Assembly: GCA_946540675.1 (NCBI GenBank)
Contig: CAMNIW010000003.1
Coordinates: 1-34,013 of the forward strand
Direction: 5' to 3'
Source of the DNA: an uncultured Clostridia bacterium
GTDB lineage: Bacteria; Bacillota; Clostridia; Christensenellales; Borkfalkiaceae
DNA: 34,013 nucleotides
In this document: in pieces, positions 1 to 34,013 of the stretch
Layout of the letters: each line of letters starts with the position of its first letter
How positions within the stretch are numbered: the first letter of the stretch is position 1
Position numbers and translations under genes: made by a program
The notes under the pieces: generated by a model
Told to the model about the DNA's origin: nothing
What the model saw: the letters and a program-made list of their open reading frames with translations, nothing else
Database searches by the model: none

Positions 1-126
1 TCACAAACGCACCAAACGCCAAAGTACGCGCCGACGTACCACGGGTAAAAGTTGCAAACCACGGCACGGTCGCCGTCGCGGACGCCGTCGCTCCAATACC
101 CGCCGCAAATGAACGCGTGAAGCGCG
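1..126 (-). repeat. DGR variable repeat (VR), left-end copy
   Basis: Aligns without gaps to 33215-33340. 13 mismatches, every one at a T on the + strand of the TR (A on the coding strand). Confidence 0.93.
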
Positions 127-1103
127 GTTGCGCTTGGAATATATGCGTCGCCGTGTCCGCTGCCTAAAACGTCCTGCCACGCCCACGCGGACGCCGTAGG
201 ATCAAGGCAAAATTCGTCTACCCATTTCCAAACGTTACCCACAAGATCGCGGATATTAACCGCCGAAACCGCGTAAGTCACATTGCCGCAAAGTGTACGG
301 GCGGTGTTTCCGGTTGCGCTCCATGCGTAAGTATTGTTGTTATCCTGCCCCTCGGGAGATCCGAAAGCGGCTTGACAAAACTCCGCGTAAGTTGGTAAAC
401 GCTTACCGACGCGGCGGGCTTTCTCGTTGGCAATGTACCAATCAAGCCCCTCTGTTCCGGTAATAGGGTTTGCGCCCTTGACGGTAGCCAATCCGCCGTC
501 GCCGTCGTCTGATGAAAGGTAAATGTCGCCCCAAAGTCCATTACCGATATAAACCATTCCGGCGGGGTCGCACTTCGGACGGAATAAAAGCGTCCATACG
601 GAGTTAGGAACAACGCCGTTATAAACGTTTGATTGCCAACCGCTGCCGTTCTCTACGCCGGAAGCATTGACCGGAATACCTGCGTCGCTAACCTTTCTTA
701 CTACGCCGTAATGGAAACCACCGATACGGCGGGAATTTGCGGCGGTGTAACCGCTTGGAAACGCTACGGAAGTCGAAATCTTGTAAATTTCGTTCTGATC
801 CACGGTTTCGTCGCCGTTTGTAGGGTCACAAATGAAAATATTGTAATCTGTACCAACGGTAAACGCTGCCCCGCTATCAAGGTCGGCGGGTGTAAGTGTT
901 GCCGCGGTTGTCTTAAAGATCGAAGATCCTACGGCGATAAGAAGATCGCCCATAACTTCGATTTCGTCCGGCGCGTCTTCGCCTGCTGCATAGATAAACG
1001 CTTTTTCCCTTGCTACAATGTCGCCCATTGTGGCAAGTTTGGCGGTTGTAATCTTTGCTTTTGCGCTCTGCATTGACTCGTCGTAAAGAAAAAACTTTGC
1101 CAT
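1..1103 (-). CDS. DGR target protein (FGE-sulfatase/C-type-lectin-like, putative tail tip/receptor-binding protein), truncated at the window edge
   Basis: In-frame read from ATG at 1103: MAKFFLYDESMQSAKAKITTAKLATMGDIVAREKAFIYAAGEDAPDEIEV...NSRRIGGFHYGVV...GLDWYIANEKARRVGKRLPTYAEFCQAAFGSPEG...NIRDLVGNVWKWVDEFCLD...ALHAFICGGYWSDGVRDGDRAVVCNFYPWYVGAYFGVWCVCD. No stop before position 1, so absent from the ORF track. C-terminal GG-W..GV..GDRAV.C...PW..G.W pattern is typical of DGR variable lectin folds. Confidence 0.9.
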   Translation of the reverse strand, partial: MAKFFLYDESMQSAKAKITTAKLATMGDIVAREKAFIYAAGEDAPDEIEVMGDLLIAVGSSIFKTTAATLTPADLDSGAAFTVGTDYNIFICDPTNGDETVDQNEIYKISTSVAFPSGYTAANSRRIGGFHYGVVRKVSDAGIPVNASGVENGSGWQSNVYNGVVPNSVWTLLFRPKCDPAGMVYIGNGLWGDIYLSSDDGDGGLATVKGANPITGTEGLDWYIANEKARRVGKRLPTYAEFCQAAFGSPEGQDNNNTYAWSATGNTARTLCGNVTYAVSAVNIRDLVGNVWKWVDEFCLDPTASAWAWQDVLGSGHGDAYIPSATALHAFICGGYWSDGVRDGDRAVVCNFYPWYVGAYFGVWCVC

Positions 1104-1121
1104 TTTATAAACTCCTTTCTT

Positions 1122-1556
1122 TTATGCCTGCAACTGTTCCAAAATCTCGTCGATTTCTTCTTCCGTAATATCCATTTTTTCGTAGATACTCGGAATTTTA
1201 ACAAGGTCAAATGTTGTTGCCCCTGCCGTTACCGCCTTGTTTGTAACAATGTCGCTTGTGATAAACGAAACGTTGCCGTGTTCGTCCGGTTCGCTCTGAT
1301 TGTGTGTGACGCTCTTAACGATAACGTCCACGTTGCCAACGCGTGCCGCGCTGCCCTCGTCTGCTTCCGCAAGATAGTTTACGTTTACCGTCTTGCGGTC
1401 GCTTGAAATCTCGTTGATGATCGCTTTGTCGTAGTTAAGGTTTTTAATTCTGTTGATCTCTTTGATAACGTCTTTAGCCTTAACTAAACCTTGCTTATAC
1501 ATTTCGAGATAATTAAAAAAATCTGCCCTACAATTTATTTTTACTTTGTATGCCAT
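1122..1556 (-). CDS. Phage structural protein upstream of the DGR target (unknown function)
   Basis: 144 aa ORF with a purine-rich RBS upstream, co-oriented with the tail genes. Confidence 0.6.
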   Translation of the reverse strand: MAYKVKINCRADFFNYLEMYKQGLVKAKDVIKEINRIKNLNYDKAIINEISSDRKTVNVNYLAEADEGSAARVGNVDVIVKSVTHNQSEPDEHGNVSFITSDIVTNKAVTAGATTFDLVKIPSIYEKMDITEEEIDEILEQLQA

Positions 1557-1581
1557 TTTTAAGCCCCTTTCTTTGAAATGC

Positions 1582-2664
1582 TTAATTGCTGCTTGCTACA
1601 TACGCGCCCACATATCCGCCAACGTAAGCGTAACCCGCGTCGTTGTAGATCTTAAAGTTGACCGTTTCGGTTGTCTTTGTATGGTCAAGCGTGAATGTGT
1701 GCGGAATAACCGTATAATCGTCGTTTGCTGCTTCGACGGTATAGTCGCCGTGTTCTGTAAGAAGAAGCGGTTTTGTTTCGTCGTATGTGTAGCGTGTGAC
1801 TTTTCCGGTTGTGGTGTTGGTTGCCACGATCACGAAGTCGGTTAATGTTTCCTGCGTTCCGTTTTCAAACGATAACTTGGTCGCAAGATCTTTCGCCATA
1901 ACTCCGGTTGTGTTCTTGATCTCGTCGATCTGATTTTGCAACATTGCCGCGGTCGCTTCGCCGATAAGATCTTTCATTTCTTCGTAAAGATCGTCAAACC
2001 TTGTATGCTGAATTTCTGCATAACTTGTAAAGTCTGCAAGCATTGATCTATACGCCGCGCTTCCTTGGTCTTCCAAATTATGAATAACCGCAAGATAGGT
2101 CGCGTACTGTTGTGTAATCATTGCTTGATAACGTGCGAAGTAGGCGTTAAATTGCTCCGTGATCTGTGAAAAATCAATCTCTTTTACGGTCGAAACTACC
2201 CAACCGCAAAGATCCGCGTCCGCGCGGGTGTCTGTGATGTTTTCTTGTGTGATCGCGATTGTTCCGGCTGCGACGTAGATTTCCGCCAACTTTAAGTCAT
2301 AATATGCGCCGGATCTTACGATTTCGGGCGCGGTCGGATTTTCTGCATAACCGCCTTTTTGAATGTAGATATAAATATCGCGTTCGGTGTCGTCCCTGCG
2401 CAAAACAACGTTGTCGATACGGTTTAGTGTACCGCTTGCCGTTTCAAGGTCGAATGTCTGCGCGTTTCGGAAGTTCTTAACCTTTGCGCCTATATTGCAA
2501 TAACCCTTTGCAACTGTGACGCTCATATCGTCGTTTGCGGTTACTTGCATTTGACCGTTAAAAACGCCCGTTACGAAGAAAGGTTTTAACCAATCCGTCA
2601 TATCGTCCGCGTCGTAAACTCTGTCGCCCTCTACGGAATTGTAAAAGTATGCGTATTCGCTCAT
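1582..2664 (-). CDS. Phage tail/baseplate protein (BppU-like)
   Basis: 360 aa. N-terminus MSEYAYFYNSVEGDRVYDADDMTDWLKPFFVTGVFNG...VTVAKGYCNIGAK is typical of siphovirus baseplate/tail proteins; position after the Gp37-like gene. Confidence 0.65.
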   Translation of the reverse strand: MSEYAYFYNSVEGDRVYDADDMTDWLKPFFVTGVFNGQMQVTANDDMSVTVAKGYCNIGAKVKNFRNAQTFDLETASGTLNRIDNVVLRRDDTERDIYIYIQKGGYAENPTAPEIVRSGAYYDLKLAEIYVAAGTIAITQENITDTRADADLCGWVVSTVKEIDFSQITEQFNAYFARYQAMITQQYATYLAVIHNLEDQGSAAYRSMLADFTSYAEIQHTRFDDLYEEMKDLIGEATAAMLQNQIDEIKNTTGVMAKDLATKLSFENGTQETLTDFVIVATNTTTGKVTRYTYDETKPLLLTEHGDYTVEAANDDYTVIPHTFTLDHTKTTETVNFKIYNDAGYAYVGGYVGAYVASSN

Positions 2665-2668
2665 TGTA

Positions 2669-3712
2669 TTAGTCCCCCCAATCTATCGTTTCGGGAAGTG
2701 GATCGCCCAAAGTTGGTACTACATACCCCCCGCCGTATTCGTAAACCTCTTGGATCTCGGTAATACGCTTGTTCATATACAAACCCCACGATTTCTTTTT
2801 GACGGTCACAATGTCGCCCAAATCGTAGTCGTCTTTATACTTGAAGTTGATTTCCGGCGCGGTTTCACACTCTAAACTTTCCGCTTCGATTGCTTCGTTT
2901 AACGCTTCATATCCGCGTTGTTTTAATACTTCTTTATATTGCGCCGCCGTTAGGTTCTCCGGTGATAAATCGCGGGCGTCAACGAATAATTCGCGAAGCC
3001 CTAAACCCTCGCCCCCGCCTACCGTGACGACAACGCGGTCGCTTCCGTCGCCCTGCCCGCCTACAATAGCGCAAGTCTTCAAGGCTTGGTCGTTAAACTT
3101 ATAAATCGCATTTGTAAGGTTGTTATAGTCTTCGGAGAAAATAACGCGGTTGTGTTCGCTTTGTGCGAAACTGTGATCCGTTCCTTTCATAGTGTCAAAT
3201 ACGATTTTGTGGGCGTCGAAGTCCGGCGTAAACCGATACCCGATAAGCCCGTATTTTGCAATTTTTGTTTGAACGACTTGTAAATTTCTATAAGTCGCTT
3301 GAAAAGAAACGCGATCGTCGAAGCCGTGAAGTTCTCCCAACTCTACAAGCGGGATCGGAACGCAAGCCGTAAGAAGTTCGCGCATAACTACTTCGATCTT
3401 TGCGTTGTCATAATTTACCGTTCCTTTGATGATCCGGCGATCCATATACGAAGAAAGGAAGCGTCCTTTTACTGTGATTTCGTTTTTAATGTCGCTTTCT
3501 TCTTTCTCTATGTCTTCAATAACGCCCGCTTCTTTCGCCCCTTTAATACTGACTATATTACCGCGTACAAATAACGAAAGGTTCTTTTGCGTGATCGGCG
3601 CGTGGATCTCGAAGTTTCCGGCTTCAAAAAACTTTCGCGTCCATATTAAGGACGTTTGGTTTTCGATCGTACCTTTGCGGTATAAATTCGCGTCGTAAAC
3701 TCTAATTTCCAT
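2669..3712 (-). CDS. Gp37-like (ReqiPepy6 family) phage tail protein
   Basis: MEIRVYDANLYRKGTIENQTSLIWTRKFFEAGNFEIHAPIT... with family-typical organisation after Dit. Confidence 0.7.
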   Translation of the reverse strand: MEIRVYDANLYRKGTIENQTSLIWTRKFFEAGNFEIHAPITQKNLSLFVRGNIVSIKGAKEAGVIEDIEKEESDIKNEITVKGRFLSSYMDRRIIKGTVNYDNAKIEVVMRELLTACVPIPLVELGELHGFDDRVSFQATYRNLQVVQTKIAKYGLIGYRFTPDFDAHKIVFDTMKGTDHSFAQSEHNRVIFSEDYNNLTNAIYKFNDQALKTCAIVGGQGDGSDRVVVTVGGGEGLGLRELFVDARDLSPENLTAAQYKEVLKQRGYEALNEAIEAESLECETAPEINFKYKDDYDLGDIVTVKKKSWGLYMNKRITEIQEVYEYGGGYVVPTLGDPLPETIDWGD

Positions 3713-3718
3713 AAGTTC

Positions 3719-4600
3719 TTAAACTCCTAAATAACGGAAGCGGTAAGTAATTGTAACGTTCATATAGTCGCGCCCTGCTGCCGCTGCATAAGTAAACGTA
3801 TTCTTGCCGTGTACTAACTGTATAAAGTCCGATCCCTCGTCTAAATACTCGTTGATTTCCGTTTCTTCTTCGCCGTCTATAAGGTAAACGGCTTTTTCGT
3901 TTGTTCCGGTTGTTATGCGGATCTTTTGCCCTCTCGAAATCGAAAGCGGGTTGTTATCCGTTCCGATCTTGATATATTCTTCCTGCTCGGTGTGATATAT
4001 CGCGGGGTTTGTTACCGCTCCCATTGCTTCGATAAGTATTTCAATACCGATATTGTCCGCCGCGCTATCGTTGTCAATCTCTTTGATGATTTCCGCCACT
4101 CTTTCGCCGAACGGTTCTTTTTCTGCAATAAAGCAATGTGGAAACTCGAAGCGCGCTTCCCAGCCCGCCATTGTAACGATTGTGTCTTCTTCGTCCTTGA
4201 AGAAAGGATCGGGGCATATAAGGGAAATAACCGCGTTGCGGACAACGCCTTTTTCGTCAATCTCGATTGACTCGACGCGATAGTCAATAATGCGTCGTTC
4301 GTCTTCTTCCGAATAGGTTAGTTGTCCGTTTGTCTTCGGTTTAAAACACTTATAAAGCAAATTGCGGTAATAAACGTGTTTCTTCGATATGTGGGCGGTA
4401 ATAACAATGTTTCTTTGCTGCGTTACGCTGCCTTGGTATGTTGACCCGTCAACCGTTGTATTTTCCGACGTGGTTACTTTGTTTGTTACGCTCATAACGC
4501 CGTCTACGCTTTCCAAAAAGAACGCGCTTTCGTCGTCATAATCGAAAGTGACTTCGACGTCGTCTTCGTTTTTACAAATGATCTTTCTATCTGCGCTCAT
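3719..4600 (-). CDS. Phage distal tail protein (Dit-like)
   Basis: 293 aa directly after the tape measure; N-terminal beta-rich domain and ISLICPDPFFKDEED typical of phage tail family proteins. Confidence 0.7.
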   Translation of the reverse strand: MSADRKIICKNEDDVEVTFDYDDESAFFLESVDGVMSVTNKVTTSENTTVDGSTYQGSVTQQRNIVITAHISKKHVYYRNLLYKCFKPKTNGQLTYSEEDERRIIDYRVESIEIDEKGVVRNAVISLICPDPFFKDEEDTIVTMAGWEARFEFPHCFIAEKEPFGERVAEIIKEIDNDSAADNIGIEILIEAMGAVTNPAIYHTEQEEYIKIGTDNNPLSISRGQKIRITTGTNEKAVYLIDGEEETEINEYLDEGSDFIQLVHGKNTFTYAAAAGRDYMNVTITYRFRYLGV

Positions 4601-4603
4601 TGC

Positions 4604-7594
4604 TTACCCCTTTTGTAATGCTAAAACCATGTTTCGGGTTTGGTTTCTTGTCTGTCTGCCTACCTCATAAGGCGATAAGGCTTTCGGACTCTGAATATAA
4701 TTGTTTTGTATGAAATCGCCGCGCCCGCCTGCTGCCTGCTGCAATGTGTCGGATCTGTTCTTGTCCGAAAGCGGCGTTACGATTGCGCGCCCGTTTGCTA
4801 CGGTCAAAAGTTCCGCGCCTGCTTCTCCGACGATTGCTTGACCTTTTGAAAGGACGCCGCCTTTCGCAAGTCTTGGAAGTGATATTCTTGATAAACTGCC
4901 GATTGAAACCCCGGGTATTTCGTTTATGACTCCGATAACGCCGTTTATAGCATTTACGAAGCCGTTTACAATATTTTCGATTGTTCCGAATACTGAATTA
5001 CAAGCGGACTTAAACGCGCCCATAACTCCGTCGGCGACTTTCTGCCCTGCGTCCTTAAAGATCCCCGTTATCTTATTCCAAAGATCCGTAAAGAATTGCG
5101 GTATTGCTGAAAAGGCGTTTTTAATTGCCTGCGCCGCCGCGTTGAATTTCTCCGAAAAGAACGTTGCCACGTTTGCGAATACGTTCTTTATATCCGTCCA
5201 ACGTGCCGAAAACCATTGTCCGATCCCTTTGAAGATATTAACAATGTTGTTGTAAGCATTGCTAAACATTGTTTGAAACCATGTTGCAACGGTTGATAAA
5301 GCGTTCTTTATGTCCGTCCAACGTGCGGCGAACCATTGCCCGATCGCCTTAAATACGTTTACAACGTTGTTATAGGCATTTTGAAACATAGTTAAAAACC
5401 ATGTTGCAACCGTTGATAAAGCGTTCTTTATGTCCGTCCAACGTGCGGCGAACCATTGCCCGATTGACATAAACGCATTTACGATATTGTTATAAGCGTT
5501 TGTAAACATAGTCCCGAACCACGTTGCGACCGTTGAAAAGATATTCTTTACGGTCGTCCAAACGCCGGAAAAGAACGTCGAAAGGAACGAAGCCCACGCG
5601 TTCAATATGTTTGTAATGAAACCTACGACGTTTTGCCACGCTGCCTTGATGTAAGTAAAGAAGCCGTCGAAATCGCCGTGAAGCAATGCGACAAGGGCGT
5701 TTATAATGTTCGTTACAAACTGAACGACGTTTGTTACCGCTGCAATAATGCTTGGAACGGCTGCCATTATGCCTTGTAATAATCTTTGAATGTAATTGAT
5801 CCATAATTCAAAGATAGGTTGTAACGCCTGCATAAGACTATCAAACGCCGCCTTTAGGTTTTCAAGAAGTGGTTTAATTGCTTCTACTAACTGATTAAAC
5901 GCCGTCTTGATCTGCTCCCACGCTGCGTTTACTTTATTTCTAAAATCTTCGTTTGTTTTATAAAAATACACAAACGCCGCAACTAACGCCGCTATTGCTG
6001 CAATAACTAAACCCACGGGCGAAGTTAAAGCGGCGATCGCGCCCTTTACTCCCCCGACTTTCGTTATTAGTCCGCCGAATTTTGTAACCAAACCGCCAAC
6101 GCCGGACGTTAGTTTTCCGAATATGGTTAAGGCGGGCGCAAGTGAAGCGACAAGCAATAAGATCTTGCCGATAAGGGCTTTTGTGTTTCCGTCTAAATTC
6201 TTAAACCATGTTGAAAACTGTTTGATTTTCTCCACGATTGAAGAAATTACGGGTTGAAGCGACGCCAATAGTTCGCCCGCAAGTTCTGATCCTGCAAGTT
6301 TCAAATTATTAAGGGCGACTTTTGCTTCGTCCCACGGATCAAGGGTTGCGTTAAATGTATCTTCAACGGTTGATCCGTAATCACTTAACGACGTTGTGAG
6401 ATCTTCAAGGGAAAAACGACCCTCGCGGATCGCCTGCGTCATTTCTGCCGCGCCTTTCTTGCCGAATAATTCCGTCGCGATCTGCAACGCTTCCGTTTCG
6501 CTTCCTGCGCTTTTGATCTTCTCTATGTTTTCGCCCAACGCTTCGTCAAGGGTCTTTCCCTCGGCGGTTGCGTTCTGCTGCGCTTTCTTTAAGGCTGCAA
6601 GGGCGGTCGCGCTATCAACGCCGGACGACTCGAATTGCGCAAGAAGATTTACGCTTTCGGTAAGCCCTAACCCCATTTCTTTAAGGGTTGCGCCGTTTGT
6701 CTGCAAGGCGGTTTCTAACGTTTCCATTGAAACGCCCGTGTCCTGCCCTGCTTTTGTCATAAGTCCTAAAACGTTCTTTGTTTCGCTGCTATCAACGCCG
6801 AATTTTTTCATAATGCTATCGACGCTATCAATAGCCCCGTTTAAGTCCGTCCCGTTGATCTCTGCAAACCGGATAAAGTCTTTTGAAAGATCCGTTAAAG
6901 TCTTCCCCGTTACTCCAAAGCGGGTGTTTACTTCTCCGACCGCCGTTCCTGCGTCTGCTGCCGTCGTCGGCAAGTTCGTAAATACGTCGTCCACGCTATC
7001 TTTAAGCCCGTCCAACGCTTCGCCCGTTGCTCCGGTCTTTGTAATAACGGTGTCGTAACCCTCGTCAAGTTCCATTGCGGAATGAACCGCCGCCGCGCCC
7101 ACGGCTGCCGCTGCTGCCGATAAAGGCGCAAGGGCTTTTCCCGCTGCCTGCATTTTGTCGCCTGCTGCCGAAATCTTGCCGCCTGCCGTTTCAAACTTTT
7201 GTCCTAACGTTTCGGCGTCTTTCTGCGTGTTCTGTAATTCCGTTTCAAGGCTTTTTAATTCTGTTTCGGTCTTGATGATCTCGGTTTCTAACGCGCGGTA
7301 TTTGTCTTCGCCCATTTCGCCGCGCTCGAACGCTTCGCGCGCCTGCTCCTGCGCCGTTTTAAGGGTGTCTAACTTCTCTTTTGTATTCGATACCGCTTGT
7401 TGTAATAACTCTTGCTTTTTGGCGGTAAGTTCTACGTTTTTCGGGTCAAGTTTAAGGGCATTATTTACCGCCTTTAATTCGTTTTGTAACGATTTCGCGG
7501 TTGAATTAACCCCCTTTAATGCTTGATCTAACTTTTGTGTAGATCCCCCGATTTCTATTGTGATACCCTTAATGTTATTTGCCATATTTCGCAC
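4604..7594 (-). CDS. Tape measure protein
   Basis: 996 aa; N-terminal coiled coil, TP901-type core, TM segments, internal ~40-aa W-rich repeats. Likely start ATG at 7585. Confidence 0.93.
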   Translation of the reverse strand: MRNMANNIKGITIEIGGSTQKLDQALKGVNSTAKSLQNELKAVNNALKLDPKNVELTAKKQELLQQAVSNTKEKLDTLKTAQEQAREAFERGEMGEDKYRALETEIIKTETELKSLETELQNTQKDAETLGQKFETAGGKISAAGDKMQAAGKALAPLSAAAAAVGAAAVHSAMELDEGYDTVITKTGATGEALDGLKDSVDDVFTNLPTTAADAGTAVGEVNTRFGVTGKTLTDLSKDFIRFAEINGTDLNGAIDSVDSIMKKFGVDSSETKNVLGLMTKAGQDTGVSMETLETALQTNGATLKEMGLGLTESVNLLAQFESSGVDSATALAALKKAQQNATAEGKTLDEALGENIEKIKSAGSETEALQIATELFGKKGAAEMTQAIREGRFSLEDLTTSLSDYGSTVEDTFNATLDPWDEAKVALNNLKLAGSELAGELLASLQPVISSIVEKIKQFSTWFKNLDGNTKALIGKILLLVASLAPALTIFGKLTSGVGGLVTKFGGLITKVGGVKGAIAALTSPVGLVIAAIAALVAAFVYFYKTNEDFRNKVNAAWEQIKTAFNQLVEAIKPLLENLKAAFDSLMQALQPIFELWINYIQRLLQGIMAAVPSIIAAVTNVVQFVTNIINALVALLHGDFDGFFTYIKAAWQNVVGFITNILNAWASFLSTFFSGVWTTVKNIFSTVATWFGTMFTNAYNNIVNAFMSIGQWFAARWTDIKNALSTVATWFLTMFQNAYNNVVNVFKAIGQWFAARWTDIKNALSTVATWFQTMFSNAYNNIVNIFKGIGQWFSARWTDIKNVFANVATFFSEKFNAAAQAIKNAFSAIPQFFTDLWNKITGIFKDAGQKVADGVMGAFKSACNSVFGTIENIVNGFVNAINGVIGVINEIPGVSIGSLSRISLPRLAKGGVLSKGQAIVGEAGAELLTVANGRAIVTPLSDKNRSDTLQQAAGGRGDFIQNNYIQSPKALSPYEVGRQTRNQTRNMVLALQKG
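5161..5640 (-). repeat. 120-bp in-frame tandem repeats in the tape measure gene (~4 units)
   Basis: acgttgc-ac...cgtccaacgtgc blocks recur at 5161, 5281, 5401 and 5521; protein unit ...NAYNNIVNxFxxIGQWFAARWTDIKNALSTVATWF... Confidence 0.85.
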
Positions 7595-7856
7595 CCTTTC
7601 CGAATTTCTCGCGAAGTTGCGATCTATCCGGTTTTGTTTGTGTCATTCTCCAACAATTTTCTAAATACTCGCGCCCGTCCTCGGTCTGATTTAAGTTGTA
7701 GATATAGGCTTCGCGCACATAAAACAAATATTCGTCAAACTCCAATTCGTCTATTTGCTTGAAGTTTAAGCCCGTATATGCTGCAACTAAATGTTCGCTT
7801 TCGGTTTCCGGCTTGTAATAATACTTTTGTTTTTTGCCCCCTGCGTAATAGGGCAA
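7575..7856 (-). CDS. Tail assembly chaperone, frameshifted C-terminal part (gpT-like)
   Basis: Between chaperone ORF and tape measure; in the -1 frame relative to 7859-8188 with an overlapping open frame and slippery site. Confidence 0.65.
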   Translation of the reverse strand: MPYYAGGKKQKYYYKPETESEHLVAAYTGLNFKQIDELEFDEYLFYVREAYIYNLNQTEDGREYLENCWRMTQTKPDRSQLREKFGKGAKYGK

Positions 7857-7858
7857 CT

Positions 7859-8188
7859 TTAGTTTGGGTCGTCGGCAACTCCACCCACGAACGCGTAAAA
7901 CATTTTTATAAACTCGGTCATTTCCTCAATGTCGTAATTCTCGATCATGTAAGCGACCGTTACTTCCTCGTTGTTAAGGTTATTCGATAATGTTTCGGCA
8001 CAAAGCGCGCCGAATGTATCCATAATGTCGTCAATCTCGATTTCGTTTTCGTCTGTGTTCTGTAATGCCTGCAACTTCTCAAAAGTCTTTTTCTTCGGCA
8101 TTTTTACTTGTAATTTGCGATCGTCCTTTAATGTGACGTTAAAAAAGGATCTCTTAATCTTGTTAAAGTCAAATGATATGTTTGCCAT
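7859..8188 (-). CDS. Tail assembly chaperone (gpG-like)
   Basis: 109 aa, MANISFDFNKIKRSFFNVTLKDDRKLQVKMPKKKTFEKLQ..., between major tail protein and tape measure. Confidence 0.75.
   Translation of the reverse strand: MANISFDFNKIKRSFFNVTLKDDRKLQVKMPKKKTFEKLQALQNTDENEIEIDDIMDTFGALCAETLSNNLNNEEVTVAYMIENYDIEEMTEFIKMFYAFVGGVADDPN
7862..7868 (-). promoter_or_regulatory. Candidate -1 programmed frameshift slippery heptamer C CCA AAC
   Basis: Coding strand GAC CCA AAC TAA: an X XXY YYZ heptamer in the zero frame just before the stop. Confidence 0.65.
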
Positions 8189-8300
8189 TTTGCAAAACTC
8201 CTTTCGTATTTCTGTTATAAGAAATTAGCGACGGGCGGGAAGATAAACCGCCCGACCGCCGCTACTGTACTTTGTAATGTGGTTTACGGGCTATGATGTT

Positions 8301-9104
8301 TTAAGCCGTTGCGATCGCGGTAATGCTAATTGCTCCGCTTACGTTCTCAACGGTAACTTTGCCCGTATCGCTATCGAAAGCGTTTGCGACAACTTCGCCG
8401 CCCATAAGAACGGTAACGCTTCCCATTGTGTAACCGCTGCCCGCTGCAAGTGTAACGACAAGGTCTTCGCCTGCTGCAATCTCACTTCCTGCAAAATCGC
8501 TTGTGACGTGTGAAAGGTTCTGCGTAACGGTGTAAGTTGTAACCGCTCCGACAACTTCTTCGACGTAGTCGATAAGTGTACCCTCTCCGTCCATAGGCAG
8601 CGCGTGAAACTCTGCGTCAACGACGGTTGCTTCGTCTTTCTTAAACGAAAGTGTAAAGCCTGCTTGGTTCTGTCCGACGATCATTAAGTAAATATCGCCG
8701 TCCACGGCGTCGATATGGTGGAAGCAAATAACATACTTCGCGCCTTTCTGATTGCCTGCGCCGCCGACCTTAACTTCGCGATATGTCTTGCCGTCCCTTA
8801 CGTTCTCCCTTGTGGTAACGCGGGCGGTGTCGCAAAGTTTATCAAGTGTGTTTCCGGTGAAAGTCATAATACCCGCTTTAAGGGTTGCTTCTTCCTCGGT
8901 CATAACTGATTTTGCAACTTTACCCATATCGTCTTTTGCTTCGTAAAACTCCGGCGAATACTCTAACTCTGCGCCGCCGGAAATGTACGCGTACTTGTTT
9001 TCTTCCGTACAAAAGTCTTCGGGATTGGGAATGATCGCGCCCTTTGAATAGGCTGCAACGTGCAAATATCCCGATCCTAAAATAATTCTTTCTGCTGCAC
9101 TCAT
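8301..9104 (-). CDS. Major tail protein with C-terminal Ig-like domain
   Basis: Start at MSAAERIILGSGYLHVAAYSKGAIIPNPEDFC; C-terminal VTLAAGSGYTMGSVTVLMGGEVV...GKVTVENVSGAISITA is Ig/bacterial-repeat-like. Confidence 0.8.
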   Translation of the reverse strand: MSAAERIILGSGYLHVAAYSKGAIIPNPEDFCTEENKYAYISGGAELEYSPEFYEAKDDMGKVAKSVMTEEEATLKAGIMTFTGNTLDKLCDTARVTTRENVRDGKTYREVKVGGAGNQKGAKYVICFHHIDAVDGDIYLMIVGQNQAGFTLSFKKDEATVVDAEFHALPMDGEGTLIDYVEEVVGAVTTYTVTQNLSHVTSDFAGSEIAAGEDLVVTLAAGSGYTMGSVTVLMGGEVVANAFDSDTGKVTVENVSGAISITAIATA

Positions 9105-9111
9105 TGTATTA

Positions 9112-9468
9112 TTACCCCTTTCGTAATTTTTCAACGATCGTAAATTCATACGCCGTTTGTGTCATGTTTTCGTCGCGAATAAAGTTTTGTGTTTTCACAA
9201 AGTCCACGTCCGGCAAGACCGCCGCTTCAAATTCTGCAATGCGTTCTTTGTCCTTTTTGCTTGGCTTTCTGTCTGTGTAAAACTCGAAAGCCGCTTCCGT
9301 GGTTTTGATCCTTACCGCTTGATCCGTTCCCGTAAACCGTTCTACGCGCTGATAGCATATAAACGGCAACGTCGGGGCGGGGTTCTGCTTCGTGATTGTA
9401 AATTCGTTTTCGGCGATTGGATAACCCAACGCCGACGCCCTCGCGACAATTTCGTCGAATGTTGGCAT
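9112..9468 (-). CDS. Tail completion/minor capsid-like protein
   Basis: 118 aa in the head-tail connector block. Confidence 0.6.
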   Translation of the reverse strand: MPTFDEIVARASALGYPIAENEFTITKQNPAPTLPFICYQRVERFTGTDQAVRIKTTEAAFEFYTDRKPSKKDKERIAEFEAAVLPDVDFVKTQNFIRDENMTQTAYEFTIVEKLRKG

Positions 9469-9483
9469 TGTTTAGATCTCCTT

Positions 9484-9888
9484 TCAACCGCCCGCATTTC
9501 TCACAACCTTTTCGATTTCTGCTTCAACCTTGCTTTCGATATTTTCAAGCGTTGGTTTCCAATGTTCAAACGCTGCCGTCCTGCGCCCGCTTCGGGTCAA
9601 ATGCCCGTGTTCAAGTAAATGTGTTATCTGATAGCGTTTTTTGTTATAGATTGTGTACGACTCCGCGCCCGTGACCGAAGAAGCGTTCTTGCGTTGTGTA
9701 ACGCCGAAATTCTTTGCATATTGCCCCGTTCGGTTGTGGTATGGTTTGCCCTGCGAAAGTTCTTTCGCGCCGGACTCTGCAAGATCCTTGTAAACCTCTT
9801 TTAAGCCCTTGTTTACTTCGGTCGAAAAGTTTTCTAATTGCTTTTGCAATTCTTCTGTTAATTGATCGTAACCAACGTTAATTACCAT
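9484..9888 (-). CDS. HK97 gp10-like head-tail connector protein
   Basis: MVINVGYDQLTEELQKQLENFSTEVNKGLKEV...LLEHGHLTRSGRRTAAFEHWKP. Confidence 0.75.
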   Translation of the reverse strand: MVINVGYDQLTEELQKQLENFSTEVNKGLKEVYKDLAESGAKELSQGKPYHNRTGQYAKNFGVTQRKNASSVTGAESYTIYNKKRYQITHLLEHGHLTRSGRRTAAFEHWKPTLENIESKVEAEIEKVVRNAGG

Positions 9889-10165
9889 TGCCGACCCTTT
9901 CCGCCGTATAAAGTTCGGTCTTATCGTCGCGCCTTGCCCCATAAGTCCGGTAAATAGAAAGACGCTTGCCGTCGTACTCTAATTCTTCCTGCCCGTCATA
10001 TTCTGCCGCCCAAACTGTAAATTTGTATTCGGCTTTCATACCCATTTCGCCCGCTGCGTTAAATTCGTCGCGACCGACCGGATCAACGGTTGCAAAAATT
10101 GTTGTTCTGACGTCGTCGTCTTCTGTTTCCCCTACGCTTATAAGTGTGATTTCTGCTTCGTTCAT
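9878..10165 (-). CDS. Phage head closure protein
   Basis: 95 aa; ...EYDGQEELEYDGKRLSIYRTYGARRDDKTELYTAERVG is typical of head-closure proteins. Confidence 0.65.
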   Translation of the reverse strand: MNEAEITLISVGETEDDDVRTTIFATVDPVGRDEFNAAGEMGMKAEYKFTVWAAEYDGQEELEYDGKRLSIYRTYGARRDDKTELYTAERVGNGN

Positions 10166-10181
10166 GCTTTCCGCCCCCTGC

Positions 10182-10493
10182 TTAATCGCCGCTTGCTTCC
10201 TGCATTTCCGAAAAATACTTTGACGCGCCCTTGATCTTCGTTAAAACCATGTTATAAACGCCGATAAGCGTTTCGTAATCGTCCGAAATGCTATAATTTG
10301 CTTTAACGTAAGACAAAACGGCTTCGATAATAAGCGGATCTTCGGGCGCGGAAAGCCACGAAGATTTTACGCCGATACGTTCAAGATCTGATAAAGCCGT
10401 GTCAACAAGGCGTTGAACGTCATTATCTAAACCGTCGCTTGCGCTCTTTCTTACTCTTAACTTTGCCGCGTCCAATAGTTCCGTTTTTGTCAT
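10182..10493 (-). CDS. Phage gp6-like head-tail connector
   Basis: 103 aa; position and DDYETLIGVYNMVLTKIKGASKY. Confidence 0.65.
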   Translation of the reverse strand: MTKTELLDAAKLRVRKSASDGLDNDVQRLVDTALSDLERIGVKSSWLSAPEDPLIIEAVLSYVKANYSISDDYETLIGVYNMVLTKIKGASKYFSEMQEASGD

Positions 10494-10517
10494 AAAGCCT
10501 TTAACCTTGCCTTTCTG

Positions 10518-11756
10518 TTATGCGTTTGCCGCTCTCTTTACGCGGATAAAGCCGTTACGCGCTGCAACCGCTCCGCCAACGAAAGCACTTGCGCGGTATG
10601 CGATCTGTCCGGTTGAAAACTTGAAGTCTTCGGACTTTCTCGCGTCAATGTCGGAGAAGATCGCCAACTCGAAGTTTTCAAGCGCACCGTAAGCCATGCA
10701 ATAAGGTGTTGCGGAAGTCTTTGTCGCACTTACCGCGTCACACGCTGAATTGATGATGAAAGGCACGCCGTCGATTGTGCCGGAATTGCCGTTGTTTACG
10801 ATAGTGTAAACCTTGCGTCCCTGCTGATCGCGAAGCATTGCGAACGCTTTAAGATCCTTTTTGTTAAGGATAAGTGTTGCGATTGCTTCCACGTCCTCGT
10901 CGCCGCCGTAAGAGTAAATGATCTCGTCAAGTGTCTTGTTGTCGATCGCTGACAATGTAATGTCGGTGTTGCGGTCGATAACGTCGTCGCTTGCGCTTGC
11001 CGGATTGAAGAAGATACCCTTAATGTTTCCGGTTGATCCGTCGCCGTTGATGATCTGACGTGTGATAATACGTCTAACGGCGCGTGTTACGCTGCCCTCG
11101 ACAACTCCGTCGTAGTCTGCGTTAGGCAACTTTGCCATTTCTTCGGGTTCTTCTGTGTATGCGGTTACTTTCTGCTTCTCGATAGTAACGTAACCGAAAA
11201 CGGGTTCGTTGTTGCTATATGTTCCGCCCTCTGCGGTTCCCATTGCTCCGCCGTTGCCGTAAGACTTAACGAAGCCGCGGTTATAAGTTTCGCCGCCGTG
11301 AAGTGGTACGGCTTTAACTCTGTCAATAAGACCGGAAACGTCGTTAAATGTTTCCTTAACGTCTGTTGCGGTATGAACAACGGGCGCGGTCTGTGATACG
11401 GAAAGACTATTCTTGATCTTGCGGGAAAGTGTCTTTGCGGAATACTTAACCGCCTTTCCTGCCTTTGCTGCTTCTCCACGCATTGCAAAAGCCTTTGTCT
11501 TTGCCTGCGCGTCGTTGTTGCTCTCGCCCTGCTTGCCCTCGTCGCCGTTCTCGTCGTCTTCGGGATCTGCTACGGCTGCCATTGCTGCGACCTTTGCGCG
11601 TGCCTTTGCGTCGGCGATAATCGCCTTTGCGTCTTCAACTTCTGCTACGATTGCGTTAAGGTCTTCGCCCTCTGCGGTCTTTGACTTCTCAACAAGTCCG
11701 GCAATGTGCTTTTCAAGATCCTTTACGCTCATTTTGATAAGATCTTCATGTTTCAT
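10518..11756 (-). CDS. HK97-family major capsid protein
   Basis: 412 aa, N-terminal delta-domain-like coiled coil then ...GGTYSNNEPVFGYVTIEKQKVTAYTEEPEEMAKL... Confidence 0.92.
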   Translation of the reverse strand: MKHEDLIKMSVKDLEKHIAGLVEKSKTAEGEDLNAIVAEVEDAKAIIADAKARAKVAAMAAVADPEDDENGDEGKQGESNNDAQAKTKAFAMRGEAAKAGKAVKYSAKTLSRKIKNSLSVSQTAPVVHTATDVKETFNDVSGLIDRVKAVPLHGGETYNRGFVKSYGNGGAMGTAEGGTYSNNEPVFGYVTIEKQKVTAYTEEPEEMAKLPNADYDGVVEGSVTRAVRRIITRQIINGDGSTGNIKGIFFNPASASDDVIDRNTDITLSAIDNKTLDEIIYSYGGDEDVEAIATLILNKKDLKAFAMLRDQQGRKVYTIVNNGNSGTIDGVPFIINSACDAVSATKTSATPYCMAYGALENFELAIFSDIDARKSEDFKFSTGQIAYRASAFVGGAVAARNGFIRVKRAANA

Positions 11757-11776
11757 TTTGGTTTTACCCCTTTCTT

Positions 11777-12535
11777 TTACTGTGAAATGATTTCCAAATA
11801 GTTGCGCATTATTGCGTTGCGGGCTTTGATTGTTTCCGCTTCGCGTCTTGCTTTTGCTTCGTCCGGTTGGCTTTCGCCTGCTCCGGTTTTTGGCAATAAC
11901 CCTTTCGGGATCTTGCCGCGGTCTGCGCGGTTCATATAATCGCCAACGGCTGCGGCATATTCTTTCGCGTCTGTAACTTCGACGTCAAAGTATTTTGCCG
12001 CTTCTTCTCCGTTTAACCACGTTTCGGCGTCCATAAGTTCTTTTATGTCGTCGATCGTAACGCCGTCTTTTATATGTTTCGCGTATATGTTAAGCATACC
12101 GACCGCGATTTCGTCCAAATCGTCCGCCATTTTGCGAAGTTCTGCGGCGTTTCCCTCGCCACAAGTCCACGGATTGTGGATCATTAAAAAGGCGTTTGAC
12201 GGTATTTTAGGCGGTTCGCTTCCTGCAAACGCTATTACCGACGCAATAGAACCCGCTAAACCGTCAACATAGATTTGTACTTTGTTTTTTGTCGCGTGTC
12301 TTTGGATCATGTTGTAAATTGCGATCCCCGCAAATACTGATCCGCCGCCCGAATTTATGTAAATATTAAGATCCTTTCCCGCCTGCGCGTTCAAGAAATC
12401 TTTTACCGCGTTCGGGTATTGGTCTTCGTCTTGCCACGCTCCCCACCAATCCGAAACTATATCGCCGTAAAAATACAAGTCGGCTTTTTGGTCGGTTTCG
12501 TTTTTTACTTCAAAGCAATTAAAAATCTTCGGCAC
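11777..12535 (-). CDS. ClpP-like head maturation protease
   Basis: YINSGGGSVFAGIAIYNMIQRH...YVDGLAGSIASVIAFAG...MIHNPWT; ClpP fold with Ser and His motifs. Confidence 0.93.
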   Translation of the reverse strand: MPKIFNCFEVKNETDQKADLYFYGDIVSDWWGAWQDEDQYPNAVKDFLNAQAGKDLNIYINSGGGSVFAGIAIYNMIQRHATKNKVQIYVDGLAGSIASVIAFAGSEPPKIPSNAFLMIHNPWTCGEGNAAELRKMADDLDEIAVGMLNIYAKHIKDGVTIDDIKELMDAETWLNGEEAAKYFDVEVTDAKEYAAAVGDYMNRADRGKIPKGLLPKTGAGESQPDEAKARREAETIKARNAIMRNYLEIISQ

Positions 12536-12538
12536 GTT

Positions 12539-13828
12539 TTACACCCCCTTTCTTTCGCTTTTCTGCGTCGGAATATATAACGCGATTGCTTGCAATTTGT
12601 TGTGTGCGCCTGCTGCCGGATCTGCTGCCGGATCTGCCGGATCTTCCCCGCTGCCTGCGTCTTCGCCGATCTGATAAATACTTTGTTCGTCCGCCTTGAC
12701 GTAATTAAGCGAAATCATACGGACGTCGCCGTCTTCGATCGGTTCGTAATACATAAGTTCGCGGTATTCGTTTATTGTGATGATCCCGCGATCGAATAAT
12801 TGCGACCCCAAATTTACGCGGGTTTGCAATGTCGCATATTGTAAGCGGTTAGCGGTAAAAATGATTTTGTTACCGAAACCGCGTTCACGCTCCGAAAGTA
12901 ACTTAAACGTAAATTCAAGCGAAAGTTGTAATGCTATCGGTTCGATCACGCTTTCATAAAACGCGTTCCATTCCGCTTCGTTGTAAGTCGAATTAAGGAT
13001 CTTTTCGTTTACGTTGTAATAGCGGTAAATGTTATCGCGTAAGAATTGCGATTGAGTAACCGGAATTTGCGTTGCGTGCTGCGTGATTTCGTGAAACTCC
13101 ATTGAATTATCAAGTCCGGCGATACCGCCGTCGTTTGAAGCGTTCATGTATGCTTCTTGGAAGTCGCGCACTTTCTGTTTAAGTTCGTCTTCGTCTGCAA
13201 AGTTGTTATATTTCAAGTAGCCTTTAAGGTTTGCCGAATTGTTTACGGTATTCCTTAACGACTCGCCCGTCGTGTCTAACAATTCAAGCGTTGTTTTTAA
13301 CTGTGTGTCCGGTGGCGTTCCTATAAATCGCTTTCGATCGTATCTTGCTTTTATGTGGATAACTGATTGATAAGGGATTGTGTATTCTTTCCCGTCGTAG
13401 TCCCACACAAAGCGGAAGAATATAACGCCGCTTTCGTCGTCTTCCCAAATTCTGAAAGACTTAACCGTTACCGGAACAATACTTTGCACGCGTGAAAAGT
13501 CCGGCGTGTAAAATATCACGGCAAACGCGTTTGATTTATACACAAGATCCGACGCCATTTTATAAAGCGCGTCGAACGGTGTTATTTCGGCAGCCCAACG
13601 AAGCGAAAGCAACTTTGCCAAATAATCGTCTTTGACGGTAAGCCCCTTTGCGTCGCGTCTAATTACTTGCGGGGTCAATTTTCCCAAATTCTGCCCGATT
13701 GCGTGGGCGATAGCCCCCACAACGTCGGACTCATAAAGATCGCTTGACCCTTGATATTCTCCACGAAAAGCGAAAATAGGCGCGTACTTATAGCGTCGTA
13801 GATTTAGCAAATCTCGAATAATACCCAA
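12539..13828 (-). CDS. HK97-family portal protein
   Basis: 429 aa; position plus portal-like motifs. Confidence 0.92.
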   Translation of the reverse strand: MGIIRDLLNLRRYKYAPIFAFRGEYQGSSDLYESDVVGAIAHAIGQNLGKLTPQVIRRDAKGLTVKDDYLAKLLSLRWAAEITPFDALYKMASDLVYKSNAFAVIFYTPDFSRVQSIVPVTVKSFRIWEDDESGVIFFRFVWDYDGKEYTIPYQSVIHIKARYDRKRFIGTPPDTQLKTTLELLDTTGESLRNTVNNSANLKGYLKYNNFADEDELKQKVRDFQEAYMNASNDGGIAGLDNSMEFHEITQHATQIPVTQSQFLRDNIYRYYNVNEKILNSTYNEAEWNAFYESVIEPIALQLSLEFTFKLLSERERGFGNKIIFTANRLQYATLQTRVNLGSQLFDRGIITINEYRELMYYEPIEDGDVRMISLNYVKADEQSIYQIGEDAGSGEDPADPAADPAAGAHNKLQAIALYIPTQKSERKGV

Positions 13829-13875
13829 ATTGTCGCGCCCCCTTTCTTTTCAATCTACCCACATATTACACAATA

Positions 13876-13913
13876 AAAACGCCCGTTTGTTATTATCTTT
13901 CACGGGCGTTTTA
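13876..13913. terminator. Hairpin terminator between terminase and portal genes
   Basis: aaaacgcccgt ... acgggcgtttt: inverted repeat flanked by A/T tracts. Confidence 0.7.
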
Positions 13914-13932
13914 TCCTGCTGCAATCCGCTAT

Positions 13933-15678
13933 TTATGCGGTTTTGCGCTCATTCTTTAGTTGTCTTCCGATTTCGTCGTGATATTTCATTTTGACCGCCA
14001 AAGCGTCGAAGACGGCGACCGCTCCGTCGATATGGGCGCGCTTCTCAATCTTAACGGGTTTCATTCTGCTATCGTTGATGTTTATATCAACCGCAACGTT
14101 TAAGAAATGCGATTGTAACAAAGCGTTGTCGCCTATATCGTAGTTTCCGTCTTTTAAATCGCCCTCGAAAGCGTGTAAAACGGGCGTTAGGTTTGTGCCT
14201 TGGTAAACGTCGTCCATGTGGAAGCCGCTTTCCGCCATATCTTGAACCAAATATTGCGCGCTATAACGATCGTAGCCAACTTTTAACGGTCTAATCTTAT
14301 AAACTTTTACAAGATCGAAAAACCATTTGTAAACGTCGCGGTAATCGACGGCGTTTTCGCCGGAGATCTGCAAGAAGCCTTGTTCTTTGAAAATGTTATA
14401 CGGCGTGTTTTCTTCGTTGATTGCGACTTTGTAGCGTTCTTCCGGCATAAAGAATTTTGCCAAAATATAATTTTTGCCGCCGCGTTCGATCACGACGCAA
14501 GCCGCCGTAAGATCGGTCGTTCTTGAAAGATCAATCCCGCCGACGCAAAAGCAACCGCGGAAGTCTTCAAGCGATAATCTTTTCGGTATTCCGTCCGCGT
14601 CTTTGCCGACCGCTTTTTCAACGTCTGCGTATTCAAGCCACGCAACCGAAGAATTTTGTTTGATGTTGCAATACTTTGTAAGAAATTCGGCTTTTTTCGA
14701 TAACGACGATTTCGCAATCGCGATTTGTTCTTCGTAAAACTCCCACGAAACGGAAACGTCCAAATTCGGGTTTGACTTCTCCAATTCTTCGCGTGTAAAC
14801 CACATTTCGGGATCGTCGATAATATACAAAAGCGGCAACAAGCGTTTTTCGTCGGATCTGCCTTTCAAAAATGCGGTTGCCCTGCGCATTAACTCGTCGA
14901 ATATGCCGTCGTTGATATATCCGGCGGTTGATGTGGATAAAATAAGCGGTTGTTTACGCGCTCCTAACGCCGACGTCATAACTTCGTATTGCTTCAAGCC
15001 TTGATCGCCCGCCCACGCTTCCATTTCGTCGTTAAGTACAAAGTGCGGGTTGAAACCGTCGGACTTCTTGGAATTAAACGCGATCTTCTTGATTGTCGTA
15101 TTAAATTCTTTGATGTAAATATCTGCGCGGCGTTTCTTGGTAATGTCGTCAAGTTCTTTTTCTGCCTGCACAATCTGATAAAATGCGTCATAGCATAGAT
15201 CCGCTTGATCTAATTTCGGCGCAAGGCAATATAATTTCGCGCCGTATTCTCCGTCAACGTAAGCCATATAAGCCATGATCGCCGCGGCAAATAATGTTTT
15301 ACCGTTCTTGCGGGCGACAAGCAAAAAGACCTCGCGAAATTGCCTATAATGCGTCGCGGGGTCTAATATGCCAAACATTGCGGCAGCTGCCGCCTTTTGC
15401 CATAACTCCAACTTCAAAAGATCATTGCGTCCCTCGGAATGGTGGCAAAAGTTTTCGATAAACTTTATTGCTTTATTCGCTTTCTTTGCGTCGTATTCAT
15501 ACACGCCGTTTTTGATCCCGTCGGTTAGGATCTTGTAAATTGCGATCGTGTATTTTCCGGCGGCTCTTACGCCCTCGATCTTCTCCCCGTTCTTGATCCG
15601 GCAAATCTTGTCGTAATACTCGAATATGTAATTGCTATATGGGGCTTGTCCTGCTGCCCCTACTGCCTTTTTTGCCAT
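13933..15678 (-). CDS. Terminase large subunit
   Basis: ~580 aa. FLLVARKNGKTLFAAAIMAYMA Walker A-like; HFVLNDEMEAWAG Walker B; CVGGIDLSRTTDLTAACVV nuclease motif. Confidence 0.95.
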   Translation of the reverse strand: MAKKAVGAAGQAPYSNYIFEYYDKICRIKNGEKIEGVRAAGKYTIAIYKILTDGIKNGVYEYDAKKANKAIKFIENFCHHSEGRNDLLKLELWQKAAAAAMFGILDPATHYRQFREVFLLVARKNGKTLFAAAIMAYMAYVDGEYGAKLYCLAPKLDQADLCYDAFYQIVQAEKELDDITKKRRADIYIKEFNTTIKKIAFNSKKSDGFNPHFVLNDEMEAWAGDQGLKQYEVMTSALGARKQPLILSTSTAGYINDGIFDELMRRATAFLKGRSDEKRLLPLLYIIDDPEMWFTREELEKSNPNLDVSVSWEFYEEQIAIAKSSLSKKAEFLTKYCNIKQNSSVAWLEYADVEKAVGKDADGIPKRLSLEDFRGCFCVGGIDLSRTTDLTAACVVIERGGKNYILAKFFMPEERYKVAINEENTPYNIFKEQGFLQISGENAVDYRDVYKWFFDLVKVYKIRPLKVGYDRYSAQYLVQDMAESGFHMDDVYQGTNLTPVLHAFEGDLKDGNYDIGDNALLQSHFLNVAVDININDSRMKPVKIEKRAHIDGAVAVFDALAVKMKYHDEIGRQLKNERKTA

Positions 15679-15679
15679 A

Positions 15680-16174
15680 TTAACTAAATTCGTCGCGCAA
15701 TGCTGCAAGCGCGGACTTTGCCTTTTCTTCTTTCGGTGGTAAGTATTCGATCAACTTGTCAATGTTGCTTTGGTATGCCCTGCAATTCTTGTCGTAGATA
15801 CCGACGGCGGGGTTTTCTTTCGGGTAATGCTGCGACCCGTTGACAACCTCTTTTTGCAAACCCTCGACAATCAAACTTTCTTTCGCCTGCCGGATCAATA
15901 CCGCTTGGAACGCGACTTCTTCGATCTTGCGGGCAATCAATTTCTTTTTTCGGTTGTCCTTGACTCCGGCGAAGAAGCGTTGAAGTGCTTTTCGCTCTTT
16001 CTCGATAGCGTCGTCGGTTAGGATCTCCCCCGCTGCTTCCCGTTTTGCGGTTTCTAAAATCTTCTTGCGGCGATCGGTCGGGATCTTTTCGTATATCTCC
16101 AAAAGTTCTTTTAACTCCTGCAAAGTCCCGTTATCTTTTTCTTTGTCGTTCTTTTTGGTGGTATCTTTCGCCAT
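15680..16174 (-). CDS. Terminase small subunit (P27-like)
   Basis: 164 aa immediately upstream of the large subunit; C-terminal helical region. Confidence 0.75.
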   Translation of the reverse strand: MAKDTTKKNDKEKDNGTLQELKELLEIYEKIPTDRRKKILETAKREAAGEILTDDAIEKERKALQRFFAGVKDNRKKKLIARKIEEVAFQAVLIRQAKESLIVEGLQKEVVNGSQHYPKENPAVGIYDKNCRAYQSNIDKLIEYLPPKEEKAKSALAALRDEFS

Positions 16175-16352
16175 TTTTGACCCCCCTATCGCGCACGCGC
16201 ACGCGTAGAGTTTTTTTTAAGGCACTCCCTCGGTTCTTTTGGTGGCTTGATTTTAACGACCCCCGGGGGGTGTATTCCCTACAAAATGCGCAATATGCTT
16301 TAATAATCTTTGTGTAATATGTTTTTTATAAAAATGTTTTCAAAATTATTTT

Positions 16353-16673
16353 TTATGCTTCGATAACGCGACCGTTCGCGTCGAAACTATATCGTTTTGT
16401 TTTGCTTTTGTGTTCTTTGTTGTGATGTTCTTCGCAAAGCAATTCGAGATTGTCGAACGATAAAGCGATCGACAAGTCGTTCAAGTTCTCCGGTGTAATA
16501 TATTCTTTGTGGTGGACTATTACCCCGACGTTTATATCTTCAAGCCTGCGTTTGCCTGCTGCAAACTCTTTCATGCAACGTTCACATTGCCCGCGCTTAT
16601 AAACGTAATATGCTTTGCGTGTCTTCTTCCATGCGGGCGAATTGTAAAAGCCTTTAGCATATTCTTTCGCCAT
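16353..16673 (-). CDS. HNH endonuclease
   Basis: WKKTRKAYYVYKRGQCERC...VIVHHKEYITPENLNDLSIALSFDNLELLCEEHHNKEH. Confidence 0.92.
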   Translation of the reverse strand: MAKEYAKGFYNSPAWKKTRKAYYVYKRGQCERCMKEFAAGKRRLEDINVGVIVHHKEYITPENLNDLSIALSFDNLELLCEEHHNKEHKSKTKRYSFDANGRVIEA

Positions 16674-17035
16674 TAGTCGCCGCCTTTCTTCTTCCTGCTG
16701 CAATCCTCGATCAATCCCATATATCGGGCGATCAAGTATTGATAACGGCGGGAATATCGGTAAAACGTATCACGTCCGCAATACGTTTCGCCGATACGCT
16801 CCCACGTTGTCCCGCTTATGATGTTAAGCCGGATCTTTGCCATTAACTCGTCGCGGGCTTCTCCGGTTGCTCCGCCTAAATCAATTTCACGTTCCGCCGC
16901 TTCAATCGCTGCCGCTGCCTTTTTGTCAAAGTTTGTTATGCGTCGCTTTAACTTTCCACGTCTGCGCTTATCGTCAAGGCGCACAATGGAACGTATTATT
17001 TTCTTTTCGTCGTCGTCCATATAGTAACGCCCCAA
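16673..17035 (-). CDS. Phage late-gene regulator-like / DNA-binding protein
   Basis: 120 aa; C-terminal sigma-like HTH (TTWERIGETYCGRDTFYRYSRRYQYLIA), upstream of HNH/terminase. Confidence 0.5.
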   Translation of the reverse strand: MGRYYMDDDEKKIIRSIVRLDDKRRRGKLKRRITNFDKKAAAAIEAAEREIDLGGATGEARDELMAKIRLNIISGTTWERIGETYCGRDTFYRYSRRYQYLIARYMGLIEDCSRKKKGGD

Positions 17036-17055
17036 CGTAAACGCTCCCCCTTTGC

Positions 17056-17826
17056 TTAAAATGTTTCTTCGTTACTGTCGCGGTATGTCGTCTTAATGCG
17101 GATCATGCCGTCGCTATCTCTGTCGATCTTGTGTGTATTCTTGCCGATCTTGATTGTGACGTAATCGGCGTTGCCGTCAAACGTTGCGCGGATTGCACAA
17201 AGTACACATTGCAACTGTCCGTCGCTCTGTGAAAATACATTCTTCGCCCACATTCCGGCGGCTTCCATTTTGGCGCGCTTCTCGCGCTCCCGCTGCGCTT
17301 CGTCGCAACTACAAGCGTCGGTTGCTAATTCGTTATAGTCTGCCGCGCTCAATCCGTCCGGTGCTTCGATCATTTGCGCTTGATTGCAATACTTACAAAA
17401 GCCCGTGTGTTGTGATACGGTTCTAACCGCGGGCGCGGTTGGCATACCCTCGACGGGATCTTCTACGACTTCCGCTTCTACCGCTTCGACGCTTACCGGA
17501 TCAATGCCGGAAGACTCTAAAACGTTCTTGATTGATAAAATAAAGGTTTCTGCCGCAAGGTCGTTTAATCGCCCGATCTTGAAGCACGCCGAAACGGTTA
17601 CGCTTGCCGCTCCGCCTGCCGTAAACCGGACTTCCCTTTCTGCGTCGGTCGTTCCTTTTCTGTCCTTGCGCAAATTGTCAATGATTGTTCTTGCGTCGCT
17701 TTCTGAAAAGCCCAAAAGATTTATAATGCGCTTTTCCCAAAAGTCCGTAAGCGGCAACGCCTTTTCTTTCTTTTCGCCCGCTGCAATCTCGGCGATCTCG
17801 TCTTTGTTGGTTGTGATAGTCAACAT
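17056..17826 (-). CDS. Hypothetical phage protein
   Basis: ~256 aa from MLTITTNKDEIAEIAAGEKKEK; Cys-containing FCKYCNQAQM...ACSCDEAQ. Confidence 0.55.
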   Translation of the reverse strand: MLTITTNKDEIAEIAAGEKKEKALPLTDFWEKRIINLLGFSESDARTIIDNLRKDRKGTTDAEREVRFTAGGAASVTVSACFKIGRLNDLAAETFILSIKNVLESSGIDPVSVEAVEAEVVEDPVEGMPTAPAVRTVSQHTGFCKYCNQAQMIEAPDGLSAADYNELATDACSCDEAQREREKRAKMEAAGMWAKNVFSQSDGQLQCVLCAIRATFDGNADYVTIKIGKNTHKIDRDSDGMIRIKTTYRDSNEETF

Positions 17827-18332
17827 TTTGTTTGTCCTTTCCCGCCTTTGGCGTCTATGTGATTTTTGCATTTATCGCAAGGCGCGAAAGATACGTTTAC
17901 ACCCTCGCACCCTTTGACCGTTCTAAAAGCGTGTTCACAATTAACAAGGTTGAAGCCGTCCGCGGGCGATAAATACCAACGGATCATTTCGCGGGCTTCT
18001 TCTGTTGAATGGCAAACCGCCACTTTTGCGCCCTCGCTTTTAAGCGCGTCCATAAATTCTTTTTGTGCCTTTGTCGGCTTGTTATTTCCGTACTTCATTT
18101 CGATATACAAGGAATTGAAGCCACGGCGCGCCACGGGCAAGCATACGTCCGGCACTCCTGCTTTAAGTCCGGCAGCCTTTAGGATCTGCCCGCCTGCTTG
18201 TGATCTCTTTCCCTCATTCGGGACGTGATAAAGCAATTTCAATTCGGGGATAATGTCTTCGTAGGACTTCGCCCAATTAAATAATTTAATCTGCTCCGTC
18301 GTTTCTCCCCGCTTCATGTTTTGCAATTTCAT
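17820..18332 (-). CDS. VRR-NUC domain nuclease
   Basis: LFNWAKSYEDIIPELKLLYHVPNEGKRS...LKAGVPDVCLPVARRGFNSLYIEMKYGNNKPTKAQKEFMDAL. Confidence 0.85.
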   Translation of the reverse strand: MKLQNMKRGETTEQIKLFNWAKSYEDIIPELKLLYHVPNEGKRSQAGGQILKAAGLKAGVPDVCLPVARRGFNSLYIEMKYGNNKPTKAQKEFMDALKSEGAKVAVCHSTEEAREMIRWYLSPADGFNLVNCEHAFRTVKGCEGVNVSFAPCDKCKNHIDAKGGKGQTKC

Positions 18333-18349
18333 TTTGTCTTATTCCCCTT

Positions 18350-19210
18350 TCAATCCCGAACCATTCGGGCGTATATATAAAACCCGCCATTGATTTCGTT
18401 TTGATAAACTTTAGCGTCTACAAATCGGGTGTTTTTATATTTCTTCTTCAACTCCGTTTCAAGCAACACATAATCGCAAGCCATTTTACGGACTTTGTTT
18501 TTCCCAAACTTGCTATATGATCTTGTGATCGTCGGTTTCTTTAACCCTTTCGACGTCTTCCAACGTTTCTTACCTTTCGGGTCTTTCGTGATGTAATTTA
18601 CAAGTCCGGCGATATGTGTATCGGGATCGGGTGCAAGTCGTTTTGTTTCTGTCCGGTCGCCGTGATACCATAATTGTTCTATTTCGTCGCGGTCAACGTC
18701 CCCGCTTATGATCGCGTGGTGGTGGCAGCGAATACCCTTGTCCGGTTCGTTGCTCCATTCCGTGACGTAGATATATTTAATATTTTCTTTGCCTGCTCTT
18801 TTTCTCCTGCGGTTGATCCGGCGTATAAAGTTACCGAATTTCTTTTCGGCGTCTTCTACGCTTTCCGGTTCTTCGCCTGCTCTATAAGTGAACGTCCCCC
18901 ACAAATCGCCCTTGCCAAAATTTGCGCTTGCTAATTGGTTTAAATATCTTCGCGCCCTTTTGTCGTTAAGGTTCTTTTGTGTTGGTCTGCTTTCTCTCTT
19001 TCTTTTCGTTCGGGGCATATCGTGACGAACGTTAAAGGTCGGGTAAATATCAACTTCGATCATTTTCCCCGCTTCGGTTGTCGTTGTCCTATATCCTGCC
19101 CCCTTGCCTTTCTTTGCGATCCTCTCCGCTTCCGCTTCTTCCAACTTCTCTATTTGCTCGTTGTATGCTTCTTCGTAATCGTAATCGTCATAATACTTTT
19201 TTCTTCTCAC
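18350..19210 (-). CDS. Rolling-circle-type replication initiator (HUH endonuclease Rep)
   Basis: GTFTYRAG (motif I-like), IRCHHHAIISGD (HUH), HIAGLVNYITKD (catalytic Tyr motif). Confidence 0.78.
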   Translation of the reverse strand: MRRKKYYDDYDYEEAYNEQIEKLEEAEAERIAKKGKGAGYRTTTTEAGKMIEVDIYPTFNVRHDMPRTKRKRESRPTQKNLNDKRARRYLNQLASANFGKGDLWGTFTYRAGEEPESVEDAEKKFGNFIRRINRRRKRAGKENIKYIYVTEWSNEPDKGIRCHHHAIISGDVDRDEIEQLWYHGDRTETKRLAPDPDTHIAGLVNYITKDPKGKKRWKTSKGLKKPTITRSYSKFGKNKVRKMACDYVLLETELKKKYKNTRFVDAKVYQNEINGGFYIYARMVRD

Positions 19211-19232
19211 ATTACCCCGCCTTTATCTATGT

Positions 19233-19318
19233 CATATTACGCAATATATATTTATCTATCCTTTACCCTTTACATATTGCATAATATATATTTTATCTAT
19301 CGCATATTGTGTAATATT
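19233..19318. promoter_or_regulatory. Three operator-like repeats upstream of the Rep gene
   Basis: catattacgcaatata (19233), catattgcataatata (19273), catattgtgtaatatt (19303). Confidence 0.6.
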
Positions 19319-19385
19319 TACGGTATGTTAATACCCATTACAAGGTCGCCTTAATATGTCCCCCCCCTCTATATATAGGAAGAAA

Positions 19386-19655
19386 CTAACTTGTCCGGTC
19401 GGCTTTCGCCTGCTGCCGGATCTGATCACCCTTGTATTTCTGATATAGAATAAACGCGCCTGCTGCCGCGTCTATTGCGTCGTTGTGGGCGTTTAAATCT
19501 TTGCACGCCCTATTTAATACCTTTTCAAATTCCGCGCCCGTGTGGTCTTCCTGCGCGCGTTCTTTGGGTTCTTTCTTATTAAATGTAGGAAATTCGCGGC
19601 GACCGTCTAAAATATCCGCCGCCCACATAATGCCGTTAATTGCTTTTATCTTCAT
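19386..19655 (-). CDS. Hypothetical protein
   Basis: 89 aa ORF, co-oriented. Confidence 0.5.
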   Translation of the reverse strand: MKIKAINGIMWAADILDGRREFPTFNKKEPKERAQEDHTGAEFEKVLNRACKDLNAHNDAIDAAAGAFILYQKYKGDQIRQQAKADRTS

Positions 19656-19815
19656 AATTTGCCCCGCTGCCTGCTGCCGTTATCTTGCGTAAACAAAATT
19701 TCTTATCACAAGAAACAAAGATCATTGTTTCGGTTGTTTTGATGATTTTTGCTTTGGGACACAATAGCCAATAACCGCCGTTTACTTTTCTGATACAAAC
19801 GTCACTAACTCCCAT
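19636..19815 (-). CDS. Small hypothetical protein (59 aa, not in the ORF track)
   Basis: MGVSDVCIRKVNGGYWLLCPKAKIIKTTETMIFVSCDKKFCLRKITAAGSGANYEDKSN*; overlaps the next start. Confidence 0.5.
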   Translation of the reverse strand: MGVSDVCIRKVNGGYWLLCPKAKIIKTTETMIFVSCDKKFCLRKITAAGSGANYEDKSN

Positions 19816-20012
19816 TGCTGCCCCTCTCTATTTGTCTTTTTCAATAAAAAATAATCTCGCATGAAAAATAAGCCAACTAAACGCAATCGTTACCGTCTTT
19901 TGAAAATAGCGCGGGTCGTCCGTTCTGATTTCAATGGTTGGTAATATGGTTATCCAATCTTTGTATATAAATAAATCTTTCTTTCGTAATCTCATTTATT
20001 GCCCTGCCTTTC

Positions 20013-20741
20013 TTACTCATTCATTAAAACGTCGTCAATATATGCGCTATATTCTCTTTCGCGCGCCACTATCTCGCGGGAATACTCCGAAGACGTAACG
20101 CCTTGATCCCAAAGTTTCGACGCTCCGTAAGATCCCATATTGTAAGCCATTAAGACTTTATGGACTTCGTCGTCGCCGTATGTTTTGAATAGATCCGCAA
20201 GAATAGAACAACCCGCGCTGACGTTGTGCCGTGTGTCGTAAAGATCTGTAAAACCACGGCGCGCCATTTCTTCAACGTTGCAATCGTTAATTTGCATATA
20301 TCCGTTGTCGCCCGTTGATGATCTCGCGTTCTTGGTAAATTCTGTTTCGTGTCCTATGATTGCCATTACAAGCGAATAACTTATGTTGTATTCTGTTGCT
20401 ATTTCAAAAACGATCTTTTGGTCTTCTTCCGGCATATTCACGGGAAGAAGAACGAAGACCGGATCTTTCTTTTCTATTGTGTCCGTTATATTGGACTTGA
20501 TTGTTTTTGTTTCGCCCGCTGCCGGATCTGTCATTTCTTTTTGCTGCTGCACTTCTACTTTTTCCCACGTCGGGGCGTCCGGCGTTCCTGCGAATGTGTC
20601 TTCTATAAACACTTTTGAAAAGATCGCGCCCAAAAATTCAAGGATAAAAACAAGGATCACGACAAGGACGGCGAAGAAGCCGACCGAAGCCGTTCTTTTT
20701 CCGTAGCGTCTTCTTTTTTTATTTCTCATACGGTAAGTCAT
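20013..20741 (-). CDS. Membrane-anchored lytic transglycosylase (SLT domain)
   Basis: N-terminal TM VGFFAVLVVILVFILEFLGAIF; IATEYNISYSLVMAIIGHETEFTKNARSSTGDNGYMQI. Confidence 0.88.
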   Translation of the reverse strand: MTYRMRNKKRRRYGKRTASVGFFAVLVVILVFILEFLGAIFSKVFIEDTFAGTPDAPTWEKVEVQQQKEMTDPAAGETKTIKSNITDTIEKKDPVFVLLPVNMPEEDQKIVFEIATEYNISYSLVMAIIGHETEFTKNARSSTGDNGYMQINDCNVEEMARRGFTDLYDTRHNVSAGCSILADLFKTYGDDEVHKVLMAYNMGSYGASKLWDQGVTSSEYSREIVAREREYSAYIDDVLMNE

Positions 20742-21030
20742 AATCTTTTATTACTCCTTTCCCGATCTCCTTAAACTTCGCTTTCATTTCTTCCGGTAAT
20801 CTGTTAAAGGTTTCGTCGTAGTAGATAACCGCGTGTGTGAGTCTTTCGGAAGACTCTTTCGCGATCCGCGCTTCTTCTGTCAACTTCCGGTTTCTTTCTA
20901 TCGTAAGTACGAAGCCTTGTGTTAATTCTGAAAGTTTCGTCGTAATGTCTTTAAGCATTTCGCGGGCGATTTCCTGCGCCCGTTCTTCTGCCTGCCTTTC
21001 CGTGTAATATTTCCGCCCCGCCTTTTGCAT
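20719..21030 (-). CDS. Hypothetical coiled-coil protein
   Basis: 103 aa ORF. Confidence 0.5.
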   Translation of the reverse strand: MQKAGRKYYTERQAEERAQEIAREMLKDITTKLSELTQGFVLTIERNRKLTEEARIAKESSERLTHAVIYYDETFNRLPEEMKAKFKEIGKGVIKDYDLPYEK

Positions 21031-21071
21031 TTCTCCCGCCTTTCTGCTATAATAAAGCCGTGGTTTATTTG

Positions 21072-21111
21072 AAAGCCCGACGTTTTGGTTTCCCGCCTTG
21101 CGTCGGGCTTT
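21072..21111. terminator. Intrinsic terminator
   Basis: aaagcccgacg ... cgtcgggcttt: 11-bp inverted repeat downstream of the 21116-21403 gene. Confidence 0.7.
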
Positions 21112-21115
21112 TAAT

Positions 21116-21403
21116 TTATGCTTCTTCTAAATCAAGATCTAAAACTTTCAAATCTTCTTTGCTTGTCGCTTCAACGTCTTTTAAAATCTCCGCGATTGTT
21201 TCGTCCGCCGTTTCATAAGCAAGATCGACAAGGGCTTTTTCTTGGTTCTTTGTGATCCTGCCGCCCTTGCGCTGCGCCTTGATCGTTGCTACGGCATAGC
21301 CGCAAGCGTAATCGACGGCGTGTTCGTTGTTTTGCTTCGCGATTGCTTCTATAAGACGAAGTCCCTTTTTGAAGTTTCTTAAATTGAATATTGATTTATA
21401 CAT
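21116..21403 (-). CDS. Hypothetical phage protein
   Basis: 95 aa ORF. Confidence 0.5.
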   Translation of the reverse strand: MYKSIFNLRNFKKGLRLIEAIAKQNNEHAVDYACGYAVATIKAQRKGGRITKNQEKALVDLAYETADETIAEILKDVEATSKEDLKVLDLDLEEA

Positions 21404-21439
21404 TGTTTTTAATCTCCCTTGTGGTTTATTTGTGGTTTA

Positions 21440-21865
21440 TTAAGCCCCGTAATATAACGTTGGTTGGTCTGCGTATGCTCCGGCGGGCTTTAGTGCTTCC
21501 GCTTCTTCGTCGTCCGGTTTCCATAATTTGACCGGAACGGTCGGAAAGACGCAATTTTTGTCGTCGATATAATAGTCGGCGTTGATCTTCCTTGTATCTC
21601 CGCCGTATGCTGCTATAAGTTCCGGCAAATTCTCGTTTACCGCGTCGAAGTGAAGCCCGCGACTATTACAAAACGCGACCGCTGCTTTTAGATCTGCGCC
21701 CGTTCTGCAAGTGTAAAGAATGATCCTTGATCCTTTCGCCTTTTCCTGCTGCAACATATCGAAAAGCGGTTCGTTTGGTTCTCCTATTTCGGGAAACGGT
21801 ACGCCCTGCGACAATGTCCCGTCGAAATCAACCGCAAATATTTTGTTTCCTGCCATATCCGCCAT
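21440..21865 (-). CDS. HAD-superfamily hydrolase
   Basis: FAVDFDGTLSQGVPFPEIGEP...RIILYTCRTG...NADYYIDDKN. Confidence 0.82.
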   Translation of the reverse strand: MADMAGNKIFAVDFDGTLSQGVPFPEIGEPNEPLFDMLQQEKAKGSRIILYTCRTGADLKAAVAFCNSRGLHFDAVNENLPELIAAYGGDTRKINADYYIDDKNCVFPTVPVKLWKPDDEEAEALKPAGAYADQPTLYYGA

Positions 21866-22024
21866 ATATGCCCGCCCCCTTTCTTGCTTTGTGCTTGATC
21901 GGGTCGGTCATTATCCCGATATTAAGCGCGGGCAACTTTCGGATCGCTTCGCGCAAGTCTGCTTCGTTTTTTATGCCTATTTGCAAAAGTTCCGCTTCTA
22001 TGCGCGGCTTTCTTTCTGCTTCCG

Positions 22025-22465
22025 TCATTCTCCCCCGCCCCTTTCTTCGTATTCGCAACCGTCAACGACACGTTCCGCCGACAAGCCCTTTTCGCATTTC
22101 TCACATTTTGCCGCTTCAAGGGCGTTTTGCTTGTTGTCTTCCTTGTAGATCTCTATATTTGACATAATGCCTTTGCGTGCCATTGCTGCGCATTGGATCG
22201 CTTCGGTTGCAAGGTCTATTGCTGCGTTATAAAGATTTGTGTATGTTTCCCGTAGGATCTCCGGCGAAGCGTTCTTCTTTGTGAGATCCCAAACCCGCGT
22301 CGATAAATAATTGACGTTGTTTGCTTCCTCTGTCGCTTCGTCTATTTCCTCGCGTAGTACGGCGAAACTTTCGTGATTTGAATGATTAAGCCCGAAACGC
22401 TCGATTGCCGTTTCAAGTTCAATATCTGCAAGCCTAATCACTTCGTTTTTAACTACGTCCGCCAT
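22025..22465 (-). CDS. Hypothetical protein
   Basis: 146 aa ORF; C-terminal CEKCEKG. Confidence 0.5.
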   Translation of the reverse strand: MADVVKNEVIRLADIELETAIERFGLNHSNHESFAVLREEIDEATEEANNVNYLSTRVWDLTKKNASPEILRETYTNLYNAAIDLATEAIQCAAMARKGIMSNIEIYKEDNKQNALEAAKCEKCEKGLSAERVVDGCEYEERGGGE

Positions 22466-22466
22466 T

Positions 22467-22832
22467 TTATAACCCCTTTCCGGTTGCCCTTTGCTTGATG
22501 AAATAGTTTTCTTTGTCTTTCTTCGTTAAGAAGACCGGACACGTCGGCACGCCTGCCGCCTGCAATTTCTCGTAGATCTTGACAAGTTCTTCGTTTTCTA
22601 TCTTCTCGCGTGCCGTCCTTGGTCTTTGTGTAAGGTCAATCGGGATATTATCAACCGTAAGTCGTTTTAAGATCTTCGCGGTTGTTTCCCCGTATTGCCG
22701 GAAGTAACCGTTTATAATAAAGGTCTTTTGCCATATAAACAGTTTGAAGCCTAACGCCTTTTCGATCTTCTCGAAGAAGTCTTCAAACGGCGGGATCGGT
22801 CTATAAAACCATTCTTCCTTTATATCTTTCAT
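22467..22832 (-). CDS. Hypothetical phage protein
   Basis: 121 aa ORF. Confidence 0.5.
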   Translation of the reverse strand: MKDIKEEWFYRPIPPFEDFFEKIEKALGFKLFIWQKTFIINGYFRQYGETTAKILKRLTVDNIPIDLTQRPRTAREKIENEELVKIYEKLQAAGVPTCPVFLTKKDKENYFIKQRATGKGL

Positions 22833-22847
22833 GTTGCCGCCCTTTCT

Positions 22848-23096
22848 CTATATGTATTTGACGAAGCCGTTTTCTTTGCATATCTTGTCGAAGTCTTCCA
22901 AAAGCGCGTCGCGGTATGCGTTTACTTCTGTAACGGTATAGCCCGCGTCGAATAACGAACGCTTTATCAAATACCAACCCGCCCCGATCTGCGCTTCTAA
23001 ATAGTCTTTGAAATATGCGTGATGTTCAAAAACCAACATTCCGGCAACGTCTACAAACTCCCTTTTAACCTTTTTTCTTTTCTTCATTTCTTCCAA
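22848..23096 (-). CDS. Hypothetical protein
   Basis: 82 aa ORF. Confidence 0.45.
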   Translation of the reverse strand: MEEMKKRKKVKREFVDVAGMLVFEHHAYFKDYLEAQIGAGWYLIKRSLFDAGYTVTEVNAYRDALLEDFDKICKENGFVKYI

Positions 23097-23434
23097 CCGT
23101 CCCCCGCCGTTGATCCGTCGATATAAATGTCGTAATATGTCTTTTGCTGCAATTCTGATAACTCATATTCTGCCGTTAGATCCGGTCTGAACGGCGGGAT
23201 CAATCCTAATTCTTTATATCTTTTATGTGATACTTCGTGACAAACGGAGAAGCGGACGACTTCGCAATTCTCAAACGCCGCCCATTCGTGCGTATTTTTC
23301 AAAATGCTATCTAAAAACGCGCACGCCATAACGCCGGAATTGTCGCGGTTATGATCTACCGGAACGTTTGCGTCTATGATCCTAACGGTTGGTATGCCGC
23401 CCTCTAATATGTTAAGAAAATCAATAACTTTCAT
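23084..23434 (-). CDS. Hypothetical protein
   Basis: 116 aa ORF. Confidence 0.45.
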   Translation of the reverse strand: MKVIDFLNILEGGIPTVRIIDANVPVDHNRDNSGVMACAFLDSILKNTHEWAAFENCEVVRFSVCHEVSHKRYKELGLIPPFRPDLTAEYELSELQQKTYYDIYIDGSTAGDGWKK

Positions 23435-23459
23435 TTCTTACCCTTTCCGGCTTCAAGCC

Positions 23460-23687
23460 CTAATAAACAAATACTTCGATAACTGTTTCGCTTCCTGCGT
23501 TGTTTATCTCGTTTACGCCTATATGCTTAACTTCGCGGCTTGATAATTCCGTAAGGTCGCGGGCTTTTATCGCCCTGCCCTTGTAGATCTGATTTTGTCC
23601 GGCGCGTAAGTCCTCATATACCGCAATCGTGGCAGCGGGCGAAAGTGTCGGTAATAATAAATCGAATGTGTACGGTATTTTTTGCAT
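23460..23687 (-). CDS. Hypothetical protein
   Basis: 75 aa ORF. Confidence 0.45.
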   Translation of the reverse strand: MQKIPYTFDLLLPTLSPAATIAVYEDLRAGQNQIYKGRAIKARDLTELSSREVKHIGVNEINNAGSETVIEVFVY

Positions 23688-24190
23688 TATTTGTCGCCCC
23701 CTTTGTCTTCTCCTGCTGCCTTTCTTTCTGCCTTGATAATCAAATCAAGGATCTTTTCTTTTGAAAGGTAACACGCGTTGTTGATACCTAAATCGTGTGC
23801 GATATGTTCAAGATCTGTTTTTGTTTCCCCTGCTAATTCGTGGTAGCGGTCGATTTCTTCCCTTGTTCTGCAAACTTCGGGAAATGGTAACGGGTCGAAA
23901 TCTTCTTCGCCTGCTGCCGTGTCAAGTATTGTTTTCTTGATTGTCTTTGCAAGTTCTGACGCGTGGATCTCAATATTTGCGTTCATAACGACCGGATCTT
24001 CGGTTGCGTCCGTTTCTTTCTCTCCGGTAACAACTTCGCGAATATACTTATAAGGCACTTCGTTATTGACTCCGTTTAATAAAAACTTCGCCGTCTGCGC
24101 GTTCTCCGCTGCCTGCTGCAACATTTTGTATAATTCCCCAACTTTAAGTTCTGTCGTTGCTTCGGGGTTAAATGCGTCCATAAGTCCCAT
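23687..24190 (-). CDS. Hypothetical protein
   Basis: Start at MGLMDAFNPEATTELKVGELYKML, RBS aaaggag upstream. Confidence 0.5.
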   Translation of the reverse strand: MGLMDAFNPEATTELKVGELYKMLQQAAENAQTAKFLLNGVNNEVPYKYIREVVTGEKETDATEDPVVMNANIEIHASELAKTIKKTILDTAAGEEDFDPLPFPEVCRTREEIDRYHELAGETKTDLEHIAHDLGINNACYLSKEKILDLIIKAERKAAGEDKGGDK

Positions 24191-24209
24191 ATTGTAAAAT
24201 CTCCTTTCT

Positions 24210-24640
24210 TTACATACCCGCCGCCCGAAAGATAACAACCATTGACGGGAACGGCGCGGCGTTTTTACTATCTCCAAATTTCAATCGCCCTTTAACGAAG
24301 CGAATTTCGGATCGGTGTATTATGTAATCGTGAAAATATCTTGTGTCGGTTCTCGCGGGGATCAACATAACAACAAGTGTTTCGGGCTTGATTGCTTCTT
24401 CGTAACACTTTTTAACCCAATCCCCAATTTTGCTATAAGGCGGGTTGCAAAATACGCGCTGCCCCCCCAATTCTGCAAAAGTCCGTTGTCGTCCGCCGTG
24501 AAATAGTTTTCGACTTTGTGGTTTTCTGCGTCTGCGCAAGGATCAAGGGTAAAACAAAATTCTTCGTTCAATTTGTCGAAGAAGTCTTGCGGCGTCGCCC
24601 ATTGATCCGATTTGCTGCTAAACATAACTTCTTTGTTCAT
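24210..24640 (-). pseudogene. Dam-like phage N6-adenine methyltransferase split by a frameshift at a G7 tract
   Basis: N-part MNKEVMFSSKSDQWATPQDFFDKLNEEFCFTLDPCADAENHKVENYFTADDNGLLQNWGG (frame A) continues as QRVFCNPPYSKIGDWVKKCYEEA...FVKGRLKFGDSKNAAPFPSMVVIF (frame B). NPPY is the catalytic motif. Confidence 0.85.
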
Positions 24641-24663
24641 TGTGGTTTATTTCCTTTCTGCTT

Positions 24664-25003
24664 GCTTAATATATTAAGCATTGACGCCCGAAAAAAGTTC
24701 GTTGATACCGACGTCAAGTGCTTTTGCGATCTTAAATAGTGTCTTTGTTGTTGTCGTGTCCGTTCTTCCGGTTTCAAGCCCGTTTATGATCGAACGGGAA
24801 ACGCCGCTTTTTTTCGATAATTCTTCTTGTGTGATCCTGCGATCTTCTCTTATTCTCTTTCCGACGTATTCCATAATTTATTTATCTCCTTTCCGGCGTC
24901 TGCTGCCTTGCTATGTTTAATATGTTAAGCGTTGTTGTTTAATATGTCAAGCACTATTTTTTATATTGTTTAATTTCTTAATCTAATGTATAATATATTA
25001 AAC
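24664..25003. promoter_or_regulatory. Operator-like palindromes of the immunity region
   Basis: gcttaatatattaagc (24664-24679), gtttaatatgttaagc (24915-24930), gtttaatatgtcaagc (24937-24952), gtataatatattaaac (24988-25003); all 16-bp near-palindromes. Confidence 0.7.
24674..24874 (-). CDS. XRE-family HTH regulator (Cro-like)
   Basis: 66 aa: RRITQEELSKKSGVSRSIINGLETGRTDTTTTKTLFKIAKAL. Confidence 0.88.
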   Translation of the reverse strand: MEYVGKRIREDRRITQEELSKKSGVSRSIINGLETGRTDTTTTKTLFKIAKALDVGINELFSGVNA

Positions 25004-25026
25004 TTATAAAGAAAGGCGGTGTCACT

Positions 25027-25428
25027 ATGGAATTAGGCGAAATTATAAGGCGTTACCGCGAAGATCACGGGTATAGTTTGCGGAAGTTCGCGGAAATATC
25101 CGGCGTAAGCAATTCTTATTTGTCTATGCTTGAAACCGGACGGCAGCCGTCAAGCGGTCGCCCCGTCGTTCCTACCCTTACAAAACTAAATCAAATTGCG
25201 GCGGCTATGAATATGCGCGTTGATGATCTTATCGCGGTAATGGACGACACGCCCGTTTCGCTTCAAGATCCGATCGCGCCTGCTGCCGCTTTTTCTTTGT
25301 CGGATCTTGAAAAGCAAATTATTATTCGCTTTCGGTCGCTGCCGGACGGCGAAAAGAATATGATTTTGCGGTCGCTTGGTCTTGAAGAAAAAAGGGCGGG
25401 CGGATCTTATGCACAAAACGCGGTATAA
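25027..25428 (+). CDS. XRE-family HTH repressor (CI-like)
   Basis: MELGEIIRRYREDHGYSLRKFAEISGVSNSYLSMLETGRQPSSGRPVVPTLTKLNQIAAAM; RBS aaaggcggt. Confidence 0.87.
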   Translation: MELGEIIRRYREDHGYSLRKFAEISGVSNSYLSMLETGRQPSSGRPVVPTLTKLNQIAAAMNMRVDDLIAVMDDTPVSLQDPIAPAAAFSLSDLEKQIIIRFRSLPDGEKNMILRSLGLEEKRAGGSYAQNAV

Positions 25429-25487
25429 AATGTTTTGTTGTGAACAATGTTATTTATATAAATTACTAATAGAAAGGCGGTGTCTTT

Positions 25488-25892
25488 ATGCAAATCGAAA
25501 TTAGTACCGAAAATTTATTAAAATACGGGAAAGCGGCGCGCGGTAGTTGGGAAAAGGATTTAAACCCGACGCCGGAAGAAAGCGACTTTTTGTCGCTTGT
25601 TTTGCCGTGGCTTCCTGCTGCAAGTGTTGTCGTGGAAAGGCGAAGCGACGATTATTTAAGCGTTATTTGTGGCAATAATGATTTTTTACGTTTTAAATTA
25701 ACGCCGCGCACAAAGTGGCTTTCGCTTAATCTCCCTTTTGAGATCCGCGACAACTATAAAGAAAGTCCGTTGTTTGCTGCTCAAAAGAAGAAATCGGCGA
25801 TCCATTGGAAAGCGTCGCTTTCTTCCCTCTCTGATGTAGAAAACTATAAAGATTTGATAATTGCTTCTTGTCGATATGTGCCGGAAGCGTAG
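25488..25892 (+). CDS. Hypothetical protein between repressor and recombinase
   Basis: 134 aa ORF, RBS aaaggcggtg. Confidence 0.6.
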   Translation: MQIEISTENLLKYGKAARGSWEKDLNPTPEESDFLSLVLPWLPAASVVVERRSDDYLSVICGNNDFLRFKLTPRTKWLSLNLPFEIRDNYKESPLFAAQKKKSAIHWKASLSSLSDVENYKDLIIASCRYVPEA

Positions 25893-25908
25893 AAAGGAAT
25901 AAACCACA

Positions 25909-27630
25909 ATGAAAAATAAGGCGGGAAACGATAGCCGGATCACGGCGTTATATGTCCGTGTTTCAACGGGTTATCAGATAGACAAAGACTCTTTGCCATT
26001 TCAAAAGAAAGAATTAAAAAACTATTGTGTTCACGTCCTACATATTCCGCCGGACGAAATAGAAATCTACGAAGACGCGGGCAAGTCGGGAAAGAATACC
26101 GACCGCCCCGCCTTTCAAAGAATGATGAAAAAGGTTAAAGCCGGAAGCGTTGCGCGGGTTGTTGTTTATAAGATTGACCGTATAAGCCGAAATCTTGTTG
26201 ACTTCTCTTTGATGTATGACGCTTTTAAAGATAACCGGACGACGTTTATATCACTAAACGAACAATTCGACACGTCAAGCGCAATCGGCGAAGCCGTCCT
26301 TAAAATTATCCTTGTTTTTGCTGAATTAGAAAGAAAACTTACAAGCGAACGTGTAACGGGTGTTATGATCGGGCGCGCGCAAGAATGTAAATGGAACGGG
26401 GCGCGCGTTCCTTACGGTTGGGCGTGGGACGAAGCAAGCGAAAAGCCCGTCCATGATCCAAAAGAAGCCGAAATCGTCAAGCGTATTTATGAAATGTACG
26501 ACGAAAGCCATTCGACAAGCGTTGTTCGTGATTATCTGAATAATAACGATATACCAACGAAGCGGGGCGGATATTGGACGACTAAAACCGTCGGCGATAT
26601 TCTCCACAATCCGATCAACCGCGGCGATTATAGATATAATTATCGTCAAAGCGCGCGCGGGAAGAAGAAACCGGAAGAAGAAGTCGTTTATATTAAAGAC
26701 GTCTTCCCGCCGATTGTGTCCGGTGAATTGTTCGACCGTGTCGAAAAGCAAATGTCCGCAAATTATACCGCCCGCCATTTGAACGGATCGACACATAAAA
26801 GACGTTATGCGCACGTTTTCGCGGGTCTTTTGGTCTGCTGCGATTGTGGGGCGTTCTTTCAATGTGTGGGCGCGGATAAAACCCGCCTAAATGGTTTTAA
26901 GCCGTCATATTATCGTTGTTATACAAGGACGCAAAAACGGGCGTGTTCTGCTGCAAATACAAGCGATATTGTTGTCGGGTCGTTCGTGTTCAATTTTGTT
27001 TCTAATCTGATCGGTGTTTCTAACGACCGCCGGAAGATCTGCAACGCGGGAATTGAAGAAGTCGAAAGGCGGCTTTTAAGCGGCGATCCGTTTTTGGATA
27101 TTGCCGCGATTGATAGCGGATCACTTCGTCAAATATTCGACGCCCTGCGGGGTGTTTCTCGGTCTGCTTCCTCATATATTCCCGCCCCGCTGCCCCAAAG
27201 CAAAGAAAAGGGCGCGTCTATTGCTGCAAAGCGTAAAGAAGCGGACAAAATAACCCGGGCTATGGAACGACTTAAAAAGGCGTATTTATTTGACGACGAA
27301 GCAATGGACGAAAGGGAATATTTAACAACGCGGGCAAGCCTTGAAGAAGATTTGACCCGCCTTAATAACGAAATAGCGGACGCGGAAGAAGCGGCGTTTA
27401 ATGATGTTTCGGAATTATCTTTCGTGCAATCTGCAAGCGAATTTCTTTTGTCGTATAAGATCCAATCCGGCGAACCGATTGTTTATAGTGATTTCGCCCC
27501 GATCGTAGGCAATGAAACGCTAAAGAAATTTGTAAACGTGATAATAGAAAAGATCGAGATTAAAAACGGGCGCGTTGCTTCTATACTTTTCAAAAACGGA
27601 CTTGAAGCACGATTTATATATAAAGTGTAG
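25909..27630 (+). CDS. Large serine recombinase / phage integrase
   Basis: ALYVRVSTGYQIDKDSLPFQKKELKNY N-terminal resolvase domain; recombinase and zinc-ribbon regions (GLLVCCDCGAFFQC...YYRCYTRTQKRAC). Confidence 0.95.
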   Translation: MKNKAGNDSRITALYVRVSTGYQIDKDSLPFQKKELKNYCVHVLHIPPDEIEIYEDAGKSGKNTDRPAFQRMMKKVKAGSVARVVVYKIDRISRNLVDFSLMYDAFKDNRTTFISLNEQFDTSSAIGEAVLKIILVFAELERKLTSERVTGVMIGRAQECKWNGARVPYGWAWDEASEKPVHDPKEAEIVKRIYEMYDESHSTSVVRDYLNNNDIPTKRGGYWTTKTVGDILHNPINRGDYRYNYRQSARGKKKPEEEVVYIKDVFPPIVSGELFDRVEKQMSANYTARHLNGSTHKRRYAHVFAGLLVCCDCGAFFQCVGADKTRLNGFKPSYYRCYTRTQKRACSAANTSDIVVGSFVFNFVSNLIGVSNDRRKICNAGIEEVERRLLSGDPFLDIAAIDSGSLRQIFDALRGVSRSASSYIPAPLPQSKEKGASIAAKRKEADKITRAMERLKKAYLFDDEAMDEREYLTTRASLEEDLTRLNNEIADAEEAAFNDVSELSFVQSASEFLLSYKIQSGEPIVYSDFAPIVGNETLKKFVNVIIEKIEIKNGRVASILFKNGLEARFIYKV

Positions 27631-27679
27631 TTTTTGGGGCGTTGCGGTGTAGAAAAAGGGAACATAAAGGCAAAATAAA

Positions 27680-27709
27680 CGGGCGGTTATTCTCCGCCCG
27701 CTTCTTTTT
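27680..27709 (+). terminator. Terminator between convergent genes
   Basis: cgggcgg ttattct ccgcccg cttcttttt. Confidence 0.65.
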
Positions 27710-27947
27710 GTTCAAGGTCTGCGTTAATAAGGTCGTTAATATATTCGTTCACGCTCTTATTAAGGGCTTTTGCCCTTTCTTTTACGACCGCCTTTTTACC
27801 CTTTGGCATTGTTAAATTTACGCGGTCGTAATTATTTCGGTTGTATTCGTTCATGTATGCGACTTGATTAAAAACGGGCTTGTCCTGCTGCCCTGCTGCC
27901 GGATCTGCCGCGCCTGCTGCCGCTTCAACTTTTGATATATCTTTCAT
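27687..27947 (-). CDS. Ribbon-helix-helix/Arc-like small protein
   Basis: DRVNLTMPKGKKAVVKERAKALNKSVNEYINDLINADLEQ. Confidence 0.7.
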   Translation of the reverse strand: MKDISKVEAAAGAADPAAGQQDKPVFNQVAYMNEYNRNNYDRVNLTMPKGKKAVVKERAKALNKSVNEYINDLINADLEQKEAGGE

Positions 27948-28330
27948 TGTTTGCCCCTTTCCTGCTTGTATTCTTCGCCCGTCCATTGTGTAGACGTAAC
28001 CGTCTTGTCGATTTCCCTTGCGATTTTGTGGAACGCTTCGTCGGCGTCTTTCGCCCAAATATAAAGCGCGTCTTTTTCTTCAATATTGCCGCCCCATATT
28101 TTATACTTTCTTTCGCCGCCCTGCATTTTAACAATGTCTTCGTTGTCGCAATGCGGGCAAAGTCTAAACGTATCAAGCGCGGGCGTTCCCCAAAGCTCGC
28201 CGATCACTTCGTCGTATTCTTTCGCGTCTTCTCCGGTAAACGCTGCGCCGCAAGTCAAGCAACGATACATTGTCTTTCTTTGTTCTTCGGCTGCTGCCGC
28301 TTCGTCCGCGTAAAATTCTTCTAACGTCAT
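27944..28330 (-). CDS. Zinc-ribbon-like hypothetical protein
   Basis: YRCLTCGAAFTGEDAKEYDE...FRLCPHCDNEDIVKM. Confidence 0.55.
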   Translation of the reverse strand: MTLEEFYADEAAAAEEQRKTMYRCLTCGAAFTGEDAKEYDEVIGELWGTPALDTFRLCPHCDNEDIVKMQGGERKYKIWGGNIEEKDALYIWAKDADEAFHKIAREIDKTVTSTQWTGEEYKQERGKQ

Positions 28331-28378
28331 AAGATCCCGCCTTTCTGATGATCGGGGCGGTTGCCCGCCCCTGCTGCA

Positions 28379-28544
28379 ATTATAAAGCCTTTTCGATAAA
28401 CTCGACCGCCGCTTTTATGGTTTTGAATGTGTGAAACTCTCGAAAGCCTTTGCCCTCTCTGATGTTTACGAAGTAATGACCGTGTGTTCCGGCGTATCTC
28501 TGTACTTTGTAGCCTTTAAGTTCTCTTACTGTTTCGATCTGCAT
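28379..28544 (-). CDS. Small hypothetical protein (~54 aa, not in the ORF track; ends approximate)
   Basis: MQIETVRELKGYKVQRYAGTHGHYFVNIREGKGFREFHTFKTIKAAVEFIEKAL*; RBS gaaaggcggg. Confidence 0.55.
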
Positions 28545-28573
28545 ATCTTCCCGCCTTTCTTTGCCTTGTGGGG

Positions 28574-28711
28574 TTAGATCCTAACCCCTAACAACATACA
28601 ATTTCTTTTTGCGTCGCAAAACTTCTTGAAGTTTTCTTCGTTATATTCTGCGTTTACCTCTGCTTTTGCTTCTTTGTATGCTTTTAATGCTTTTTCTTTT
28701 GCTTCGTTCAT
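28574..28711 (-). CDS. Small hypothetical protein (45 aa, not in the ORF track)
   Basis: MNEAKEKALKAYKEAKAEVNAEYNEENFKKFCDAKRNCMLLGVRI*. Confidence 0.5.
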   Translation of the reverse strand: MNEAKEKALKAYKEAKAEVNAEYNEENFKKFCDAKRNCMLLGVRI

Positions 28712-28766
28712 TGTGGTTTATCCTTTCTTGTGTGGTTTATTGCCTTTCGGTAATTATAATATAATA

Positions 28767-28805
28767 CATATTGCGTAATATGTCAATAGTTTATTGCGCA
28801 ATATG
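28767..28805. promoter_or_regulatory. Paired operator-like inverted repeats CATATT-N4-AATATG
   Basis: catattgcgtaatatg (28767-28782) and tttattgcgcaatatg (28790-28805). Confidence 0.6.
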
Positions 28806-28885
28806 TGAAAATATTTTTGCAATCAAAAAGGACGGCGGGTTTTCCGTCGCCCTGCAAGTTATAGGCAAATTAGAAAATGCTTTAT

Positions 28886-29101
28886 TTACGCCGTTTGTGG
28901 CGTCTGTGATACTACGTTCATTTGACAACCGAAAGTTACAGTATGACAGAAAAGCGGGCGTCCTAATTCCTCGGATCTTTTCTTTACGATCTCGCGTGCT
29001 TTCTTTATGAAATAATATTGTCTTGCGGGTTCTTCCGTTGGTGGTTCTTTCGTCGTGTCTATTCCTGCAAGGATCTTTTCTATATCGTCGTTATAATTCA
29101 T
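28886..29101 (-). CDS. Hypothetical protein
   Basis: 71 aa ORF. Confidence 0.4.
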   Translation of the reverse strand: MNYNDDIEKILAGIDTTKEPPTEEPARQYYFIKKAREIVKKRSEELGRPLFCHTVTFGCQMNVVSQTPQTA

Positions 29102-29305
29102 TGTGGTTTATTTTCCCTTTCTTTTTGTTGTAACGCGTGATATTATATATTATTTTGTGTATTTCGGCAATAAAAAACGAAGCGAACAAAACAAAGTTAA
29201 GCCCGCCCCGCTTTTTCGTGATATGTGATTTATCCTTAAAGACCAAAAGAAATATTGTTTTGCTGCCGGATCTGCAAGGATCACGGCAACGTCTTTCGCC
29301 TGCCA

Positions 29306-29914
29306 TTAAGCAAAGTAAATTGTTGCTTCGCCTGCTCCTACGACAAAGCCTTTATCGGTTTCGATCCAAACTTTGCCGTCCTGCTTCTTTACGTCTTTTA
29401 CGTTTACTTTGTTGTTTTTGTAAACGCTGCCGATCACTTCGCCGCCGATCTTGTCATAAAGTGGCATAACGGCTTTTGCTGCGTATTCCTGCCCCTTTTT
29501 AAAGTCCACGTCCGGCGCGTCTTCTCCTGCTGCCGCGTCTGCGTTATCGTCTGCGTTATCGTCTGCGTTGTCCTGCTGCAAATCTTCGGGGTTTTCTGCG
29601 CCTGCTTCTTCCTCGCTTGGGATCTCGACTTCAACCGCAACGATCGCCGCGATAAGATCTTCTTTGCTCATATCGTGCGCGCCCTTGATCTCTAAATCTT
29701 TCGCAAGGTCTACAAGATCCTTTTTGTTCCATGTTGCCAACTGTTCGGCGTCAAGGTGTCCCGTTTTAGGATCTTCCGGCGGGTTCATGGAGTCGTTGGC
29801 GGGTTCTTCGCCCGCTGCCTGCTGCGCTTCTTCCTGCGCCTGCTGCAATTCGGCTTTCACTTCCTCTTTTGCTGCTGCTTCGATTTCTGCTTCCTTTGTG
29901 GTTTTCTTTGCCAT
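29306..29914 (-). CDS. SAP/HeH-like domain phage protein
   Basis: Start MAKKTTKEAE; LATWNKKDLVDLAKDLEIKGAHDMSKEDLIAAIVAVE helix-extended-helix pattern. Confidence 0.6.
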   Translation of the reverse strand: MAKKTTKEAEIEAAAKEEVKAELQQAQEEAQQAAGEEPANDSMNPPEDPKTGHLDAEQLATWNKKDLVDLAKDLEIKGAHDMSKEDLIAAIVAVEVEIPSEEEAGAENPEDLQQDNADDNADDNADAAAGEDAPDVDFKKGQEYAAKAVMPLYDKIGGEVIGSVYKNNKVNVKDVKKQDGKVWIETDKGFVVGAGEATIYFA

Positions 29915-29942
29915 TTTGTAAAACTCCTTTCTTTGATTGATG

Positions 29943-30022
29943 AAAGGCAAGCCGCCCGACTTATCCGTGTAACGTTCGGCGCGCTTTGCTTTCCGAACCG
30001 TCGCGGGCGGGTTCTTGCCTTT
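29943..30022 (-). other. Long structured inverted repeat between endolysin and the next gene
   Basis: aaaggcaag-ccgcccg ... cgggcgg-gtt-cttgccttt (9 + 7 bp) with inner gttcgg/ccgaac stem. Confidence 0.6.
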
Positions 30023-30027
30023 ATTGT

Positions 30028-30741
30028 TTACGCTTTCTTTAAGCGTCCCAACTTCAAAAGATTAAGCATTGTTGTATTTTGCGCCGCCGTTCCCTTGTAA
30101 CCGGAAATTGCGTTTGCTGCTGCAATCTTCGCGCGGTGTGTATAGGTTGTGTCCTTTTCGCCAACCGCTGCAAGGGCGGCAACAATGCTTGTTGTTGATC
30201 CGGCGTAAGTAGGATAATAAGACGATCCGGCGTTTGTCCTTGCCGCTCCTACTGTTACGACGGCGGTATGTCCCTTTGTTTTTGTGACTAAAATATCGCC
30301 CGTGTAAAGTGTCATGCCGGAAGAATAAGAAAGGGCGTTGAAAAGATTTGTCTTTAATAGCAAATTCTTTTCGTTTCCGGTGTTGAAGTTTCCGGCGTCA
30401 ACGCCTGCCGCTTCCCTTACGCACTCACGAACAAGGCTTGAACAATCGCACTCGGTTTTAATCTTTGCGCCCGTTCCGTAAGTGATAACGCCTAAACGTC
30501 CGTTTTGATCGTAACCGATATTTTTATTGTTGCACGCGGTAATCATTGCCGCCGCAATCTTTAAGGCAATATCCGCGCTTTTTGCCCGAAGAATATACCA
30601 CCCTTTAGAATGTATATAAAACTTCTGCTGCGATACTTCGCCGGAATAGTCCGGCGCGCCTGCCTGCTTCTGATCGCCTGCGCTTCCGCCTGCCGCCTTT
30701 CCTCTTTCGTCAATTCGTGCCGATCCGATATAAACCGCCAT
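30028..30741 (-). CDS. Endolysin / peptidoglycan hydrolase (NlpC/P60- or CHAP-like)
   Basis: AKIKTECDCSSLVRECVREAAG...LYTGDILVTKTKGHTAVVTVG (Cys-His arrangement), next to the holin. Confidence 0.75.
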   Translation of the reverse strand: MAVYIGSARIDERGKAAGGSAGDQKQAGAPDYSGEVSQQKFYIHSKGWYILRAKSADIALKIAAAMITACNNKNIGYDQNGRLGVITYGTGAKIKTECDCSSLVRECVREAAGVDAGNFNTGNEKNLLLKTNLFNALSYSSGMTLYTGDILVTKTKGHTAVVTVGAARTNAGSSYYPTYAGSTTSIVAALAAVGEKDTTYTHRAKIAAANAISGYKGTAAQNTTMLNLLKLGRLKKA

Positions 30742-30744
30742 AAA

Positions 30745-31098
30745 TTACACTTCCTTTCTATCTGCTTCGTTTTCTGTTTCCTGCTTGATAGTCGGTTCGA
30801 TCTTCTCGATCTGCTTTGCTAACTGAATAACTTTGTCATAACCAACCATTGAAGCAACCCAAACGGCAACGGTCATAAGAATTAAACAAATAATGTTGTT
30901 GACCGTCCACGGAATACCCATAAGCATATATACGGCAGCCGTTCCCAAACCGCCGATAATAATTGCGTCTGCAAGTGCGACAACGTTTGCCGAATATTCC
31001 TTGCCCGCGTTTGAATACATTTTCTTGATCGCTTCGGTCAAAAGCGCGTTTGCCATTGCCCCGATTGTAAGAATAGTTGCAAATAATGTTACCGTCAT
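30745..31098 (-). CDS. Phage holin
   Basis: 117 aa, several TM segments, adjacent to the endolysin. Confidence 0.75.
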   Translation of the reverse strand: MTVTLFATILTIGAMANALLTEAIKKMYSNAGKEYSANVVALADAIIIGGLGTAAVYMLMGIPWTVNNIICLILMTVAVWVASMVGYDKVIQLAKQIEKIEPTIKQETENEADRKEV

Positions 31099-31114
31099 TT
31101 TGTTATACCCCCTT

Positions 31115-31387
31115 TCATACTTCGTTATTTTCTTCGGGATCTTCCGCCGTAATCGCGTCGGATCTTCCGAATTTCTTTAAGTTTTCCGCTTTTGCTTTCC
31201 AATAATAGAAACCGTGGGACGTTGCCGAAAGCCCGTAAGCCGCCGGAATAAGATATATAAGCGGCGTTGTGTCCTTAATCGCAAATACCGCGACTATTGC
31301 CGCGACGGTACAAATTCCGGTTATTGTGTCCGATACGATCAAAAGGATCTTTGACGTTTCCGGCTTCTTTCTTCTTTTCTTTGTCAT
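31115..31387 (-). CDS. Small membrane protein of the lysis region
   Basis: 90 aa, two hydrophobic segments. Confidence 0.55.
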   Translation of the reverse strand: MTKKRRKKPETSKILLIVSDTITGICTVAAIVAVFAIKDTTPLIYLIPAAYGLSATSHGFYYWKAKAENLKKFGRSDAITAEDPEENNEV

Positions 31388-31390
31388 TTC

Positions 31391-31510
31391 TTAACCCTTT
31401 TCGTTCTTTTGGGCTTCTCCTACTTCTGCAAGTGCGAATATGCCCGCAAGAAGTCCGGCACATAAAAGCCCGAAGCCCATTAAACCTATAATTAAAACCA
31501 AAATAGCCAT
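31391..31510 (-). CDS. Short membrane peptide (39 aa, not in the ORF track)
   Basis: MAILVLIIGLMGFGLLCAGLLAGIFALAEVGEAQKNEKG*. Confidence 0.5.
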   Translation of the reverse strand: MAILVLIIGLMGFGLLCAGLLAGIFALAEVGEAQKNEKG

Positions 31511-31532
31511 ATTCCCCGCCCCCGCTGCCTTG

Positions 31533-31922
31533 TTACTTTGAATTGCTTGTCAAATAATCTTCAAGGTCTGTTTTTGCCCGTTTCAAACTCTCAATATCGT
31601 TACCGTTAATCGAATGGGACAAAAGCGCAAGTAAGGCGCGTTGTGTTACGACGTTCGCTTCTTCGATCTTGTCGATATGCGCCGCGTCGTCAATAAACCT
31701 TTGCGTTATTTTCTGACGCTCTCGGTCGATTTCGTCCTTTACGATCTTCATATCTGTTTCTAATGCGTCCAACCGCTCGTCTTGCTTCCGGTTCGGCTTC
31801 TTTAGGGCGGTAATGCACTTTACAATAACGGCGGTTGCTCCTGCAACGACCGATATTGCCCCGCAAATTGCTAATATAGCGTTTATTATGTCTTGCGGTG
31901 TAAACATAATTGGTTCGTTCAT
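31533..31922 (-). CDS. Membrane/coiled-coil phage protein (possible holin or spanin-like)
   Basis: 129 aa, TM segment followed by coiled coil. Confidence 0.55.
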   Translation of the reverse strand: MNEPIMFTPQDIINAILAICGAISVVAGATAVIVKCITALKKPNRKQDERLDALETDMKIVKDEIDRERQKITQRFIDDAAHIDKIEEANVVTQRALLALLSHSINGNDIESLKRAKTDLEDYLTSNSK

Positions 31923-31952
31923 GTTACGGTTTCCTTTCTGTGTTTCCTTGAT

Positions 31953-33008
31953 TTACTCACATATTACACAATCAAAACGCCCGTTTGTTATTAGTTTCAC
32001 TCGGTCGATTTCTGCCCGTAGTTCCTCGCATAATTTGAACGTGTCGGCGTGTCGCGCGTGTCCGATCCGGCTTTCGATAGAACGGTCGAAAAGTTCTTCG
32101 TCAACTTCTCCGGTTTCAAATGCCCTTAATAATTTCTTGATCCTGCGGGTTGCCTGCTTGCGAAGCGTTATAAACGCCGGAAAGTGTCTATATCCTACGA
32201 AATCAACGCCGTTTTTCGCTGCAAGGATCGTTGTTTTCGGGTTTAATGCTAAATGTAAGCGTTCATTTACAAACTTTTCGATCTTTTCCAAAATCTCGCG
32301 AAGTTCTGCCGGATCTTCGCCCAAAATAATAAAGTCGTCCATATACCGGATATAATAACGGACGCCTAAATCGTGCTTGATGTAATGATCTAATATGTTC
32401 AAATATACGTTTGCGAATAGTTGGGACGTTAGATTTCCGACCGGAATACCTACGCCGTCGGGATAAATGCCGTTGTGGTCTATAATGTGATCTAATATTT
32501 TCAAAACGTCTTTGTCGGATATATAACGCCGGATCTCCGCTTTTAAGATTTCGTGATCTATGCTTTGAAAATAATGGTGTATATCGGCTTTAATTGCGTA
32601 AATCTTCTTTCCCTGCTTTACTTGCATATTGTAAAGCCAACGCGAAAGAATTTTACTTGCTTCGTGTACGCCCTTTTCTTTCCTGCAAGCGTAAGAATGA
32701 AATATAAATCGCTTTTCAAAAATCGGTTCAATGATGTTTACGATCATGTGTTGGATTACTCGATCATAAAACGGCAACGCCATAATAAGGCGTTCTTTTG
32801 GCTCGAATACCTTAAAAACATAATACCGCCCCGCGTGATAAGTGCCGTTTCTAATATCCGCAATCGCTCTTAACAAGTTGATTTCGCGGTCGGCTTCAAA
32901 CCTTAACACTTCGGGACGGTATCTTTTACACTTTCGCGCCTTTTTATACGCCTTGATCGCGTTGTCTATGGTACAAATCGCGTCTAAAATGTGTTTTTCT
33001 GTTTTCAT
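31953..33008 (-). CDS. DGR reverse transcriptase
   Basis: 351 aa. Catalytic YIRYMDDFIILG; GIPVGNLTSQLFANVYLNILDHYIK is the GNxxSQ variant characteristic of DGR RTs. Adjacent to TR and Avd. Confidence 0.96.
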   Translation of the reverse strand: MKTEKHILDAICTIDNAIKAYKKARKCKRYRPEVLRFEADREINLLRAIADIRNGTYHAGRYYVFKVFEPKERLIMALPFYDRVIQHMIVNIIEPIFEKRFIFHSYACRKEKGVHEASKILSRWLYNMQVKQGKKIYAIKADIHHYFQSIDHEILKAEIRRYISDKDVLKILDHIIDHNGIYPDGVGIPVGNLTSQLFANVYLNILDHYIKHDLGVRYYIRYMDDFIILGEDPAELREILEKIEKFVNERLHLALNPKTTILAAKNGVDFVGYRHFPAFITLRKQATRRIKKLLRAFETGEVDEELFDRSIESRIGHARHADTFKLCEELRAEIDRVKLITNGRFDCVICE

Positions 33009-33090
33009 ATTCTTAAAAATTGTCCGTGTCGCGTTTCGCCCTGCGCCGTTTGCTATGGGTTACTTCTCGATCGGTTCTCTTTTATCTTTG

Positions 33091-33106
33091 TCCGGCAGCA
33101 GCCGGA
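33091..33106 (-). other. Hairpin in the TR-RT spacer
   Basis: tccggc-agca-gccgga: 6-bp perfect stem, 4-nt loop. Confidence 0.5.
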
Positions 33107-33212
33107 ACGGGAAGCGTTAAACGCTCTTTACAACCGTCTGACTCATTGTAAAAAGACTTTTACAAAAGCCCTTGCGACGCTTGCGGACAAGACGCCGTCT
33201 AAAAGTTCCAAA

Positions 33213-33340
33213 AGTCACAAACGCACCAAACGCCAATGTTCGCGTTGACGTTCCACGGGTAATTGTTGCAATTCACGGCACGGTCGCCGTCGTGGACGCC
33301 GTTGTTCCAATTCCCGCCGCAAATGAACGCGTGAAGCGCG
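33213..33340 (-). repeat. DGR template repeat (TR)
   Basis: Non-variable counterpart of both VR copies, between the avd-like ORF and RT. Coding read ALHAFICGGNWNNGVHDGDRAVNCNNYPWNVNANIGVWCVCD is rich in AAC/AAT codons, the usual substrate for adenine mutagenesis. Confidence 0.95.
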
Positions 33341-33402
33341 CGGAAATGCAACGCCCGACGATACGGTAATAACGGTTGCCCCAAAGTAAAAGGGCGGTCG
33401 CT

Positions 33403-33828
33403 TTACGCTCCGCCCTGCTTTTTCTCCTTTGCTTCTTTGATAAGTCCGCCGATTAAAGCCCCGATAATCGCGACTTGTGAAGCGCAATAAAACAAAACGT
33501 CTTCGTTTATCGCTGAATATTTAAGGTCGTAAGCAAGTCGTAATTTACGCATAAGCCGTCGTTTTGCACGATCCGCCGTGTAAAGGTGTGAAATAACTTT
33601 TGTTATTTCGTATTGCTCTATTTCGTCCAATATAAGGTCGATTGCTTCGCGGATCTCTTGTTGCAACGTAAACTTTTCGTAATGTGGTAACTTCTTCATT
33701 TTATCGTGAAGATATACGCTAAAATCATACGCCGCTTGATGTGCTTTTGTATGTGTATAGTCTGCCTTTGTATCTAATACGACTTGCGGCACGCTATATT
33801 TTGCTTCGTATTCTTTCGCGTTTTCCAT
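33403..33828 (-). CDS. avd: Avd-like DGR accessory variability determinant (helical-bundle protein)
   Basis: 141 aa, strongly helical. Motif LPHYEKFTLQQEIREAIDLILDEI is typical of Avd/four-helix-bundle proteins. Lies between the target gene 3' end and the TR. Confidence 0.8.
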   Translation of the reverse strand: MENAKEYEAKYSVPQVVLDTKADYTHTKAHQAAYDFSVYLHDKMKKLPHYEKFTLQQEIREAIDLILDEIEQYEITKVISHLYTADRAKRRLMRKLRLAYDLKYSAINEDVLFYCASQVAIIGALIGGLIKEAKEKKQGGA

Positions 33829-33864
33829 TTACGCCGCCTTGCCTTTCTTTAATCTTTGGAATAT

Positions 33865-33889
33865 AGGCGGTCGGCTTTCGCCGCCGCCT
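33865..33889 (-). promoter_or_regulatory. Hairpin/cruciform downstream of the VR (candidate DGR target-recognition structure)
   Basis: Coding strand AGGCGG-CGGC-GAAA-GCCG-A-CCGCCT: 6 bp + 4 bp stem, one bulge, GAAA loop, 15 nt past the VR 3' end. No U-tract follows. Confidence 0.7.
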
Positions 33890-33903
33890 TTCTGCTTACT
33901 GTG

Positions 33904-34013
33904 AGTCACAAACGCACCAAACGCCAACGGCCGCGTCGACGTACGACGGGAAATTGCTGCAACCCACGGCACGGTCGCCGTCGTGGACGCCGTTGTACCA
34001 ATGCCCGCCGCGA
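33904..34013 (-). repeat. DGR variable repeat (VR), right-end copy with the target-gene 3' end (stop TAA at 33896-33898)
   Basis: Aligns to the TR. 11 mismatches at TR T (+) positions plus 2 others (c>g, a>g). Minus-strand frame reads GHWYNGVHDGDRAVGCSNFPSYVDAAVGVWCVCDSQ*. Confidence 0.9.

Follow-up and report, generated by a model that had tools for sequence, protein, structure and literature searches.

Diversity-generating retroelements (DGRs) are widespread in phages, as documented by a large-scale metagenome catalogue, and they are recognized by near-identical template and variable repeats (TR and VR) in which at least 75% of the mismatches fall at template adenines (PMC8144416). In Bordetella phage BPP-1 the cassette is organized as mtd - avd - TR - brt, and VR forms part of the target gene at its 3' end; its hairpin/cruciform is needed for efficient homing and has the loop consensus GRNA (PMC3240598). 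A similar arrangement is found in Faecalibacterium phage FP_Lagaffe, where an Mtd-like target, an Avd-like protein, a reverse transcriptase (RT), small genes and an endolysin follow each other in the same order as in the locus described here. The DGR of Lagaffe_CP, a candidate prophage related to FP_Lagaffe, contains two VRs (PMC11792537), while the present one contains a single VR.

The DNA analysed here, hereafter the window, is a whole contig (C3) of 34013 bases, from a 1.54 Mb assembly of 246 contigs assigned to an uncultured Clostridia bacterium. It almost certainly contains a complete BPP-1-type DGR, carried by a temperate, siphophage-like phage of gut-type Clostridia whose circular genome was opened within VR, of which multiple alleles existed, and in which the VR of an Mtd-like tail gene would be rewritten from TR. 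The minus-strand order of VR-bearing target end, Avd, TR and RT, already recognized in a preliminary description of this DNA, was confirmed, and the RT is followed by small genes and by an endolysin-like protein. The locus resembles BPP-1 in gene order, in the position of VR at the target 3' end, in the presence of Avd, in the location of TR upstream of the RT, in the GC-rich hairpin with a GAAA loop after VR and in the Mtd-type target. It differs in its RT, which is just 37% identical to that of BPP-1, in its Clostridia host and in the flanking genes; moreover, the window phage has a serine integrase and a probable miaB attachment, whereas BPP-1 uses a tRNA-His site. The RT of FP_Lagaffe is 38% identical to the window RT and is found on another branch of the tree. 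Much closer relatives are present among IMG/VR phage contigs and prophages of Clostridia metagenome-assembled genomes (L006-L022, L086-L093), whose RTs are 54-100% identical to that of the window and which share the same cassette, an orthologous target and, where checked, the same hairpin; the genome plan is common to those nearest to the window, while VR sequences differ and the more distant members are found in Lachnospiraceae. The window DGR adds to a well-known kind and is unusual only in that one circular contig has a different VR allele at either end; it provides a well-supported Mtd-type DGR for temperate phages of uncultivated Clostridia.

Table 1. Position of the DGR components and of other phage features in the window
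Feature	Coordinates	Strand	Remarks
Mtd-like tail target	1103..1, on over the circle junction to the TAA stop at 33898-33896	minus	370 aa
VR allele 1, left contig end	1..126	minus	aligns with TR over 126 nt without gaps
VR allele 2, right contig end	33904..34013	minus	~110 nt, TR positions 19-128
GC-rich hairpin (homing hairpin/cruciform)	33865..33889	minus	GAAA loop; 14 nt downstream of VR
Avd	33403..33828	minus	141 aa
TR	33215..33340	minus	126 nt, 26 adenines, nine AAY codons
DGR reverse transcriptase	31953..33008	minus	351 aa; YMDD catalytic box and PVGNLTSQ motif 4
miaB (tRNA methylthiotransferase) 5' fragment	28886-29101	minus	71 aa, ends TFGCQMN; beside the serine integrase
Serine integrase	25909-27630	plus	opposite to the structural genes
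Phage replication initiation protein	18350-19210	minus	weak rolling-circle initiator match
Repeats in the tape measure gene	5150-5560		several offset matches with relatives, ~120-base spacing
Structural genes (terminase, portal, tape measure, Dit, minor tail)	rest of the window	minus	same strand as the DGR

The two ends of the contig belong together. The open reading frame that starts at 1103 runs past the left contig end, and in two related phages, L007 (RT 99% identical) and L009 (85%), a single intact target gene is found, which has an N-terminus like that of this reading frame and the C-terminus GVWCVCDSQ, exactly as at the right end of the window, with Avd directly next to it. Furthermore, the sequence is uninterrupted across the window junction in five of the six relatives compared, while the sixth (G006) starts just before VR. 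Given the undivided target gene of L007 and L009 and the contiguity of the relatives at the junction, the contig, as judged from these alignments, is a circular phage genome of ~33.9 kb opened within VR, and its ends represent two alleles of the same repeat. Closure of the circle gives a target of the same length as in L007. The split of the target gene between both ends and the circularity had not been noticed in the preliminary description. Its statement that all core parts are intact did not hold for the terminal region 31953-34013, which contains just the ~38 final target codons, and becomes correct once the contig is closed to a circle. Similarly, the gap-free 126-nt alignment of TR and VR that had been placed in this region is not found there, the partner of TR being window 126..1, at the opposite contig end.

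The differences between TR and the two VR copies are concentrated at adenines. All the 13 mismatches of the left copy fall at TR adenines (7 A>T and 6 A>G), with a hypergeometric probability of 6e-11 given 26 adenines in 126 positions. The right copy has, over a 108-nt overlap, 11 mismatches at adenines and two at other positions (T20C and G87C in TR numbering), so that the adenine-specific substitution proposed earlier is strict in the first allele and has two exceptions in the second; with 13/13 and 11/13, both copies exceed the 75% limit used for DGR recognition. Compared to each other, the two copies have 16 differences in the 108-nt overlap. Each AAY codon of TR can encode 15 residues, and a stop codon is impossible by any change of an adenine. 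A related observation was made in L007, where VR and its own TR (4976-5101 and 5668-5793) show six differences at positions other than adenine, some of which agree with the TR of L008; this pattern points to another TR as the source of homing, to recombination among phages or to a chimeric assembly. The non-adenine mismatches of the right-end copy, together with the six in L007, may stem from erroneous sequence at a contig end, from older homing with another TR as the source or from chimeric assembly.

The difference between the two copies, and the two non-adenine changes of the second one, could also be read as the presence of two target genes, one ending in the VR at 126..1 and another one ending at the right contig end, whose body is absent from the contig; indeed, Faecalibacterium phages include known cases of a DGR with two VRs (PMC11792537). 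This arrangement is very unlikely, since L007 and L009 have one target that combines the N-terminus at the left end of the window with the C-terminus at the right end, followed by Avd, and the L007 record, which is 97-98% identical to the window, is continuous through the junction. In addition, neither a second VR nor any other TR-like site was found elsewhere in the window or in the assembly. The two-gene arrangement was rejected because L007 and L009 each have one intact target and because the synteny of the relatives extends across the junction.

With one target gene on a circular genome, the presence of several VR alleles in the sampled population would have led the assembler to open the circle inside this repeat. 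It is fairly probable that the phage population was sampled while its DGR was diversifying the tail protein, that the VR alleles were too mixed for the assembler to close the circle, and that the contig ends are two live variants of one tail tip. Comparison of relatives revealed that VR can change while the rest of the locus does not. L006 is identical to the window over the DNA from Avd through the RT (1943/1943), yet it has a third VR allele; between L088 and L089, neither the target body (970/970 identical) nor TR differs, whereas VR has 15 differences in its 126 positions; in L090 and L092, bodies and TRs are again identical, and VRs have 10 differences. Across 24 relatives, 295 of 305 TR/VR mismatches fall at adenines, a count obtained with an aligner that mildly favoured such mismatches. 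Divergence confined to VR on identical backbones is the signature expected from recent DGR action, and these comparisons of contigs are pointing to such action in this group. A decayed and inactive DGR, which merely preserves past diversification, is a highly improbable alternative: decay does happen in the group, as indicated by a related RT with a YMDN box, but the parts of the window DGR are all open and intact, three VR alleles are found on near-identical backbones, and the relatives diverge in VR only. A clean natural test set is available in those orthologues whose backbones are identical but whose VRs differ. Moreover, a phage contig ending in overlapping, differing VR copies can be taken as a signature of DGR polymorphism, where annotators would otherwise see two truncated genes.

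The target of diversification is, according to profile comparisons, a full-length relative of Mtd, the tropism protein of BPP-1. It matches the Pfam family mtd_2nd (Mtd second domain) with an E-value of 8e-29, while a match to FGE-sulfatase is barely over its cut-off. A profile built from 24 target orthologues matches all solved Mtd variants at positions 46-371, including VR, with an E-value of 4e-31; this match over the whole VR domain places VR in the 3' end of a coding gene whose product is predicted to have a C-type-lectin-type domain. Structure prediction, which had been proposed for the target C-terminus, was less informative: the top five Foldseek matches of the AlphaFold model are all Mtd, in agreement with the profile, but they weigh little because the VR domain is modelled with low confidence, the mean pLDDT of the overall model being 58. 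Thus, the assignment of the lectin fold is derived from the sequence profile and not from the model.

The RT contains both the YMDD box and the GNxxSQ motif that had been described in it, the latter in the form PVGNLTSQ. It matches RVT_1 (E 2e-22) and the RT family of PHROG (E 6e-126), and its best PDB match is the DGR RT 8ub7_A (E 3e-60, 207 bits), followed by a match with 70 bits; group II and retron-type RTs are far behind in this search, at ~2e-18. The 8ub7 entry is presumably the BPP-1 DGR complex, as judged from its Avd chain. In a tree of 40 rows, the labelled DGR RTs, including BPP-1 brt, lie on one side of a branch with 100/99 support and the window RT is found among them; retrons (100/100) and group II introns (99/93) are both separate from the DGR RTs. 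A position outside the DGR clade had been named as the outcome that would argue against a DGR; the window RT falls inside, and it also has the [P][VI]GNxxSQ motif 4 and the YxDD box of these enzymes. There is practically no chance that the enzyme belongs to a group II intron, a retron or a defence system and lies near a chance repeat: NCBIfam models for group II, DRT and retron RTs do appear as matches, and PADLOC lists many RT/DRT models, but the NCBIfam scores are far under the cut-offs (132.8 of 300 bits for the group II model TIGR04416, 49 of 235 for retron St85 and 75 of 200 for Drt3a), the tree and the matches to solved structures place the enzyme with DGRs, and the adenine pattern of TR/VR mismatches is not due to chance. 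The group II intron and retron assignments were rejected on the basis of the tree and of the score cut-offs.

Other RTs were observed in related genomes. The DGR part of the tree also contains, at the ends of long branches, three divergent and unlabelled RTs that come from relatives of the host. Divergent RTs in other genomes of the host genus (G007:C27:64152-64625 and G016:C211:12569-13027), which lie in this part on long branches, have YMDD boxes and are devoid of GNxxSQ. The YMDN box mentioned above belongs to a related DGR RT (L014, 6001-7017), in which the catalytic Asp is replaced by Asn; the element has probably lost its activity, unless the change is an error of assembly.

Taken alone, the sequence of the accessory protein gives modest scores. 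Avd matches the PHROG family 'Avd protein of DGR' with an E-value of 1e-15 and lies below the curated cut-offs of NF033474 (NCBIfam) and bAvd (Pfam). A search of the PDB with the single sequence gave no match, and a family profile was required: the profile of 19 Avd orthologues identified the BPP-1 Avd 4dwl (E 1.3e-10) and 8ub7_B (E 1.2e-9), and hhalign between Avd and Bbp7 gave 97.6%, supporting their homology. Downstream of VR, the hairpin stem with its GAAA loop, which fits the GRNA consensus, is kept in all seven relatives that were folded, and BPP-1 has a GC-rich stem and a GAAA loop at the corresponding site. The DGR interpretation of the preliminary description is therefore borne out by the RT tree and structure match, the Avd profile, the adenine mismatches, the Mtd-type target and the homing hairpin.

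By analogy with BPP-1, the RT together with Avd would reverse transcribe the TR RNA and misincorporate nucleotides opposite template adenines. The cDNA would then replace VR, which lies in the Mtd-like tail gene at its 3' end, possibly with the GC-rich downstream hairpin as a guide. Up to 16 codons, mostly the nine AAY codons, could be varied in the putative C-terminal C-type-lectin-like domain, and this variation may alter receptor binding by the tail protein, a role proposed from that of BPP-1.

The window phage also carries a 5' fragment of a gene which we take to be miaB from recognition of its sequence. Titles and abstracts searched for integration into miaB by serine integrases yielded nothing directly relevant. 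In the relative G003 (L177 1-300; end of L178, G003:C1 36184-36437), which contains an apparently integrated prophage, the phage copy of miaB runs in frame into the host MiaB at one end, and at the other end the N-terminus of the host MiaB is truncated at the same codons. Because of these junctions at both ends, the phage probably integrates into the host miaB gene, with its own copy restoring the 5' part.

Follow-up and report, generated by a model that had tools for sequence, protein, structure and literature searches.

A temperate phage contig of Clostridia-associated hosts that appears to have been opened at the diversified VR of its BPP-1-type DGR

The closest described counterpart of the locus analysed here is the DGR of Bordetella phage BPP-1, in which the parts follow the order mtd - avd - TR - brt. 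The two systems share this order, changes of the VR that are limited to adenines, an Mtd homologue that carries the VR at its 3' end and a GC-rich hairpin with a GAAA loop downstream of the VR; in BPP-1, efficient recognition of the target depends on a hairpin of this type (Guo et al., 2011; PMC3240598). They differ in that the target protein described here shares only ∼31% identity with Mtd across 78% of its length, and in that BPP-1 is a podovirus of Bordetella whereas the present phage is temperate, is associated with Clostridia and encodes a tape measure protein as well as a serine integrase.

VR diversity has been documented both in isolates and in metagenomes. Copies of hankyphage, a Bacteroides phage, differ along their whole length only in the VR (PMC6199706). 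Hankyphage is, however, a Mu-like transposable phage whose copies are prophages in sequenced isolates, whereas the material here consists of metagenome contigs broken at the VR. Passages from the survey of active DGRs in global metagenomes (Roux et al., 2021; PMC8144416) report SNVs in 70.1% of VR loci and low read coverage of some VRs, within-population VR diversity being the norm. Contig edges are named in that paper as a source of misprediction, and allele-mismatched circular ends are not among the passages found. In our literature search, which covered few subscription papers, circular contigs whose ends carry mismatched alleles of a VR were not found described. Judged by the large terminase (57–67% identity), the closest phage records are those of the Butyrivibrio phages Arawn and Idris, phage nd12 and MT835660; none of the four is among the listed matches of the target protein, and a DGR target shared with them was not seen.

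The window, that is, the whole stretch of 34,013 nt analysed, corresponds exactly to one contig of a MAG (G000:C3:1-34013), so that its ends are true contig ends. The following features are referred to below.

1..126, minus strand: VR allele 1 (VR1), the 3'-terminal part of the target gene at the left end of the contig; ungapped match to the TR
1..1103, minus strand: main part of the Mtd-like DGR target gene (tail tip, receptor-binding), assigned by Pfam, PHROG and PDB profile matches
25909..27630, plus strand: large serine recombinase (integrase); Pfam Resolvase (7e-33), Recombinase (7e-26) and Zn_ribbon_recom
31953..33008, minus strand: DGR reverse transcriptase (RT) gene; PHROG 1423 (5.9e-126)
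33213..33340, minus strand: template repeat (TR), the reference copy for VR1 and VR2
33403..33828, minus strand: Avd accessory protein gene; PHROG 3206, 'Avd protein of DGR' (1.4e-15)
33866..33888, minus strand: GC-rich hairpin with a GAAA loop, of the DGR target-recognition type, 15 nt downstream of the VR
33896..34013, minus strand: 3' end of the target gene as carried by the other contig end; stop codon TAA at 33896-33898
33904..34013, minus strand: VR allele 2 (VR2), cut by the right contig end; in register with the TR and VR1

Read on the minus strand and through the junction of the two ends, the order is tail genes, target gene (1103 to 1, then 33905 to 33896), hairpin, Avd, TR and RT, followed by further genes up to the endolysin. 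A reverse transcriptase of the DGR group thus lies near a TR/VR pair: in addition to the PHROG match, it matches Pfam RVT_1 (2e-22) and the reverse transcriptase of PDB 8ub7 (3.2e-60), and its translation contains YMDD and VGNLTSQ. An Avd-type gene lies between the VR and the TR; its match to the Pfam bAvd family (2.8e-8, 34.6 bits) falls just under the curated cut-off of 40. The hairpin, GGCGG-CGGC-GAAA-GCCG-(a)-CCGCC, has a 9-bp stem with one bulged A and agrees with the hairpin/cruciform defined for such elements (downstream of the VR, GC-rich stem of 7–10 bp, GRNA loop; PMC3240598). Its stem is compensated in the related locus L022 (GGGGC-GCCC-GAAA-GGGC-a-GCCCC) and shows compensatory pairs also in L023, which has the loop GGGA; the loop stays GNRA-like in distant relatives. 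An Rfam scan of positions 31000-34013 gave no match. Where IMH and IMH* would be expected, 24 nt are invariant at the 3' ends of VR2 and the TR, 22 of them also in VR1, and the VR and TR versions are identical there. We identify this cassette, from its sequence features, as a complete, standard DGR of the BPP-1 type on a temperate phage.

An element of ∼60 nt is present twice in the window, at 31951-32011, where it lies at the 3' terminus of the RT gene and upstream of the gene block that follows, and at 13853-13912, in the interval from the large terminase gene to the portal gene. The latter copy is a terminator-like hairpin (AAAACGCCCGT...ACGGGCGTTTT), a conserved ATTGTGTAATATGTG follows both copies, and both places are conserved in relatives; the element is possibly a shared terminator plus promoter.

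The target gene has 367 codons up to the contig end and 370 once the other end adds D-S-Q-stop; the joined ends stay in the reading frame and yield ...GVWCVCDSQ*. Its product matches the Pfam families mtd_2nd (7.9e-29) and FGE-sulfatase (6.8e-6), PHROG 11262 (tail protein, 2.4e-61) and, in profile comparison, the Mtd structure 1yu1 (4e-17). As regards a possible C-type-lectin fold around the variable residues, the profile alignment to Mtd structures runs through the last residue. An AlphaFold model of the target, built from an alignment of six sequences, had a mean pLDDT of 34, too low for use. Among 301 genomes of the host family, only one other (G235) has a clear copy of the gene (80%). Orthologues of the target gene are also present in the loci L012, L013 and L137, where the search gave no match to a DGR RT; a TR-like repeat near the orthologue was not found in L012 and L137, and L012 has no space for Avd-TR-RT before the next shared gene. 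These three seem to have lost the DGR and kept the tail gene.

The preliminary description of this DNA had placed base 1 in register with position 33906 and had held that the ends differ at many sites, nearly all of them TR adenines. The alignment of 1-108 with 33906-34013 is indeed ungapped, with 92 of 108 positions identical, and 14 of the 16 differences between VR1 and VR2 fall on TR adenines (the minus strand being the coding strand). Of the 108 columns, 24 are A (hypergeometric P = 1.4e-9 for this bias). The start of VR2, earlier put at 33906, has to be moved: the alignment stands, and the identity of VR2 to the TR reaches 2 nt further, to 33904. Each allele can also be compared with the TR. 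Over 126 nt without gaps, VR1 has 13 differences, 13/13 at TR adenines (hypergeometric P = 6e-11); VR2 likewise has 13, counting the end base, with 11 at adenines (hypergeometric P about 4e-7). The two changes outside adenines, at 33945 (G>C relative to the TR) and at 34012 (T>C, one base before the contig ends), may be assembly or sequencing errors; both end haplotypes are assembler consensus sequences. Within the contig, long repeats of the VR/TR kind occur in three copies only, VR1, VR2 and the TR. That the ends are two alleles of one VR, as previously proposed, is upheld by relatives in which one target gene with one VR runs across the junction. The sequence comparison thus assigns the contig ends to two alleles of a single VR at the 3' end of the Mtd-like tail gene.

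A third allele comes from another metagenome. Contig IMGVR_UViG_3300021256_001952 (L015) can be aligned with 7,324 nt of the window and differs from it there at 10 positions. All 10 lie inside the VR (33928-33964), 9 of them at TR adenines; the TR, RT and Avd of L015 are identical to those of the window. A contig from a third metagenome is identical to the window over 4,343 nt of head and packaging genes. When seven alleles were scored against their own TRs, 73 of 173 adenines were changed as compared with 2 of 632 other bases, both of these exceptions being the VR2 positions listed above, so that these VRs differ from the TR essentially at adenines. An otherwise identical phage sequence thus appears to carry at least three VR alleles, which look like footprints of mutagenic retrohoming.

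Two related loci have unusual VRs. In L006 (full contig L098), the VR (10551-10676) has six non-adenine differences from its own TR (9859-9984) and only two from the TR of the relative L017; it looks as if written from another TR, through recombination, a change of the TR or a chimeric contig. In the MAG G314 (C159:643-768, locus L144), the VR slot is exactly the TR of L017, with zero adenine changes, and the G314 contigs C82 and C159 break inside the TR; here the TR sequence was probably assembled into the VR slot.

The relatives also bear on the shape of the map. In IMGVR_UViG_3300021254_001257 (L006), which is 97–98% identical to the window at the DNA level, window positions 27952..34011 are followed by 1..7165 through one VR, and L008, L009 and L010, at about 73–85% identity, likewise have one target gene and one VR across the junction. 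In IMGVR_UViG_3300003523_000007 (L008; 34,048 nt), a direct repeat of 49 nt at the two termini marks a closed circle of 33,999 nt; this circle is collinear with the 33,905-nt unit described here and opened near window position 27.7 kb. The same map is found in full-length L010 (36.4 kb, a virus contig), opened near 28.8 kb, and in a full-length contig of a 'Ruminiclostridium' MAG (G315, 35.2 kb), opened near 16.3 kb. The two ends are thus contiguous in relatives and the linearisation points vary among them, as in a circular map. These junction-spanning and closed relatives agree with the earlier prediction of a circular or circularly permuted phage of ∼33.9 kb, and they support the view that the contig represents a single complete circuit of such a map, 33,905 nt in length. 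We call the phage temperate because of the large serine integrase. It is assigned to Clostridia-associated hosts; relatives occur in Clostridia, Ruminiclostridium and Lachnospiraceae MAGs as well as in the Clostridiales bacterium 1_7_47_FAA genome. The tape measure gene contains, at 5155-5561, three tandem 120-nt repeats that are 72–81% alike and are also present in relatives.

With a probability of about 0.93, we consider the contig to be a circular, or circularly permuted, temperate phage map with a BPP-1-type DGR that was opened by the assembler at the diversified VR. Weighing against this view are the two VR2 changes outside TR adenines and the VR slot of G314, which suggests that assemblers may place TR sequence there too. 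The sequence comparisons document the DGR anatomy, the adenine-limited alleles, the adjacency of the ends through one VR in relatives, the circular map in relatives and the third allele; the course of events that would connect them is as follows. RT and Avd would make from the TR transcript a cDNA mutated at adenines, which would replace the VR of the Mtd-like tail-tip gene, so that each phage lineage would gain its own residues at what is presumed to be the receptor contact. Such adenine-directed rewriting is proposed to have left several VR alleles side by side in the phage population of the sample. The assembler, coming to the VR from both sides, would have taken a different allele on each side and could not have joined them.

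Three other explanations were weighed and set aside: a second target gene in tandem, a break caused purely by the TR/VR repeat and plain strain divergence. Were the contig linear, its ends could belong to two separate target genes, in tandem or distant from each other, with their own VRs and one shared TR. DGRs with more than one target do exist, more than one target gene being mentioned in the abstract of PMC10743442, and in the related locus L071 the VR lies ∼6 kb from its own TR. However, the 97–98% identical relative and at least three more show exactly one target gene and one VR at the junction, which makes a tandem second target gene very unlikely; the rest of the MAG yielded no further copy of either the target gene or the VR; and the phage map needs no additional genes to be complete, its 33,905 nt matching the 33,999 nt of the closed relative. 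We regard this arrangement as highly improbable.

A break due solely to the near-repeat of TR and VR, with no diversity of alleles, is just as improbable in our estimate. The TR and the VR do share exact stretches of over 20 nt, and contigs of G314 and L019 break inside the TR, but a single VR allele would give the same sequence at both ends, whereas 16 of the 108 sites differ, and the TR itself was assembled correctly inside the contig. Even less credence can be given to two ordinary co-occurring strains that drifted apart with no DGR activity. Metagenomes 3300021254 and 3300021426 each gave contigs of related phages at about 80–98% identity, so related strains do occur together; drift, however, would mark the flanks as well, whereas the differences fall almost only on TR adenines, and L015, which is identical to the window outside the VR, differs from it at 10 sites within.

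The assembler thus most likely failed owing to several VR alleles in the sample, and the similarity of TR and VR may also have contributed to the break. On the left the contig runs to 22 nt past the last variable site of VR1, and on the right it lacks the outermost 18 nt of the VR. Contigs of relatives end in similar places, those of L015, L007 and L011 inside the VR and that of L019 inside the TR. Among contigs of ten close relatives, these four ends in the VR or TR compare with 0.26 expected (P = 7e-5) in a test designed post hoc, after the pattern had been seen. Across 80 DGR RT loci, 4 of 34 upstream contig ends lie in the VR as against 0.76–0.94 expected (P = 0.007–0.016); when L015 is left out, P becomes 0.04–0.07. 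This post hoc test is suggestive of the VR as a contig breakpoint in the larger set.

The DGR type described here is well known. What is new is the complete genome recovered from a mismatched circle, together with a clean example of VR alleles in public data: an apparently linear, incomplete contig becomes a complete phage genome, and public contigs show one phage, otherwise identical over 7.2 kb, whose tail-tip binding site exists in three or more versions. More tentatively, and with slightly less than even confidence, we suggest that an active VR may be a systematic breakpoint of short-read assembly, that phages with busy DGRs may be under-represented among closed circles and that mismatched ends may serve as an archive of VR alleles. 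If so, VR alleles would be readable from the mismatched ends of public contigs with no need for raw reads. Since active VRs would break assemblies, screens for closed circles may miss DGR phages; one exact-end circularity screen requires a direct overlap of 50–200 bp (PMC8008677), and it is plausible that screens of this kind hide phages with active DGRs. Were VR breaks general, completeness rules based on exact ends would miss active-DGR phages; such phages would be regained by rules that tolerate mismatches at TR adenines.
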